Positions 1 to 64,000 of a stretch of 64,000 nucleotides of DNA are shown here, one piece after another. Both the position numbers and the translations under genes were made by a program. Location of the stretch: contig BQJD01000011.1 in assembly GCA_021604525.1 (NCBI GenBank), forward strand, positions 1-64,000. The letters are read 5' to 3'. The notes below the pieces were generated by a model. The model searched no databases, had not been told where the DNA came from, and saw only the letters and a program-made list of their open reading frames with translations. Within the stretch, counting starts at the first letter, position 1, and each line of letters starts with the position of its first letter. The DNA is from a marine bacterium B5-7. Its GTDB lineage: Bacteria; Pseudomonadota; Gammaproteobacteria; Arenicellales; CAJQKF01.

Positions 1-531
1 CTCTTTCTGGCGAACGATAGAGGATCGGAGCGTCCCGACGAGTACAGGTTTCTTAAATTCCTCCCAGTCTGCATGGAAGGCGCGCTCAAGGAGCCGATCC
101 TTTATCTCAGTTTGTATTTCAAAACCCACCGTCGCTACTACTACGAGTTGCTACAGAGAGTAAGGGAAAAGGGCGATTGGGAAGCTTGGCTTGAATTCTT
201 TTTGGAAGGCGTCAGAGAAACATCCGATCAGGCGGCTGATACGGCGAAGCAGATTTTGGCGTTGTTTGAAGATGACCGGAAAAAGATTGAAGGCTTGGGC
301 AGACCTGCTGCATCTGCCTCGCGTGTGTATCAATATTTACAGTTAAAGCCAATTTTGTCTGTACCTGCAACCTTTGCTGCGTTAAAACTAACGGTACCGA
401 CCGTGCGCAAATCCATCGGGCATTTAACGGACCTTGGGTTGGTTCGGGAAATCACAGGCAAACAGCGTGATCGTTTGTATGTCTACAGCAGTTATCTGGA
501 TATATTGAATCAGGGGACGGAGCCGCTGTAA
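1..531 (+). CDS. Fic family protein, C-terminal fragment (5' end outside the window; probably a remnant)
   Basis: The frame is open from the window edge; the first ATG is at 73. The part after it matches the C-terminal half of Fic/DOC proteins: a helix segment reading EPILYLSLYFKTHR, a GDWEAWLEFFLEGV segment, and a winged-helix-like end (TVPTVRKSIGHLTDLGLVRE). Fic enzymes transfer AMP or other nucleotides to target proteins through an HPFxDGNGR loop. That loop should lie within the first 40 bases, but this frame reads LFLANDRG followed by SERPDEYR. Another frame has a better match to the motif (RIG) but with a stop just before it. The gene therefore looks frameshifted or scrambled at the catalytic loop and is probably a non-catalytic remnant. 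The family call is fairly firm; the decay is inferred from only 72 bases. Confidence 0.6.
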   Translation, partial: LFLANDRGSERPDEYRFLKFLPVCMEGALKEPILYLSLYFKTHRRYYYELLQRVREKGDWEAWLEFFLEGVRETSDQAADTAKQILALFEDDRKKIEGLGRPAASASRVYQYLQLKPILSVPATFAALKLTVPTVRKSIGHLTDLGLVREITGKQRDRLYVYSSYLDILNQGTEPL

Positions 532-676
532 AAAGCGACCAAACGTCAGTATAGATACAACGATACTAAGGAAGGGCGCATCCGAAAGGACACGAGCAGC
601 CTCCTGGGTGAACCCTGGCGTGGAAGAGTGTCAAGGGGCTCGTTATATCAGGTACTGATTTTCAACTAAAGTCAGC

Positions 677-763
677 TGGTACCGAGGAGAGGACTTGAAC
701 CTCCACGGGGTTACCCCCACTAGCACCTGAAGCTAGCGCGTCTACCAATTCCGCCACCTCGGC
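677..763 (-). tRNA. tRNA-Leu (anticodon CAG)
   Basis: The minus strand folds as a class II tRNA of 87 nt including an encoded CCA end. The acceptor stem GCCGAGG pairs with CCTCGGT, with a G-U first pair as in some other leucine tRNAs. The D-loop reads GGCGGAATTGGTAGACGC. The anticodon loop TTCAGGT gives CAG, reading CUG. The variable arm has the GGGG/CCCC stem, and the T-loop is GTTCAAGTC. The gene stands alone between the Fic remnant and rnr. Confidence 0.95.
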
Positions 764-773
764 ATGATGTCTA

Positions 774-800
774 CGGGGTACAATCTGGACAGGTACCCCG
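774..800. repeat. 8-bp inverted repeat between tRNA-Leu and rnr
   Basis: CGGGGTAC at 774-781 is perfectly complementary to GTACCCCG at 793-800, with an 11-nt loop. It lies just upstream of the tRNA (minus strand) and about 120 bases before rnr. There is no T-run on either side, so it is not a typical terminator. It could be an operator or a leader hairpin; no function is assigned. Confidence 0.4.
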
Positions 801-919
801 GTCGCGGCAAGGGTGCGAAATGTACATTCCGCCCCAATCCGTGTCAATGACGTTGCATTGTCGTTCTGATTACATGCTCAGCGCCCCCATTATTCCCACC
901 AAACCCGAGTCCCATTTCA

Positions 920-3070
920 TTGAGTCTATCCATCTCCAGAAAGAACATCCTCAAGATACTCTCCGATGCCGGTGTTCCCCTGTCGTTGCCGGAGATTACC
1001 GTTGCGCTGGACAGCTCCGGCAAAAAACAGTCCGAGCTTATTCTCTCGCATCTGAACGCGCTGATTAAATCCGGCACGATAATTCGCAACCGGCGTAACC
1101 GCTTCGCCTTGTCCGACCGTATGGACATGGTGACAGGCCGAGTGTCCGGACATCGTGATGGTTTCGGCTTCGTGGAACGCTCAGGTGAGGGTCCTGACCT
1201 GTATTTAACACCACGGGAGATGCAGCGGGTACTTCACGGCGACAAGGTGCTGGCACGTGTCAAGCAAATTGATAGCCGTGGGCGCCACGAGGGCACGCTG
1301 GTTGCGTTGATCGAGCAGGGTCCACGGCATCTGGTAGGGCGATTTGTACAGGACCGCGGCATGGGTTACGTGGTGCCGGATGATTCGCGATACAGCGTGG
1401 ATGTCGCAGTGCATCCGGATGACCAGGCAGGTGCCCTGGATGGTCAGATAGTGGTGGTTGAGATTACCTCGCATCCGTTTGAGAAACGTCGACTCGCGGG
1501 TCGGGTTGTCGAATGTATTGGTGATCATCTGGCGCCCGGTATGGAAACCGAGATTGCCATACGCAAACATGAAATTCCGTGGGAATGGCCGGATGATGTG
1601 CTTGACGCAATCGCCCATGTCGATCTTGGCGATGCAACCGTCATTCCGCAACAAGGTCGGCGGGATTTGTCCGATGTGCCGCTGGTTACCATCGATGGCG
1701 CTGATGCCAAGGATTTTGATGATGCAGTTGCGGCGCGCTCTACTGAAGATGGCGGTTGGACGCTATGGGTTGCGATTGCCGATGTGTCTCATTACGTCAT
1801 GCCAGGCGATTCACTCGATAGTGAAGCGGTCAAGCGAGGAAATTCAGTGTATTTTCCGGGTCGGGTAATTCCGATGTTACCGGAGGCATTATCCAACGGC
1901 ATTTGCTCATTGAAGCCGAATGTCGCTCGCTACGCCCTGGTGTGCGAGATGCAGGTTGCTCGCGATGGCGCAGTGACGGATTATTCTTTTTATCCCGGCT
2001 TGATTCGTTCTCGGGCACGGCTGACTTATGAGGCTGCCCAGGAGTTTCTTGCAGGCGGCGAGCCATTAACGCCCGATCGTGAAGTCGATGAATCACTTAA
2101 CTGCCTCGCGAAGGTTTTCAGGTCGTTGCGTAACCAGCGTTTCGCCGCCGGATCGCTTGATCTTGATATCCCTGAACCCGTTTTTCACTTTGGTTCCGAT
2201 CGTCGCATTGAATCTGTCGGTGTGCGTCGGCGATTGGATGCCCATCGATTAATCGAGGAATGCATGTTGGCTGCCAATGTGTGTGCAGCTCAATTCATCG
2301 ATGGCGGTGTGGGTATGTACCGGATACACGACCAGCCCGATGCAGATCGGATCAACGATCTACGGCGGGTATACCAAGGCTTCGGTATTCGCGTTAGCAA
2401 TCGTGATGAACTCGGTCCTGCGGACTTGATGGCAGCGGTAGCTGCGGCCCGCGAACAACGCCCGGATGTTGTCGAAACCCTGCAGATGCTGGTTCTAAGG
2501 GCCATGCGGCAAGCGGTTTACAGCACCAAGCCATCGGTGCATTTTGCGCTAGGTTTCGAGCACTACACCCACTTCACCTCGCCGATTCGACGTTACCCGG
2601 ACCTGGTTGTTCATCGGCTGATTAAAAAGCGCCTGGGCAATTCGTCAATCAAGCTGCCCGATGCAGATTCGCTGGAACATGTCGCTGAGCATTGTTCGGT
2701 TACCGAGCGTCGTGCCGAAGAAGCGACCCGCGATGTTTATGGCTGGTTGAAGGCTGAGTTTATGCAAGACCATATCGGTGAATCATTCGATGGGCGCGTC
2801 ACTGCGATTACCCAGTTCGGTGTCTTTGTTACCCTCGACGATCTATTTATTGACGGCCTGATTCATATCTCCGAACTTGGAAAAGATTATTTCAGATTCG
2901 ATCCGGTTCGTCTTGAATTAACCGGCGAACGTTCCGGTCGTGTGATACGTCTCGGCAACGCCATGCGTATTCAGGTTGCCGGTGTCGATCTCGACGAAGG
3001 CCATGTGAATTTTGTGCCTGCCGACAACACTTCATCGAAACGTCGTAGCGCTAAATGGGACAAGACGTGA
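920..3070 (+). CDS. rnr: Ribonuclease R
   Basis: A 3'-5' exoribonuclease of the RNB/RNase II superfamily that degrades structured RNA and acts in mRNA decay and RNA quality control. Domains in order: an N-terminal winged helix (ISRKNILKILSDAG), cold-shock OB folds (around residues 75-220), the RNB catalytic domain with the metal-binding motif DGADAKDFDDAV near residue 260 and HFTSPIRRYPDL near 555, and an S1 domain (FDGRVTAITQFGVFVTLDD) near residues 620-700. At 716 residues it is shorter than the E. coli enzyme because the long Lys-rich C-terminal tail is nearly absent. The start is a TTG without a clear Shine-Dalgarno; a stop at 848-850 bounds the frame upstream. It overlaps rlmB, as in many gammaproteobacteria. 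Confidence 0.95.
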   Translation: MSLSISRKNILKILSDAGVPLSLPEITVALDSSGKKQSELILSHLNALIKSGTIIRNRRNRFALSDRMDMVTGRVSGHRDGFGFVERSGEGPDLYLTPREMQRVLHGDKVLARVKQIDSRGRHEGTLVALIEQGPRHLVGRFVQDRGMGYVVPDDSRYSVDVAVHPDDQAGALDGQIVVVEITSHPFEKRRLAGRVVECIGDHLAPGMETEIAIRKHEIPWEWPDDVLDAIAHVDLGDATVIPQQGRRDLSDVPLVTIDGADAKDFDDAVAARSTEDGGWTLWVAIADVSHYVMPGDSLDSEAVKRGNSVYFPGRVIPMLPEALSNGICSLKPNVARYALVCEMQVARDGAVTDYSFYPGLIRSRARLTYEAAQEFLAGGEPLTPDREVDESLNCLAKVFRSLRNQRFAAGSLDLDIPEPVFHFGSDRRIESVGVRRRLDAHRLIEECMLAANVCAAQFIDGGVGMYRIHDQPDADRINDLRRVYQGFGIRVSNRDELGPADLMAAVAAAREQRPDVVETLQMLVLRAMRQAVYSTKPSVHFALGFEHYTHFTSPIRRYPDLVVHRLIKKRLGNSSIKLPDADSLEHVAEHCSVTERRAEEATRDVYGWLKAEFMQDHIGESFDGRVTAITQFGVFVTLDDLFIDGLIHISELGKDYFRFDPVRLELTGERSGRVIRLGNAMRIQVAGVDLDEGHVNFVPADNTSSKRRSAKWDKT

Positions 3071-3813
3071 GTGTTAATCTGGTCGCTGGTTTGCACAATG
3101 TGCGTCTTGCCCTTGAAAACGGGCAGATCCCGATGCTGGAAATCCTGATCGATGCCGGGCGTGATGATCAACGAATCAGCGAAATCATCTCTCTTGCCAC
3201 CAAGCGTGGCATTAGTTTGCGTAAAGTCGCTAAACGTAAACTTGATGAGCAAGCGCCGGGTGTCAAACATCAAGGTGTGATTGCGCGGCTTGATGGTTCC
3301 CCAAGGGACAAACGCCAGGGTATTGAGACGATACTTTCAGGTCTCGATCACGATCCCATGTTGCTGGTCCTTGATGGCGTGAAGGATCCGCATAACCTGG
3401 GCGCATGTCTTCGAAGTGCCGATGGTGCCGGTGTCGATGCACTCATTGTTCCTGAAAACCGTGCCTGTGGCATGACTCCGGTGGTATCGAAAGTCGCTGC
3501 CGGTGCGGCACACACGGTGCCCCTGGTAGTGGTTACCAACATTGCCAGCGCGCTTAAGGATTTAAAGCAGCGCGGACTGTGGATTGTCGGCGCCAGTGAC
3601 GATGCTCCAGCGACACTGTGGGAATCGGATTTGTCGGGGCCGTTAGCGATTGTGCTGGGTGGAGAGGAAGGCGGACTCAGGGATCTCACGCGCCGACATT
3701 GCGACTTCATGGTGGGTGTTCCAATGCGTGGCGTTGTGGAAAGCCTCAACGTATCGGTGGCGGCCGCATTGGTTATGTATGAGGCGCTTCGTCAGCGTAG
3801 AATAAAGAATTAA
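3055..3813 (+). CDS. rlmB: 23S rRNA (guanosine(2251)-2'-O)-methyltransferase RlmB
   Basis: A SpoU/TrmD-fold (SPOUT) methyltransferase that 2'-O-methylates G2251 in the peptidyl-transferase P-loop of 23S rRNA. The N-terminal substrate-binding domain begins VAGLHNVRLALENG. The SpoU motifs are LDGVKDPHNLGACLRSADGA near residue 105, the loop LGGEEGGLRDLTR, and the knot motif ESLNVSVAAALVMYEALRQR at the C-terminus. The ATG at 3055 overlaps the end of rnr by 16 bases; a GTG at 3067 overlapping the rnr stop as GTGA is an equally good start. Its 3' end faces the radical SAM gene, with only 23 bases between them. Confidence 0.95.
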   Translation: MGQDVSVNLVAGLHNVRLALENGQIPMLEILIDAGRDDQRISEIISLATKRGISLRKVAKRKLDEQAPGVKHQGVIARLDGSPRDKRQGIETILSGLDHDPMLLVLDGVKDPHNLGACLRSADGAGVDALIVPENRACGMTPVVSKVAAGAAHTVPLVVVTNIASALKDLKQRGLWIVGASDDAPATLWESDLSGPLAIVLGGEEGGLRDLTRRHCDFMVGVPMRGVVESLNVSVAAALVMYEALRQRRIKN

Positions 3814-3836
3814 TCCGACTGGTTCGATCCAGCAGA

Positions 3837-4811
3837 TTATTCGGCCAGGCTGCCACCGCAACTGCTGCCGGTGCCAGCGGTACAACCGAAACAATGATCG
3901 GCGATTGCTACGGGTCGGTTTTCAAGGAATGCCGCATCGATATCCCAAAGTGCTGGTCGTTTGTGACCATGGGGTAACGGCATGTCCAGCATCTGGTTAA
4001 AGTCGCAATCATATAAATAGCCCTGCCAGTCGACGCTCACGAGGTGGCGGCACATCAATCCGGAAATGGTGGAGGGGTTGAATGCATCTACCAATAGGTT
4101 CTTGTAACTCTCTAGCTGATCGTTGTTATTCAAATATCGCTTGAACCGGTTAATTGGCAAATTGGCCAGCGCAAACAGTCGGTTAAAAACGATGCCGTAT
4201 CGACTTGCCAGCTCCTGTTTGTATTGTCGTTCGAGGGTGTCTTGGGGAGGCGGTAGAAAAGCGCCAGCCGGGTTATAGACGAGGTCGAGCGTTGGACCTT
4301 CTGCGCTGCCGTATCCACGCGCGTTTAATCGCTTGAGTGCGGTGATACTTTTTTCGAACACACCCTTACCGCGTTGCCCATCAACATTTTCCTGGCTATA
4401 GCATGGTAGTGAGCAAACCAGAGGGATCCTGTGGGTAACATACCAATCGGCCAGATCTTCAAACCCCGGTTCTTCAAGTATCGTCAGGTTACAACGTACC
4501 ATAACCCGTGCGTTCAACTGCAGAAGCTGTTCAACAAAATGTCGAAACCCCGGGTTCATCTCCGGTGCGCCGCCGGTTATGTCGATATCCGATATCTTAT
4601 TCTGCGCACACCAATTGACGATTCGTGCCATGGTATCCCGGCTCATGATTTCGGTGCGCTTTGGACCGGCATCAACGTGACAATGCTCGCAGGCCTGATT
4701 ACATAATCGTCCGGTATTTATTTGCAGTGTCGAAAGCGTAGCGCGCTTTAGCGAGGTAATTCCGTGCCTTGTCAACTGGCGACGAAACATCGCCGCGGAT
4801 GATTGCGGCAT
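3837..4811 (-). CDS. arsS: Radical SAM protein of the ArsS family (DUF3641 C-terminal domain)
   Basis: A radical SAM enzyme. The cluster motif is CNQACEHC, followed by GGAPEMNPGF, the usual SAM-binding element. The C-terminal part has the Cys-rich DUF3641 features: SGLMCRHLVSVDWQGYLYDCDF and CFGCTAGTGSSCGG at the end, typical of auxiliary Fe-S cluster ligands. The family is named for arsenosugar biosynthesis (ArsS makes 5'-deoxyadenosyl-dimethylarsine-oxide-type compounds), but no arsM or other ars gene is nearby, so the arsenic role is unproven here. It follows the buf/DoxX genes on the same strand but lies behind a terminator hairpin. The start at 4811 has an AGGA 5 nt upstream; an ATG at 4847, 12 codons earlier, has no ribosome-binding site. 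The length of 324 residues is normal for the family. Confidence 0.8.
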   Translation of the reverse strand: MPQSSAAMFRRQLTRHGITSLKRATLSTLQINTGRLCNQACEHCHVDAGPKRTEIMSRDTMARIVNWCAQNKISDIDITGGAPEMNPGFRHFVEQLLQLNARVMVRCNLTILEEPGFEDLADWYVTHRIPLVCSLPCYSQENVDGQRGKGVFEKSITALKRLNARGYGSAEGPTLDLVYNPAGAFLPPPQDTLERQYKQELASRYGIVFNRLFALANLPINRFKRYLNNNDQLESYKNLLVDAFNPSTISGLMCRHLVSVDWQGYLYDCDFNQMLDMPLPHGHKRPALWDIDAAFLENRPVAIADHCFGCTAGTGSSCGGSLAE

Positions 4812-4861
4812 TGATATCCTGATTGTCGTGTTGACTGCTTTATTCATTGGCTTTATGACTC

Positions 4862-4897
4862 AAAAAACGGGGACGCCGCCTTGCGAACGGCATCCCC
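4862..4897 (-). terminator. Rho-independent terminator after the doxX-like gene
   Basis: On the minus strand, GGGGATGCCG pairs with CGGCGTCCCC (10 bp, one G-U pair) around a 9-nt loop. This is followed after one base by six T residues (A-run 4862-4867 on the plus strand). The hairpin lies 22 nt after the DoxX stop codon and before the radical SAM gene. It separates that gene from the buf operon, or lets it be transcribed only by read-through. Confidence 0.75.
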
Positions 4898-4919
4898 TCA
4901 TGTACTTGTCAGTCAGAGA

Positions 4920-5348
4920 TTAATCGGTACCCATGTATCGCTTGCGGATCAGATGGTCGATAGACAACTTGCCGGGTCCATGGAGAAACGGCACCAGCAA
5001 CATGATTCCCCACATGATGTGCTGCTGAACGCCCGCCGGGTTGAGTGATGGATAGGAGACAACCGCAATAATGTTGAACACGAACAGCACACCTGCGGAG
5101 AATCGCCCTGCCAGCCCAATGGCTAGTAATGTGGGGAATATGAGTTCGACTCCGGTGGCGAGATTGGCGGCAATATCCGGGGGCAGAAATGGAACCGCAT
5201 ACTCGTTTTCAAACAGCATGCGGGTGATGTCCATGGATTCAAACTTGTTCATCCCGGATTTGAAGAACACATTGGCAACCCAGAGTCTTAAGGCAAGATC
5301 AGAGACAGGCGCGAGGAACTCGAGCATTCGTATGGTGGATTTAATCAT
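4920..5348 (-). CDS. DoxX family membrane protein
   Basis: A small integral membrane protein of 142 residues with four hydrophobic segments: around residues 15-30, 55-80 (IAANLATGVELIFPTLLAIGLA), 80-100 (FSAGVLFVFNIIAVV) and 108-125 (MWGIMLLVPFL). It has the DoxX motif ALRLWVANVFFKSGMNKF near the N-terminus. The biochemical role of DoxX proteins is poorly defined; members are often encoded with DUF692/DUF2063 genes, and some are linked to quinone or thiol redox reactions. The ATG at 5348 has AGGGAG 8 nt upstream, better than an upstream in-frame ATG at 5420 that would overlap bufC. It lies 19 bases after bufC and ends the operon before a terminator. The role in the cluster is inferred: possibly redox coupling at the membrane. 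Confidence 0.85.
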   Translation of the reverse strand: MIKSTIRMLEFLAPVSDLALRLWVANVFFKSGMNKFESMDITRMLFENEYAVPFLPPDIAANLATGVELIFPTLLAIGLAGRFSAGVLFVFNIIAVVSYPSLNPAGVQQHIMWGIMLLVPFLHGPGKLSIDHLIRKRYMGTD

Positions 5349-5367
5349 TGGCAAGACTCCCTGATTG

Positions 5368-6213
5368 TTATTGCGACAAGTTGTTAGTGGGTTGTTGTGA
5401 AGAAAGTGCGTCCGGCGCATCGCAAAGGCTGAAGCCCGTTATGTTGTGGCGCAGAAATTGTTGCGACAAGGCATTGGATAAATCAAATTCTGTATTTACT
5501 TCACAGCCTGCGGCAAAGCATTCTGCCAGCGACAAACCGCTGATCATCGATTGCACAAAACGATACTCTGCATCACCCATGTTCTGAAACTCCATTTCGT
5601 TATCACGTCGCGCGACCAATACATTTTCGCCGCCGGTGTCGATATCGAGAGTACGGTCGTCATCAGCCTCGTTGATGGCGAACCGCCATATGTTGGTGAT
5701 GGGATAGCGAGATGATATGGCCATCGACGCTGGATGAAAATGAAATCGGATCGAGTCGTATTGATCAGGTTCTATATCTGCTTCTGCTAAAGCATCGAGC
5801 GTGATGGGATTATCTTCAACGGCATGAAACACGATGTGATAGCCCCACTCGAGTCGTGCAATATCTGCAAGATATGGCAGCGACCGGGTTTCAGGTAGTG
5901 AATCAACCAATTTATCGAAATTATCACCGAATGTATGCAAGTCCCCACATGTAGACGGTGATGATTCAATATACCGGCGTGCCAGCATCTTGAAAAAGTC
6001 ATCACCGACTATTTTTACCACGGCAGGATACGTTGCCTTGAGTGATTCGGTCAGGCTCGCAATCATGTTGTTGCGATAGACATTGAGCCGACGTTCAGCG
6101 GGAAGACCATGAGTAACGATTTGGTCTCTCAATGCAGGCGAAGTCGAAGTCGGATCGAATAACGCGCGCCGGAAACTTTGTTGAAACTCACGCAGCGTTT
6201 GCACGGACTTCAT
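5368..6213 (-). CDS. bufC: DUF2063 domain protein, BufC-like partner of the MNIO enzyme
   Basis: 281 residues with the DUF2063 N-terminal domain (FQQSFRRALFD, then ERRLNVYRNNMIASLTESLKATYP) and a C-terminal domain containing IARLEWGYHIVFHA and WRFAINEAD. Family knowledge: DUF2063 proteins are encoded directly after DUF692 enzymes and act as partners that bind the precursor peptide or the enzyme during RiPP maturation. The start at 6213 (MKSVQTLREF) overlaps the end of bufB by 26 bases, indicating translational coupling. A longer reading frame back to 6276 would overlap more and adds residues not typical of the family. No cofactor motif is visible. Confidence 0.85.
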   Translation of the reverse strand: MKSVQTLREFQQSFRRALFDPTSTSPALRDQIVTHGLPAERRLNVYRNNMIASLTESLKATYPAVVKIVGDDFFKMLARRYIESSPSTCGDLHTFGDNFDKLVDSLPETRSLPYLADIARLEWGYHIVFHAVEDNPITLDALAEADIEPDQYDSIRFHFHPASMAISSRYPITNIWRFAINEADDDRTLDIDTGGENVLVARRDNEMEFQNMGDAEYRFVQSMISGLSLAECFAAGCEVNTEFDLSNALSQQFLRHNITGFSLCDAPDALSSQQPTNNLSQ

Positions 6214-7063
6214 CCATAATGGCATCGGCACGACAGGCATGTTCAACCAGTACTTCGAGATCCGGAAGATCGACATCCCATTCGATTAAACTCGGTACCG
6301 GACCAAGACGGTTGATCGCATGTCGATATAACGACCATACATCATCCGACACTGGCTGGTTATGACTGTCGATCAACAGGCTGCCATCGTCAAAGCGGTT
6401 TTCGACATGTCCCGCCAGATGGATCTCGCAAACATGGTCCGCATTGATGCGATCTATATAAGCGTATGGGTCGAAGCCGTGATTGCGAGCACAAACATAC
6501 ACATTATTAACGTCAAGCAGAATGCCTGAACCACTACGCATGGCGAGTGTGTTGAGAAAATCCGTTTCGGTAAACTCCTGCTCTTCAAAGGTGAGATAAG
6601 TCGATGGATTTTCCATGAGTATGGATCGCTTCAGTACGTCCTGGGTATGCTGTACTCGCGCGATAAGATGATCGAGGCTCTCCTTTGTGTAGGGAAATGG
6701 AAGAAGATCATTCATGAATATGCCATCGACAGAAGACCATGAAAGATGCTCGGATATAAGCCCCGGTGCATATTCATCAATGAGTTCTGCTATGCGTGCA
6801 AGATGATTCTCATGGATTGGATCAGTGGACCCAAGTGACAGACCAACGCCGTGGAAACTGACCGGATAATGCGCTCGCAGTCGCTTTAAATAATGGTGTG
6901 GCAGTCCGCCACGACCGAAGTAGTTTTCGGTATGTACTTCAAGCCAGCCAACGGCAGGTCGTTCATCATCCATACTGACATAGTGCTCGCCACGAAGGCC
7001 GATCCCGGCTGAAGCCGGGATCGACACACTCGAGTGCTTCATGTCATCGGACATGAAATTCAT
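6188..7063 (-). CDS. bufB: MNIO family RiPP-modifying enzyme (DUF692), BufB-like
   Basis: A multinuclear non-heme iron-dependent oxidative enzyme of the DUF692 family, TIM-barrel fold, related to MbnB and TglH. In bufferin systems it oxidises Cys residues of the precursor, giving thiooxazole-type groups. Family motifs are all visible in order: GIGLRGEHY, EVHTENYFG, FHGVGLSLGS, SEHLSW, LLPFPYT, ENPSTYLTF, LLDVNNVYV, IHLAGH and LIEWD. The conserved His, Asp, Glu and Asn residues in these motifs are the expected iron ligands. The length of 291 residues is usual. The start is 9 bases after the bufA1 stop, so the two are one transcript. No good Shine-Dalgarno is seen; alternative ATG codons lie at 7054 and 7042. 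Confidence 0.92.
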   Translation of the reverse strand: MNFMSDDMKHSSVSIPASAGIGLRGEHYVSMDDERPAVGWLEVHTENYFGRGGLPHHYLKRLRAHYPVSFHGVGLSLGSTDPIHENHLARIAELIDEYAPGLISEHLSWSSVDGIFMNDLLPFPYTKESLDHLIARVQHTQDVLKRSILMENPSTYLTFEEQEFTETDFLNTLAMRSGSGILLDVNNVYVCARNHGFDPYAYIDRINADHVCEIHLAGHVENRFDDGSLLIDSHNQPVSDDVWSLYRHAINRLGPVPSLIEWDVDLPDLEVLVEHACRADAIMDEVRANAA

Positions 7064-7072
7064 GGCATGACT

Positions 7073-7333
7073 TTACGAGGTCGGCTCTAAGCTTCCGCCA
7101 GCGAGTTTTCCACAAATGCCTTTGGGGAGATAGACCCAGGCATCGGTCTGATTATCTGACGTGGAGGTGCCGGCACATGAACTCGTACTGGTCTGGCAAT
7201 CGTTTTTACCGGCTTTGGCGACACCGTAACACTTCTCGTTGTCTCCGGCGGCTTGTGCCTGCATTGCAGTGGTAGCGCCGAATGCAATCAGGCTACCGAT
7301 GGCGGCGGATATAGCGAGTTTTGAGTTTTTCAT
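7073..7333 (-). CDS. bufA1: Bufferin-type RiPP precursor, DUF2282 (BufA1-like)
   Basis: 86 residues. Residues 1-28 form a Sec signal peptide: MKNSK, a hydrophobic core, and an AQA|AG cleavage site. The mature part has the DUF2282 signature EKCYGVAKAGKNDC, then SSCAG, then LPKGIC. Cysteines are at 35, 46, 53 and 74. In bufferins the signal peptide serves as leader, the two central Cys residues are converted to thiooxazoles, and the outer two can form a disulfide; the product is exported and binds copper. The ATG at 7333 has GAGGA at a good distance (7340-7344 on the plus strand) and is preferred to the GTG one codon upstream. It is the first gene of the operon. The assignment to this family is strong; copper binding is inferred. 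Confidence 0.9.
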   Translation of the reverse strand: MKNSKLAISAAIGSLIAFGATTAMQAQAAGDNEKCYGVAKAGKNDCQTSTSSCAGTSTSDNQTDAWVYLPKGICGKLAGGSLEPTS

Positions 7334-7366
7334 CACGATTCCTCAAGTATTTAGTTGGGTTTGTGT

Positions 7367-7382
7367 TTTCCCCATTGGGAAA
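7367..7382 (-). repeat. Hairpin in the bufA1 5' leader
   Basis: TTTCCC at 7367-7372 and GGGAAA at 7377-7382 form a perfect 6-bp inverted repeat with a 4-nt spacer, about 35-50 nt upstream of the bufA1 ATG. If transcription starts near 7405, this is in the untranslated leader. It could be an operator or an mRNA hairpin. Confidence 0.4.
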
Positions 7383-7411
7383 GGATCAAGCAAATTTACG
7401 TGCTTGTGGCT

Positions 7412-7440
7412 TATGACTTCACTGTCATGAAAAAGTTTCC
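7412..7440 (-). promoter_or_regulatory. Candidate ECF-sigma-type promoter for the buf operon
   Basis: On the minus strand GGAAAC (7435-7440) is followed after 17 nt by GTCATA (7412-7417). This resembles the GGAAC / GTC pattern of ECF sigma factor promoters. It would give a leader of roughly 70 nt before bufA1. A 5-bp inverted repeat ATGAC-N6-GTCAT overlaps the -10 region. Known buf operons are controlled by ECF sigma factors, but no sigma/anti-sigma pair is in this window, so this is only a candidate. Confidence 0.35.
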
Positions 7441-7487
7441 TTATGTTAATTCGAGAATGCATCATATTGAACTGATTGCCGTTTGTG

Positions 7488-7503
7488 GTGGCAGGGCTGC
7501 CAC
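7488..7503 (-). repeat. Hairpin downstream of nth
   Basis: GTGGCAG (7488-7494) and CTGCCAC (7497-7503) are a perfect 7-bp inverted repeat, about 50 nt after the nth stop codon on the minus strand. No T-run follows, so it may be an mRNA 3'-end stabiliser or weak terminator separating nth from the buf operon. Confidence 0.35.
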
Positions 7504-7553
7504 TGCAATTGTATTCAGTTTCATCAGTGGCCTGTACGATGCTAGCCTTAAAG

Positions 7554-8195
7554 TTATGACTTAAGGGTGGTTTTAGATTCGAATGCACACAGATCAGCAA
7601 TAGGACAATCGTAGCAAAGCGGTTTTTGTGCCTTGCAGGTGTAACGCCCATGGAGAATGAGAAGATGGTGCGCATCTTTGAGATATCGTTTTGGTACTAC
7701 CTGCAACAGGCCGTTCTCAACCTTCAGAACATTCTTTCCAGGCGCAATGCCAGTGCGGTTGGAAACTCTGAATATGTGCGTATCAACGGCAATGGTCGGG
7801 TGACCGAAGGCGGTATTGAGTATGACATTTGCGGTTTTTCGACCCACACCGGGCAGCGCTTCAAGATCGGCACGATTATCTGGTACGTGACCGCCGTGTT
7901 TTTCCACCAATTGACTGCAAGCGGCAACGATATGTCGTGCCTTGTTATTAAAGAGTCCGATGGTTTTTATGTAGGGAAGTAACCCGTCGACACCAAGGTC
8001 GAGGATATCTTCAGGCGTCTTGACGATCCTGAACAGTGAATCAGTTGCCTTGTTCACGGATACATCGGTGGATTGTGCCGACAGGGTAACCGCAACCAGT
8101 AGCTGAAACGGATTGTCATAATTGAGTTCGGTTTCAGGCTTCGGAATGGCCTTGGCAAGCCGTCGGAAAATGAGCGAAACCTCGGATTGCTGCAC
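7554..8195 (-). CDS. nth: Endonuclease III
   Basis: A bifunctional DNA glycosylase/AP lyase that removes oxidised pyrimidines in base excision repair. It has the helix-hairpin-helix LPGVGRKTANVILN with the catalytic Lys (about residue 120), the catalytic Asp in VDTHIFRVSNR, and the four Cys of the C-terminal 4Fe-4S cluster (CKAQKPLCYDCPIADLC). The length of 213 residues matches the family. It follows the rsxB-like gene by only 5 bases, the same rnf-nth linkage as in E. coli, although here only the B subunit is present. Confidence 0.97.
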   Translation of the reverse strand: MQQSEVSLIFRRLAKAIPKPETELNYDNPFQLLVAVTLSAQSTDVSVNKATDSLFRIVKTPEDILDLGVDGLLPYIKTIGLFNNKARHIVAACSQLVEKHGGHVPDNRADLEALPGVGRKTANVILNTAFGHPTIAVDTHIFRVSNRTGIAPGKNVLKVENGLLQVVPKRYLKDAHHLLILHGRYTCKAQKPLCYDCPIADLCAFESKTTLKS

Positions 8196-8200
8196 GACAA

Positions 8201-8893
8201 TTACTTTTTCATAATCGATTGTGTCTGACGTCGCTGGCGAGCACGCTTGACTGCTTGCTGTATCTCCAACCGCATGCTTGTTGCACTATTGTCCTGTTGA
8301 TCAGTTTCGCTCGACTTCGCTGATTTTATTTTGCTGGACTTAAGAGGGTGACGTTGTGAGATTCGATTCACATGACGCTGGCGTGCAATCCTGAATCGGT
8401 CCGGCGCACCTTCGGTGAATGCGGGAAACTTCAAGTCGGCCGGTTGCCGGGCTTCCGGCTCGATCAACAAAATGCAATCGACCGGACACGGTGGAATGCA
8501 CAGCTCACAGCCGGTGCAGGAATCCTCGATGACATCATGCATCATCTTGCCAGAGCCGACGATGGCGTCCACCGGGCAGGCATCAATGCACTTGGTGCAA
8601 CCAATGCATTCGTCTTCGTCAATGACCGCTAGCTTGAATCCGGCGAATGCGTCAATTTCATCGGCGAGTCGGTCCGGAGTCGGGATACCAAGTAATCTGG
8701 CGAGTTGGCGTCGACTGGTGTCGCCACCAGGGGGACAACGGTCGATACCGGTTTCCCGTGCAGCAATAGCGTGGGCATAGGCGAGACAGTCGGGATAGCC
8801 GCAGCGGGTGCATTGGGTTTGCGGCAGCCAGGCGTTGATGTTTTGTTCGAGACTTGCCGGATTACCCGCCTTGATATCCGTTTTTGACGTCAC
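8201..8893 (-). CDS. rsxB: RnfB/RsxB-like iron-sulfur protein without a membrane anchor
   Basis: 230 residues with the Fe-S part of RnfB: an N-terminal 4Fe-4S domain with CTRCGYPDC and a later Cys (IDRCPPGG), then two ferredoxin motifs, [12 protein letters not shown] and [12 protein letters not shown]. The N-terminal transmembrane helix of true RnfB is missing, and rsxA, C, D, G and E are not nearby. It is therefore more likely a soluble electron carrier than part of an Rnf/Rsx complex. Such solitary homologues between metG and nth occur in other gammaproteobacteria. The C-terminal 60 residues are Lys/Arg/Ser-rich and probably disordered. The GTG start overlaps the metG stop as GTGA, so translation is coupled. 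Confidence 0.85.
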
Positions 8894-10989
8894 TTGACTC
8901 GCATGCCCGGTTTGGCACCGCTGTCAGGCGAAATTAACCAGATATCCTCACCACCGGGTCCGGCTGCCAGCACCATGCCTTCAGACACGCCAAAGCGCAT
9001 TTTGCGTGGTGCGAGATTTGCCACCATGACGACGAATCGTCCTTTCAGGGATTCCGGCTCATAAGCCGATCGAATACCGGCAAATACATTACGCGTCTCG
9101 TCACCGATATCGAGCGTGAGTTGAAGCAGCTTGTCGGCACCTTCGATGTAATTCGCGTCGCTGATCAGCGCGATTCGAAGATCAATTTTGGCAAAATCAT
9201 CGATGCTGATGGTCGGATTCTGCTCGCTTTCAGCCGGTACGACGGTGACCGGACGGGTCGCTTGTGATGATGTATCGTTCATGGTGCTGCCTGACTTCTT
9301 TACAGTAGTTGATTTGGTATCGGTTGCCGCCGGTTTTTCCTTCGATGCTTCGATGACGGCATCGACCGCCTTCGCATCGATACGGCTCATCAGATGCTTA
9401 AACGGGCCGACTTCATGATCGAGTAGCGGCGTGCCGGCCGCATGCCAACCACTACGTTCGGCAATCGGAGACTTGAGAAAAACCTCGGCGCGAGCGGTCA
9501 GCAATGGCACAACTGGAGCCAGATAGATCATCAGCGTGCGAAACAAATTCACGCCCTGACTGCAGACACGATGTAATTCCTCGCCAGGATTTTCATCCTT
9601 GGCCATGAGCCACGGCGCACGATCATTTACATATTGATTGGCCCGATCAGCCAATTCTGCAATCGCTCGAATGGCGCGGCTGTATTGACGTTTTTCATAG
9701 TAACTGGCAATGGTTTCAGCAGCAGATGCAAACGCATCGAACAGCGCAGCATCGTCGAGACTCGATGCCAGTCGATTATCGAAACGTTTGTTGATGAAGC
9801 CGGCAGAACGGCTGGCGATATTGACGACCTTGCCTACCAGGTCGGAATTGACGCGCTGCTGAAAATCGTCGAGATTGAGATCGAGATCCTCGACATGCTC
9901 GTTGAGTTTGGCGGCGAAGTAATAGCGCAGGTAATCTGGATCCAGGTGGTCGAGATAGGCGCGTGCGCTGATAAATGTACCGCGGGACTTCGACATCTTC
10001 TGGCCGTTAACGGTCAAAAAACCATGGGCATAAACGGCGCTCGGCGCACGAAAGCCGGCACCGCGCAGCATCGCCGGCCAGAACAACGTATGAAAGTAGA
10101 GGATGTCTTTGCCGATGAAGTGATACATCTCGGCGTTTGATCCCGCCTGGCAGAACGCGTCAAAGTCGAGGCCTTCGCGATCGCACAGATTCCGAAAACT
10201 CGCGAAATAACCGATTGGAGCATCCAGCCATACATAGAAATATTTTTCCGTCTCCCCTGGAATCGTGAAGCCGAAGTAGGGCGCATCACGCGAGATATCC
10301 CAATCGCGCAATCCCGAATCGAACCACTCCTTCAGCTTGTTGCGAACCTCGTTCTGGATATGATTACCGCTTGTCCACTGATGCAGCATCTCAGAGAAAT
10401 TTCCAAGGGAAACAAAATAATGCTCGGTGTCTTTCTCGATTGGCGTCGCGCCGGAGATCGCTGAATACGGATTGATCAAATCGGCCGGCGAGTAGGTCGC
10501 GCCACAAACCTCACAACTGTCCCCGTATTGGTCAGGTGCGCCGCAACGGGGACATTCGCCCTTGATAAAGCGGTCCGGCAGGAAGATACCTTCCTCGGGG
10601 TCAAAGGCTTGCGAGATGGTGCGTTTGACGATGTGACCGCCGTCGTCAAGACGTTTGAATATATATTCTGCGAGCAGACGATTCTCTTCAGAGTGGGTGG
10701 TGTGGTAATTATCGAACTGGATGGCAAAATCATCGAAGTCACGCTGATGCTCTGCCTTGAAACGTTCAATTAATGCCTCGGGAGTAACGCCCTCCGCCTT
10801 GGCTTTGAGCATGATGGGCGTGCCATGGGCGTCATCCGCACACACATAATAAATCTCGTGACCGCGCATTCGCTGGAATCTCACCCAGATATCCGTCTGG
10901 ATGTGCTCAAGCATGTGACCCAGATGGATCGATCCGTTGGCGTATGGCAGCGCGCTGGTAACGAGAATTTTTCTCGGTGTGTGGGGCAT
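8890..10989 (-). CDS. metG: Methionyl-tRNA synthetase
   Basis: A class I aminoacyl-tRNA synthetase charging tRNA-Met. The start [19 protein letters not shown] at 10989 matches the family; an upstream ATG at 11055 adds 22 untypical residues. It has the HIGH-type motif (HLGHMLEH), the zinc-binding knuckle [18 protein letters not shown] (around residues 145-162), the KMSKS motif ([11 protein letters not shown]) and the C-terminal tRNA-binding EMAP domain ([13 protein letters not shown] to the end), joined by a Lys/Thr/Ser-rich linker. The length of 699 residues is typical of the dimeric long form. It is divergent from apbC, the usual gammaproteobacterial pairing, and is first in metG-rsxB-nth. 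Confidence 0.97.
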
Positions 10990-11126
10990 GGGAGCGTAAC
11001 GCCTTAATTTCCGTAGTAAAACCCAAGAATTATATCCCAACTGGACGTGTGACAAACAGCCGTCGAGGCATTACCATTCGGCCTCCTTATCTAATGCATC
11101 GGAACTGAACGGGTAGTCATAACGTT

Positions 11127-12218
11127 ATGAGTGATCTCAACCAAGCAGCCGTCGAATCCTCCCTGAAGGGCATTACCGACCCCCATACCGGTCGGGATAT
11201 CGTCACATCGAAGCTGGTCCGTGAAATCGAAGTCAAGGACGATACGGTCAAAATAAAGCTGGTTTTCACTTATCCGGCGAAGGGCTGGCATGATGCACTG
11301 AAGGCTGAAATCGTCACAGCGGTAGGTGCCATCGACAGATCGGCCAAGGTTAATGTGGATATCTCCACCGAGGTGACATCGCACAGCGCACAGAAGGGCG
11401 TGCAGCCGATTGCCAATGTCAAGAATATCATCGCGGTTGCCTCCGGCAAGGGCGGTGTCGGTAAATCCACTGTGTCGGTCAACCTGGCATTGGCGCTGTC
11501 TGCCGAAGGTGCCACAGTGGGTATTCTGGATGCAGATATATACGGTCCGAGCCAGCCGCGCATGCTGGGTGTTAGCAGCAAGCCTGAATCGAGTGACGGC
11601 AAAAGTCTTGAACCTTTAACCAGCTATCATTTGCAGGCGATGTCCATCGGTTTCCTGATCGACGAAGAAACTCCGATGATCTGGCGCGGCCCGATGGTGA
11701 CCCAGGCGCTGGAGCAACTGTTGAAAGATACCCGCTGGCGTGACGTTGATTATCTGATCATCGATCTGCCGCCGGGTACTGGTGATACCCAACTTACCCT
11801 GGCGCAAAAAGTGCCAGTGAGCGGCGCGGTGATCGTCACCACGCCCCAGGATATTGCGTTGCTGGATGCCCGCAAGGCCGTCAAGATGTTTGAGAAAGTT
11901 GAGATTCCGATATTGGGTGTCGTTGAAAACATGAGTACACACATCTGCTCAAACTGCGGCCACGAAGAGCACATTTTCGGCGAAGGCGGTGGTCAGAAGA
12001 TGGCCTCGGATTACGATATCGAATTTCTCGGCGACATACCACTGGATCGCAGCATTCGTGAAGATACCGATGGCGGACGGCCAACGGTGGTCGCCGATCC
12101 CGATGGGCGTCTGGCGATGAACTATCGCGAGATCGCACGCAACATCGCCGGCAGGCTGTCGTCGAGAAAACGTGATTACAGCGACAAGTTTCCTTCAATT
12201 GTTATCCAGAATAACTAG
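11127..12218 (+). CDS. apbC: Iron-sulfur cluster carrier protein ApbC/Mrp
   Basis: A cytosolic P-loop NTPase of the Mrp/Nbp35 family that holds and transfers Fe-S clusters. It has an N-terminal MIP18/DUF59 domain (around residues 1-80), the deviant Walker [13 protein letters not shown] (about residues 105-116), the [14 protein letters not shown] segment, and the CxxC cluster-binding motif in [17 protein letters not shown]. The length of 363 residues is usual. It is divergent from metG and followed by dcd, the common order. Its TAG stop codon lies in a transposon-like end (see the 12216 repeat), so the last residues may differ from those of relatives without the element. Confidence 0.95.
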
Positions 12219-12238
12219 AACCTGTCCCAAAACGGCTG
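12216..12238. repeat. Single end of the MITE family found at 48.9 and 57.3 kb
   Basis: TA followed by GAACCTGTCCCAAAACGGCTG matches the ends of the two full MITE copies, which read GAACYTRTCTCAARATGGCTG on the same side, with about three differences. The rest of the element is not recognisable downstream. The TA plus first G of the end form the TAG stop codon of apbC. This is probably a remnant of an old insertion or deletion. Confidence 0.5.
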
Positions 12239-12242
12239 CCGG

Positions 12243-12254
12243 GAAGGATCCTTC
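12243..12254. repeat. 12-bp perfect palindrome upstream of dcd
   Basis: GAAGGATCCTTC lies 30 bases before the dcd start, directly after the MITE end. It could be a small hairpin or operator; no function is assigned. Confidence 0.3.
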
Positions 12255-12283
12255 GGTCAAATCAGCTAAGGAATAAATGCGAT

Positions 12284-12850
12284 ATGAGTATCAAATCGGA
12301 TAGATGGATTCGTCGTATGGCGACCGAGCACGCCATGATCGAACCGTTTGAAGCGGGGCAGGTGCGTGGTAGCGAGGGAAACCGGACCATATCCTGGGGT
12401 ACTTCGAGTTACGGTTACGATATTCGCTGTTCCGACGAGTTCAAGATTTTCACCAATATCAACTCGGCCATCGTCGATCCCAAACGCTTCGATGAAAGCA
12501 GCTTTGTCGATTTCAAAGGCGATGTCTGCATAATCCCTCCTAACTCGTTTGCCCTCGCGAGAACGGTTGAATATTTTCGGATACCCAGAAACGTGCTGAC
12601 GATTTGCCTTGGAAAAAGTACCTACGCGCGATGCGGCATCATCGTCAATGTCACCCCCTTCGAGCCGGAATGGGAGGGTTATGTGACCCTGGAATTCTCC
12701 AATACGACACCGTTGCCAGCCAAGATATATGCGAATGAGGGTATAGCCCAGGTGCTATTCTTTGAGTCCGATGAGGTCTGCGAAGTATCCTACAAGGATC
12801 GCAACGGCAAGTATCAGGGGCAAACTGGCGTCACTCTGCCACGCGCCTGA
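12284..12850 (+). CDS. dcd: dCTP deaminase
   Basis: Converts dCTP to dUTP, the main route to dTTP precursors in proteobacteria. The 188-residue protein has the family start [13 protein letters not shown], the nucleotide-binding loop [12 protein letters not shown], the motif [11 protein letters not shown] with its conserved Arg, the catalytic Glu segment [23 protein letters not shown], and the C-terminal [11 protein letters not shown] lid. AAGGAA (12269-12274) precedes the ATG by 9 nt. It follows apbC as in many gammaproteobacteria. Confidence 0.97.
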
Positions 12851-12915
12851 TTCCATATTCTGGTTGAGGCTATCCTGTTCAGGTTCCTCACCCGGACGGA
12901 TTGTCTGGTTGTGGA

Positions 12916-12951
12916 ATTCTCGAAATGGGCTATAGACGCCTTATCGAGAAT
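12916..12951. repeat. Inverted repeat in the dcd-aroC intergenic region
   Basis: ATTCTCGA (12916-12923) and TCGAGAAT (12944-12951) are perfectly complementary, with a short inner GGC/GCC pair in the 20-nt loop. It lies 66 bases after dcd and 116 before aroC. No T-run follows. It may act as a dcd 3' hairpin; otherwise the 217-base interval shows no gene. Confidence 0.4.
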
Positions 12952-13067
12952 AAATCGCAGACTTTCTATAATGTGCATTATTAAAATTGGCATCAAAGCA
13001 GAAAACCCAATGAAACTCATTGAAATGTCATCTGGTCTGATCAATCGGGTCTACACGGTGAATCCAG

Positions 13068-14135
13068 ATGTCGGGTAATACGTTGGGTCGACTGTTCACC
13101 CTGACGACTTTCGGCGAAAGTCATGGACCCGCTCTCGGCGGCGTGATCGATGGTTGTCCACCGGGCCTTGAGTTATCGGAAGGCGATCTGCAGCCCGATC
13201 TTGATCGACGTAAACCCGGCCAGTCGAAATTCACCACCCAGCGACGCGAAGATGATCGGGTCGAGATTCTTTCAGGTGTATTCGAGGGCAAAACCACCGG
13301 TACGCCAATTGGTCTGCTGATTCGTAATATCGATCAACGTTCGCGAGACTACAGCAAGATACGCGACCGTTTTCGTCCCGGTCACGCCGACTTTACCTAC
13401 ATGAAAAAGTACGGCGTTCGCGACTATCGGGGTGGCGGTCGATCCTCGGCTCGGGAAACTGCCGTGAGAGTGGCAGCCGGCGCGGTGGCGAAAAAATACC
13501 TGGCCAGCGAATGTAACCTGTGTGTGCGCGGTTATCTGAGCGCCATGGGTTTGGTGCGACCGGCATCGATTGACTTTGATGTGATTGAGCAAAATGACTT
13601 CTTCTCCCCTGACTTAAGCTGCATAGAAGAATTGGAATCATTGATCACCGCTGCGCGACGTGCCGGCGATTCCATCGGCGCCGAGGTCACGGTTGTCGCC
13701 AGCGGCGTGCCCGCAGGACTTGGCGAACCAGTATTCGATCGACTCGATGCGGATCTTGCCCATGCCTTGATGAGCATCAATGCGGTCAAGGGAGTGGAGA
13801 TTGGTGCCGGCTTTGCAAGCGTTGCACAAAAGGGTTCTGAACATCGCGACGAACTCACCCCTCAAGGGTTTCTCAGCAACAACGCCGGAGGTGTTCTTGG
13901 CGGAATATCAACCGGTCAGAATGTCATTGCGCGTATCGCGCTTAAACCCACCTCCAGTATCCAGGTGCCTGCTCGCACACTGGATATCGATGGCGAAGCG
14001 GTGGAAGTTGTTACGACCGGTCGTCACGATCCATGTGTGGGGATTCGTGCCGTACCCATTGCAGAAGCGATGATGGCGTTGGTTCTGGTGGATCACCTGC
14101 TGCGTCAGCGCGCGCAGAATAAAGGTCGCGACTGA
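13068..14135 (+). CDS. aroC: Chorismate synthase
   Basis: The last step of the shikimate pathway, forming chorismate from EPSP with reduced FMN. The 355-residue protein begins [22 protein letters not shown] and has the family signatures [45 protein letters not shown] (residues 45-80), [29 protein letters not shown] (around 107-135), with the FMN-binding Arg/Ser residues, and [14 protein letters not shown] near 270. The start is the ATG at 13068. No clear operon partner; the next gene is convergent. Confidence 0.97.
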
Positions 14136-14155
14136 ATTATCCAGCGACCCGGATC

Positions 14156-14551
14156 TTAAGACGGATCGGTAGTAGCCATCCGTTTGGATTGCCGGGTCGA
14201 AAGCTCTGCGGCGCCCGGCAACGGATTTGACTTCGATGTAGCAAACAGGTCGAGAGTCAGTTCACCAATATGCTCGAGTAACTCAATGGCATCGATATCC
14301 TGCTCATCGATTTGCTGCTGCTCGAATTTGAGTTCGCCAAGGATATCAAACAGGGGTTCCAGCCGTATGGTGTCTGTTGGATTGCTGCAGTGATTGTTGC
14401 GATACATGGCGACAACCATCTGTTTCATTATCGGATAATGCAATGCGTCGGGATGAACGATTTCACGGGCGCGCACGAAATTGCGATCAATGGGTAGCTG
14501 GTGCTCGCCAAGTGATTCCGACAATCGTTGGATGTATTCAATAAACTGCAT
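14156..14551 (-). CDS. Hypothetical protein
   Basis: 131 residues, not recognised. It appears soluble and mostly helical, acidic in the middle (DEQDIDAIELLEHIGELTLDLF), with a conserved-looking N-terminus (MQFIEYIQRLSESLGEHQLPIDR) and a polar C-terminus. No signal peptide, transmembrane segment, Cys cluster or nucleotide-binding motif is seen. It is convergent with aroC and divergent from the leu operon. Coding status is supported by length and by lack of any better frame in this interval. Confidence 0.55.
   Translation of the reverse strand: MQFIEYIQRLSESLGEHQLPIDRNFVRAREIVHPDALHYPIMKQMVVAMYRNNHCSNPTDTIRLEPLFDILGELKFEQQQIDEQDIDAIELLEHIGELTLDLFATSKSNPLPGAAELSTRQSKRMATTDPS
14161..14183. terminator. 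Possible terminator hairpin after aroC
   Basis: ACGGAT (14161-14166) pairs with ATCCGT (14178-14183), with inner GG/CC pairs, followed by TTT. It is nested within a wider inverted repeat CGACCCGG / CCGGGTCG (14144-14151 and 14192-14199). It lies 26 bases after the aroC stop and overlaps the 3' end of the convergent hypothetical gene. Confidence 0.3.
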
Positions 14552-14696
14552 GGAAAAACGGCATGATATCCGTGATGGTTTTACATTGGTCCGAAGTATA
14601 TGTTGTTTACATTACCGGTATGCAACTGCTGTAAAGATTGTCCTGGTCACTACTGGGCAGATATTTATCAGGCGGATCGCTATTCCACCTGACTCG

Positions 14697-14741
14697 ATGC
14701 AGTTATTTGTGGTAAATTTTTCGGTTACGAATTGGCCATGA
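14697..14741 (+). CDS. Possible 14-residue leader peptide upstream of leuC
   Basis: An ATG at 14697 opens a short frame MQLFVVNFSVTNWP that stops inside a terminator-like hairpin 60 bases before leuC. It contains one Leu and three Val codons, which would be a modest branched-chain signal for attenuation. No clear Shine-Dalgarno is visible, so this is speculative. Confidence 0.25.
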   Translation: MQLFVVNFSVTNWP

Positions 14742-14756
14742 TGTGGCCAGATTTTT
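14733..14756 (+). terminator. Terminator-like hairpin (possible attenuator) before leuC
   Basis: TGGCCA (14733-14738), loop TGATG, TGGCCA (14744-14749), then a T5 run at 14752-14756. This is a short rho-independent terminator shape within the leuC 5' region, 46 bases before the start codon. The stop codon of the small frame at 14697 lies in its loop. The 250-base region upstream of leuC contains no other gene. Confidence 0.45.
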
Positions 14757-14801
14757 AACCGTTACGTTTCACCTTAACGATTCCTTCAAAGAAGTAAGCC
14801 G

Positions 14802-16205
14802 ATGTCCGCTGAAACCTTATACGACAAGCTCTGGAACTCACATGTGGTTCGCGAAGAGGAAGACGGCACTGCACTGTTGTATATCGATCGTCATCTCGTT
14901 CATGAAGTGACATCGCCTCAAGCATTTGAAGGACTGCAAAAAAACGGACGTGGGCTGTGGCGAACGGCTACCAACCTGGCTGTTGCTGACCATAACGTGC
15001 CGACAACCGATCGTGCTGCCGGAATCTCTGATCCGATATCAAAGCTGCAAGTGGATACGCTGGACAATAACTGTGCGGTATTTGGCGTGACCGAATTTGA
15101 CATGCTCGACCCACGTCAGGGCATCGTTCATGTAATCGGCCCCGAACAGGGTGCAACTCTGCCAGGCATGACGGTTGTCTGCGGCGATTCACATACCTCG
15201 ACCCACGGTGCACTGGCGGCGCTGGCCTTTGGTATCGGCACCTCTGATGTTGAACACGTTCTTGCAACCCAGTGCATATTGCAGCGCAAGGCGCGCAACA
15301 TGCGAATTAACATCACCGGCAAGTTACCTGAACGGGTGACCGGTAAAGACCTGATTCTGGCCATTATCGGGCAAATAGGCACCGCTGGCGGCACCGGTCA
15401 TGCTATCGAGTTTGCAGGTCCGGCAATTCGCGCCCTGTCGATGGAAGAACGCATGTCAGTCTGTAATATGGCTATTGAAGCGGGTGCCCGTTCAGGGCTT
15501 ATCGCCGCGGACGATACCACCATCGACTATCTGAAAGGCCGGCCGTTCGCGCCAAGTGGCGAGCTATGGGACAGGGCAGTTGAAAACTGGCGCACGTTGA
15601 CTTCCGATGACGACGCAAAGTTCGATGTCGAGATCGAAATGGATGCCACGAATCTCAAACCGCAGGTTACCTGGGGCACATCGCCTGAGATGGTCGTGTC
15701 TGTGGACGGTCACGTACCCGATGCTGATACTATCGACGATCCGGCTCGCCGTGACGGTTATCGACGTGCACTTGAATACATGGGTCTTGAAGCCGGAACC
15801 TCGATATTCGATATCTCTCCGGACAAGGTCTTCATTGGTTCATGCACCAACAGTCGGATTGAAGATTTGCGCGCTGCCGCTGCCATTGTCGACGGTCACA
15901 AGGTCGCATCCGGTATAAGTCTTGCCATGGTGGTTCCAGGTTCCGGACTGGTAAAAAAACAGGCCGAAGAAGAAGGGCTGGATAAAATATTTATCGACGC
16001 CGGATTCAGTTGGCGAGAGCCCGGTTGCTCCATGTGTCTTGCCATGAATGCCGATAGACTCGAAGCAGGGGAACGTTGCGCTTCGACATCCAATCGTAAT
16101 TTTGAAGGTCGTCAAGGTCACGGTGGTCGAACCCATCTGGTATCGCCAGCTATGGCGGCCGCTGCCGCTGTGCACGGTCATTTCGTCGACATCACCGAAA
16201 TCTGA
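14802..16205 (+). CDS. leuC: 3-isopropylmalate dehydratase large subunit
   Basis: The aconitase-family large subunit that, with LeuD, isomerises 2-isopropylmalate to 3-isopropylmalate in leucine synthesis. 467 residues. The three 4Fe-4S ligands are in [14 protein letters not shown] (about residue 347) and [11 protein letters not shown] (about 407-410). Substrate-binding motifs [17 protein letters not shown] and [31 protein letters not shown] are intact. It is the first gene of leuCDB, with 9 bases to leuD. A hairpin with a T-run lies just upstream. Confidence 0.97.
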
Positions 16206-16214
16206 GCATTCTCA

Positions 16215-16859
16215 ATGGAACATCTTGAAAACGTCACCGGTATTGTCGCTGCACTGGACCGGTCCAATATCGATACGGATGCAATCATTCCCAAGCAGTA
16301 TCTGAAATCCATTCGAAAGTTCGGTTTCGGCGAGAACCTGTTTGATGCCTGGCGCTATCTCGACCATGGGGAGCCGGGTCAGGATCATTCAAAACGTCCG
16401 CTCAACCCGGATTTCGTACTCAATCAGGCCCGCTATCGTGATACCCGTATTCTGCTTGCCGGTGATAATTTTGGTTGTGGGTCGTCCCGTGAACACGCCG
16501 CCTGGGCATTCAGAGACTATGGAATCCGCGTGATTATCGCGCCATCATTCGCCGATATTTTCAATGGTAACGCGCTCAAGAATGGGCTGTTACCTGTTGT
16601 TCTCGACGAGACTACAGTTGCCCGACTGATTAAGTCGGTTGAGGAAAACGAAGGTTACATCCTCACAATCGACTTGCCGTCGCAGCGGGTCATTACCCCC
16701 GATGGTGAGGTATTCAACTTCGAGATTGACGCATTTCGCAAACACTGTCTCATCAACGGCCTCGACGATATCGACATGACCTTGACGCATGCCGACGAAA
16801 TACATGCCTACGAAACGCGAAGACGTGAAGAGGCACCGTGGCTGTTTACTGATTTGTAG
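16215..16859 (+). CDS. leuD: 3-isopropylmalate dehydratase small subunit
   Basis: The swivelling domain subunit of isopropylmalate isomerase. 214 residues with the family start [22 protein letters not shown], the motif [21 protein letters not shown] (residues 78-98) that contacts substrate, and [17 protein letters not shown]. It lies between leuC and leuB in one operon, 90 bases before leuB. Confidence 0.97.
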
Positions 16860-16949
16860 GGTAGATCGGCAGGTCGATCTGTAGTTGATACTCGTACCAT
16901 TAACCGCGCTGGTCTCCAGCATTTAACCTTTAAGTTAATCACTCAATTC

Positions 16950-18050
16950 ATGCACAAGATACTGGTATTACCCGGCGATGGCGTTGGCCCGGAAGTCACT
17001 GCTGTTGCCTGCGATGTACTCAAGGCCGTCGCTGCAGATAATCTCGAACTCGATATTCAACAAGCATTGATTGGTGGTTCCGCCATTGATGAAAGTGGTG
17101 ATCCGTTACCCCCGGCGACGCTTGATCTGGCTCGCGATGCAGATGCAATCTTGCTGGGTGCCGTCGGTGGACCGAAGTGGGAAAACATCGATCGCGCCAT
17201 TCGGCCCGAACGCGGCTTGTTGAAGATTCGCCAGGAACTCGATTTATTCTCGAATTTGCGTCCAGCCATCCTTTTTCCGCAACTTGCCGCTGCTTCATCG
17301 TTGCATGCGCCGTTGGTAGCGGGTCTTGATCTGATGATCGTTCGCGAGCTGACTGGCGGTATCTATTTCGGTCATCCCCGCGGTATTGAGGTCAATGAGG
17401 CTGGCGAGCGACGTGGTTTCAATACACTCGAATACACCGAATCAGAAATCCGCCGCATTGCCCATTCTGCGTTTCAGATCGCCATGCAGCGTGATCGTCG
17501 GGTGGTATCCGTGGACAAGGCCAACGTCCTTGAGTGCAGCGAGTTGTGGCGTGAGGTTATGGAAGATACCGCCCGCGAATATCCCGATATCGCATTGAGC
17601 CACATGTATGTTGACAACGCCGCAATGCAGCTCATTCGGGAACCCAAACAGTTTGACGTGATGGTTACCACCAATCTGTTTGGAGACATTTTGTCGGATG
17701 CTGCGGCCATGTTGACCGGCTCAATCGGCATGTTGCCATCAGCCTCGCTGAATGAGGAATCCAGGGGTCTTTTCGAACCGATTCACGGCTCTGCGCCCAC
17801 CATTGCCGGTCAGGATCGTGCAAATCCCCTGGCTACCGTGCTGTCGGTGTCGATGATGTTCAGATACTCACTTAAACGTGGCGATCTTGCGGATCGGATT
17901 GATCAGGCCGTATCGGCTATACTCGACGAGGGTATTCGCACTGAAGACATCGCCTCTGCTGACACCATTACGGTAGGTACACGTGAAATGGGTCAACGTC
18001 TGGTCAAGAAAATTCAGACCAGCGGCGGCGCTAAGGGTGGTGAACGGTAG
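16950..18050 (+). CDS. leuB: 3-isopropylmalate dehydrogenase
   Basis: NAD-dependent oxidative decarboxylation of 3-isopropylmalate. 366 residues with the substrate-binding Arg segments ([22 protein letters not shown]), the [14 protein letters not shown] motif, the catalytic Tyr ([10 protein letters not shown]) and Lys ([17 protein letters not shown]), and the metal-binding motif [27 protein letters not shown]. The NAD loop [15 protein letters not shown] is present. It ends the leuCDB operon; asd, which often follows, is absent. Confidence 0.97.
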
Positions 18051-18329
18051 TATGGTAATTCAGGCTGAATGAGAGACCATTATCGTATGTCAAACTATGC
18101 TGAAAACTCGCTTACAATTGTGCATAAATTCTTTGTTTTTATTGACAAAAGAGTGACAACCCGATTGAATACGCGCCATGAGGTCTGATACGTGGCCGAC
18201 TTGTGAGCATCAAAATTGGTGTGTGGAACACTTGGTATGCTTAGTGCATGAGTTCATTGGGGTTGACGAATATAAACAGAACAGACTGTCGATATGTAGT
18301 GGCGATACAACCGTAATTCGTAGAACTCC
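18051..18329. other. Intergenic region leuB-fimV
   Basis: 279 bases, visibly AT-richer than the genes around it, with no convincing open frame. In many relatives asd lies between leuB and fimV; no trace of it was recognised here. A promoter for fimV is expected in this stretch but none is convincing by eye. Confidence 0.4.
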
Positions 18330-20810
18330 ATGTTCCGGCAGCGTCGAATAAATCGCACGACGTGGCGCGAATCAACAAACTCCGATCATGAGTCTGAACA
18401 ACAATCACGGATCTTGAAACATTTGAATTTCCTTGGCCGACTTCTCCTGATATCTTGTCTGTTCCTTAGTCTCGACGCCTATGCGGTCGGGCTCGGAAAA
18501 CTTCGCGTGCTGTCTGCGCTCGACCAGCCGTTGAATGCGGAAATAGAACTCATATCACCGACCGAAGCGGAGCTGAATACCCTGCGGGTCGGTATTGCTT
18601 CACGATCCGATTACTCCCGTGCAAATATTGAGCGAAGTGCATTACTGTCGCTCATTCGCTTCGAGATTGAAGCCCGCGACAATGGTGAGTCCGTCATTCA
18701 CCTCACTACCCAGGAAAGTGTCTCGGATCCCTTCCTGCACATGCTGGTTGCACTTGACTGGGCTGGCGGCAAGCTGATTCGAGAATACACGGCATTACTC
18801 GATCCACCCCTGTATGCCCAGGGCCGACCCGCGTCGGTCAGTAGCCCTCGGCGAGTCGGTGCGACAACCGGCACGGTTCCGCGTCAAACGACCGCCGGCG
18901 GTAGTGCAAGTCCTTCGCGTCCGGCCTCACCGGTCAAGACAGGTGAACTCTACGGTCCGATCAAACGGGGAGAAACGGTCTCGGGACTCGTTAATCGCAT
19001 GAATCTTGGCGATGATATTGATGTCTTCCAGGCGATGATCGCCCTCTTGAAGCGTAATCCTGACGCTTTCATTCGTGGCAATATCAATCTCATCAAGGAA
19101 GGTTCAACCTTGTCACTGCCCACCAGGGACGAGATGGCGTCGATTTCTCGCGTGGTCGCCAGTGCTGAGTACAGCAAACAACTCAACGAATGGCTCGCTT
19201 ATCGCAATCGCGTTGCTGACTCGCGACTTGCATCCGGCGCAACATCCTCACCACTCCCGCAAACAGAAGGCGAGATAAGTCGAACTCCAAGTAGTGTTGG
19301 CGATACCACAAACACCACTGCCAGCGCAGACACAGGTACGTCAACAGGTGATACCAGCGGGCTGTCGGAAGATGTTCTGCGTATCATCCAATCGGAGCAG
19401 GGCACTGATGGTGCTTCTCTATCCGATGATAGTGGCGAAATTGGGTCCCTTAAATCACAGCTCGCGGTGATGGAAGAATCATTGCTGTCCACAGAGCTTG
19501 AAAATAAGGGTTTGCGCCAGCGTTTGTCGGCACTCGAAGAACAAATCAAGGAGACCAACAAGCTTCTTAAGCTGAACAATCCTGGTCTGGCGCTGGCTGA
19601 GCAGCGTGCCGCAGACGCGGGTTCCGGCATATCGGCTGTGGCACCCGGCGATTCGGCGGATGCAGACAATGCCGGCAGCTCTGCAGATGCCGACAGTAGA
19701 TCAGATGGTTCGACACGGGTCACCACCACAGGCTCCTCAAGCCTGATGCAACCACTCACCGATCTGTTGCGCGGCGATATGCTGTGGAAACTGTTACTGG
19801 GACTGGCTGCTCTCGTGCTCCTGATTGGCATCATCGTTTATGTGCGACGCCGTCAGTCGTATGCAGAGTTCGAGGAAACCATGATGACTGGCAGTACCTA
19901 CGACCTGCGTTCGCAGTCGACCGGCTTTACTCAAATGCCGCGCATGGATACCACTCATCATGGTCATTCGCATCCGTCTACACGAGCTGATAGTCAGACC
20001 GGCAGCCTGATGCAAAACTCATTCATGACCGAGATGGGCGCCCCTGGCATGGGTGCGATGCAGGCTGATGAAGTCGATCCTGTTGCCGAGGCTGAAGTGT
20101 ATATGGCCTATGGTCGTGACCAGCAAGCGATGGAAGTGCTTCAAGACGCCATACGACGCGATCCGGGACGTGCCGAACTCAAGATCAAGCTGCTCGAGGT
20201 CTACCAGAAGCGTAAAGACGTTCGTGCATTTGAATCGCTGGCCGAAGAGCTTTACCCGGTAATCGGTAAGGATTCCACCATGTGGACGCGGGTCGTTGAT
20301 ATGGGTCGACGTGTATCGCCACGACATTCTCTGTTCGTCGGTACGGTTGGCGGTGCAACCTCCACTATTCATACGGGCAGGAGCCGTTCAAATGATGGGC
20401 TGTCTCTTGACCGTGATAGCACTGGTCTCGATTTCGTCAGCGCACCATTTACCCGTGGCACGCCGCGGTCGGGTTCGACAGACCGATTTGAGGCTGGCCA
20501 TGGAGGGTCTCGTGACACCGATCTTACAAGTACCCGAGCTGAACTTACGGATTCTGAAACCGACTCTGTAACAGTGCCTCTCGGTGGATTCAGCACACCA
20601 GCCGCAGGTGGTTCGTCACATTCAGGGTTTGGTGGTGCCGATACCATTGATGACTTCAAGGCGAGTGAGATAGCCACCAAGCTTGATCTCGCTAAAGCAT
20701 ATCTCGAGATGGGCGATAAGGATGCTGCGCGAGGATTTCTCGAAGAAGTCCTCAAGGACGGAAACGAGTCGCAACGACAGCAGGCCTCTGAGCTCGCCAG
20801 CAGCACGTAA
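18330..20810 (+). CDS. fimV: FimV/HubP-type polar landmark protein
   Basis: A peptidoglycan-binding inner-membrane protein that organises cell poles and supports type IV pili and twitching. 826 residues: a signal sequence (hydrophobic stretch FLGRLLLISCLFLSLDAYA around residues 35-53), the FimV N-terminal domain GLGKLRVLSALDQPLNAEIELI, a LysM region (PIKRGETVSGLVNRMNLG, about 205-270), a coiled coil (about 370-412), a transmembrane helix (LWKLLLGLAALVLLIGIIVY, about 484-504), a low-complexity cytoplasmic part with a TPR-like segment, and the C-terminal FimV domain (EIATKLDLAKAYLEMGDKDA). The start is uncertain: the signal sequence begins 30 residues in, and a TTG at 18414 is an alternative. 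The position before truA is classical. Confidence 0.92.
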   Translation: MFRQRRINRTTWRESTNSDHESEQQSRILKHLNFLGRLLLISCLFLSLDAYAVGLGKLRVLSALDQPLNAEIELISPTEAELNTLRVGIASRSDYSRANIERSALLSLIRFEIEARDNGESVIHLTTQESVSDPFLHMLVALDWAGGKLIREYTALLDPPLYAQGRPASVSSPRRVGATTGTVPRQTTAGGSASPSRPASPVKTGELYGPIKRGETVSGLVNRMNLGDDIDVFQAMIALLKRNPDAFIRGNINLIKEGSTLSLPTRDEMASISRVVASAEYSKQLNEWLAYRNRVADSRLASGATSSPLPQTEGEISRTPSSVGDTTNTTASADTGTSTGDTSGLSEDVLRIIQSEQGTDGASLSDDSGEIGSLKSQLAVMEESLLSTELENKGLRQRLSALEEQIKETNKLLKLNNPGLALAEQRAADAGSGISAVAPGDSADADNAGSSADADSRSDGSTRVTTTGSSSLMQPLTDLLRGDMLWKLLLGLAALVLLIGIIVYVRRRQSYAEFEETMMTGSTYDLRSQSTGFTQMPRMDTTHHGHSHPSTRADSQTGSLMQNSFMTEMGAPGMGAMQADEVDPVAEAEVYMAYGRDQQAMEVLQDAIRRDPGRAELKIKLLEVYQKRKDVRAFESLAEELYPVIGKDSTMWTRVVDMGRRVSPRHSLFVGTVGGATSTIHTGRSRSNDGLSLDRDSTGLDFVSAPFTRGTPRSGSTDRFEAGHGGSRDTDLTSTRAELTDSETDSVTVPLGGFSTPAAGGSSHSGFGGADTIDDFKASEIATKLDLAKAYLEMGDKDAARGFLEEVLKDGNESQRQQASELASST

Positions 20811-20994
20811 ACCTGGAACTCGAATTTTTCGGGGAGGGGGTGAAAGCCCCGATTGTCGTAACTGCCTCGAATTCGGCCAGGGCATCCGGATACTTCGTAA
20901 TGCATTGCCGACGACCACCCTTCATTTTCCATCAGGCTGACAATCTCTTCGGATCTCTGATCGTGAAACCCTGCGACTCGCTGGTTGCCTGTTG
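20811..20994. other. Intergenic region fimV-cyclase with a small hairpin
   Basis: 184 bases. CGGGG (20830-20834) and CCCCG (20846-20850) can form a small hairpin 20 bases after fimV, without a following T-run. No gene is seen. Confidence 0.3.
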
Positions 20995-22242
20995 ATGCCT
21001 ACCGGCTCAAAGTCGTCAGTAGGTTCATCACCAGAAACGCTGGCGGATCAGCCTGACAAAACCGTCCTCGTCGACGATCTGTGTGCGTGGCTTATTGATC
21101 AGGCGCTGTCGGAGCCGGAACTTGAAACGTTGTTCATCGGTTGTAACCGAAGAATTCATGCCACGGGTATTCCGCTGACTCGTGCAATGATTGGCTATTC
21201 GACACTGCACCCACTATATCGCAGCAAAACATTAAACTGGTCCCATCAGGGTAATGTCGAGAACATCCCGCGTACCTTCGACGATCAAAACACTACGGAT
21301 TGGAAGACGAGTCCACTGAGACACATGATCGACAACGGGATCACGCTGTTGAGGCGACGTCTTTGTGGCAGCGATGCGTTACTCGATTTTCCGATTCTTG
21401 AGGGACTGCGCGATCAGGGATTCACCGACTATCTCGCCTATACCGTGCCCTTTACCGATGGATATTCAGATGCAGACGATGCCCAGGGTCTGGTTGGCTC
21501 ATGGGCAACGGATTCCGTAAACGGATTTTCCGACGCGCATCTGCGATCCCTGATCCGTATTCAAAAGCGTCTCGCTGTTGCCATGAAAGTGCGCATCAAG
21601 GATGAAATTGCCAATAACGTATTGTCAGCCTATCTTGGCGCGGATGCCGGCGGTCGGGTATTGCAAGGTCGAATCAGGCTCGGTGACGGGGAACTGTTAC
21701 ATGCAGTTATCTGGTACAGCGATATGCGGAACTCGACTCGGTTGGCGGGCGAGTTGCCCCACGCGGATTTCCTCGTCCTGCTTAACAATTATTTTCACTG
21801 TACGGCCGGCGCGGTGCTGGCGGAAGGTGGCGAGGTTTTACGTTTCGTTGGTGATGCGGTGCTGGCCATATTTCCGCTGGGCGATGATTTCACTGCGCGA
21901 GATGCCGGCAAGCGGGCCGTTCGAGCGATACGTGAAGCATCACGACGGCGCAAGTCACTCGCCGAAGACGGCATCCATGTCAACTTCGGTATCGGACTGC
22001 ATTATGGCGACCTCCTGTATGGCAACATCGGTGTACCGGAACGCATCGAGTTTTCAGTGATCGGACCATGCGCTAACGAGGTGGCACGACTCGAGGACCT
22101 GACCAAGGAACTTGGATACCCGGTACTTCTGTCAGCAGAGCTGGCATCGCTGATCGATGATGAATCATTGGTATCGATGGGCGAACACAGCGTACGTGGT
22201 GTCGACAAACCAATGAGTGTGTTTCGCTTAAGTGAGGAATGA
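20995..22242 (+). CDS. Class III adenylate/guanylate cyclase domain protein
   Basis: 415 residues. The C-terminal half (about 230-400) is a class III nucleotide cyclase: the first metal Asp in AVIWYSDMRNSTRLA, the second in RFVGDAVLAIFPL, the GIGLHYGDLLYGNIG strand, and VIGPCANEVARLE with the transition-state Asn and Arg. All catalytic positions look intact, so it is probably an active cAMP- or cGMP-forming enzyme. The N-terminal 200 residues (SEPELETLFIGCNRRIHATGIPLTRAMIGYSTLHPL) are a soluble domain found with this cyclase type, possibly sensory. No transmembrane segment. The ATG at 20995 is used; a TTG one codon earlier is possible. It sits between fimV and the inverted trp genes, where relatives usually have nothing. 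Confidence 0.88.
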   Translation: MPTGSKSSVGSSPETLADQPDKTVLVDDLCAWLIDQALSEPELETLFIGCNRRIHATGIPLTRAMIGYSTLHPLYRSKTLNWSHQGNVENIPRTFDDQNTTDWKTSPLRHMIDNGITLLRRRLCGSDALLDFPILEGLRDQGFTDYLAYTVPFTDGYSDADDAQGLVGSWATDSVNGFSDAHLRSLIRIQKRLAVAMKVRIKDEIANNVLSAYLGADAGGRVLQGRIRLGDGELLHAVIWYSDMRNSTRLAGELPHADFLVLLNNYFHCTAGAVLAEGGEVLRFVGDAVLAIFPLGDDFTARDAGKRAVRAIREASRRRKSLAEDGIHVNFGIGLHYGDLLYGNIGVPERIEFSVIGPCANEVARLEDLTKELGYPVLLSAELASLIDDESLVSMGEHSVRGVDKPMSVFRLSEE

Positions 22243-22288
22243 ATCTGCATCTGCCAGCGATGCGTCAGTGTGGGAATTACACTTCTAA

Positions 22289-23125
22289 CTAACTTTCGCG
22301 CACTCCACTGGCGAGTTCTTTGACAAATTCTGCGACTTTCCCTGCAAGGTTGTCATTGATGTTGCCATTATCATCGACACTCTTGGCGATAATATTGACG
22401 ATAGCCGAGCCAACTACCACTGCATCAGCAACACTGCCTATCTCTCGAGCCTGTTGTGGCGTGCGAATGCCGAATCCAACAGCAATGGGTAAATCAGTGT
22501 GAGATTTCAAACGCACAACGGCTTGCCGTACAACCTCCTTATCGGCGGAACGGGTACCAGTAATTCCCATGATGGACACGTAGTAAACAAACCCGCTGGT
22601 ATTAGACATAACCGCAGGCAGTCGTTCGTCGTCGGTGGTCGGGGTGGCAAGGCGGATCCAATGGATGCCGCGGGCCATGGCCGGGTGACATAGTTCAGCG
22701 TCCTCCTCAACCGGCAGATCGACGATAATCAATCCATCTACTCCCGCTTCGACTGCGCTATCCAGAAATGCCTCCACGCCGAAATGGTAGATCGGGTTGT
22801 AATATCCCATGAGAATGATCGGGGTATCCTCGTCACGCCCACGGTAACGTCGTACCTGGTCAAGTGTTTTTACGAGCGTCATTCCGTTAGCGAGGGCGCG
22901 TTGGCTGGCAGCCTGAATTGCCGGACCGTCAGCCATCGGATCGGAGAATGGCATGCCGAGTTCGATTACATCGGCACCCGCATCGGCCAGTTGGCAGAGA
23001 ATGTCGAAGGCAGTCTCGGGATCCGGATCGCCCGCGGTCACGAACGTGACAAGACCTGCCCGTCCTTTAGAGCGTAACTCGGCAAAGCGTCTATCGAGAC
23101 GGCTGCCTTGATCAGAAAAATTCAC
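22289..23125 (-). CDS. trpA: Tryptophan synthase alpha chain
   Basis: Cleaves indole-3-glycerol phosphate to indole, which is channelled to TrpB. 278 residues. The catalytic Glu is in [19 protein letters not shown] and the catalytic Asp is in the same segment; the loop [14 protein letters not shown] and the phosphate-binding [10 protein letters not shown] and VVVGSAIV motifs are present. The GTG start at 23125 overlaps the trpB stop as GTGA, so translation is coupled; the family start ([17 protein letters not shown]) agrees. The longer open frame upstream lies over trpB and is not coding. Confidence 0.96.
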
Positions 23126-24333
23126 AGTTTTACTCCCAACGCGTCGGCAACGGCAAACACGTCCTTGTCTCCACGCCCGCAAAGATTCATGACCAGAAGA
23201 TCGTCGGTCGACATCGTTGGCGCCAGCTTTTCTACAAAGGCGAGCGCATGGGCAGGTTCCAGTGCCGGAATAATGCCTTCGCTTCGACAGCACAATTGAA
23301 ATGCGTCGAGGGCTTCCTTATCGGTAATGGAAACGTACTTTGCCCGACCGCTTTCATGCAACCAGCTATGTTCCGGGCCGATGCCGGGATAGTCGAGACC
23401 TGCCGAGATCGAATGTGCATCGGTGATCTGGCCGTCGTCATCCTGCAGCAGATAGGTTCGATTACCATGTAACACGCCGGGTTCACCACCGGTTAGCGAA
23501 GCGGCGTGACGGCCGGTTTCAATTCCCTCGCCGGCGGCTTCGACGCCGTACATGGCGACCGATTCGTCGTCGAGAAAAGGATGAAACAAGCCCATGGCAT
23601 TGGATCCGCCGCCAATACAAGCGACCAACGCATCCGGCAATCGACCCTCTGCTTCCATTATCTGCTCACGAACCTCGCGACCGATGATCGACTGGAAATC
23701 GCGAACCATGGCCGGGTAGGGATGTGGGCCAGCGACTGTGCCAATGATGTAGAAAGTATCTTCGACATTGGCAACCCAGTCGCGCAGGGCGTCGTTCATG
23801 GCGTCTTTCAAGGTCGCGGTGCCACTATGAACTGGCACTACCTCGGCCCCCAGAAGCTTCATCCTGAATACATTGGGTGCCTGGCGGGCAATGTCGGTTG
23901 CTCCCATATACACAACGCACGGCAAGTCGAACAGGGCACAAACCGTCGCGGTTGCCACGCCATGCTGACCAGCACCGGTTTCGGCGATGATCCGCTTCTT
24001 TCCCATGCGTCTGGCAAGCAGGATCTGTCCCAGGGTATTGTTGATCTTATGGGCGCCGGTGTGATTCAACTCATCTCGTTTGAAGTAGATTCGCGCGCCG
24101 CCAAATTCTTTCGACAGGCTTTGTGCGTGGTACAGCGGGCTGGGTCTGCCGATATAATGTTTGGCGTAATAATCGAACTGACGTTGAAATTCCGGGTCAT
24201 TTCGAGCCTCTTTATAGGCGCGTTCCACAGCCAGTATGAGTGGCATCAGGGTTTCGGCGACGAAGCGCCCGCCGAAAATACCAAAATGACCTGTCTCGTC
24301 AGGTCCGCTACTGTAAGATTCCGGTCGTTGCAT
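23122..24333 (-). CDS. trpB: Tryptophan synthase beta chain
   Basis: The PLP enzyme that condenses indole and serine. 403 residues with the family start [19 protein letters not shown], the PLP Lys in [16 protein letters not shown] (about residue 91), the glycine-rich phosphate loop [10 protein letters not shown], and [15 protein letters not shown]. It is normally encoded between trpF and accD in this gene block. Here trpBA is inverted and placed 5' of truA. Confidence 0.97.
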
Positions 24334-24709
24334 GAGCTTCTCGAAAAGATATGTGGCGCAAATTCAAAAGGTTTCGCGATATCGCGTTGCGCAATTTATG
24401 ACTTTACGTTCAGATCCGTGGCGAATCGGGCTACTGGTGCAAAACATCCGCGGCGCCATTGATGAATACCCGATATAAATTCAATAGTGCCAGGCAAATT
24501 TCAGGGATGATGCACCACAAGCCCGATCTGTCGTTGTTTCGTTACGATTAAATTATTATCGCCGTTCCGGTTTCCGATATTCGACACGTCTGCCGAGACT
24601 AATGTGCGCGATTCCACGCACACAGCACACAATAAAATTAACCCGATAACCGCAATACGACAGATATGCACCGGATCGATCCGGCCCGATTATACATGAG
24701 ACATTACCG
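24334..24709. promoter_or_regulatory. Divergent trpB-truA control region with palindromes
   Basis: 376 bases without a credible gene. It holds three perfect palindromes: CGCGATATCGCG (24375-24386) and TTGCGCAA (24387-24394), adjacent to each other 42-61 bases upstream of trpB, and CCGGATCGATCCGG (24671-24684), 26 bases upstream of truA. The pair near trpB is well placed to be an operator. The sites are seen; their role is inferred. Confidence 0.45.
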
Positions 24710-25549
24710 ATGACTGCCAGCGCAATAGACGCCGATGCTCGCAATAACCCTGGTCTGCCGGATGGCATGACGCGTTATGCTGCCTGCGTTGAATATGATG
24801 GTTCACTCTTTTTTGGCTGGCAGCGCCAGGACGGTCAACGCACCGTTCAGGGCGCGGTGGAACAAGCCATTTCGTTTGTGGCGAATCACCCGGTCGCCGT
24901 CGTGTGTGCCGGACGAACCGATAGTGGTGTTCACGCCAGTGCGCAAATCATTCATTTTGACAGCACAGCCAGGCGTAGTGCCTTTAACTGGGTGCGAGGC
25001 GTCAATACCCGACTGCCAGAGGGTGTTTGTATACACTGGGTGCTGCAGGTTGATCACGATTTCCACGCGCGATTCAAGGCTCTGCGCCGACGTTATCGTT
25101 ACATCATTCTGAATCAATCGGTGCATCCCGGTTTATTTCGCAATAACGTCTCATTTGAATATCGATCCCTTCAACTTGAGCCCATGATCGAAGCCGCAGA
25201 ATACTTTGTTGGCCGACACGACTTCAGTGCCTTTCGTGCAGCCGCCTGCCAGTCGAAAAATCCGGTTAAAACGCTGTATCGACTCGATCTTGAACGGTCC
25301 GGCCGATGGCTCTGGCTTGACCTTGAAGCAGACGGGTTTCTGCATCATATGGTCAGAAATATAGCTGGAACACTGCTCCACATTGGCGCGGGAGAACGAT
25401 CCGTGTTCTGGGCAAAGGAAGTGCTGTCAAGTGGTGATCGACGTTTGGCCGCTGCCACTGCGTCGGCCAGTGGTCTCTACCTGGTCGGGGTGGATTACGA
25501 TTCCGTTTACAAGCTGCCTTCGCCGCCTGAATCCCCCAGTTTCTGGTAG
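24710..25549 (+). CDS. truA: tRNA pseudouridine(38-40) synthase
   Basis: Makes pseudouridine at positions 38-40 of the tRNA anticodon arm. 279 residues; the catalytic Asp is in VVCAGRTDSGVHASAQIIHFD. Family motifs YAACVEYDGSLFFGWQRQ near the start, FHARFKALRRRYRYIILN, and DGFLHHMVRNIAGTLLHIGAGE are present. The N-terminal 19 residues before MTRYAACVEYDG are extra; an ATG at 24767 could be the true start. It is first in truA-trpF-accD-folC. Confidence 0.95.
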   Translation: MTASAIDADARNNPGLPDGMTRYAACVEYDGSLFFGWQRQDGQRTVQGAVEQAISFVANHPVAVVCAGRTDSGVHASAQIIHFDSTARRSAFNWVRGVNTRLPEGVCIHWVLQVDHDFHARFKALRRRYRYIILNQSVHPGLFRNNVSFEYRSLQLEPMIEAAEYFVGRHDFSAFRAAACQSKNPVKTLYRLDLERSGRWLWLDLEADGFLHHMVRNIAGTLLHIGAGERSVFWAKEVLSSGDRRLAAATASASGLYLVGVDYDSVYKLPSPPESPSFW

Positions 25550-25694
25550 ACTTCCGGCGCTTCAGGTTACCAGTTGATGTCACGATCAAACCTGCAGGGT
25601 TGGCTGGTGACAATGAAACGAGATAACACCTGTTCAGATACTTATGGGTCAGGGATCCGTAATTCATACTCAACCGAAAAATGAGCATCAACTT

Positions 25695-26354
25695 GTGCGT
25701 ACCCGGGTAAAAATTTGTGGCACAACTCGTCCCGAAGACGCCGCCGCTGCTGTTGATGCCGGCGCCGATGCGGTCGGGGTGATATTTTTCGAGCCAAGTC
25801 CCCGCTGTGCGCATATCGACGCTGCGGCTGCGATTCGAGAGCAGATTCCGGCATTCGTGTCACTGGTTCTGGTGACGGTGGATCTCGATATTGAACGTCA
25901 TCATCAGTGGATTGATGCCCTTCGCCCGGATGTCCTGCAATTTCAAGGGTCAGAATCCCCTGCCTTGTGTGAACAATTTGGCTTGCCCTATATTAAGGCG
26001 CTAAGAATGCGGGATGACGTTGACATCGCGTCGTTCGAAAGTCGTTATCGCTCGGCTCGCGCATTGCATTTGGAAACCTACGTAGAAGGCCTGGTGGGCG
26101 GAACCGGGCAATCTTTCGATTGGCATAGAGCCCGTCTGTGCAAAACGCTACCGGTTATCCTGGCTGGTGGCCTGGATTCGGCGACGGTTTCTGAGGCAAT
26201 TGCAGCGGCACGTCCTTTTGCGGTCGATGTCAGTAGTAGCCTGGAATCTCAGCCCGGTATCAAGGATCATTACGCAATTCATGAATTCATGAACGCGGTC
26301 AAATCCGCTGACTCAACGATCTGTCAAACAACGTCTCAAAATACTGCTCAATGA
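25695..26354 (+). CDS. trpF: Phosphoribosylanthranilate isomerase
   Basis: The third step of tryptophan synthesis from anthranilate, a TIM-barrel isomerase. The catalytic Cys is in [13 protein letters not shown] and the catalytic Asp in [21 protein letters not shown] region; phosphate-binding residues are in ILAGGLD. The GTG start at 25695 gives the usual [10 protein letters not shown]-terminus (219 residues); an ATG at 25644 would add 17 residues. The gene ends as ATGA with accD. The other trp genes at hand, trpBA, are on the opposite strand 1.4 kb away. Confidence 0.95.
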
Positions 26355-27400
26355 ACTGGTTCGACCGAATTTTTCCGCCTAAAGTCAACGCCGTCAAAGG
26401 CGTTGGCCGCAAGCGTGGCGTACCGGAAGGCGTCTGGAGTAAATGTGAATCGTGTAATGCGGTGCTTTACGGCGCGGAGCTCGAACGGAATGTGCAGGTG
26501 TGTCCGAAATGCGGATTTCACATGCGTATCAGTGCCCGAGACCGCCTGTTGTCGTTCCTCGATCCGGAAAGTCTCGAAGAAGTAGCGGCTTCGCTGAAAC
26601 CGGTGGACGTTCTCAAGTTCAAGGACACCAAGAAATATCGGGATCGCGTCAATGATGCCGAGAAGTCGAGCGGTGAAAAGGAAGCCATGATTGTCGCCAA
26701 GGGCACGCTGAAACGCGCCCAGGTCGTGGTAGCCGCTTTCGAATTCAAATTTATGGGCGGTTCCATGGGGTCGGTGGTGGGCGAGAAGTTCGTCCGTGGT
26801 GTTGAACTCGCGCGTCAACTCAAATGCCCGTTTATCTGTTTCAATGCCAGTGGCGGTGCGAGGATGCAGGAAGCACTGCTATCCTTGATGCAAATGGCCA
26901 AGACATCGGCAGCGTTGAGCCGATTCCATGATGACCGGTTGCCCTATATCTCCGTGTTGACCGATCCGACCATGGGCGGTGTTTCAGCCAGCTTCGCCAT
27001 GCTCGGCGATATTATTATTGCGGAGCCTGGTGCACTGGTGGGTTTTGCCGGTCAACGGGTCATCGAACAAACAGTCCGCCAGACCCTGCCGGATGGATTT
27101 CAGCGGGCCGAGTTCCTGCTCGATCACGGTGCCATCGACCGTATTGTCGGGCGTCTTGAAATGCGTGACACACTGGCGTCGATTCTGGACACTTTGGGAT
27201 TCAAAGGTACGATCGTCCCGGAACTTGAGGATATTCTGCCGGCGGATGAATTAATCACCCGTTCAGACGATAAGTCCCATGGCAGGGTATTTGAAATAGA
27301 TACCGAAAGCTCTGCGGACTCGTCTGTCGGCAAGTTGAATGACAAGCCCGGTGGAGGGCGTTCCGCCAAATTTGTCGATCAATCTGGCGACGACAAGTAA
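26351..27400 (+). CDS. accD: Acetyl-CoA carboxylase carboxyltransferase subunit beta
   Basis: With AccA, transfers the carboxyl group from biotin to acetyl-CoA, giving malonyl-CoA for fatty-acid synthesis. 349 residues with the N-terminal four-Cys zinc finger ([21 protein letters not shown] at about residues 34-56), the carboxyltransferase core with [34 protein letters not shown], and [21 protein letters not shown]. The last 60 residues are polar and variable, unlike the core. The start overlaps trpF by 4 bases (ATGA). Confidence 0.97.
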
Positions 27401-27410
27401 GTCGGTCGAC

Positions 27411-28703
27411 ATGACCGCGAAACTCTCTCTTGCCGGTTGGCTCGAGTACATCGAGACGGTCCATTATCGATCAATTGACCTCACGCTTGATCGTGTACGT
27501 CGGGTCGCACACGTACTGCGCGTGCCGAAAAAAGCCTGTCATGTAGTCGTTGCCGGAACCAATGGCAAGGGTTCGAGCGTCGCTTATCTTGAAGCCATCT
27601 ATTGTGCCGCCGGTTATGGTACCGGTGCCTATACATCACCGCACCTCACTCGTTACAACGAACGTGTGCGAATCAACGGCGTGCCGGTTGACGATAATCA
27701 GTTAGTCGAAGCTTTTTATCAGGTCGAGAAGGCACGCGGCACCATTCCGCTCACTTATTTTGAATTCGGCACCCTGGCCGCATTGTGGATCTTTGCACAG
27801 AGCAATCCAGACATCGTGATTCTTGAAGTGGGCATGGGCGGGCGACTCGATGCGGTTAATATCGTCGATTCGGATATTGCCCTGATTACCCGTATCGGTC
27901 TCGATCACCAAAGCTGGCTGGGTACGCAAATCGACCAGATTGCCAAAGAAAAGGCCGGTGTGCTTCGCCATGGTGGACGTGCCGTATTCAGTGATACCCA
28001 TGCCCCGAGATCGTTACTGGATTCTGCCCACAGCAGAGACTGCGACTCGTGGTCAATTGGTATCGATTATGGCTTCGAACTTAAACGGGATACCTGGGAT
28101 TTTCTGTTGCTTAACGACACGCCGGCGATGGCGGAACCACTGACCGGATTGCCGCGGGTCGGCGATATGCATCAGGTTGCCAATGCCGCCGGTGCGCTGG
28201 CGGTGGTGACGCGTCTGGACGATATACGACCGGCAGACAGGTCCGCGATCGTCGACGGACTTGCCGGGGTTCGGATACCGGGCAGATTGCAAATCATCGA
28301 GCATCCGTCGCGGATGATTCTCGATGTCGCGCATAATATTGATGGCCTTGCGGAACTCGCCGGATTCCTGTCGCGTCAAGGGCGTGACAGCCGTTTGATT
28401 GCCGTTTTTTCGATGTTGGCAGACAAGGATATCGAGGCATCTTTAGCTCCCATGGGCGAGATGATCGATCATTGGTACATTGCCGAAATTGATAATTCCA
28501 GAGCGGCAAGCTGTCATGTTCTGCGCTCGGCTGTGACAGCAGTTTCATCACGGCCGGTTGAATCATTTGCATGTATTACCGCCGCTCTCGACGCTGCACG
28601 ATCGGCCTGCTCAACAGATGACGTTATCGTAGCATTCGGTTCGTTTCATGTGGTCGGTGATATAATGTCGCACCTGAATCTCGACCCCTATCCGCCGTTG
28701 TAA
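27411..28703 (+). CDS. folC: Bifunctional folylpolyglutamate synthase / dihydrofolate synthase
   Basis: Adds glutamate to dihydropteroate and to folates. 430 residues from MTAKLSLAGWLEYIETVH; the ATP-binding loop is VAGTNGKGSSVAYL (about residues 47-60), followed by GAYTSPHLTRYNERVRING, the Mur-ligase motif LEVGMGGRLDAVN, ITRIGLDHQSWLG, and the C-terminal domain with MILDVAHN and VIVAFGSFHVVGDIM. The frame continues 24 codons upstream into accD, but the ATG at 27411, 10 bases after accD, fits the family. Confidence 0.96.
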   Translation: MTAKLSLAGWLEYIETVHYRSIDLTLDRVRRVAHVLRVPKKACHVVVAGTNGKGSSVAYLEAIYCAAGYGTGAYTSPHLTRYNERVRINGVPVDDNQLVEAFYQVEKARGTIPLTYFEFGTLAALWIFAQSNPDIVILEVGMGGRLDAVNIVDSDIALITRIGLDHQSWLGTQIDQIAKEKAGVLRHGGRAVFSDTHAPRSLLDSAHSRDCDSWSIGIDYGFELKRDTWDFLLLNDTPAMAEPLTGLPRVGDMHQVANAAGALAVVTRLDDIRPADRSAIVDGLAGVRIPGRLQIIEHPSRMILDVAHNIDGLAELAGFLSRQGRDSRLIAVFSMLADKDIEASLAPMGEMIDHWYIAEIDNSRAASCHVLRSAVTAVSSRPVESFACITAALDAARSACSTDDVIVAFGSFHVVGDIMSHLNLDPYPPL

Positions 28704-28725
28704 GCGCGCGTTACTCAATAAATTC

Positions 28726-29475
28726 ATGACGCCTCCGGCTCAAGGCCACACTCTTGATTTTAAAAATCGGATCACCGGCGCGGTGATACTGATCGCTGCG
28801 GCGATTCTGTTGGTGTACTTCCTATTAAATGACGCGCAAGACGGCGTTAATACCAATATATCGAACCAATCCGAGGATGGTTCGTTCGTATCGCGCATAG
28901 TAGAAACTGCTAGTGATGATTCAAACCTGCCCGCACCGGTTTCGCCGCCACCGTTGCCAGACGAGTCGATCGATACATCACAAGACACGGCGACACCGGT
29001 AAAAAAGAGCTCAACCAACCAACCGGGTAGTGCTGCCTCATCGGCCAAACCGGTTTCTGGCACCTCTGATAAAAATTCCCGGAATAGTAACGAGTTGAAG
29101 CTGACGCCGGTCTTGAAACAGGAAACTCGTTTGGGTGCGCCCATTCCGAAGTTGAATACCGTCAAGGTAGAGCCGACGATAAAATCCACCAAACCGGTTG
29201 TTGAAGCGTCCAAACAAAACACGCAATCAAATGCGCAGGCTGGTGGCTGGGAGGTTCGGGTCGGCGCATTTATAAAAAGCGAAAATGCCAGTCGAATTGC
29301 CGCGCAATTGAAAAAAGGCGGCTATAGTCCTCATCGCGTTAGAATAGATAACAATGGTCAGTCACTGATCCGGGTGTGGGTGGGTCCTTTTTCAGACCGC
29401 AAAGAGGCGATTCGTGTAAAAACGGAGATCGCAGAAAAGTTTGCCTTGAATGGCTTTGTTATTCGTGCCGAGTAG
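28726..29475 (+). CDS. dedD: SPOR domain protein (DedD-like)
   Basis: A division-site inner-membrane protein that binds septal peptidoglycan without stem peptides. 249 residues: a short cytoplasmic N-terminus, a transmembrane helix (ITGAVILIAAAILLVYFLL, about 16-34), a long Pro/Ser/Thr-rich periplasmic linker, and a C-terminal SPOR domain (GWEVRVGAFIKSENASRIAA to VIRAE, about 170-249). It follows folC and precedes cvpA and purF, the standard order for dedD. Confidence 0.9.
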   Translation: MTPPAQGHTLDFKNRITGAVILIAAAILLVYFLLNDAQDGVNTNISNQSEDGSFVSRIVETASDDSNLPAPVSPPPLPDESIDTSQDTATPVKKSSTNQPGSAASSAKPVSGTSDKNSRNSNELKLTPVLKQETRLGAPIPKLNTVKVEPTIKSTKPVVEASKQNTQSNAQAGGWEVRVGAFIKSENASRIAAQLKKGGYSPHRVRIDNNGQSLIRVWVGPFSDRKEAIRVKTEIAEKFALNGFVIRAE

Positions 29476-29496
29476 CCAACAGGCGGGAAAGAAATT

Positions 29497-29524
29497 GTCG
29501 ATCACTTACGGGTCGATCACTTAC
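29497..29524. repeat. 13-bp direct repeat between dedD and cvpA
   Basis: GTCGATCACTTAC occurs at 29497-29509 and again at 29512-29524 with a 2-base spacer (period 15). It lies in the 137-base intergenic space. It may be a replication-slippage duplication or a regulator binding site. Confidence 0.5.
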
Positions 29525-29612
29525 AGCGAGACGGGCTATGTCAGTGTCTTGTGAACATATCGATATAACGAAAATGCGTTCCGGCGTGGAACTCGTTTGA
29601 CGGGTCGAGCTG

Positions 29613-30128
29613 ATGATGCTGACATCCATTGACTACGTAATCATCGCAATATTTGCCGTGTCTGCTCTGGTCGGTGGTTTTCGTGGTCTGATTCGTGAAT
29701 TGTTGTCGTTGCTGTCATGGGTGGTGGCAGTCTGGCTATCGATACATTACGCTTCCGAGCTGGCGATCTGGCTGTCGCCGTATCTCGAGTCACCGCAAAT
29801 CCAGTTTTTGGTGGCCGTCGCATTAATTTTCGTGCTGAGTTTGTTAGGTCTGTCGCTGATCGCCATGTTACTGGTCAAGCTGCTCACCTATGCTGGAATA
29901 TCAGGAACAGACCGAACCCTGGGTGCGCTTTTCGGACTATTGCGTGGTGCGGCAATCAGTCTGCTACTGGTGTTTGTGGTTCGCCTGACACCGGCAACCC
30001 ATCAGCCATGGTTCACCGGCTCAGTGCTGGTTCCTTATTTTGATCCGGTGTTCGAGTATCTCGATAATCAGGACTTTCTGAAGCCACTTGACTCATTGCC
30101 GGGCAAGTTAAGCCCGGGCTTATCCTAA
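29613..30128 (+). CDS. cvpA: CvpA family membrane protein
   Basis: 171 residues, with four hydrophobic segments: [55 protein letters not shown] and [17 protein letters not shown]. CvpA family members were named for colicin V production; their role appears to be in envelope homeostasis. The G-F-R-G-L motif ([13 protein letters not shown]) is typical. It is encoded directly before purF, with an 11-base gap, as in E. coli. Confidence 0.93.
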
Positions 30129-30139
30129 CGGAGCTGGTT

Positions 30140-31660
30140 ATGTGTGGAATCCTCGGTGTTATTGGCCCCAATCCCGCCAATCAAGAGCTATATGATGGCC
30201 TGACCGTCTTGCAGCATCGCGGCCAGGACGCAGCCGGAATATTGACCTGCGATGATCATCGCGTATTTCTTCGTAAAGATAATGGTTTGGTGCGCGATGT
30301 ATTTCGCACGCGCCACATGTTGCAACTGAAAGGCAATATGGGTATTGGCCATGTTCGTTATCCAACCGCAGGCTGTGACTCCCGCGCTGAAGCACAGCCG
30401 TTCTACGTGAATTCACCGTTCGGTCTGGCACTCGGCCACAACGGTAATCTCACCAATACCCGCGAGCTCAGCGAAGCATTATTCCGCGACGATTTAAGAC
30501 ACATCAATACCAGCTCCGATTCGGAGATTCTGCTCAACGTATTTGCCCATGAGCTTCATGCATCGATTGGTGAGGCGCGTCTGCGGGCAACCCCTGACGA
30601 TATATTCAATGCGGTACGCGAGGTTAACCGACGCTGTCGCGGTGCCTATGCTGTGGTCGTGTTGATAGTGGGTTATGGGATTCTTGCCTTTCGCGATCCC
30701 TTTGGTATTCGACCAATGGTGTATGGAGAACGTCAGGAAGCAGACGGTCGACGTTCCCACATGGTTGCCTCGGAGAGTGTCGCCCTGGATGTCCTTGGTT
30801 ATAAACTGGTTCGTGATGTGGAACCGGGTGAGGCGGTATTTTTCGATATTGAAGGAAAAATCCATTCGCGACTGGCGGCTGATCACAGCACGCTCGCGCC
30901 GTGTCTTTTCGAATATGTTTATCTGTCACGGCCGGATTCCATCATGGACAACGTGGCCGTTTACAAAACCCGTATGCGAATGGGTGAAAAATTGGGTCAG
31001 CGTTTAAAACGCGAATGGCCCGAGCACGATATCGACGTAGTCATTCCGGTGCCGGATACCAGCCGCACATCGGCGCTGCAGATGGCATGGGAGCTGGGAC
31101 TGAAATACCGGGAGGGGTTCATCAAGAATCGCTACATCGGGCGTACGTTCATCATGCCGGGACAGGCGGAGCGGCGGAAATCGGTTCGCCAGAAACTGAA
31201 CGCCATAGACCTTGAGTTTCGCGGTAAAAATGTCCTTTTGGTAGACGATAGCATTGTCCGCGGCACCACTTCGCGAGAAATTATTCAGATGGCTCGCGAC
31301 GCTGGTGCACGCAAAGTGTATTTCGCGTCTGCGGCACCGCCGGTGCGCTTTCCCAATGTCTACGGGATCGACATGCCCACATCAAACGAACTGGTCGGTA
31401 GTGGCCGCGATACAGATGAAATTTGTCGTGAGATCGGAGCCGACCGGGTGTTCTACCAGGAACTGACCGATCTCGAAGATGCCGTACGGGAAGGTAATCC
31501 GAAGATAGATGCGTTCGACTCGTCGTGTTTCAGTGGGCATTACATCACAGGCGACGTGTCGCGTGAGTATCTCGATCGAATAGAGGATGCACGCAATGAT
31601 GTGACTATGAATCGCGGTGACCATGAGCTTGATTCCACCGAGGTTAGTGAACTGCAATAG
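30140..31660 (+). CDS. purF: Amidophosphoribosyltransferase
   Basis: The first committed step of purine synthesis. 506 residues. The N-terminal glutaminase Cys is residue 2 (MCGILGVIG), with no propeptide. [11 protein letters not shown] and GHNGNLTN follow in the glutaminase domain, and the PRPP-binding motif [17 protein letters not shown] lies in the C-terminal phosphoribosyltransferase domain. TAACGGAG precedes the ATG. A 314-base non-coding stretch follows. Confidence 0.97.
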
Positions 31661-31974
31661 CGCTGACTCCTCCTCAAGCGGTAAGTCCGGGAACGCAACC
31701 CATATGCAGATAAAGCCCGGAATAATATTTAAGTATCATTGTGGTTCGAGGCGAGACTCAAGTTGTGATAATGATCAGTATTGAAATATCCCGGAGACGA
31801 GGCCCTTTATTGCGAGTAAACTCTTGAAATTCTGGGTTTATTCATTGACGAAAGAATCGCTGAACTGGAAAATGTTAAGGTAAATAATATTTCGGGCAAG
31901 ATCACTCGGAGGTGGTGTGCCCAACCCTTCTGTTAATTCGATAAATCCTTAAATTAAGTGCCACAGGAGGCAGC
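31661..31974. other. Intergenic region purF-acs
   Basis: 314 bases with no convincing open frame. AGGAGG at 31965-31970 is a very strong ribosome-binding site 4 bases before the acs ATG. A TTGACG at 31845-31850 could be a -35 box but lacks a good -10 at 16-18 bases. Confidence 0.4.
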
Positions 31975-33909
31975 ATGTCCGACGATAAAATCTATCCCGT
32001 TCCGGAAGGTGTGGCTAAGCATGCCCACATAACCGCCGCTGAGTATGAGGAAATGTATCAACGTTCCATCGAGGATCCGGCCGGATTCTGGAAGGAACAG
32101 GCCGAGTCCTTCCTCGATTGGACCCAACCTTTTGATGAAGTCGTGTCATACGATTTCCACAAGGCGGAAATCAAGTGGTTTAGTGGCGGCAAGCTTAATG
32201 TTTCCTACAACTGTGTCGACCGGCATCTTGCAACGCGCGGCGACCAGGTTGCTATCTTGTGGGAAGGTGACGATCCGAATACCGATCGTAAAATTACTTA
32301 TCGCGAATTGCATGAACTGGTGTGCCGTTTTGCCAATGTGCTGAAGTCCCGTGGCGTCGGCAAAGGCGATCGGGTATCGATCTACATGCCGATGATTCCC
32401 GAGGCCGCGGTCGCCATGCTGGCGTGTACCCGAATTGGCGCGGTCCACTCAATCGTCTTTGGCGGATTCTCGCCGGAAGCGCTTCGCGATCGTATCCTCG
32501 ACTCCGACTGCCAGGTGGTGATCACTGCCGATGAAGGTCCCCGAGGCGGTCGCAGCGTGGCGCTCAAAGCTAATGTCGAAAAGGCGCTTGAGAAATGCCC
32601 TGGCGTGCACACGACCATCGTCGTCAAACGTACCGGTGCCGATATTCCGCTCAATGCAGAACGCGATGTCTGGTATCACGAAGCCATGGATGCGGCGTCG
32701 ACCGATTGTCCTGCGGAAGAAATGGATGCTGAAGATCCACTTTTCATTTTGTATACCTCGGGTTCTACCGGCATGCCCAAGGGCGTGTTGCACACAACCG
32801 GCGGATACCAGTTGTTCGCAGCAATCACCCACAAATACGTATTCGACTACCACGACGGTGATATCTACTGGTGTACCGCCGATGTCGGCTGGGTGACTGG
32901 CCATTCCTACATTGTGTACGGCCCCCTGGCAAACGGAGCAACCACGTTGATGTTCGAGGGTATTCCGACCTATCCGGATGCCTCACGTTTCTGGCAGGTG
33001 GTCGACAAGCATAATGTAAACATCTTTTATACCGCCCCCACCGCACTGCGTGCGTTAATGGGTCAGGGCGATGAGCTGGTTAAAAAGACCAGTCGTAAAA
33101 GCCTGCGAATTCTCGGTAGCGTGGGTGAACCGATCAATCCGGAAGCGTGGGAATGGTATTACCACGTGGTCGGAGAAGAACGTTGCCCGATTGTCGACAC
33201 CTGGTGGCAAACCGAAACCGGCGGAATCCTGATAACGCCGTTGCCCGGTGCAACCGATTTGAAGCCTGGCTCAGCCACCCGTCCATTTTTCGGTATTGAA
33301 CCGGCGTTACTCGATGCCGACGGTAACGAACTCGAAGGTGCTACCAGCGGCAATCTCGTCATCAAGACCTCGTGGCCAGGGCAGATGCGCACCGTATATG
33401 GCGATCACGATCGCTTTATCGAAACCTATTTCAAGATGTATCCGGGTTACTACACCACCGGTGATGGTGCGCGGCGCGATGAGGACGGCTACTACTGGAT
33501 TACCGGTCGTGTAGACGATGTCATCAATGTGTCCGGCCATCGCATGGGAACCGCCGAAGTTGAAAGCGCCCTGGTGCTGCATGAATCGGTCGCCGAAGCG
33601 GCGGTGGTGGGTTACCCGCACAATATCAAGGGGCAGGGGATTTATGCGTACGTCACATTGATGACGGGTGTTGCGCCAAGCGACGAACTCCGCAAGGAGC
33701 TGGTGCAACTGGTTCGCAGTGAAATCGGGCCGATTGCCTCGCCCGACGTTATCCAGTGGGCACCTGGCCTGCCGAAAACCCGTTCCGGCAAGATTATGCG
33801 ACGAATTTTGCGCAAAATCGCTGCTAATGAACTGGATTCTTTAGGTGACACCAGCACCTTGGCAGATCCTGCGGTGGTGGATGATCTGGTCGATAATCGC
33901 GTCGGTTAG
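31975..33909 (+). CDS. acs: Acetyl-CoA synthetase (acetate-CoA ligase)
   Basis: Activates acetate to acetyl-CoA through acetyl-AMP, for growth on or salvage of acetate. 644 residues with the ANL-superfamily motifs: the P-loop [18 protein letters not shown] (about residues 258-275), WWQTETGG (A5-type), [20 protein letters not shown] and the C-terminal catalytic Lys in [16 protein letters not shown], the site acetylated by Pat-type enzymes in relatives. It stands alone with its own strong ribosome-binding site and a hairpin after the gene. Confidence 0.97.
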
Positions 33910-33930
33910 CCGCAGGATCCAGAAAATGAT

Positions 33931-33957
33931 GCAAGCCGGCGTTACATGCCGGCTTGC
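33931..33957 (+). terminator. Hairpin after acs
   Basis: GCAAGCCGGC (33931-33940) pairs perfectly with GCCGGCTTGC (33948-33957) around a 7-nt loop, extended by three weaker pairs. It starts 21 bases after the acs stop codon. No T-run follows. Its right arm contains part of the -35 box of the rpsF promoter. Confidence 0.6.
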
Positions 33958-33982
33958 GTCTGATCGTCTATACACCTACAAT
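33954..33982 (+). promoter_or_regulatory. Sigma-70 promoter for rpsF-rpsR-rplI
   Basis: TTGCGT (33954-33959), a 17-base spacer, and TACAAT (33977-33982), followed by a GC-rich discriminator CGCGCGCC. This is the typical form of a stringently controlled ribosomal promoter. Transcription would start near 33989, giving a leader of about 60 nt. Confidence 0.6.
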
Positions 33983-33998
33983 CGCGCGCCTCTTTTAA

Positions 33999-34044
33999 CT
34001 CCTTGCCTTACCGGTCGCGCCGGGAGGCTAATAACCGTAAGGAG
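33999..34044 (+). promoter_or_regulatory. Candidate S6:S18 autoregulatory leader of rpsF
   Basis: CTCCTT (33999-34004) can pair with AAGGAG (34039-34044), which is the rpsF ribosome-binding site. Between them is an inner ACCGG/CCGG hairpin and the sequence GGAGGCTAATAACCG. This matches the arrangement of the proteobacterial S6:S18-binding mRNA leader, in which the ribosomal protein complex binds a CCG-containing bulge and represses translation. Pairing is seen; protein binding is inferred. Confidence 0.5.
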
Positions 34045-34050
34045 AGATTA

Positions 34051-34491
34051 ATGCGACATTATGAAATCGTGCTATTGGTCCATCCGGATCAAAGCGAACA
34101 GGTTCCTGCGATGATCGAACGCTATCGTTCAGTCATCGAGGACAATGGCGGCGTCATCCATCGAAGGGAAGACTGGGGTCGACGCCAGTTGGCCTATCCG
34201 GTCGAGAAAATTCACAAGGCTCACTATCTTCTGTTCAACATTGAATGCAGTGCGGAAGTTCTTGAAGAACTGAAGACAATGTTCAAGTTCAGTGATGCCG
34301 TGATTCGCAATCTGGTCGTCAGAATGGATAACGCGATAACCGAGCCGTCGCCGATGTTGGTTGCTGAAGAGGGCAAGGATTCCGATTCGGAGAGCCGTCG
34401 CCCAATTGATGATGACGACGACGATGAAGATGATGATGATGTGTTGTCGGATGACGACGACATTGAGCTTGATGATGTGGAGGTTGAATAA
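34051..34491 (+). CDS. rpsF: 30S ribosomal protein S6
   Basis: A 30S platform protein that binds 16S rRNA with S18. 146 residues; the S6 fold runs from [14 protein letters not shown] to about residue 100, with [21 protein letters not shown] typical. The C-terminal extension (about 105-146) is very acidic, with long Asp runs. E. coli S6 instead receives glutamates post-translationally from RimK; here the acidic tail is encoded. The start at 34051 is set by AAGGAG and family match. The stop overlaps the rpsR start by one base (TAATG). Confidence 0.97.
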
Positions 34492-34715
34492 TGGCCCGAT
34501 TCCAAAGACGTCGTAAATATTGCCGTTTTACTGCAGAAGGTATCACCGAGGTTGATTACAAGGATATCGATCTTCTGAAGAGCTTTCTGACCGAGACCGG
34601 CAAAATTATTCCAAGTCGCAATACCGGCACCAAGGCGCGCTATCAGCGGCAGCTATCCACCGCAGTCAAGCGTGCGCGCTACCTCGCACTGCTACCGTAC
34701 TGCGACCAGCACTAG
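34491..34715 (+). CDS. rpsR: 30S ribosomal protein S18
   Basis: 74 residues, the usual size. The family core [20 protein letters not shown] and [15 protein letters not shown] is present. S18 binds the 30S platform with S6. The start codon overlaps the rpsF stop (TAATG), so the two are translationally coupled. Confidence 0.97.
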
Positions 34716-34729
34716 CTTAAGGGAAACTC

Positions 34730-35179
34730 ATGGATATTATTCTGCTCGATACCATCAGAAACCTGGGCGACCTGGGCGATCTCGTCAGCGTTAAACCAGG
34801 TTATGCGAGAAACTACCTGATTCCTCAGAAGCTTGCCGTGCCAGCCACCGATGAAGCACGAGCCAAGGTTGCAGAGCGCCGCAAGGAATTGGCCAAAATG
34901 GCCGATGAGCGCCTCAAGTCGGCCCGTGCCCGTAGTGAACTGGCGACTCGTACTATCACCCTGACCCGCAAGGTCGCCAATGAAGAGGGTCATCTTTTTG
35001 GCTCGGTTACACCCCAGGATATCGCCGAGCTATTGACAACTGGAGATGTCACTATCGAACGTTCCGAGGTCGCGATGCCAGATGGTCCGATCAAGGAAAT
35101 CGGTGCTTACGAGATTGAGGTCATACTGCATTCGGAAGTGCAGTTTACAGTTGCGGTTGAAGTTCTTGCTGAAGAATAA
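34730..35179 (+). CDS. rplI: 50S ribosomal protein L9
   Basis: 149 residues: the N-terminal domain MDIILLDTIRNLGDLGDLVSVKPGYARNYLIP, the central helix (EARAKVAERRKELAKMADER) and the C-terminal domain with LFGSVTPQDIAELL. L9 reaches out from the L1 side of the ribosome and limits frameshifting. It ends the S6 operon; a hairpin lies 20 bases after. Confidence 0.97.
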   Translation: MDIILLDTIRNLGDLGDLVSVKPGYARNYLIPQKLAVPATDEARAKVAERRKELAKMADERLKSARARSELATRTITLTRKVANEEGHLFGSVTPQDIAELLTTGDVTIERSEVAMPDGPIKEIGAYEIEVILHSEVQFTVAVEVLAEE

Positions 35180-35198
35180 GCTGCAATAAGCCGATTCT

Positions 35199-35226
35199 GA
35201 CCCGCCCGATGCAGATCGTGCGGGTC
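35199..35226 (+). terminator. Hairpin after rplI
   Basis: GACCCGC (35199-35205) pairs with GCGGGTC (35220-35226), and the inner CGAT pairs with ATCG around a GCAG loop. The stem has one mismatch. No long T-run follows, so it may be a rho-dependent end or an mRNA stabiliser. Confidence 0.45.
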
Positions 35227-35549
35227 CATGGACTGACTCGAAGATTTATTACCGAATTGATTGACCGTTTCGCGATCATTCATTGATCGCCATTATCACC
35301 ACCCAGTACTCACTGCTCTGGTGGCTGCAAGGATGCCTGATGTGCCTGAACGCAAGGATAACGTCATACTCTTCCCCATGAATTGCGGCTGAGCGATAGT
35401 CGTTGCCGTCGATCGCTTGTTGGTCGTGCGCTGGCAGCATAGAATCACAGCAGGTAAATATTGCTTCAAAGCGCTGTTGCGTATCCGATTGGTAACTGCC
35501 ATCGAGTGCCAGATTTTCGCTTGTTCGATGCGATTAATTCTTTACACCC
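35227..35549. other. Intergenic region rplI-dnaB
   Basis: 323 bases without a credible gene. A perfect 7-bp hairpin GCGATCA-TTCAT-TGATCGC lies at 35272-35290. A dnaB promoter is expected but no clear -35/-10 pair was seen. Confidence 0.35.
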
Positions 35550-36941
35550 TTGAGATGGTTCGTCAGATCCGTGCCCAAAACCAATCGCGATATCGATGTC
35601 AAACTGCCACCCCAGGCGCTTGAAGCGGAGCAATCGATACTCGGCGGACTGTTACTGGATAATCGGCGTTGGGAAGATATCACCGATATTATCAATCCGG
35701 ATGACTTCTACAGTCGCCATCATCGCAATATATTCGCCGCAATCCAGGAACTGCACACACAGAACTCCCCGGTAGACGTCGTTACAGCATCGGAGTGGCT
35801 GCAAAAGAAAGGCCAGCTTGAAGAAATCGGTGGGCTTGCCTATCTGGGGTCGCTGGCCAAGAACACGCCAAATACCGCAAACCTCGTTAGTTATGCGCGT
35901 ATCGTTCAGGAACGTTCCCTGTTACGTAAGCTGATAGAAGCCTCGAACAGCATAGCCGGCAAGGCATACCACCCTGAAGGTGACACTGCCAATGAAATAC
36001 TCGATTTCGCTGAAAGCCAGATATTCGAGCTGACTCAGGGGCATCGACGCCAGGACACCGGATTAATTCCCTTGCAAGGCCTGTTAACCGAGGCGATTGA
36101 TCGCATCGAGGAACTATATGAATCCAATTCGGCATTAACCGGGGTTTCAACCGGTTTCAAGGATATGGATAACATGACATCGGGCTTGCAACGTTCCGAT
36201 CTCATCATAGTTGCCGGCCGGCCATCCATGGGTAAAACATCGCTTGCGATGAATATGGCGGAAAATGTGGCGGTGGGTTCGAAACTTCCAGTGGCCGTTT
36301 TTAGCATGGAGATGCCGGGTCAACAACTCGCCATGAGAATGTTGTCCTCACTTGGTCGGATTAATGCCCATAAGGTGCGCACAGGCAAACTTGGCCAGGA
36401 TGACTGGCCACGGTTGACATCTGCGGTTGGCCTGTTGAACGAGGCCAGAATATTTATTGATGACACACCAGCACTGAATCCGCTGGAATTGCGTTCCCGT
36501 GCGCGTCGATTAATCCGTGAACACGGTCCACTTGGATTAATAATTATCGATTATCTACAGTTGATGCAGGCGGCCACGAATACCGAAAATCGTGCCATCG
36601 AGGTATCCAATATTACCCGTGGCCTTAAAATTCTGGCCAAGGAGCTCGAGGCACCGGTGGTGGTGTTATCCCAGCTTAACCGTTCACTGGAGCAACGCCC
36701 CAACAAGCGGCCGGTGATGTCTGATCTGCGCGAATCGGGCGCCATTGAGCAGGATGCCGATGTCATCCTGTTTATCTATCGCGATGAAGTGTACAACGAG
36801 GATTCCAAGGATAAGGGGATTGCCGAGGTGATTATCGGCAAGCAGAGAAATGGCCCAACCGGCACCGTGCGGCTGACTTTCCTCGGGGAATATACCCGCT
36901 TTGAAAATTTCGCCGCGAACGAATTTACCGCAGATTACTAA
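35550..36941 (+). CDS. dnaB: Replicative DNA helicase
   Basis: The hexameric 5'-3' helicase of the replication fork. 463 residues with the N-terminal primase-binding domain (PPQALEAEQSILGGLLLDN), a linker, and the RecA-type C-terminal domain: Walker A AGRPSMGKTSLAMN (about residue 224), Walker B LIIIDYLQLM, and the SQLNRSLEQRPNKRPVMSDLRESGAIEQDAD region with the arginine finger. The start is uncertain: the TTG at 35550 and GTG at 35571 (VPKTNRDIDVK) both lack a good Shine-Dalgarno. The stop overlaps the alr start (TAATG). Confidence 0.96.
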   Translation: MRWFVRSVPKTNRDIDVKLPPQALEAEQSILGGLLLDNRRWEDITDIINPDDFYSRHHRNIFAAIQELHTQNSPVDVVTASEWLQKKGQLEEIGGLAYLGSLAKNTPNTANLVSYARIVQERSLLRKLIEASNSIAGKAYHPEGDTANEILDFAESQIFELTQGHRRQDTGLIPLQGLLTEAIDRIEELYESNSALTGVSTGFKDMDNMTSGLQRSDLIIVAGRPSMGKTSLAMNMAENVAVGSKLPVAVFSMEMPGQQLAMRMLSSLGRINAHKVRTGKLGQDDWPRLTSAVGLLNEARIFIDDTPALNPLELRSRARRLIREHGPLGLIIIDYLQLMQAATNTENRAIEVSNITRGLKILAKELEAPVVVLSQLNRSLEQRPNKRPVMSDLRESGAIEQDADVILFIYRDEVYNEDSKDKGIAEVIIGKQRNGPTGTVRLTFLGEYTRFENFAANEFTADY

Positions 36942-38056
36942 TGACGGACGGGGAGAATGACAGCCGGGTTATAAAGCATCTCGACGCCAACGCGCTTCGT
37001 CATAACATTGATGTGGTTAAACGTTATGCTCGCGGCTGCCGCGTGCTGGCAGTCGTCAAGGCTGATGCATATGGTCATGGCATCGAGTTTGCTGTCAGGG
37101 CCTTGTCCGGCAATGCAGGCGATTCCACAGTTGACGGCTTTGCGGTGGCAACGGTCGATGAGGCAATCGCACTGCGCCGGAGCGATTCCCAATCACCTGT
37201 GTGGGTGTTGTCAGATTGTTCTATCCAGAGTAATTACCGTGCGATCATCGATCAGCAACTGTCGCCAGTGATACATGATGCCACACAGATCGATGCGCTA
37301 AACCAACTTGAGCGTATGCCGGACGAGGTGATCGTCAAGACGGATACCGGCATGGGACGACTTGGATTCAGCCCGGATAAGGTTGTTGATATCGTTAACC
37401 ACCTGCGTGCGCATGGCGTGATAAACATTCGTTTAATGAGCCATCTGGCTAACGCCGATCATACTGATGATACATACACGACCACGCAGATCGAGCGCTT
37501 CGAGGCTCTTGCACAACAGCTTGACCTTGAATGTTCGCTCGCCAATTCCGCCGGTGTTCTGGCCTGGCCGACCAGCCATTACAAGCGGGTACGCCCAGGG
37601 ATCATGATGTATGGCGTATCGCCGATATTGGCGCAATCAGCAGATCATTTTGACCTCAAACCGGTCATGACTCTCTCTACCCGGGTGCTTTCGATACGGG
37701 AATTCGATGCTGGACAGCCGGTCGGTTACGGCGGCACATACGTTTGCTCGCAACCAACCCGAGCGGCTTTGCTCGCCTGCGGGTATGGCGATGGCTACCC
37801 GCGTCAGGCACCGAGCGGCACCGAGGTACGTTTCAAGCAAGGATTGGGTCGGCTCATCGGCCGCGTATCAATGGATTCCATAGCCGTTAATATTAGTAAT
37901 TTCAGAGGTATCGAGATCGGTCAGCGGGTAGTTTTATGGGGACGCGGACTACCTGCGGAACAAATCGCAGCGCAATGCGACACCATTGCTTATGATTTAT
38001 TCTGCGGACTGACATCGCGAGTGACGGCATCGGAGTGCTTCGATGGCATCGACTAA
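36941..38056 (+). CDS. alr: Alanine racemase
   Basis: A PLP enzyme giving D-alanine for peptidoglycan. 371 residues; the PLP Lys is in VLAVVKADAYGHG (about residue 39) and the second catalytic base Tyr in PVGYGGTY. GRVSMDSIAVNIS is the family C-terminal motif. It is coupled to dnaB by a one-base overlap and overlaps radA by 14 bases, as in the common dnaB-alr-radA order. Confidence 0.96.
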   Translation: MTDGENDSRVIKHLDANALRHNIDVVKRYARGCRVLAVVKADAYGHGIEFAVRALSGNAGDSTVDGFAVATVDEAIALRRSDSQSPVWVLSDCSIQSNYRAIIDQQLSPVIHDATQIDALNQLERMPDEVIVKTDTGMGRLGFSPDKVVDIVNHLRAHGVINIRLMSHLANADHTDDTYTTTQIERFEALAQQLDLECSLANSAGVLAWPTSHYKRVRPGIMMYGVSPILAQSADHFDLKPVMTLSTRVLSIREFDAGQPVGYGGTYVCSQPTRAALLACGYGDGYPRQAPSGTEVRFKQGLGRLIGRVSMDSIAVNISNFRGIEIGQRVVLWGRGLPAEQIAAQCDTIAYDLFCGLTSRVTASECFDGID

Positions 38057-39407
38057 AGCCGTATTCTTCTGTCGCGATTGTGGTGGGGAACATGCCAAAT
38101 GGACCGGGCAGTGTCAGCACTGCGGCGCCTGGAACACGTTAGAGGAGGCACCGGTTACGACGCCGCGCAAGGGGCGTACCGGCGCGGCTGGAAAATCCCG
38201 ACGAGGTGTCACGACCATACGTCTGAACGAGATTGCAACCGAGGATTCACCGCGTCTTAAGTCAGGCTCAGGAGAACTCGACCGGGTACTTGGTGGCGGT
38301 GTTGTTCCTGGATCCGCGGTGTTGATCGGCGGTGATCCGGGCATTGGCAAATCGACCCTGCTACTTCAAATACTGCATCATTTATCCACTACAGAAAATG
38401 CGCTGTATGTAACGGGTGAAGAATCCCTGCAACAGGTCGCGCTTCGCGGGGAACGCCTGGGGTGTCGCGACAGTAGCTTATCCCTGTTGGCAGAAAATAA
38501 TGTGGAAACTGTGCTGGAGACCGCTCGCACCCATAAACCGCGTGTATTGGTGGTCGATTCCATTCAAACCATATACTCGGAATCGGTCGGCTCGGCGCCG
38601 GGCAGCGTAACTCAGGTACGTGAGTGTGCCCAGCAGCTTGTCATGTTTGCCAAGCGAAATGATTGTACGGTGATTCTCGTTGGACACGTTACCAAGGATG
38701 GCGCTCTGGCAGGTCCCAGGGTACTCGAACACATGGTCGACAGCGTGTTGTATTTCGAAGGCGACAAGTCCAGCAGATTCCGAATGATTCGCGCCATCAA
38801 GAACCGCTTCGGTGCGGCCAATGAGATTGGTGTGTTTGCCATGACGGACGGCGGTTTAAAGGATGTCGCCAATCCATCGGCAATATTCCTCAACCGTCAG
38901 AGTGAGCCTGCCTCCGGTACCGTCGCCTTCGCCACGTGGGAAGGTACCCGCCCACTATTGGTGGAGGTTCAGGCGCTGGTAGATAGCAGCTCGCTTGCCC
39001 ACCCGCGGCGGTTAGGTCTGGGGCTGGATCAGAACCGTTTAAGCATGTTGCTGGCAGTGTTGCACCGTCATGGCGGATATGCGCTGGGGGAACGAGATGT
39101 GTTCGTTAATCTGGTCGGGGGTGTAAGAGTCACCGAGCCGGGTGTCGATCTTGCGGTGCTGCTCGCGGTGATCTCAAGTTTTTGCGATAAGCCGCTGTCA
39201 CGGGATTTGATTGTATTTGGCGAAGTCGGGTTGTCTGGTGAGATTCGTCCGGTACAGGGCGGTGCCGAGAGGCTGCGGGAAGCGGCCAAACTCGGATTTA
39301 CCCAGGCAGTGGTGCCCCATGCGAATCGTTCCGGTGCACGCGATATTTCGATCAAGACCCTGGCCGCCAAGCGTCTTCCTGAAGTTCTCGATCACCTGTC
39401 GTTCTGA
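38043..39407 (+). CDS. radA: DNA repair protein RadA
   Basis: A RecA-related helicase that helps branch migration in recombination. 454 residues: an N-terminal zinc finger CRDCGGEHAKWTGQCQHC, Walker A GGDPGIGKSTLLLQ (about residue 100), the RadA-specific IKNRFGAANEIGVF motif, and a C-terminal Lon-protease-like domain (VRVTEPGVDLAVLLAVISSF). It starts within the end of alr. Confidence 0.97.
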   Translation: MASTKAVFFCRDCGGEHAKWTGQCQHCGAWNTLEEAPVTTPRKGRTGAAGKSRRGVTTIRLNEIATEDSPRLKSGSGELDRVLGGGVVPGSAVLIGGDPGIGKSTLLLQILHHLSTTENALYVTGEESLQQVALRGERLGCRDSSLSLLAENNVETVLETARTHKPRVLVVDSIQTIYSESVGSAPGSVTQVRECAQQLVMFAKRNDCTVILVGHVTKDGALAGPRVLEHMVDSVLYFEGDKSSRFRMIRAIKNRFGAANEIGVFAMTDGGLKDVANPSAIFLNRQSEPASGTVAFATWEGTRPLLVEVQALVDSSSLAHPRRLGLGLDQNRLSMLLAVLHRHGGYALGERDVFVNLVGGVRVTEPGVDLAVLLAVISSFCDKPLSRDLIVFGEVGLSGEIRPVQGGAERLREAAKLGFTQAVVPHANRSGARDISIKTLAAKRLPEVLDHLSF

Positions 39408-39432
39408 CCAGGAAGATCGTCCCATGAGTCGT

Positions 39433-39461
39433 TTGCCAAGGATGTGGCAAGATGCGTTTTT
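39433..39461 (+). terminator. Terminator after radA
   Basis: TTGCCA (39433-39438) pairs perfectly with TGGCAA (39445-39450), and a T5 run follows at 39457-39461 after six bases. It lies 26 bases after radA and faces the convergent phosphatase gene. Confidence 0.45.
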
Positions 39462-39470
39462 ATCGCGATA

Positions 39471-40247
39471 TTAATCGTCGATTGAAACGATGCGCACCAG
39501 GATCACCGAAATATTGTCCGGACCGCCATTTTCGTTAGCGAGATCAATCAGGTCTTCGACGCTGTCGGCGAGGTTGTCACCGAGAGACAGGCGCGTTCGG
39601 ATCTCATCGTCACCCAAGGCATCGGTCAAGCCATCGGATGCCAGTAAGAAAAGATCATTTTTCTCCAACTGGGCGGCGATCAGGTCGGGTTCGAGTACCG
39701 TATCCACCCCTAGCGCCTTGAGTAGCAGGTTCCAGCCGTAACCGCCTTTTGCTTCTTCAGCACTCATCAGCCCGAGACGAACCGACTCCTGGGCATGGGT
39801 ATGATCATTGGTTAACTGTTGCAGTCGGCCGCGACGGAACCGATACAATCGAGAGTCACCCAAATGAACCGCACATAGCCCATCTGCGTTGAAATGCGCG
39901 GCAATCACCGTTGCCCCCATCCCCTGGAATTCGGGATTGCTTTTCGACAGCGAATGGATCTGTTCGTTGGCCAACGACACCGCGGTCAATAAATCGTCAC
40001 TGCGCTTGGAGCCGGTTATTCGCACACCGCTTTCAATATCGGCGCACAAGTTACCCCAGTGTTCGGCAATCTCATCGACGGCAACTCGGCTGGCCACATC
40101 ACCTGCCTTGTGTCCGCCCATGCCATCGGAAAGAACGGCAAGGCCGTGTTCGGGGAGGATGCGTATATGATCCTCATTGCGCGAGCGGACTTTGCCTGTA
40201 TCCGATCCACAGGCGATATCGAGTGTGATGGACGAGGATGCTTGCAT
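39471..40247 (-). CDS. PP2C-family Ser/Thr protein phosphatase (Stp1/PrpC type)
   Basis: 258 residues with all PP2C metal-site motifs: GSDTGKVRSRNEDHI, LAVLSDGMGGHKAGDVAS, AVHLGDSRLYRFR, LFLLASDGLTDALGDDEI and GGPDNISVILVRI. It should dephosphorylate Ser/Thr kinase targets with Mn or Mg. No partner kinase is in the window. The ATG at 40247 starts 14 residues before the first motif; a longer frame to 40340 runs into the dapD side and is not typical. Confidence 0.93.
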   Translation of the reverse strand: MQASSSITLDIACGSDTGKVRSRNEDHIRILPEHGLAVLSDGMGGHKAGDVASRVAVDEIAEHWGNLCADIESGVRITGSKRSDDLLTAVSLANEQIHSLSKSNPEFQGMGATVIAAHFNADGLCAVHLGDSRLYRFRRGRLQQLTNDHTHAQESVRLGLMSAEEAKGGYGWNLLLKALGVDTVLEPDLIAAQLEKNDLFLLASDGLTDALGDDEIRTRLSLGDNLADSVEDLIDLANENGGPDNISVILVRIVSIDD

Positions 40248-40287
40248 GATGTTGCCGCGGCTCCGATAAGTTGCTTTTGAGAACGGT

Positions 40288-41109
40288 TCAGACGTCTCGC
40301 AGCAATGCGTTGATTCCGACCTTGGAACGGGTCCTGGCATCGACCCGCTTGACGATCACCGCACAGTACAAACTGTGTGAGCCATCTTTGGCGGGCAAGG
40401 ACCCGGATACCACCACCGATCCGGGTGGAACGTATCCATAGCTGATGTCGCCGCTTTCGCGGTCGAGTATGCGTGTGCTCTGTCCAAGGAATACACCCAT
40501 CGATACTACCGAGCCTTCACCAACCACGACACCTTCGACGACCTCGCTGCGGGCGCCAATGAAACAATTATCTTCGATGATGGTTGGTCCGGCCTGCAGC
40601 GGCTCGAGTACGCCGCCAATTCCGACGCCGCCTGACAGATGAACGTTCTTGCCTATCTGCGCACACGAACCCACAGTAGCCCAGGTATCGACCATGGTGC
40701 CCTGATCGACGAACGCACCGATGTTTACATAGCTTGGCATTAAAACGACTCCGGATGCGATGTAAGCACCGCGGCGTACGTTGGCCGGGGGTACGACTCG
40801 AAAGCCGCTGCGTTCGAAATCACCGGCGCCGTAGTCGGCGAACTTGCAATCCACCTTGTCATAGTAATTCGTATAGCCGTCGCGAATGACCCGATTCGGG
40901 GCGATGCGGAAAGACAGCAGAACTGTCTTTTTCAGCCATTCGTTAACGATCCAGCGATCTCCCTGTTTTTCCGCAACCCGAGCCTCGCCGGTGTCGAGTT
41001 GATTGATTGCCTGATTGACAGCCTCGCGGACTTCGGCCGAGACGTTGCCCGGATTAATGTCGGCACGGGCCTCGAACGCGCTGTCGATTACTTCCTTTAA
41101 ATCCTTCAT
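40288..41109 (-). CDS. dapD: Tetrahydrodipicolinate N-succinyltransferase
   Basis: Succinylates tetrahydrodipicolinate in lysine/diaminopimelate synthesis. 273 residues: an N-terminal helical domain ([17 protein letters not shown]), then a left-handed beta-helix of hexapeptide repeats ([23 protein letters not shown] onward), and the C-terminal [23 protein letters not shown]. It lies in the map-glnD-dapD order seen in Pseudomonas and relatives, without dapC. Confidence 0.97.
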
Positions 41110-41248
41110 TGATTATCGTTCCACGAAATAGCTTTAAGTAATAGTGCACGATTTGGGTATCTGATGGATCGCGCACGCAAAGGCGCAAGTATAGTGAATC
41201 AGCGACAGGGCGGCCAGAATCCGCTGATCATCGCGTTGTCGCAAGGTT

Positions 41249-43924
41249 TTATACCGGCGCGGCGTTGCCCGGATTAAGCAAGCTTGCGATTTGATCCTTG
41301 ATGCAGTTCTGCTGATCAATATCGGTGACCGGTTCACCATCACGGTCGGTGATCATGAAGATGTCCTCGACACGTTCACCAAATGTGCTCACCCGTGCGG
41401 AGACCAGATCGACCTTGCAGTCGATCAATCCGCGTGCGACCAGATGCAGGAGGCCCGGGCGATCGCGGGTGACCAGTTCCATGGTCGAGTATTGGCCGGA
41501 TGGATGTGGATAAATCGATACCGATGTGGGTGTCGGAAAATGCTTCAGGGCGCGTGACACCCGTCGCGATGAGCCGACTTTGCCGCTCTCGGGCTCGATT
41601 ACTTTCTGGCGCAAATTGCGCGCCAATAGCTGTAATGCCGAGCTGCGTGTTTCGGTGGCCTTATCGGTCAGAACCAAAAAAGCCAGCAGCACCATGCCAG
41701 AATCCATGCGATGCACGCGCGCGTCGGCGATATTTAAACGAGAGCGCTCGAAGGCACCAGCGACATTAGCGAACAGCGAGTTGGAGTATGGCGCGAGCAC
41801 CAGGAATTGCAGCGCCTCTAGTCGTATGAGATGACGAACCTCAACGACCGGAATTTCACTCGCACGGGCATTCAGCAACGCCTCGGTGTGCCAACTGATG
41901 GTGTCAGGATCGTTGCGGACGAAGTATTCCTGTTCAAGCTGACTCCACAGGGCTTCGACAGCTTTTCGGTTACGCAGCGCCTGGGGCATTGAACGGAGAA
42001 CGTCTTCCTTGATGATGCAGATTTTCTCCCTCAGATCGACCGGTTCGCTTAAGCCCAGTCGTAATGCCCGACGGGTTGCACTGTACAGGTCATAGAGCAG
42101 TTGCCCCTTCCATGTGTTCCAGACATGTGGGCTGGTTCCGCGAATGTCGGCGATAGTTAACAGGTAGAGATTATCCAGATGCTCTTGATCGCCCACGATA
42201 GAGGCGAATCGATTCACGACTTCCGGGTCGGTGATATCCTGCTTTTGCGCGGTCCAGGACATTAACAAATGCTGGCGTACCAGCCAGGCGACGAAATTGG
42301 CGTCGGATTCAGACAAATCATGCTGTCGACAGATATGCAGCGCGTCTTTTTCACCCAGCTCGGAATGATCGCCGCCGCGACCTTTGGCGATATCATGAAA
42401 CAGGCCAGCCAGATATAGCCTGTATGGTTTGAACAGGTTAGCCATGATGTCACTCGCCAGGGGGAATTCCTCGCGATGCTTGGGGACGGCAAAACGCCTT
42501 AAGTTACGCACCACGAATAACAGGTGGGCATCGACTGTATAGACGTGGAACAAGTCATGCTGCATTTGGCCAACAACCCGTCCAAAATCCGGCAAATAAG
42601 CGCCGAGGACCCCGTAATTATTCAGGTTCCGCAATGCATGAGTCAGGCCTGTGCTGTGCCGGAAAATCTCCATGAACAAACTGCGTGCGCGGATGTCCCG
42701 GCGAAACTGGGCGTTGATTCGGTGCAGATTGGCGCGCACCAGTCGAATGGTTTCGGCTCTCGCACCTTTAAGCTCGTCATGTTGCTGAAGAATGAGAAAG
42801 AGCTCCAGCAAGGCGAACGGGTGGCGTTCGAAAACGCGTTCAGAGGAAACCTCAAGAAATCCGTCAACGGCCCTGAAACGGCGGTTTATTGTGGTGATTT
42901 TACTGCGTCCGCGTTTCAGGATAGCTTCTTGAAAATGTTGCAATAGCATTTCGTTGAGAAGATGCAGATCCTTGATACTTCGATAGTAACGCTTCATCAA
43001 TTGCTCGACTGCAAGATTGCCCGGTTTATCCTCGTAGCCAAATTCCGTGGCAATCTCGCGCTGATAGTCAAACAGCAGCCTGTCCTCGCGACGACCGGCT
43101 AACCAGTGCAGGCTGGCACGAAGACGCCAGAGGAAATTTCGTCCACGAATCAGGCTTCGGTTCTCGTCCTCGGTTAAAAACCCGCGTTCAACCAACTCGT
43201 GAAAATCACTGGCACCGAAGTATCTCTGCGTAACCCACAGGATCATCTGGATATCGCGTAATCCGCCGGGTCCCTCCTTGACATGCGGCTCGAGGTTGTA
43301 GGCGGTATCCTCGAATCGCGCGTAGCGGGCTTGTTGTTCACGCCATTTTTCGCCGAAATATTTCTTTACCGGCCAGATCCTGTTCGGGCCAATGCGCCCC
43401 ATCAACTGGTCGTGAAGATTCTTGTCACCGTTAAGCGGTCGACTTTCCATGAGGTTGGTGACGATGGTCAGATCGTTGCGTGCCTCGCTGACGCACTGCT
43501 TGACGGTACGCACACTGTGTCCGACTTCAAGACCAATATCCCATAAAAAGCGCACCAGGTGTTCCGCAAATGCTTTGGTCTTGGTGCCGTGACCGGTTGG
43601 CAGAAGAATCAGCAAATCGATATCGGAATATGGATGCAGTTCGCTACGTCCATAACCGCCGACGGCGATCAAGGCAGCGCCGCTACTACCGGGAAATTCC
43701 GCCGACGCACTATCCCAGGCAACACCCAGTAGCGCGTCGATCAGCCAGGTGTGATGTGCAACCTCAGTTGCCGGGGAACCGCCTTCAAGATGAAATTCGT
43801 GGAGCAGGTTTCGGCCATTTTGTAATGCCTCCTTGAAAACCTTGAGTGGTTGTTCGGACGCATTTACCGCCGCGCGGAATGAGTCGATATCAAGCAGGTC
43901 CTTGCGAACGAGACGGGCACTCAT
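41249..43924 (-). CDS. glnD: Bifunctional uridylyltransferase/uridylyl-removing enzyme GlnD
   Basis: The nitrogen sensor that uridylylates PII when glutamine is low and removes UMP when it is high. 891 residues: an N-terminal nucleotidyltransferase with GGYGRSELHPYSDIDLLILLP, an HD hydrolase domain (AGLFHDIAKGRGGDHSELGEKDA) and two C-terminal ACT domains (SLFANVAGAFERSRLNIADA and TRDRPGLLHLVARGLIDCKVD) that bind glutamine. It lies 47 bases after map on the same strand. Confidence 0.97.
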   Translation of the reverse strand: MSARLVRKDLLDIDSFRAAVNASEQPLKVFKEALQNGRNLLHEFHLEGGSPATEVAHHTWLIDALLGVAWDSASAEFPGSSGAALIAVGGYGRSELHPYSDIDLLILLPTGHGTKTKAFAEHLVRFLWDIGLEVGHSVRTVKQCVSEARNDLTIVTNLMESRPLNGDKNLHDQLMGRIGPNRIWPVKKYFGEKWREQQARYARFEDTAYNLEPHVKEGPGGLRDIQMILWVTQRYFGASDFHELVERGFLTEDENRSLIRGRNFLWRLRASLHWLAGRREDRLLFDYQREIATEFGYEDKPGNLAVEQLMKRYYRSIKDLHLLNEMLLQHFQEAILKRGRSKITTINRRFRAVDGFLEVSSERVFERHPFALLELFLILQQHDELKGARAETIRLVRANLHRINAQFRRDIRARSLFMEIFRHSTGLTHALRNLNNYGVLGAYLPDFGRVVGQMQHDLFHVYTVDAHLLFVVRNLRRFAVPKHREEFPLASDIMANLFKPYRLYLAGLFHDIAKGRGGDHSELGEKDALHICRQHDLSESDANFVAWLVRQHLLMSWTAQKQDITDPEVVNRFASIVGDQEHLDNLYLLTIADIRGTSPHVWNTWKGQLLYDLYSATRRALRLGLSEPVDLREKICIIKEDVLRSMPQALRNRKAVEALWSQLEQEYFVRNDPDTISWHTEALLNARASEIPVVEVRHLIRLEALQFLVLAPYSNSLFANVAGAFERSRLNIADARVHRMDSGMVLLAFLVLTDKATETRSSALQLLARNLRQKVIEPESGKVGSSRRVSRALKHFPTPTSVSIYPHPSGQYSTMELVTRDRPGLLHLVARGLIDCKVDLVSARVSTFGERVEDIFMITDRDGEPVTDIDQQNCIKDQIASLLNPGNAAPV

Positions 43925-43971
43925 CCTCTTTTACTGCGCCTGGTTTGCAACTTGATTCGTGCTGGCATCGC

Positions 43972-44745
43972 CTACAGGCTCGCACCGTCTGATAGTGTCA
44001 GAATCTCGTAGCCTGTGGGAGTGACCACCAGGGTATGTTCCCACTGTGCACTCAAGCTGTGGTCGCGAGTCACAACTGTCCAGTCGTCGGCGAGAAGGCG
44101 GGTTTCCATACGGCCGGCATTGAGCATCGGTTCAATGGTAAACGTCATGCCTTCACGCAGTTCAAGTCCGGTGCCAGGATGGCCGTAGTGAAGTACTTGA
44201 GGATCTTCATGAAAACCCCGGCCGATTCCATGACCGCAGTATTCCCGAACCACCGAAAATCCCGCTTTCTCGGCAAGTGTCTGGATTGCGTGGCCGATAT
44301 CGCCAAGTCGCGCGCCCGGACGCACTTGTTCGATACCAATTTTCATCGCCTCGTAGCAGGTGTCGATCAGGCGGGTTGCCCGGATTGGCACCTTGCCGAC
44401 CGAAAACATGCGACTGGTATCACCATGGAATCCATCTTTGATCACAGTGATATCAATATTAATGATGTCACCATTTTTGAGCTTTTTGTCGCCGGGTATT
44501 CCATGACAAATAACATGGTTGACTGATGTGCAGATTGATTTTGGAAATCCCTTGTAGTTGAGAGGCGCAGGGATGGCGTCAAGATCATTTACGATAAATT
44601 CGTGACACAGGCGGTCGAGTTCGCCGGTGGTTGTACCGGCAGTAACGTGGGGTTCGATCATATCGAGTACGCTTGCCGCCAGGCGTCCGGCGACACGCAT
44701 TTTTTCGATATCCTCAGGGGTTTTTATGGTCATGGGAAGAGCCAC
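43972..44745 (-). CDS. map: Type I methionine aminopeptidase
   Basis: Removes the initiator methionine from new proteins. 257 residues; the metal ligands fall in NIDITVIKDGFHGDTSRMF (two Asp), EYCGHGIGRGFHEDPQVLHYG (His), FTIEPMLNAG (Glu) and SAQWEHTLVVT (Glu). It is divergent from rpsB, as in E. coli, and is the first gene of map-glnD-dapD. Confidence 0.97.
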   Translation of the reverse strand: MALPMTIKTPEDIEKMRVAGRLAASVLDMIEPHVTAGTTTGELDRLCHEFIVNDLDAIPAPLNYKGFPKSICTSVNHVICHGIPGDKKLKNGDIINIDITVIKDGFHGDTSRMFSVGKVPIRATRLIDTCYEAMKIGIEQVRPGARLGDIGHAIQTLAEKAGFSVVREYCGHGIGRGFHEDPQVLHYGHPGTGLELREGMTFTIEPMLNAGRMETRLLADDWTVVTRDHSLSAQWEHTLVVTPTGYEILTLSDGASL

Positions 44746-45071
44746 TCGTTAAACCTGCTTGGTTAGGGGCGTTAATAAACACTGTTGTTACGCGAGATAC
44801 GGGTGATTGAAGCCGACACAATACGTTTGTGTACAGGTGCACACTGTCCTGATTTCCGGATTTATTCGCCATTATGTCGTATCCGCCCGGGATAATTCCA
44901 AGAGCGGATTCGGATGCTGTGCGGTCTGCAGTCCACGGGAATGCGGAGTTTACCTTGTCTGTTCAACCAAGTTAAAGCCAACAACTGCCTGTCCCGTCGT
45001 ATTCAGGACACCTTTTGCATTCCCCGGATTTCGGCCTTGAAACGGCCAACCAATATCAGCAGAAAAAGGGA
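44746..45071. other. Intergenic region map-rpsB, upstream part
   Basis: 326 bases containing no recognised gene. It must hold the map promoter on the minus strand; no clear -35/-10 pair was seen by eye. A short GGCC-N7-GGCC inverted repeat lies near 45033-45047. Confidence 0.35.
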
Positions 45072-45101
45072 TTGGAGCAATGGCGCGTGTTTTGATAGAA
45101 T
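45072..45101 (+). promoter_or_regulatory. Sigma-70 promoter of rpsB
   Basis: TTGGAG (45072-45077), an 18-base spacer and TAGAAT (45096-45101), followed by the GC-rich CGCGCCCCCC discriminator expected for stringent control. Transcription would begin near 45108, giving about 100 nt of leader. Confidence 0.6.
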
Positions 45102-45107
45102 CGCGCC

Positions 45108-45209
45108 CCCCTAAATTCGCGTGCAACAAACAGTCGATTTGCCCGGGTGCCTTTTAAAGGTCGGCATATTGCGTTGCACCAGGTAAACAACCCGAACGGA
45201 GCAAAAAAT
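45108..45209 (+). ncRNA. rpsB leader, candidate S2-binding (t44/tff-type) element
   Basis: The 5' untranslated region of rpsB, in the same place (between divergent map and rpsB) as the E. coli t44/tff RNA, the S2 autoregulatory leader. GGTGC (45149-45153) can pair with GCACC (near 45176-45180) across a region containing TTTTAAAGG. The position is strong evidence; the structure was only judged by eye. Confidence 0.4.
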
Positions 45210-46169
45210 ATGTCAGATCTGTCTATGCGCACCCTCCTCGAAGCGGGCGTCCACTTCGGTCATCAGACTCGTTACTGGTGCCCGAAAATGAAACCGTACA
45301 TTTTCGGTAGCCGCAACAAGATTCATATCATCAATCTTGAGCAAACCTTGCCGTTATACAACGAGGCGATGAACTATCTTGGTCATGTGGCCGCCAATCG
45401 TGGCAAGGTTCTGTTCGTCAGCACCAAGCGTCAGGCCAGCAAACTGGTTCGTGAGTACGCCGAACAGTGCAACATGCCCTATGTTAATCATCGTTGGCTC
45501 GGCGGCATGTTGACCAACTTCAAGACGGTACGCAAATCCGTATCCCGCCTCAAGGAACTTGACGAATTAAAGGAATCTGGCGGCTATAATCGTGTCGCCA
45601 AGAAGGAAGCTTTGCAACTCGAGCGCGAACGTATCAAGCTGGATCGGTCTCTTGCCGGTATCCGTGAGATGAACAACCTGCCTGATGCACTGTTCCTGAT
45701 CGATGTGGATCACGAATATATTGCCGTCAAAGAGGCCAACAAGCTCGGTATTCCGGTGGTTGCGGTAGTCGATTCCAATAGTTCACCAGCCGGTGTTGAA
45801 TATGTCATCCCGGGTAATGACGACGCCATTCGAGCTATTCGTTTATACCTTGGCGGTGCCGCCACTGCGATAACCGAGGGTCGTATGGCTGCCAGGACGA
45901 TCGTTGAAGGTGATGCTGACGATCTTGTCGAGATTTATGAAGAGGATGAGGTCGCGGAAGCTGAAGTAACGGCTGCCCGGGTTGCGGAGGCGAATGTGGT
46001 AGCAGACATTTCTGTCGATGCCAAGACGGCTGAAGACCATGCCAACGAACCGGCGGTCGCCGTTGAGGAGAGCGCAGCAATTGTTGAGCCTGCCAGTGTG
46101 GAATCTGTCGAAGACGTATCGGCCGATGTTGCAGAAGCTGGCGAAGAAGCACCGAAGCAGGCCGAATAG
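45210..46169 (+). CDS. rpsB: 30S ribosomal protein S2 with an extended acidic C-terminus
   Basis: 319 residues; the S2 core ([20 protein letters not shown] to about residue 230) has [49 protein letters not shown] and AIRLYL. The usual length is about 240-250; here about 75 additional residues rich in Ala, Val, Glu and Asp follow. The tail is low in complexity and probably disordered. The ATG at 45210 follows CGGAGC; an upstream frame from 45147 is not typical. It is first in rpsB-tsf-pyrH-frr. Confidence 0.97.
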
Positions 46170-46289
46170 GTTTATCGCATCACGCAAGGCAGTAAGAAAT
46201 CGGCGACCCGTAACCGCCGGAGTTATTGCCAACTGTCACTCGGTTTTCAAGGAATGCTCCTTGGGCGTGACGGTAATATTTGGCAGTGG

Positions 46290-46324
46290 AAGACGGGACA
46301 GCAAATGTCGCTGTCCTGTCTTTT
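46290..46324 (+). terminator. Rho-independent terminator/attenuator between rpsB and tsf
   Basis: AAGACGGGACAGC (46290-46302) pairs with GCTGTCCTGTCTT (46310-46322) over 13 bp with one G-U pair, loop AAATGTC, followed by a T4 run. It lies 121 bases after rpsB. An attenuator at this place is known in E. coli, lowering tsf relative to rpsB. The 272-base interval holds no other gene. Confidence 0.75.
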
Positions 46325-46441
46325 GAGACCTGTAGATCGAATCGCATTTCACTCATCCTTCACGCCAGATCGATTCCGTCTCGGCCAGGATGAGTGCGAA
46401 CGAGCGATACAGATTAAGAATTCATTGAGAGGTTAGCAACG

Positions 46442-47332
46442 ATGGCTGTTACAGCGAGCATGGTTAAGGAACTCCGCGAACGTACCGGTGCCGGTATGAT
46501 GGAGTGCAAGAAAGCATTGACCGAGACCGACGGCGATCAGGAAGCTGCGGTCGAAATGTTGCGCAAAAAAGGGGCCGCAAGCGCGGACAAGAAATCATCG
46601 CGAATCGCGGCCGAAGGCGCCATTATCCAGAAAGTATCTGATGATGGGCGGCTTGCCGTCATGGTCGAGGTTAACTGTGAGACCGATTTCGTGGCCAAGG
46701 GTGATCCGTTCAACGATTTTGGTGCTGCAGTGGCTGAACGAATCCTCATCAGTAAGCCGGCCAGTGTCGATGAATTGATGTCCATGCCGCTTGAAGACGG
46801 TGGCGCCAGCGTGGAAGACGTTCGCAAGGAACTGGTCGGTGGCAAGATTGGTGAGAATATCAGCGTGCGTCGTTTTGTGGTTATTGAAGCGGCTGCCAAC
46901 GAGGTGATCGGCAGTTATCTGCACGGCGTGAAGATTGGCGTTCTGGTGCAGAACAAGGGCGGCGACGAATCTTTGGCGCGGGATATTGCAATGCATGTAG
47001 CAGCATCACGGCCAGTCAGCATCGATGAATCCGGTGTGCCCGCGGACCTGCTAGCAAAGGAGCGGGAAATTTATCTCGATCAGGCTCGCGCCAGCGGCAA
47101 GCCTGAAGCAATCATGGAGAAAATGGTCGACGGTCGTGTTCGTAAATACCTTGCTGAGGTAACCTTGACCGGCCAGCCTTTTGTTAAGGATCCTGACCAA
47201 ACCGTTGGCAAACTGCTTGGGTCGGCAGGTGCCAGTACGCTTGCATTTGAGCGATTCGAGGTGGGTGAGGGGATCGAGAAACGCGCTGATGATTTTGTCG
47301 CCGAGGTTATGGCCCAGGCACAAGGCAGTTAA
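46442..47332 (+). CDS. tsf: Elongation factor Ts
   Basis: The nucleotide-exchange factor for EF-Tu. 296 residues with the N-terminal UBA-like domain VKELRERTGAGMMECKKALTETDGD, the core with VEVNCETDFVAKGDPF, and the C-terminal FVKDPDQTVGKLL. The contact motif CETDFVA is intact. GAGAGGTTAGCAACG precedes the ATG. It lies behind a terminator hairpin. Confidence 0.97.
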   Translation: MAVTASMVKELRERTGAGMMECKKALTETDGDQEAAVEMLRKKGAASADKKSSRIAAEGAIIQKVSDDGRLAVMVEVNCETDFVAKGDPFNDFGAAVAERILISKPASVDELMSMPLEDGGASVEDVRKELVGGKIGENISVRRFVVIEAAANEVIGSYLHGVKIGVLVQNKGGDESLARDIAMHVAASRPVSIDESGVPADLLAKEREIYLDQARASGKPEAIMEKMVDGRVRKYLAEVTLTGQPFVKDPDQTVGKLLGSAGASTLAFERFEVGEGIEKRADDFVAEVMAQAQGS

Positions 47333-47367
47333 CCGCAACAGACGCTTCAGGAACTCATCACATACGC

Positions 47368-48099
47368 TTGCCGCAACTGACTGTGACTCGCAATAGACCA
47401 AGCCGTCGGGTTTTACTTAAATTGAGTGGCGAATCACTCGGTGGTTCGCGTGGTGAAGGATTTGATTCCGATACGTTGCGAAAAGTCGCCGGCGAGATTT
47501 CAGAAATTGTAGCTGGCGGGGTTCAGATCGGCATCGTTGTTGGCGGTGGGAATTTCTTCAGGGGGTTGTCATCCGGGCTGCCGGGCTGTGATCGCATTTC
47601 CGCCGACCATATCGGTATGTTGGCGACCGTGATGAATGCACTTGCCTTGGGTCACGCCTTAACCGATCAAGGTCGCCAGATTCAGGTGTTTTCGGCCTTC
47701 GCAGTAGCTGGCATTGCCGAACCCTTTTCCGTTGATGCCGCCAATCGTTGTCTCGACCGTGGCGACATCGCCGTTTTCGGCGGTGGCACGGGAAATCCAC
47801 TTTTTACTACAGATACTGCTGCTAGCCTGCGCGCGGTTGAGTGTCGCTGTGATTTGCTGATCAAGGCAACGCGGGTCGATGGTGTCTTTGACAGTGATCC
47901 GGAAACTAACCCATCGGCACGTCGTTTTGCTGCGTTAACCTTTAACGAAGTAATTGAAAAACGCCTTGCCGTGATGGATACCAGCGCATTCAGCGTTTGT
48001 CGCGATGCTGATCTACCGATTTGTGTCATAGATATCGCTCGAGAGGCAGCGCTCGCCAATGCGATTGCCGGAATGGACGAAGGCACCCTGATCAGCTAG
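47368..48099 (+). CDS. pyrH: UMP kinase
   Basis: A hexameric kinase phosphorylating UMP to UDP, regulated by UTP and GTP. 243 residues with RRVLLKLSGESL, VVGGGNFFRGL, GGTGNPLFTTDTAASLRAVE, and DSDPETNPSARRF. The start is uncertain: TTG at 47368 or GTG at 47383 (VTRNRPSRRV) both lack a strong Shine-Dalgarno. It keeps the tsf-pyrH-frr order. Confidence 0.96.
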   Translation: MPQLTVTRNRPSRRVLLKLSGESLGGSRGEGFDSDTLRKVAGEISEIVAGGVQIGIVVGGGNFFRGLSSGLPGCDRISADHIGMLATVMNALALGHALTDQGRQIQVFSAFAVAGIAEPFSVDAANRCLDRGDIAVFGGGTGNPLFTTDTAASLRAVECRCDLLIKATRVDGVFDSDPETNPSARRFAALTFNEVIEKRLAVMDTSAFSVCRDADLPICVIDIAREAALANAIAGMDEGTLIS

Positions 48100-48192
48100 G
48101 CTTTCTGCTAGCCATGAGCGCGATTATCATGACTGTGCGTTTCGAATAATTTTTGACCCTACTGCGCCTATTGATGGCAGGTGAGAGCGAAT

Positions 48193-48750
48193 ATGCTAGA
48201 CGATATTTATAAAGATGCGCGTTCGCGGATGAAAAAGTCGGTTCAATCGACACGACAGGATTTGGCCAGGTTGCGTACCGGGCGAGCTTCTACCGCCTTG
48301 CTCGACCACCTGCGAGTTGACTACTACGGTAATCCAAGTCCACTGGATCAGGTGGCGACCGTGAGCGTTGCCGACGCGCGCACGATTTCCGTGAATCCGT
48401 GGGAAAAAAACATGGTACCGGTAATCGAGAAGGCTATTTTGGAATCTGATCTGGGTCTTAATCCAGTGACTGCGGGTGAGATCATTCGGATACCGTTGCC
48501 TGTGCTGACTGAAGAACGTCGTCGCGAGATGACAAGGATTGTTCGGCAGGAGGGGGAAAACGGAAAAGTGGCAATTCGCAACATCCGTCGGGACGCCTTG
48601 AATCATGTCAAGGAATTGCTCAAGGAAAAAGAAATTTCCGAGGATGAGGATAAGCGCGCACACGATCAGATACAGGAAATCACAGATCAGTTCGTGGCAG
48701 AAATCGATGCACTGACTCAGGAAAAAGAAAAGGAAGTCATGGAGGTCTGA
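48193..48750 (+). CDS. frr: Ribosome recycling factor
   Basis: Splits post-termination ribosomes with EF-G. 185 residues: the three-helix bundle with RTGRASTALLDHLRVDYYGNPSPL, ISVNPWEKNMVPVIEKAI and RIPLPVLTEERRREM. The ATG at 48193 follows GGTGAG; a GTG at 48181 is possible. A MITE follows it by about 140 bases, before uppS. Confidence 0.97.
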   Translation: MLDDIYKDARSRMKKSVQSTRQDLARLRTGRASTALLDHLRVDYYGNPSPLDQVATVSVADARTISVNPWEKNMVPVIEKAILESDLGLNPVTAGEIIRIPLPVLTEERRREMTRIVRQEGENGKVAIRNIRRDALNHVKELLKEKEISEDEDKRAHDQIQEITDQFVAEIDALTQEKEKEVMEV

Positions 48751-48889
48751 GTCGCTGTGTCTGTTTCCATCAAGTATCGGCAAACATTAGTGTCGTTAAA
48801 CGATCAGTTTGATAGGGTCCCGGGTCTGGTTGATGGGCAGCAACGCGAAGTCAGTTGCAGATCAAAGGGTAGATACGGCGGTTTTAAAC

Positions 48890-49031
48890 TAGAACTTATC
48901 TCAAAATGGCTGTAACCCCCCAATACGGTGTTAAATGCTTGCTCAAATGCTCATTTACTTATGTAAACTGCGCGTTTTCACTCCCATTTGCCTTGTCTTG
49001 GCGGCCTTCGCTCAGTTTGAGATAGGTTCTA
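48890..49031. mobile_element. MITE copy A (138 bp plus flanking TA), between frr and uppS
   Basis: The core 48892-49029 begins GAACTTATCTCAAAATGG and its other end, read on the minus strand, begins GAACCTATCTCAAACTGA: imperfect terminal inverted repeats of about 15 bp. It is flanked on both sides by TA, a likely target duplication. It has no room for a transposase. About nine in ten bases match copy B at 57331-57468, in opposite orientation and of the same length. It contains the internal palindrome TTTACTTATGTAAA. Its right end touches the uppS start codon. The transposase that moved it is not in the window; IS5-like ends are one possibility. Confidence 0.75.
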
Positions 49032-49775
49032 GTGCAACCGAAAAACCCTGAGATTCCAAAACCCGATCACATCGCGGTGATAATGGATGGCAACGGTCGT
49101 TGGGCGAAAAAGCGCGGTTTGCCAAGAATTGCCGGACATCGACGTGGTGTCGATACTGTCCGTGAGATGGTCAAGGCGTGCGGCGATCGTGGCATCTCCC
49201 ATTTAACCCTGTTTGCGTTTAGCAGCGAGAACTGGCGGCGACCACGTACAGAGGTCGATCTTCTGATTGATCTTCTGGTTAGCACGCTTGAAAACGAGAT
49301 TCGCAAGTTGCACGAAAATGGTGTCAACTTGAAGATCATTGGCGATGTCGAACGCTTCGGGTCTCGCATCAAACTGCTGATAAAAAATGCTGAGCAACTG
49401 ACCTCGGCAAATAACTCTCTTACTCTCACGATTGCCATGAATTATGGCGGTCGCTGGGATCTTCTTCAGGCAATGCAGCAAATCGCCCAAAAAGTTGCCG
49501 ATAAGGAAATAAATGTCGAGCAAATCGACGAATCACTGGTCGATCGTTACCTGAGTACCGCCGGGATACCGGAGCCGGATTTATTTATACGGACGGGTGG
49601 TGAAACCCGGGTAAGCAACTTTCTGCTGTGGCAACTTGCCTACACCGAGTTGTACTTCACTGAAGTTCTGTGGCCAGACTTCAACGAACACGAACTCGAT
49701 CGTGCCTTGCTTGCTTTTGCGGGCAGACAGAGACGCTTTGGTCAGACTGGCGAACAGGTGAGTGTTGGTCGTTAG
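49032..49775 (+). CDS. uppS: Undecaprenyl diphosphate synthase
   Basis: A cis-prenyltransferase making the C55 lipid carrier of peptidoglycan and LPS. 247 residues with HIAVIMDGNGRWAKKRGLPRIAGH (catalytic Asp), TLFAFSSENWRRPRTEV, and DLFIRTGGETRVSNFLLWQLAYTELYF. The GTG start at 49032 is forced: a stop codon is in frame at 49023-49025 and the next Met is inside the catalytic motif. The ribosome-binding sequence (GATAGG) and the spacer are the right terminal repeat of the MITE. Confidence 0.97.
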   Translation: MQPKNPEIPKPDHIAVIMDGNGRWAKKRGLPRIAGHRRGVDTVREMVKACGDRGISHLTLFAFSSENWRRPRTEVDLLIDLLVSTLENEIRKLHENGVNLKIIGDVERFGSRIKLLIKNAEQLTSANNSLTLTIAMNYGGRWDLLQAMQQIAQKVADKEINVEQIDESLVDRYLSTAGIPEPDLFIRTGGETRVSNFLLWQLAYTELYFTEVLWPDFNEHELDRALLAFAGRQRRFGQTGEQVSVGR

Positions 49776-49821
49776 TATCGGACCTGCGGTTACGCGGTTC
49801 ATGCCAAGGGATTGGTGATCT

Positions 49822-50637
49822 GTGTTACGCACCCGAATACTGACTGCTGTTGTTCTGTTGGCGTTATTCGCTGGCGTTTTCATCATGCTCGATGCCCGCC
49901 AATTTGCAATTGCGATGATTATGGTTGGTGCGCTGGCGTCATTTGAGTGGGCGAAACTCTGTTTCAGCGGACGTATGGTGCCATCTCTCTTATTTGCGAT
50001 TGCCATCACGGCAGCGCTGTTAGTGTTGTTCAATAATCCCCGAGCCAGCACCTTGTTGCCATTTGTTATTTATAGTGGCGCGCTTGCCTGGTGTCTTTCG
50101 CCGCTACTGCTGGTTGCATTGAAAGGTCGCAAATCGCCTCCACGGTTAAGCGCATTATTCGGCGTCGTGATTATTATTCCCTCCGTTGCTGCCATCCTGC
50201 TATTACGGCAATCCGTGAATCAGCAGATTATCTACTTGTGGATCCTTCTGTTGATCGTTTCATTTGCCGATATCGGTGCTTATTTCTTCGGTCGTGCCTT
50301 CGGTCGTCACAAGCTCGCCCCGGCTATCAGCCCAGGTAAAACCATCGAAGGAGCCATCGGCGGTATGCTGTCCGCAGCCGTGGTTGGCTCGATTGCCCTT
50401 TCCCTGTCGCCCTTTGAGATCAAGCCCGGATTATTCATCTGGTTGGGCATATGCATCGTAACGGCTGTATTTTCGATTTTTGGCGACCTCACCGAAAGCC
50501 TTTTCAAAAGGATGGCGGGCGTGAAGGATAGCGGTACATTGTTGCCAGGCCACGGCGGTATACTGGATCGCATTGACGGCGTTCTGGCTGCTGCCCCGGT
50601 ATTCACATCGATGCTCTTGCTGACAGGCTTTTTATAA
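49822..50637 (+). CDS. cdsA: Phosphatidate cytidylyltransferase
   Basis: An inner-membrane enzyme making CDP-diacylglycerol for phospholipid synthesis. 271 residues with about seven hydrophobic segments and the family signature SLFKRMAGVKDSGTLLPGHG followed by GILDRIDG near the C-terminus. The GRHKLAPAISPGKTIEGAIGG loop is also typical. GTG start. It follows uppS and precedes dxr. Confidence 0.96.
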   Translation: MLRTRILTAVVLLALFAGVFIMLDARQFAIAMIMVGALASFEWAKLCFSGRMVPSLLFAIAITAALLVLFNNPRASTLLPFVIYSGALAWCLSPLLLVALKGRKSPPRLSALFGVVIIIPSVAAILLLRQSVNQQIIYLWILLLIVSFADIGAYFFGRAFGRHKLAPAISPGKTIEGAIGGMLSAAVVGSIALSLSPFEIKPGLFIWLGICIVTAVFSIFGDLTESLFKRMAGVKDSGTLLPGHGGILDRIDGVLAAAPVFTSMLLLTGFL

Positions 50638-50693
50638 CGCTGACCGGTAAGAAAATGTTAGTTGGCAACATTGACCGCGCATGTTTTTGATTC

Positions 50694-51920
50694 ATGACAA
50701 TCGAAACTGAAATACACCGCAAAAAAAGGATTTGTGTACTCGGATCAACAGGATCGATCGGCGACAGTACGCTTGATGTGATCGGTCGCCACCCTGAGCG
50801 ATTTTCTGTTTTTGCTTTAAGTGGACATCGCCGCATTGACAAGCTGGTGACGGAATGCCTGCGGTTCGAACCCAAGTATGCTGTAGTCAGTGATGACCAG
50901 GCGGCGCATGAGGTCCGCAAACAGCTTGATGCCAACGGCACGCAAACAAATGTACTAGTCGGTACCGAAGCGCTTGAATGGGTCGCCTGCCATGACGAGG
51001 TCGATGTCATTGTAACTGGCATCGTAGGTGCTGCCGGTTTGAAGTCGACCCTGGCAGCAGTGCGGGCCGGTCACCAGATATTGATTGCCAACAAGGAACC
51101 TTTGGTGATGATGGGGCATACAATCGTCGCTGAAGCACGACGCAGTGGCGCAGTCATCATTCCCCTGGACAGTGAACACAATGCGATATATCAATGCCTG
51201 CCGGATACATTTGAGGTGGGTGCCGGATCAACAAGCGGTGCGGATCTGAATTCGGTACGAAGAATTTTATTGACCGCTTCCGGTGGTCCGTTCAGAACCT
51301 TGCCCATCGAAGACTTCCCCAGGATAACCCCGGCCGAGGCTGTCAGGCATCCTAACTGGTCGATGGGTCGAAAGATTTCAGTCGATTCAGCTACCATGAT
51401 GAATAAGGGGCTTGAACTGATCGAAGCGTGCGTGCTGTTCGGCGTTTCACCGGATCATGTCGAGGTGGTCATACATCCCCAGAGCGTCATCCATTCGATG
51501 GTAGAATATCTGGATGGATCGGTCGTTGCCCAGATGGGGTCAGCCGATATGCGCATCCCGATTGCACATGGCCTGGGTTGGCCTGATCGCATCGAGTCCG
51601 GTGCCGAATCCCTGGACTTTTTCGATTTGGCCCGGCTCGATTTCGAGCGACCCGATGAGACCCGTTTCCCATGTCTCGCGCTGGCACGTCGGGCGGCAGA
51701 GGTAGCCGGTATTTCGCCGATCGTTCTCAATGCCGCCAACGAGATTGCAGTTGATGCGTTTCTAGAGGGTCGTATAGGATTCCTGGATATTGCCACGACG
51801 ATCGAAAGAACCCTCGATACGGTACGCGGTGGGCAGTATGATTGTATTGAAGATGTATTAAATATTGACGATATATCGCGGCGTAGGTCACGCCAGATCG
51901 TTGACACTCTTATAACCTGA
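50694..51920 (+). CDS. dxr: 1-deoxy-D-xylulose 5-phosphate reductoisomerase
   Basis: The first committed step of the MEP isoprenoid pathway, supplying the precursor used by uppS. 408 residues with the NADPH loop CVLGSTGSIGDSTLDVI, LIANKEPLVMMG, the metal-site LDSEHNAIYQCL (Asp, Glu), and SVDSATMMNKGLELIEAC. The start is the ATG at 50694. Confidence 0.97.
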   Translation: MTIETEIHRKKRICVLGSTGSIGDSTLDVIGRHPERFSVFALSGHRRIDKLVTECLRFEPKYAVVSDDQAAHEVRKQLDANGTQTNVLVGTEALEWVACHDEVDVIVTGIVGAAGLKSTLAAVRAGHQILIANKEPLVMMGHTIVAEARRSGAVIIPLDSEHNAIYQCLPDTFEVGAGSTSGADLNSVRRILLTASGGPFRTLPIEDFPRITPAEAVRHPNWSMGRKISVDSATMMNKGLELIEACVLFGVSPDHVEVVIHPQSVIHSMVEYLDGSVVAQMGSADMRIPIAHGLGWPDRIESGAESLDFFDLARLDFERPDETRFPCLALARRAAEVAGISPIVLNAANEIAVDAFLEGRIGFLDIATTIERTLDTVRGGQYDCIEDVLNIDDISRRRSRQIVDTLIT

Positions 51921-51948
51921 CATTCCGACAACCAAGGCTCATCAATCA

Positions 51949-53310
51949 GTGGATTTTTTGTTCAGCATTTTTGGATTCGTTCTCGCCATCGGTATACTGG
52001 TTACCGTTCACGAGTATGGCCATTTCTGGGTAGCACGAACACTTGGTGTCAAAGTGTTGCGATTTTCGATTGGCTTTGGTCGACCGCTATTTACCTGGCG
52101 TGGCCGGCGTGACGATACCGAGTATGTCGTTGCCATGATTCCCTTGGGCGGTTATGTGAAGATGCTTGATGAGCACGAGGGTGATGTAGCGGATGAGGAT
52201 ATACCACGTGCCTTCAACCGCAAATCGCTGGGTGTCCGAAGTGCCGTCGTACTGGCGGGTCCGGCATTTAATTTTCTGTTCGCAATTGCAGCCTACTGGC
52301 TGATCAACACCGTTGGTATCGATGGTGTGAAACCGGTTATTGGTGAGATTATTCCAGGTTCGGTGGCGTCTGAAGCTGGTCTGCAAGTGGGTGATACGAT
52401 CGTTGAAATCGATGGTCGGAAAACCCAGACCTGGGGCGAGCATCGACTTTATATTATGAGTCGTCTGGTCGATGGCAAGGGTCTTGATATTATTGTCTCG
52501 CGAGATGGAACGAGCCTGACTGAAGCTTCACTTCGCCCTCAGGGTGACGCATCCGATGCTCTGTCGCCGGCCGGAATTGAGCAAATGCTCGGCATGCGGC
52601 CGGCATTACCCGAACTCGAATCGGTGGTCGGTAGCGTTGCTGACAAGTCACCCGCCGCTGCTGCAGGGCTACAAACAGGTGATCGCATTGTCGCTATCGA
52701 TGGTCGTGAGCTGTCAAGCTGGCGTGAACTTGTTGAACGGGTCATGCCTAATCCCGGACAGACGTTAAATGTGGAGATCGACCGGAAGGGCCAGCGGATA
52801 GTTCAGAATATCACCCCTGAAGCCGTTGTCGTGGGCGATGATACAATTGGTCGAATCGGCATAAGTCCTGCACCGGTCGCTGATGCAGCGGACTACTTTA
52901 CAACGGTAGATCTTGGTTTCGCCGAATCCCTTAAGCGAGCGGTTGAGCAAACCTGGTTGATGAGTTCGCTGACGCTGAAAATGCTCTATCGCATGCTTAA
53001 GCTTGAGATATCAACGGAGAATCTGAGCGGACCCATTACCATTGCACACTATGCCGGGCAAAGTGTGCAAATCGGTCTGATTCCTTTTCTGACATTCCTG
53101 GCGATAATCAGTGTCAGTCTGGGTGTGCTTAATCTGCTGCCGATTCCGGTTTTGGATGGCGGTCATCTGTTATATTATCTCATTGAACTCATTCGTGGCG
53201 GCCCAGTGCCGGAGCGAGTGATGTACTGGGGGCAGCAGGTCGGTATCGTCATGCTGGCGTGTCTTATGGGACTCGCTTTTTATAATGATGTATTACGACT
53301 GTTGAGTTAG
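51949..53310 (+). CDS. rseP: Site-2 intramembrane metalloprotease RseP
   Basis: Cleaves the anti-sigma factor RseA in the sigma-E envelope stress response and clears signal peptides. 453 residues with the zinc motif VTVHEYGHFWVA (HEXXH) in the first transmembrane segment, two PDZ domains (about 125-200 and 205-290), and LNLLPIPVLDGGHLLYYLIE near the C-terminus with the third zinc ligand. GTG start. It is between dxr and bamA as usual. Confidence 0.97.
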   Translation: MDFLFSIFGFVLAIGILVTVHEYGHFWVARTLGVKVLRFSIGFGRPLFTWRGRRDDTEYVVAMIPLGGYVKMLDEHEGDVADEDIPRAFNRKSLGVRSAVVLAGPAFNFLFAIAAYWLINTVGIDGVKPVIGEIIPGSVASEAGLQVGDTIVEIDGRKTQTWGEHRLYIMSRLVDGKGLDIIVSRDGTSLTEASLRPQGDASDALSPAGIEQMLGMRPALPELESVVGSVADKSPAAAAGLQTGDRIVAIDGRELSSWRELVERVMPNPGQTLNVEIDRKGQRIVQNITPEAVVVGDDTIGRIGISPAPVADAADYFTTVDLGFAESLKRAVEQTWLMSSLTLKMLYRMLKLEISTENLSGPITIAHYAGQSVQIGLIPFLTFLAIISVSLGVLNLLPIPVLDGGHLLYYLIELIRGGPVPERVMYWGQQVGIVMLACLMGLAFYNDVLRLLS

Positions 53311-53350
53311 CCGGGCGAATCACAGGACGTATCGAAGCGAGAACAATAGC

Positions 53351-55642
53351 ATGAGAAAGCTAGTATTAAGCCTGATGGCAGTATTCATGATCAGCCAGGG
53401 TGTGTTTGCCGCTGGTGAATTCATAGTCTCTGATATCCGTGTTGAGGGGCTCCAGAGGATCTCACCGGGTACTGTCTTCAATTACTTACCGATAAAAGTG
53501 GGTGATGAGGTCGATACCGAACTCAGCACCAATGCAGTCAAAGCACTTTTCGATACAGGTTTCTTTACGGATGTTGAACTTCGTCAGGAAGACAGCGTAC
53601 TTATTGTTTCTGTTAAAGAACGACCATCGATTGCAAGTATCGATATTCGCGGTAATAAAGACTTGCGCGATGAAGCGATCGAGGAAGGTCTCGATAACGC
53701 CGGATTTACTGAAGGTCGTATTTTTAATCAGGCTCTGCTTGATCGTGTCCTTCAGGAAATTCGCAATCAGTACTTTGCCCGCGGCCGCTACTCAGCCACG
53801 GTTGACGCTACCGTGTCGCCCCGACCCCGGAATCGTGTCGGTATAAAGATTGATATCGATGAGGGGCAGGTAGCCCGAATCAAGCAAATACGGGTAGTTG
53901 GAAATAGCTCATTTGAAGAGAAAGAACTGCTTGATCAATTCACACTCTCGGACAGCAGCGTATTTGGTTTTCTAAGCCGTCGCGATAAATATTCCCGTGA
54001 AAAACTGCTTGCCGATACAGAAAGCCTCAGAAGTTTCTATCAGGACAACGGTTATCTCAATTTTGAGATTGACTCGACCGATGTGTCCATATCTCAGAAT
54101 AAACAGGACATTTTTATCACCATCGCCATTACCGAAGGCGAACGTTTCGTTGTCAGTGATGTTCAGGTGGAAAGTGTGGAAGGCATTCCGGCTGAAGAAT
54201 TGGAAGCCCTGGTTACGGTCAAGCCGGGTGACGTATTCTCAAGACGTGCCGTAGCAGAAAGCCGCTCTGCCATTGCCCGCACTTTGGCTGATCGCGGCTT
54301 TGCCTTCGCGCAAGTAAGTGCGCTATCTGACATCGACCAGGAAAATAACGCAGTTGGTTTTACATTCGCCGTCGATCCCGGAGCCAAGGTGTATGTGCGT
54401 CGGATTGAAATCACCGGCAACACCAGTACTCGCGATGAGGTCATTCGCCGTGAGATGCGTCAGCTTGAAGGGTCGGTTTTTTCTTCAGAGCAGGTTCAGC
54501 GTTCACGTGTTCGAATCCAGCGGTTGGGTTTCTTTGATAACGTCCGAATTGATACCGAGCCGGTACCCGGCACCGTCGACCAGCTTGATCTTGTGGTGAG
54601 TGTTACTGAGAAAGCAACCGGTAGCTTCCTGTTTGGTGTCGGTTATTCAGATGCTGACGGTGTATTGGTGCAAGCCAGTGTCAATCGTCAGAATCTCTTC
54701 GGAACCGGCAAGGAAATTGATTTTCGCATCGATAATTCCAGTGTTACCCAGTTATATGAAATTGAATACACCGATCCGTATCATACGATTAGCGGTATCA
54801 GTCGTAGCTTTAATCTGTCTCGACGAAAAATCGATTCCAAAGAGGCCAATACCGCCGAGTACATTGTAAATACCCTGTCTGGTGGCGTGGAATACAGGAT
54901 ACCGCTGTCAGAATACAATTCCCTAAATCTGTCATTAGATCTTGAAGAAATTGATCTTGAGGCAACCGATGAGACACCGCCAGAGTTCACCTCATTTATC
55001 GATCAGCATCCGACAAGTGATGACCTGAAGGTGGTTGCTGGAGTTGGTCGAGATACTCGCGACAGTATCTTCTTCCCGAGTGAAGGCTATCTGACACGCG
55101 CTTCACTCGAATTCTCGGTTCCAGGTAGTGATCTTGAGTACTACAAGACCGAGGTTCGCGGTTCATGGTACAAGGCGTTGACAGGCGGTAAACGTACTGT
55201 GTTGAAAGTTGCCGGAGAGCTCGGTTACGGTGACGGTTATGGCGATCTTGATACATTGCCGTTCTTCAAGAACTATTATGCCGGTGGTCCATCATCGGTG
55301 CGTGGTTTCGATTCCAGATCTCTGGGTCCGCGAGACACCGGACCTACTCCTGAAGCGGTAGGTGGTAATAAACGAGTCACGGCGACGGTCGAGTTACTCT
55401 TCCCTGTGCCCGGCGCGGGTGATTCAGATGACAAGAGATTTGGTCTTTTCGTGGATGCCGGTCAGGTGTTCAGTGAGGAACAGAGCATTGATATCGGTGA
55501 AGTCAGAGTCTCAGCCGGTCTGTCGTTTAACTGGTTCTCTCCAATCGGTCCATTGTCGATCAGCTACGGTGTCCCGTTGAACGACGAGGATGGCGACGAT
55601 ATCGAGAACTTCCAGCTTTCACTCGGAGCGCTCTTCAGATGA
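53351..55642 (+). CDS. bamA: Outer membrane protein assembly factor BamA
   Basis: The central Omp85 protein of the BAM complex, inserting beta-barrel proteins. 763 residues: signal peptide MRKLVLSLMAVFMISQGVFA, five POTRA domains (about 22-420, first one FIVSDIRVEGLQRISPGTVF), and a 16-strand barrel with the VRGF motif (GGPSSVRGFDSRSLGP) in loop 6 and a C-terminal Phe-Arg end (LSLGALFR). The strong position before skp and lpxD supports it. Confidence 0.97.
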   Translation: MRKLVLSLMAVFMISQGVFAAGEFIVSDIRVEGLQRISPGTVFNYLPIKVGDEVDTELSTNAVKALFDTGFFTDVELRQEDSVLIVSVKERPSIASIDIRGNKDLRDEAIEEGLDNAGFTEGRIFNQALLDRVLQEIRNQYFARGRYSATVDATVSPRPRNRVGIKIDIDEGQVARIKQIRVVGNSSFEEKELLDQFTLSDSSVFGFLSRRDKYSREKLLADTESLRSFYQDNGYLNFEIDSTDVSISQNKQDIFITIAITEGERFVVSDVQVESVEGIPAEELEALVTVKPGDVFSRRAVAESRSAIARTLADRGFAFAQVSALSDIDQENNAVGFTFAVDPGAKVYVRRIEITGNTSTRDEVIRREMRQLEGSVFSSEQVQRSRVRIQRLGFFDNVRIDTEPVPGTVDQLDLVVSVTEKATGSFLFGVGYSDADGVLVQASVNRQNLFGTGKEIDFRIDNSSVTQLYEIEYTDPYHTISGISRSFNLSRRKIDSKEANTAEYIVNTLSGGVEYRIPLSEYNSLNLSLDLEEIDLEATDETPPEFTSFIDQHPTSDDLKVVAGVGRDTRDSIFFPSEGYLTRASLEFSVPGSDLEYYKTEVRGSWYKALTGGKRTVLKVAGELGYGDGYGDLDTLPFFKNYYAGGPSSVRGFDSRSLGPRDTGPTPEAVGGNKRVTATVELLFPVPGAGDSDDKRFGLFVDAGQVFSEEQSIDIGEVRVSAGLSFNWFSPIGPLSISYGVPLNDEDGDDIENFQLSLGALFR

Positions 55643-55661
55643 CCGGATGGGTAACTAAGGT

Positions 55662-56153
55662 ATGAAGCTTCGTTTAGTCGTTTTCTTATTACTTTCACTG
55701 ACTTATGTCAGTAGCTACGCTGCCGAACCCAAAATCGGCTTTGTGGATGCTGTAAAGCTGATTGAATCCGCACCTCAAGGGGAGGAATCACTGAAGCAAC
55801 TGGAAGAAGAGTTCAGTCCGAGAGACCGCGAAATTCGACAGCTTCGTGCCGAACTTCGCGACGCCGAAGCAGATCTCGATAAGAACGCGCCGGTTATGAA
55901 ACAACCGGATATCGACAAGATGCAGCTTGAGATCGCTGCCTTGCGTCGGAAAATCAAACGACTTCAGCAAGAGTTCAAGGACGACTACAACCTGCGTCGC
56001 AATGAAGAGCTTGCCAAGCTGCAACAAATCGTCACCGAGGCAATTATCGAGATTGCTGAAAGTGAAGGTTACGATCTGATAGTTCAACAGGCGGTTTTTG
56101 CCAGCAAAAATATCAATCTGACCGAGCGGGTATTACAGAAGCTCGCCAAGTAG
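55662..56153 (+). CDS. skp: OmpH/Skp family periplasmic chaperone
   Basis: A trimeric chaperone that holds unfolded outer-membrane proteins. 163 residues: signal peptide ending SSYAAEP, then a long charged coiled coil (LKQLEEEFSPRDREIRQLRAEL to ELAKLQQIVTEAI), and a C-terminal strand segment AESEGYDLIVQQAVFASKNINLT. It lies 19 bases after bamA. Confidence 0.94.
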   Translation: MKLRLVVFLLLSLTYVSSYAAEPKIGFVDAVKLIESAPQGEESLKQLEEEFSPRDREIRQLRAELRDAEADLDKNAPVMKQPDIDKMQLEIAALRRKIKRLQQEFKDDYNLRRNEELAKLQQIVTEAIIEIAESEGYDLIVQQAVFASKNINLTERVLQKLAK

Positions 56154-56190
56154 TGCCCACGCGCCGTGTTCATTAGGAGAAATTGCGCCT

Positions 56191-57237
56191 GTGGCCGAGC
56201 AACGTGAACCACTAACACTCGCCGATATCGCTGCATCCATTGGTGGTGATGTCGATGGGCGAAGTGATATACCCATCGAGCGTCCAGCGAGTCTTAGTCG
56301 TGCCGGACCACTCGATATCAGTTTTTTCACAGATCACCGACTCAAAAATGCGCTTGTTTCCACAGCAGCCGGTGCAGTGATTCTGTCACCGGCTGATCGT
56401 CATCTTTTCTCCGGCGCCTGCCTGATTACTGACGAACCGTATCTTTCATTCGTTGAATGTTGTGAACTACTCATCAACCAGGGATTATCCAATCGAGGAG
56501 TCCATCCTGGAGCCCATGTCCATGTAGAAGCAGTCCTTGGTTCCGGGGTCAGTGTTGATGCAGGAGCTGTCATCGGTCGAGGCGTTAGAATCGGCCAGGA
56601 TGCGCAGATTGGTGCGAACTCTTATATCGGCGATTACACTGTTATCGGTGCCAATAGTCGAATTGCTGCCGGCGTCAGTATTTACGATCGCTGTCAGATT
56701 GGTGACCGTTGTAATATTGCTTCAAACACTGTGATCGGATCTCCCGGTTTCGGTTATCTTGAAACGGCATCGGGCTGGAAGGCGATACCACAGATTGGTT
56801 CGGTGATTATCGGTGATGATGTCGATATCGGTGCAGGCACCATGATTGATCGTGGTTCTCTGGACGATACCGTGATCGGTAACGGATGCAAGCTTGACAA
56901 TCTGATTCAGATCGCCCACAACGTGACCATAGGTGAGAATACTGCGATCGCGGGATTTGCCGGCATCGCCGGCAGTACTCGTGTTGGTAGTGGGTGCAAG
57001 ATAGGGGGCCGGGCATCAATCAACGGGCATATAGAAATTGCGGACGAAGTGGTCGTTTTGGCAACTTCTCTTGTAACCGGCTCATTGCTGACCAAGGGCG
57101 TATACGGATCTCACTTACCCGTTCAACCGGCCGGCCGATGGCGTAGAATTGTCGCGCGGCTGACAAATATCGACGACCTTTTCAGGCGTGTCCGATCTCT
57201 GGAAAAGAAGATCGGATCCGAAGACACTAGTGAATAA
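56191..57237 (+). CDS. lpxD: UDP-3-O-acylglucosamine N-acyltransferase
   Basis: The third step of lipid A synthesis. 348 residues: an N-terminal uridine-binding domain (LTLADIAASIGGDVDG), a hexapeptide beta-helix (GVHPGAHVHVEAVLGSGVSVDAGAVIG onward) with the catalytic His in DNLIQIAHNVTIGENT, and a C-terminal helix. The GTG start follows AGGAGA. The lpxD-fabZ interval carries a MITE. Confidence 0.96.
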   Translation: MAEQREPLTLADIAASIGGDVDGRSDIPIERPASLSRAGPLDISFFTDHRLKNALVSTAAGAVILSPADRHLFSGACLITDEPYLSFVECCELLINQGLSNRGVHPGAHVHVEAVLGSGVSVDAGAVIGRGVRIGQDAQIGANSYIGDYTVIGANSRIAAGVSIYDRCQIGDRCNIASNTVIGSPGFGYLETASGWKAIPQIGSVIIGDDVDIGAGTMIDRGSLDDTVIGNGCKLDNLIQIAHNVTIGENTAIAGFAGIAGSTRVGSGCKIGGRASINGHIEIADEVVVLATSLVTGSLLTKGVYGSHLPVQPAGRWRRIVARLTNIDDLFRRVRSLEKKIGSEDTSE

Positions 57238-57328
57238 ACTGGTTTCGCATACCGCCACTAGCAATGTTTTTGAGCAATCTTGTCAAGTATGAATACATGC
57301 GATTACCGGTAAACAGGCGCGGAATGAC

Positions 57329-57470
57329 AAGAACCGATCTGAAACTGAGCGAAGGCCGTCATGAAAAGGCAAACGGGAGGGAAAACGCGCGGTTTACATG
57401 AGTAAATGTGCATTTGAGCAAGCATTTAACACCGTATTGGTGGGTTGCAGCCATCTTGAGACAGGTTCTA
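57329..57470. mobile_element. MITE copy B (138 bp core), between lpxD and fabZ
   Basis: The core 57331-57468 begins GAACCGATCTGAAACTGA and ends CTTGAGACAGGTTC, the inverted repeats of copy A in opposite orientation. The left flank is AA rather than TA, the right flank TA. No transposase frame is inside. The remaining lpxD-fabZ DNA (57238-57328 and 57471-57606) shows no gene; the whole gap of 369 bases is unusually long for this operon. Confidence 0.75.
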
Positions 57471-57606
57471 ATAAAGGTATTGGTGACAGGGCATCATCAG
57501 TGTCATGTGCTGCTATCATGAAGTACTGAAATGCCCATATACAATCACGGTATTTTTGGTGACTTGGCTCGGACATAGATTACGTTAAAACAAAACGGAT
57601 AAAACA

Positions 57607-58053
57607 TTGACTACCCTAGACATACACCAGATTCGCAAAGTACTCCCGCATCGCTATCCGTTTTTATTACTCGATCGAGTCGAAGACTATGAGGAAGGTA
57701 AATGGATACGGGCACTCAAGAATGTGACTGCAAACGAACCATGTTTCCAGGGTCACTTCCCGCATCATCCGGTATTCCCCGGTGTGCTTACGCTTGAAGC
57801 CATTGCCCAGGCGGCTGCTGTATTAACCAGTGTTTCAATGGGTGCGGAAGAAGCCGGTATCGATAAAGTCTATCTGTTTGCCGGTATTGACAAGGCACGA
57901 TTCAAACGGCCGGTTGAGCCGGGCGACCAAATGATCATTAATGTTCAAATGGTCCGCAGACTCCGCTCAATCTGGCGGTGCGCGGGCCAGGCGACGGTGG
58001 ATGGAAAGCTTTGCAGTTCGATGGAACTCATGTTCACATATCAGAAGATTTGA
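57607..58053 (+). CDS. fabZ: 3-hydroxyacyl-ACP dehydratase FabZ
   Basis: Dehydrates 3-hydroxyacyl-ACP in fatty-acid elongation and sets the 3-hydroxymyristoyl-ACP balance with LpxA. 148 residues of hot-dog fold, with the catalytic His in [18 protein letters not shown] and the catalytic Glu region [23 protein letters not shown] start with no earlier in-frame ATG. The MITE lies upstream, so its promoter context may be altered. Confidence 0.96.
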
Positions 58054-58058
58054 ACGGA

Positions 58059-58205
58059 ATGTCGAACATCCCAAGGGAAGTGTCTGTTAGTAAATACTCT
58101 GCTGATTCTAATGCTGCGCAAGAGATGCCATCAGGTCAACAGACGGTATCAGTCGATTTGATCAAGTCTCTCGTATATGGTTCTGGCAAAGGAGTGTATG
58201 CATGA
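58059..58205 (+). CDS. Possible 48-residue protein between fabZ and lpxA
   Basis: An ATG 5 bases after fabZ opens a frame MSNIPREVSVSKYSADSNAA ending GSGKGVYA, whose stop overlaps the lpxA start as ATGA. GAACGGA lies just before it. Polar composition, no motif recognised. The tight junctions at both ends suggest either a translated coupling peptide or chance; relatives normally have no gene here. Confidence 0.3.
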   Translation: MSNIPREVSVSKYSADSNAAQEMPSGQQTVSVDLIKSLVYGSGKGVYA

Positions 58206-58972
58206 TCCATGCAAGTGCCATCGTTGATCCTGGGGCGGAGATTGCCGAGGGAGTTGAAGTCGGGCCGTTCAGTATTATCGAAAAGGGTGTACGAATCGGG
58301 GCTAATACCCGTGTTGGCCCCCATGTGGTAATTCGCGAAAACACCAGGATTGGAGAGGATAACCGTATCTTCCAGTTTTGCTCTATCGGTGAGGAGCCCC
58401 AATACGTAGGCTTGAACGAAGCGGTTACGACACTTGAGATTGGCGACCGCAATATTATTCGCGAATACAGTACTTTAAATCGCGGTACACCTGTTGGCGG
58501 GGGCGTTACCCGTATCGGGAATGACAATTTTCTCATGGCCTATGTGCACATCGCCCATGACTGCATTCTTGGCGATCACGTGGTGTTCGCCAATTGTGCA
58601 TCATTGGCCGGTCATGTCGAGATTGGCGATTACGTAATTCTGGGTGGATTTACCCTGGTACATCAATTTTGCCGTGTGGGCGCGCATTCCATTACCGGCA
58701 TTGGTTCAGTGTGTTTGAAGGATGTGCCGCCGTTCGTGGTTGCTGCCGGCAATACCGCATCGCCTTTCGGGATCAACGTTAAAGGGTTACGGCGACGCAA
58801 TTTTTCAAGTGAACAGATTCAACATTTGAAATGGGCATACCGGCAGATTTTTCGTTCGGGGCTGGATATACGATCGGTTGTGAGTCGGCTTGAGGAACGC
58901 CTTGATGAGTGTACTGACATTCAGATATTCATTGACTTTCTCACCTCATCACAACGAGGCATTATTCGTTAG
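58202..58972 (+). CDS. lpxA: Acyl-[ACP]-UDP-N-acetylglucosamine O-acyltransferase
   Basis: The first step of lipid A synthesis. 256 residues of hexapeptide beta-helix (IHASAIVDPGAEIAEGVEVG) with the catalytic His in MAYVHIAHDCILGDHVVFAN, and the C-terminal helical part GLRRRNFSSEQIQHLKWAYR. AAGGAG lies 7 bases before the ATG. It follows fabZ and precedes lpxB. Confidence 0.97.
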   Translation: MIHASAIVDPGAEIAEGVEVGPFSIIEKGVRIGANTRVGPHVVIRENTRIGEDNRIFQFCSIGEEPQYVGLNEAVTTLEIGDRNIIREYSTLNRGTPVGGGVTRIGNDNFLMAYVHIAHDCILGDHVVFANCASLAGHVEIGDYVILGGFTLVHQFCRVGAHSITGIGSVCLKDVPPFVVAAGNTASPFGINVKGLRRRNFSSEQIQHLKWAYRQIFRSGLDIRSVVSRLEERLDECTDIQIFIDFLTSSQRGIIR

Positions 58973-59077
58973 CCGCTTGACTGATCGACATTATGTTGCC
59001 CGGTTGTATCGCTGCGTATTGACCGACTCTTTTTCACATTGCTCCACTCATTCGCCGACTGACTATCTGTATTGCCG

Positions 59078-60214
59078 ATGAAAATCGCTCTGGTGGCCGG
59101 AGAAACTTCCGGCGATATTCTAGGTGCCGGACTGCTCGAGCGCATTCGCGCATTGCGACCCGACGCAGAATTCCTTGGTATTGCTGGTCCGAGGATGAGT
59201 GGTGAAGGTACCGAAAGCCTCTATCCAATGGATTCCATTTCCATTATGGGACTTGACGGACTCGTCCAGAATTTACGTTCCATACTGGCGATCCGGACCG
59301 ATCTGTTCGATAAATTTACGCGCTTTAAACCGGATGTCTTTGTCGGAATCGACGTGCCGGATTTCAATCTGACCCTCGAACATCGACTACGCAAGAGCGG
59401 TATTCCCACAGTTCATTATGTCAGTCCGACCGTATGGGCCTGGCGCCGTTACCGGATCCATAAGATTCGAAAGGCGGTCAGTCATATGTTGACGCTGTTT
59501 CCATTTGAAGAACAGTTTTATCAAGCCCACGACATACCAGTAACACTCACTGGTCACCCGTTGGCGGATCGCATCACACCGCTATCAAAACAGGCGGCGC
59601 GGCAATCCCTCGGCCTGCCTGTTGACGGTCGCTGGGTGGCTTTGCTTCCAGGAAGTCGTGGCAGTGAGATTTCCCGATTGGGCCAACCATTTATAGACGC
59701 CGCTTGTCTGCTGTGTTCGACACATCATGATATTCGTTTCGTGATTCCCTGTGCGACGCCGCGAATATTCGATACCATGAAAAAGCTTGTCGAACGACAG
59801 CCCCTGGTAGATCGTTTCACCTTGATACACGGTAATGCACAATTGGCGCTACAGTCCGCAGACGTTGCATTGCTGGCTTCCGGAACTGCAGCACTTGAAG
59901 CAGCGTTACTTTGTACGCCTATGGTGGTTGCTTACCGTGTGTCGTTGACCAGTTACCTGATGGTTAAATTCTCAACTCGTGTTGAACACTACAGCATGCC
60001 GAATCATCTGCTGGAACAACCAATCGTGCCGGAATTCATTCAGCAACGCGTTACCCCGGAAAACCTGTCGGCGGCAGTGAACGAATATCTCGTTAACGAA
60101 AAAGCCAATGCCGATATGCGAGCCGAGTTATCCAAAATTCGCGGGGCACTCGCACTTGGCGCAGATGCGCGAGCCGCCGAGGTGGTGATTAACATCGCTG
60201 AAGGGCGGCTGTGA
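59078..60214 (+). CDS. lpxB: Lipid-A-disaccharide synthase
   Basis: A GT-B fold glycosyltransferase joining the two glucosamine units of lipid A. 378 residues with MKIALVAGETSGDILGAGLL, FVGIDVPDFNLTLE, HYVSPTVWAWRRYRIHKI, LFPFEEQFYQ, ALLPGSRGSEISRL and LASGTAALEAALLCTPMVVAYR. The ATG at 59078 fits the family; a TTG two codons earlier is possible. The stop overlaps the rnhB start as GTGA. Confidence 0.96.
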   Translation: MKIALVAGETSGDILGAGLLERIRALRPDAEFLGIAGPRMSGEGTESLYPMDSISIMGLDGLVQNLRSILAIRTDLFDKFTRFKPDVFVGIDVPDFNLTLEHRLRKSGIPTVHYVSPTVWAWRRYRIHKIRKAVSHMLTLFPFEEQFYQAHDIPVTLTGHPLADRITPLSKQAARQSLGLPVDGRWVALLPGSRGSEISRLGQPFIDAACLLCSTHHDIRFVIPCATPRIFDTMKKLVERQPLVDRFTLIHGNAQLALQSADVALLASGTAALEAALLCTPMVVAYRVSLTSYLMVKFSTRVEHYSMPNHLLEQPIVPEFIQQRVTPENLSAAVNEYLVNEKANADMRAELSKIRGALALGADARAAEVVINIAEGRL

Positions 60215-60819
60215 AGGCGATGCTGGTTCAGACCGAGCAAGGCATTGGCGGTGTTGACGAGGCAGGACGGGGACCCCTTGCCGGTCCGGTGGTCGCGGCC
60301 GCGGTTATCCTTCCCGTTGGACCGCATTTTCCTGGTCTTGATGATTCCAAGAAGCTGAATCATGCGCAACGTTCGTCGCTTGACGAATTGATACGCAGCC
60401 AGGCAATCAGTTGGTCCATTGCCATGGCAACTGTAGAAGAAATCGACAGTCTCAATATTCATCACGCCACACTACTTGCTATGCGCAGAGCAGTACTGTC
60501 CCTGTCTCACCAGCCAAACAGCGTGTATGTCGATGGCAAGTTTCTGCCTCGGCTGTCCATGAGGGCGCAGGCCGAGATCGGCGGCGATGCGCGTATTGCG
60601 GTCATTGCAGCCGCATCAATACTTGCCAAGCAGGCTCGCGACCGGGTGATGACCCATCTGCATGAACAGTTTCCACAGTATGGATTCGATGGCCACAAAG
60701 GTTACCCCACCGCTCGTCATCGCGAGGCGCTCATTCGCTACGGAGCATGTCCACATCATCGACGATCCTATGCGCCGGTGCGTGCCTGCCTTGATAACCA
60801 GGCGCGGTCCAATCCATGA
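60211..60819 (+). CDS. rnhB: Ribonuclease HII
   Basis: Cuts at ribonucleotides in DNA and at RNA-DNA hybrids. 202 residues; the catalytic DEDD residues are in GVDEAGRGPLAGPV (Asp, Glu), YVDGKFLPRL (Asp) and a later Asp near ILAKQARDRVM. GTG start overlapping lpxB; an ATG at 60220 is an alternative. It overlaps dnaE by 4 bases (ATGA). Confidence 0.96.
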   Translation: MKAMLVQTEQGIGGVDEAGRGPLAGPVVAAAVILPVGPHFPGLDDSKKLNHAQRSSLDELIRSQAISWSIAMATVEEIDSLNIHHATLLAMRRAVLSLSHQPNSVYVDGKFLPRLSMRAQAEIGGDARIAVIAAASILAKQARDRVMTHLHEQFPQYGFDGHKGYPTARHREALIRYGACPHHRRSYAPVRACLDNQARSNP

Positions 60820-63800
60820 GCACGACACCGGCATTTGTTCATCTTCGGGTCCACTCCGAGTACTCGCTTGCCGATAGCATCGTCAGGGTAAAAACATTGC
60901 CCGAGGCGGTACGCAGGGGCAACATGCCAGCGGTTGCTGTCACTGATCTGATGAACTTTTACGCCGCGATAAAATTTTATCGGGCATCGGTCGATGCCGG
61001 AATCAAGCCCATCATGGGACTCGAAGCACAGATTGCGGATGGTGCTGCCGATGCTGGACGATTGGTGCTTTTGTGTCGCAATAATCGTGGCTTCGAATCC
61101 TTGAGTTCGATATTGACCAAGGCGCATATGGCTCCCAGGCAGGGTATCAAGGTGGTTGCCGAACTCGATTGGTTTCGAGATTGCGCGGACGACCTGATTG
61201 CCATTGCCGCAGGTCAGGACGGCGATCTGGCGAGGGCGTTGCTATCGGGAACCGAGGGTGAGGCAACACGGGTACTGGATCGCTACCGGGGGGTTTTCGG
61301 TGAGCGCTTTGTCATCGATGTCTCACGCATTGGTAAACCACGGGAAGAGGCTCATATCGCCGCGGCACTCGATCTCGCCGATCGTCACGGTATCGCAGCA
61401 GTGGCAACCAACCCTGTTCAGTTTGTAAAACCGGATGAGTTCGACGCTCATGACGTCAGGGTTTGTATCCATGAAGGCCGAGTTCTCAACGATCCGCGAC
61501 GGGTGCAGCGATTCACCAATGATCAATATCTGCGAACACCCGAGGAGATGGCGGCACTTTTCCCCGATCATCACACACTTCTTGACAATACCGTCGAGAT
61601 TGCGCGCCAGTGCAATGTATTTTTTGATTTTAATACGTCGCATATGCCGGCCTATCCCAGTATCGACGAGCTTTCAGAGGAAGAATGTTTAAGGCAGGAT
61701 TCCGAATCCGGTCTGGCGGCGCGAATTGCTGACAAGTCTTTTGCAAATGCTGAACCAGGGCTCACTCGAGAGGATTATCTGGCGCGTCTCGAACGCGAAC
61801 TCAATGTTATTAACGGCATGGGTTTCCCGGGTTATTTTCTGATCGTTGCGGACTTCATTCGCTGGGCTCGGGAAAACGATATTCCGGTCGGCCCCGGACG
61901 CGGTTCCGGTGCCGGATCTCTGGTCGCCTGGTCGCTTGGTATTACCGATCTGGATCCGCTTGAATACGGATTGTTATTTGAACGTTTTTTGAATCCGGAA
62001 CGCGTGTCATTACCGGACTTTGATATCGATTTCTGTATGGATCGCCGAGACGAGGTCATCGACTACGTCTCGCAGCGTTATGGCGCTGATCGGGTGAGTC
62101 AGATCATCACCTATGGAACCATGGCGGCGCGGGCGGTGGTGCGCGATGTCGGCCGTGTCATGGGGCATCCCTACGGATTTGTCGATACTTTAGCTAAGCT
62201 GGTGCCGTTCGAAATCGGAATTACCCTTGAAAAAGCCCTTGAAGATGAACCGGCACTCAAGCAACGCTACGATGATGAGGAAGAAGTCAGTGAACTGATC
62301 AATACAGCGATTACCCTTGAAGGGTTGCCGAGAAATGTGGGTAAACATGCCGGCGGTGTCGTTATCTCTCCGGACGATATTTCCCGTTACGTGCCGTTGT
62401 ATGTCGAACCCGGGATGTCGCAGCCGGTAACCCAGTTCGACAAGGACGATCTCGAGGCAATCGGTCTCGTCAAGTTCGATTTTCTTGGCCTTCGAACCCT
62501 CACCGTTATTCATAATGCGGTGAACATGATTAACGAAGCGCGCGATACGCCGCTTGATATCAGCATGCTCGCCCTTGATGACAGCGCGACATACGAATTC
62601 ATTAAAAGCGGTCGAACCACAGGGGTGTTTCAGCTCGAATCGCGCGGAATGAAAGATATCATCACCCGTCTTTTACCCGATAGATTCGCGGATCTGGTGG
62701 CGCTTGTTGCGCTATTCAGGCCGGGACCGCTGCAGTCCGGCATGGTTGAAGACTTTATCAACCGCAAGCACGGCCGGGAGAAAAACGAGTATCCCCATGC
62801 ATCGCTTGAGGAAGTCCTTGAACCCACCTACGGTGTCATTCTGTACCAGGAACAGGTGATGCAGATTGCCCAGGAATTGTCTGGCTATACCTTGGGTTCG
62901 GCAGACCTTCTGCGCCGCGCCATGGGCAAGAAAAAACCTGAGGAGATGGCCAGTCAACGTGCCATTTTCATCGCTGGCGCTGAAAATAATCAGGTGCCGG
63001 CAAAGGTCGCCGGTTACATCTTCGATCTGGTTGAGAAATTCGCCGGTTACGGATTCAATAAATCGCATTCGGCAGCGTATGCGATGCTCACCTACCAAAC
63101 GGCCTGGTTGAAAACCCATTATCCGGCGGAGTTCATGGCGGCAGCTTTAAGCGCCGATATGGAGCATACCGACAAGGTGGTGATATTGATATCCGAAGCC
63201 CGTTCACTGGGACTTGATGTCTATCCGCCGGACGTGAATCAGTGTTACACGCGCTTTCGCCCAATATCGGGACAGGCAGTGTATTACGGTCTGGGTGCAT
63301 TGAAAGGCGTCGGCGGTAAGGCCGTCGACAGCATTGTTGAAGAACGTGAGGCTAATGGGCCTTACAAGGATTTGTTCGATTTCTGCCGACGGGTCAGCGG
63401 TCAACGGATCAACAAGCGGGTGATGGAAGCATTGATCCGCGGCGGTGCGCTGGACTGTCTGGATAGCTGCCGAGCAACATTGATGAACAGCTTACCGGAT
63501 GCATTGAATCTTGCAGACAAAGAGGCCCGTGATGCCGATAGTGGTCAGGATGATATGTTTGGCCTCGGTGCTGCAAACACCATGCCTGCGAAACTGCGGC
63601 GAATCGATGAGTGGTCTGATCATGAGCGACTGACCGCCGAGAAAGAAGTTCTCGGTTTATATCTTACCGGTCATCCGTTCGAGCCGATGCGAAGCGAGGT
63701 TGAAACACTGGTAGATGGCGATCTGGTGGCGCTGAAACCGGAAAAGGATCGCGATGTGGTGGTGGCGGGACTGGTTTCCCAGGTGCGCACCATGAAAACC

Positions 63801-64000
63801 AAACGCGGCGACACCATCGCTTTTGTGACCCTAGACGACAATACGGCCCGAATTGAAGTCAGCGTATTCTCACGGTTGTATCCCAACTGCCGTCACCTGC
63901 TCCGAAATGACAGCATTTTGGTAGTGCGAGGCTCGACCGAACTTGATGACTTCAGCGGTAACGTCCAGATGCGCGCCAATCAGATCTTCGAGTTATCCGA
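60816..64000 (+). CDS. dnaE: DNA polymerase III alpha subunit (5' part; runs off the window)
   Basis: The replicative polymerase catalytic subunit. 1061 complete codons are visible, with no stop before the window edge. It begins MSTTPAFVHLRVHSEYSLAD, the PHP domain. The polymerase core has PVGPGRGSGAGSLVAW, two catalytic Asp in SLPDFDIDFCMDRRDEV and the third in GLVKFDFLGLRTLT, then VALFRPGPLQSGMVEDFI, QEQVMQIAQELSGY and RRAMGKKKPEEM. The HhH region and the OB-fold (VVVAGLVSQVRTMKTKRGD) near the edge are reached. ATG overlaps the rnhB stop. The C-terminal tau-binding part is outside the window. Confidence 0.97.
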   Translation, partial: MSTTPAFVHLRVHSEYSLADSIVRVKTLPEAVRRGNMPAVAVTDLMNFYAAIKFYRASVDAGIKPIMGLEAQIADGAADAGRLVLLCRNNRGFESLSSILTKAHMAPRQGIKVVAELDWFRDCADDLIAIAAGQDGDLARALLSGTEGEATRVLDRYRGVFGERFVIDVSRIGKPREEAHIAAALDLADRHGIAAVATNPVQFVKPDEFDAHDVRVCIHEGRVLNDPRRVQRFTNDQYLRTPEEMAALFPDHHTLLDNTVEIARQCNVFFDFNTSHMPAYPSIDELSEEECLRQDSESGLAARIADKSFANAEPGLTREDYLARLERELNVINGMGFPGYFLIVADFIRWARENDIPVGPGRGSGAGSLVAWSLGITDLDPLEYGLLFERFLNPERVSLPDFDIDFCMDRRDEVIDYVSQRYGADRVSQIITYGTMAARAVVRDVGRVMGHPYGFVDTLAKLVPFEIGITLEKALEDEPALKQRYDDEEEVSELINTAITLEGLPRNVGKHAGGVVISPDDISRYVPLYVEPGMSQPVTQFDKDDLEAIGLVKFDFLGLRTLTVIHNAVNMINEARDTPLDISMLALDDSATYEFIKSGRTTGVFQLESRGMKDIITRLLPDRFADLVALVALFRPGPLQSGMVEDFINRKHGREKNEYPHASLEEVLEPTYGVILYQEQVMQIAQELSGYTLGSADLLRRAMGKKKPEEMASQRAIFIAGAENNQVPAKVAGYIFDLVEKFAGYGFNKSHSAAYAMLTYQTAWLKTHYPAEFMAAALSADMEHTDKVVILISEARSLGLDVYPPDVNQCYTRFRPISGQAVYYGLGALKGVGGKAVDSIVEEREANGPYKDLFDFCRRVSGQRINKRVMEALIRGGALDCLDSCRATLMNSLPDALNLADKEARDADSGQDDMFGLGAANTMPAKLRRIDEWSDHERLTAEKEVLGLYLTGHPFEPMRSEVETLVDGDLVALKPEKDRDVVVAGLVSQVRTMKTKRGDTIAFVTLDDNTARIEVSVFSRLYPNCRHLLRNDSILVVRGSTELDDFSGNVQMRANQIFELS

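What the first reader, a model, noticed from the sequence alone, without database searches (positions are those of the whole stretch)
4920..7440. Bufferin-type RiPP operon: exported Cys-containing precursor, MNIO enzyme, DUF2063 partner and DoxX protein
Four tightly packed minus-strand genes encode a DUF2282 precursor with a Sec signal peptide and four Cys, a DUF692 enzyme with all family motifs, a DUF2063 protein overlapping it by 26 bases, and a DoxX membrane protein. Family knowledge: MNIO enzymes modify Cys residues in precursor peptides, and bufferins are copper-binding peptides that help tolerate excess copper. The product of this particular precursor is not known.
Basis: partly seen in the sequence, partly recalled or inferred. 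Interest (0 to 1): 0.8.

Follow-up and report, generated by a model that had tools for sequence, protein, structure and literature searches.

The report
Copper-buffering peptide operon, bufferin type 1
This is a standard four-gene operon for a secreted peptide whose cysteines are probably chemically altered so that it can mop up excess copper; the type is known, and the main addition here is a probable stress-type promoter in front of it that also sits in front of a protein-repair gene pair (msrPQ).

Summary
In detail: four packed minus-strand genes, bufA1-bufB-bufC-doxX (7333-4920). Profiles place all four: DUF2282 (84 bits), MNIO (344.6; NCBIfam BufB 374.8, cut-off 310), DUF2063 (77.8), DoxX (55.4). 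The BufC model best matches the solved MNIO partners TglI and NGO1945. The system is known: DUF2282 occurs in 77 of 274 sampled genomes of the class.

(1) A promoter-like motif, GAAACTTT-N14-GTC, lies 106 nt before bufA. In 2.1 Mb of related loci all 14 matches precede buf operons; in the window's own genome a second match precedes msrPQ. In two same-genus genomes the syntenic site precedes buf2ABC-msrPQ. Pairing such operons with periplasmic methionine sulfoxide reductase under one ECF sigma factor is known in Caulobacter and, by my reading, Neisseria and Haemophilus; the motif here differs from those I found published, and the genome has no NrsF. (2) A radical-SAM gene (arsS) directly downstream looks like a fifth operon gene and is linked in 22 other genomes of the order, but it also sits beside nth in 13 loci without buf, and a terminator separates it. 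I read it as inherited synteny.

Verdict: new member of a known kind.

The parts
7415..7439 (-). ECF-type promoter-like motif GAAACTTTTTCATGACAGTGAAGTC, followed by ATAAGC; starts 106 nt upstream of the bufA ATG
   Evidence: Exact match to GAAACTTT-N14-GTC; aligned and conserved in G002 and G003; all 14 matches in 2.11 Mb of relatives' loci lie before buf operons; also before msrP in the same genome.
7073..7333 (-). bufA1, DUF2282 bufferin precursor, 86 aa; Sec-like signal peptide about residues 1-29; Cys35, Cys46, Cys53, Cys74
   Evidence: PF10048 84 bits; the four Cys are invariant in 10 aligned sequences; signal peptide by inspection only.
6188..7063 (-). bufB, MNIO (DUF692) modification enzyme, 291 aa
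   Evidence: PF05114 344.6 bits; NF050167 374.8 bits, cut-off 310; solved relative 3bww E=1e-42; conserved His/Glu/Asp positions invariant in 13 sequences.
5368..6213 (-). bufC, DUF2063 plus RRE-type MNIO partner (PME-type 1), 281 aa; start overlaps bufB by 26 bases
   Evidence: PF09836 77.8 bits; model pLDDT 91.8; best PDB matches TglI 8hi7/8hci and NGO1945 3dee.
4920..5348 (-). doxX, DoxX-family membrane protein, 142 aa
   Evidence: PF07681 55.4 bits; NF050144 HvfX 66.7 bits, below its cut-off of 80.
4869..4897 (-). Intrinsic-terminator-like hairpin (12 pairs, then GTTTTTT) after doxX; end of the operon
   Evidence: separates doxX from arsS.
3837..4847 (-). arsS-family radical SAM gene (TIGR04167), a neighbour, probably not part of the operon
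   Evidence: TIGR04167 444.3 bits, cut-off 300; beside nth also in loci without buf.

Best explanation
The region is a Buf1-type bufferin operon. Inferred working: an ECF-type promoter at 7415-7439 switches on bufA1-bufB-bufC-doxX under envelope copper or oxidant stress. BufC binds the precursor through its RRE-type domain and BufB, a multi-iron oxidase, converts the two central cysteines (Cys46, Cys53) to copper-binding thiooxazoles in the cytoplasm. The peptide is then exported by Sec, the outer cysteines (Cys35, Cys74) form a disulfide, and it chelates excess copper in the periplasm; DoxX has an accessory, unproven redox role. The same promoter type serves msrPQ, which repairs oxidised methionines in periplasmic proteins, so the two form a small shared stress regulon. 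Shown here: gene families, gene order, conserved cysteines, partner fold, motif conservation and position. Inferred from studied relatives: modification chemistry, copper binding, disulfide, inducing signal, identity of the sigma factor.
For: Pfam and NCBIfam hits for all four genes. Four Cys invariant among relatives. BufC model 91.8 pLDDT, top PDB matches TglI (E=1e-6) and NGO1945 3dee (E=7e-5). BufB aligns over most of its length with 3bww and over large parts with TglH and MbnB. Same operon in many relatives. Promoter motif: 14 of 14 matches in 2.11 Mb precede buf genes; 11 of 23 matches in 10 whole genomes precede buf precursors and one precedes msrP, while reversed-pattern controls give 11 in all. 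hibadh/GNAT-promoter-(buf2ABC)-msrP-msrQ-moeB synteny in G000, G001, G002. Published: C. vibrioides Buf1 chelates copper by thiooxazoles (PMC12452194); sigma-F controls two buf operons and YedY (PMC3511200).
Against: No chemistry or expression data for this organism, which is held as a draft assembly of 119 contigs. The motif count in the own genome alone (4) is not above the reversed control (5); the case rests on position and conservation. Some buf operons of the order lack the exact motif (for example L095, L104, L107-L109). The sigma factor was not identified, and no NrsF gene is present.
Confidence: 0.86

Rival explanations
1. The operon has a fifth gene: the ArsS-family radical SAM enzyme acts on the bufferin or on the same metal or metalloid stress.
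For: arsS lies directly downstream on the same strand, and buf is next to arsS in 22 loci of the order and in G113 and G230 of another order. In G318 and G307 buf and arsS stay together away from nth and rlmB.
Against: In 13 loci of the order without buf, arsS is still next to nth, so the neighbourhood predates or outlives buf. A strong terminator separates doxX from arsS. arsS passes its cut-off in 135 of 274 class genomes, against 77 with DUF2282. The published survey found additional conserved genes only in extremely low proportions (PMC12452194).
Confidence: 0.07
2. It is a Buf1 operon whose main job is another stress (gold, chromate, hypochlorous acid), copper being secondary.
For: The shared motif with msrPQ points to oxidant stress. 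gig operons respond to gold and copper (PMC5413113); the sigma-F regulon responds to chromium and cadmium (PMC3511200).
Against: The one Buf1 studied in depth binds Cu(I) and Cu(II) and helps growth in excess copper (PMC12452194).
Confidence: 0.15
3. The conserved motif is an operator or another element, not an ECF promoter (a rival to the regulatory part only).
For: No sigma factor has been tied to it; no NrsF in the genome.
Against: Two blocks at fixed spacing, a -35 like GGAACTT/GTAAC and a -10 beginning GTC, starting 67-146 nt before the start codon, as in known ECF promoters (PMC3511200, PMC2893595, PMC8315932).
Confidence: 0.2

Closest known systems
Caulobacter vibrioides Buf1 operon CC3254-CC3257 and the sigma-F regulon (PMC3511200, PMC12452194)
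   Same: Precursor-MNIO-DUF2063-DoxX order; exported DUF2282 precursor with four Cys; the regulon also includes the YedY (MsrP-type) molybdoenzyme.
   Different: Caulobacter has sigF and its anti-sigma gene beside buf and promoter GTAACC-N16-CGAA; here no NrsF in the genome and the motif is GAAACTTT-N14-GTC.
Gold-induced gig operons of Cupriavidus and Legionella (PMC5413113)
   Same: Bufferin clusters under another name (PMC12452194).
   Different: Different lineages; Legionella gig expression was tied to RpoS, not to a motif like this one.
Neisseria sigma-E (NMB2140-2145 plus msrAB) and H. influenzae RpoE2 regulons (PMC2893595, PMC7907618)
   Same: One ECF sigma controls periplasmic methionine sulfoxide reductase together with an operon that, by my own knowledge of these loci, encodes MNIO-type proteins; RpoE2 also controls a DoxX-like gene.
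   Different: Precursor of the oxazolin/EGKCG type, MsrAB rather than MsrPQ, ZAS anti-sigma, Neisseria promoter GTMAGBWTT-N12/13-CGTCTAAH.
Captophorins (PMC13097082), DUF2282 group
   Same: MNIO plus PME1 partner plus DUF2282 precursor.
   Different: The captophorins characterised in that paper are Lys-Cys (EGKCG) types, not DUF2282.

Membership tests
Buf1 bufferin gene cluster | DUF2282 precursor with four conserved Cys | tested here: met
   PF10048 84 bits, cut-off 22.4; Cys35, 46, 53 and 74 invariant in 10 sequences
Buf1 bufferin gene cluster | Sec signal peptide on the precursor | tested here: inconclusive
   Basic start, hydrophobic stretch and AxA-like cleavage region by inspection; no signal-peptide predictor was available
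Buf1 bufferin gene cluster | MNIO of the bufferin-maturase family | tested here: met
   NF050167 374.8 bits, cut-off 310
Buf1 bufferin gene cluster | MNIO metal-site positions present | tested here: inconclusive
   His/Asp/Glu positions H71, H106, E151, D184, H215, D232, H234, E261, D263 are invariant in 13 BufB sequences, most shared with 3bww, TglH or MbnB; individual ligands were not checked in a structure
Buf1 bufferin gene cluster | DUF2063 plus RRE partner (PME-type 1) | tested here: met
   PF09836 77.8 bits; model matches TglI and NGO1945
Buf1 bufferin gene cluster | Order bufA-bufB-bufC, often with doxX | tested here: met
Buf1 bufferin gene cluster | Thiooxazole on the central Cys, copper binding | not testable with these tools
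   Needs mass spectrometry and metal binding
Buf2 bufferin | Six (or twelve) Cys precursor, NF050166 | tested here: not met
   27.7 bits, cut-off 60; four Cys
HvfABCX oxazolin system | HvfC and HvfX equivalogs, EGKCG repeats | tested here: not met
   HvfC 30.2 bits (cut-off 142), HvfX 66.7 (80); no EGKCG repeat
ECF16 (sigma-F/NrsF) controlled buf cluster | NrsF anti-sigma gene and GTAAC-N17-CGAA promoter | tested here: not met
   No NrsF in the genome; the conserved motif is GAAACTTT-N14-GTC

The most novel reading that the evidence does not exclude
In this gammaproteobacterial order a sigma factor outside the ECF16/NrsF group, acting at GAAACTTT-N14-GTC, controls a tiny regulon of bufferin operons and msrPQ. 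Together with Caulobacter (and, by my reading, Neisseria and Haemophilus) this would mean that bufferin plus periplasmic methionine-sulfoxide repair is a conserved response unit placed repeatedly under different sigma factors.
Probability: 0.5. Interest if true: 0.45.

Novelty: new member of a known kind. Interest (0 to 1): 0.3.

Why it matters
The operon itself adds one more bufferin system from a poorly sampled lineage. The shared promoter with msrPQ, and the presence or absence of buf2 between that promoter and msrPQ in sister genomes, links bufferins to oxidant repair and gives a testable, minimal regulon. The arsS result shows how an apparent fifth operon gene can be inherited synteny.

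Tried and rejected
ArsS as a tailoring enzyme: strong linkage at first sight (22 loci) but arsS stays beside nth without buf; kept as a rival at 0.07. A linked NrsF regulator: none in the genome. Standard sigma-70 promoters: no hit upstream of bufA, and fewer hits than shuffles overall. Rfam elements around the operon: none. Wider use of the motif in the own genome: four matches, not above the reversed control (5); one is inside a LysR gene and one is 156 nt before an OmpA-like gene, which I leave undecided. PDB sequence search with BufC found nothing; the fold search did.

Full report
Observation. The four minus-strand ORFs are present as described: bufA1 7073-7333, bufB 6188-7063, bufC 5368-6213 and doxX 4920-5348. 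bufB and bufC overlap by 26 bases if bufC starts at the ATG at 6213. Pfam places each gene over its cut-off: DUF2282 84 bits, MbnB_TglH_ChrH 344.6, DUF2063 77.8, DoxX 55.4. NCBIfam calls BufB an MNIO family bufferin maturase (374.8 bits, cut-off 310); the precursor fails the Buf2 model (27.7 against 60), and BufC and DoxX fall below the HvfC and HvfX cut-offs. So this is Buf1, not Buf2 and not the Haemophilus-type oxazolin system.

Parts. The precursor has a signal-peptide-like start (by inspection) and four cysteines (35, 46, 53, 74) that are invariant in ten sequences, with a block close to EKCYGVxKAGKNDCQTxxSxCAGTS. In Buf1 the two central Cys are modified and the outer two form a disulfide (PMC12452194). 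BufB matches 3bww at 1e-42 and also TglH and MbnB; His, Asp and Glu positions typical of the family are invariant in 13 sequences. The AlphaFold model of BufC (mean pLDDT 91.8) has its three best PDB matches in TglI (8hi7, 8hci) and NGO1945 (3dee), the known partner proteins of MNIO enzymes.

How common. The own genome (4.41 Mb, 119 contigs) has one MNIO and one DUF2282 gene. In a sample of 274 genomes of the class, DUF2282 occurs in 77 and MNIO in 170. Thousands of Buf1 precursors are described (PMC12452194). The operon is therefore an ordinary member.

arsS. Directly downstream is a radical SAM gene of the ArsS family (TIGR04167 444 bits). Searches of 109 genomes of the order followed by tblastn on 60 fetched loci show buf next to arsS in 22 loci of other genomes. 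That looked like a fifth gene. The control overturns it: 13 loci of the order without buf have arsS beside nth all the same. The simplest account is a stable locus rsxB-nth-[buf]-arsS-rlmB-rnr in which buf is present or absent. A 12-pair terminator-like hairpin lies between doxX and arsS. Two loci (L101 of G318, L104 of G307) keep buf and arsS together without the nth and rlmB flanks, which leaves a small opening for a functional tie.

Promoter. Aligning the upstream regions of the three same-family operons showed GAAACTTTT-N13-GTCWTA as the best conserved stretch. The reduced form GAAACTTT-N14-GTC matches 14 times in 2.11 Mb (both strands) of the loci then held, and all 14 lie upstream of a buf operon, including two loci from another order. 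These loci were chosen because they hold buf or arsS, so the density is enriched by design, but the positions are not. In ten whole genomes there are 23 matches against 11 for the reversed pattern; twelve lie before buf precursors or msrP and account for the excess. Spacing and shape resemble ECF promoters: GTAACC-N16-CGAA for Caulobacter sigma-F (PMC3511200), (T/C)GTAAC-N17-CGAA for ECF16 (PMC8315932), GGAACTT with TCAAA for E. coli sigma-E as quoted in PMC2893595. The -10 differs from ECF16, and the genome has no NrsF.

msrPQ. One of the four own-genome matches lies 99 nt before msrP (Oxidored_molyb 109 bits), followed by msrQ (Ferric_reduct 67 bits) and a ThiF-family gene. In G001 and G002 (same genus) the same site, between the same GNAT gene and msrP, is followed by buf2A-buf2B-buf2C-msrP-msrQ-moeB; in G002 the region is split over two contigs and the join is inferred. 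The window's genome thus has the promoter and msrPQ without buf2, and buf1 elsewhere under a promoter of the same type. Sigma-F of Caulobacter controls two buf operons and YedY, which I take to be MsrP (PMC3511200); Neisseria sigma-E and Haemophilus RpoE2 control msrAB together with operons that I know as MNIO-type (PMC2893595, PMC7907618). The pairing is thus known in kind; a different promoter for it in this lineage is, as far as I could find, not described, but the literature search was limited to an open-access library.

Verdict. A new member of a known kind, with a regulatory inference worth a simple test. Interest 0.3.

Noticed in passing
L139:6273-7988, L141:7415-9106, and other genomes of genus g3 in the same order: MNIO and DUF2063 partner fused in one reading frame of about 540-580 aa; open frames of this length recur in some 17 genomes, and Pfam finds both domains in the two I checked. 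The survey I read (PMC12452194) does not mention this fusion where I searched it.
   Followed up: partly
L018:2590-8704, L021, L022, L172:2645-6902: buf2ABC present between a conserved promoter-like site and msrPQ-moeB in G001 and G002, absent at the same place in the window's genome.
   Followed up: yes
L101:7560-8623: Tandem bufA genes; the first encodes a C-terminal extension ending CSTC, adding two cysteines.
   Followed up: no
L151:273-1416 (G000 contig 43): A match to the promoter motif 156 nt before an OmpA-like gene; may be a third target or chance.
   Followed up: no
window 3837-4847: ArsS-family radical SAM gene with Cys rather than selenocysteine in its C-terminal motif (CFGCTAGTGSSCGG); the family is over its cut-off in 135 of 274 class genomes, which sits oddly with an arsenosugar role.
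   Followed up: partly
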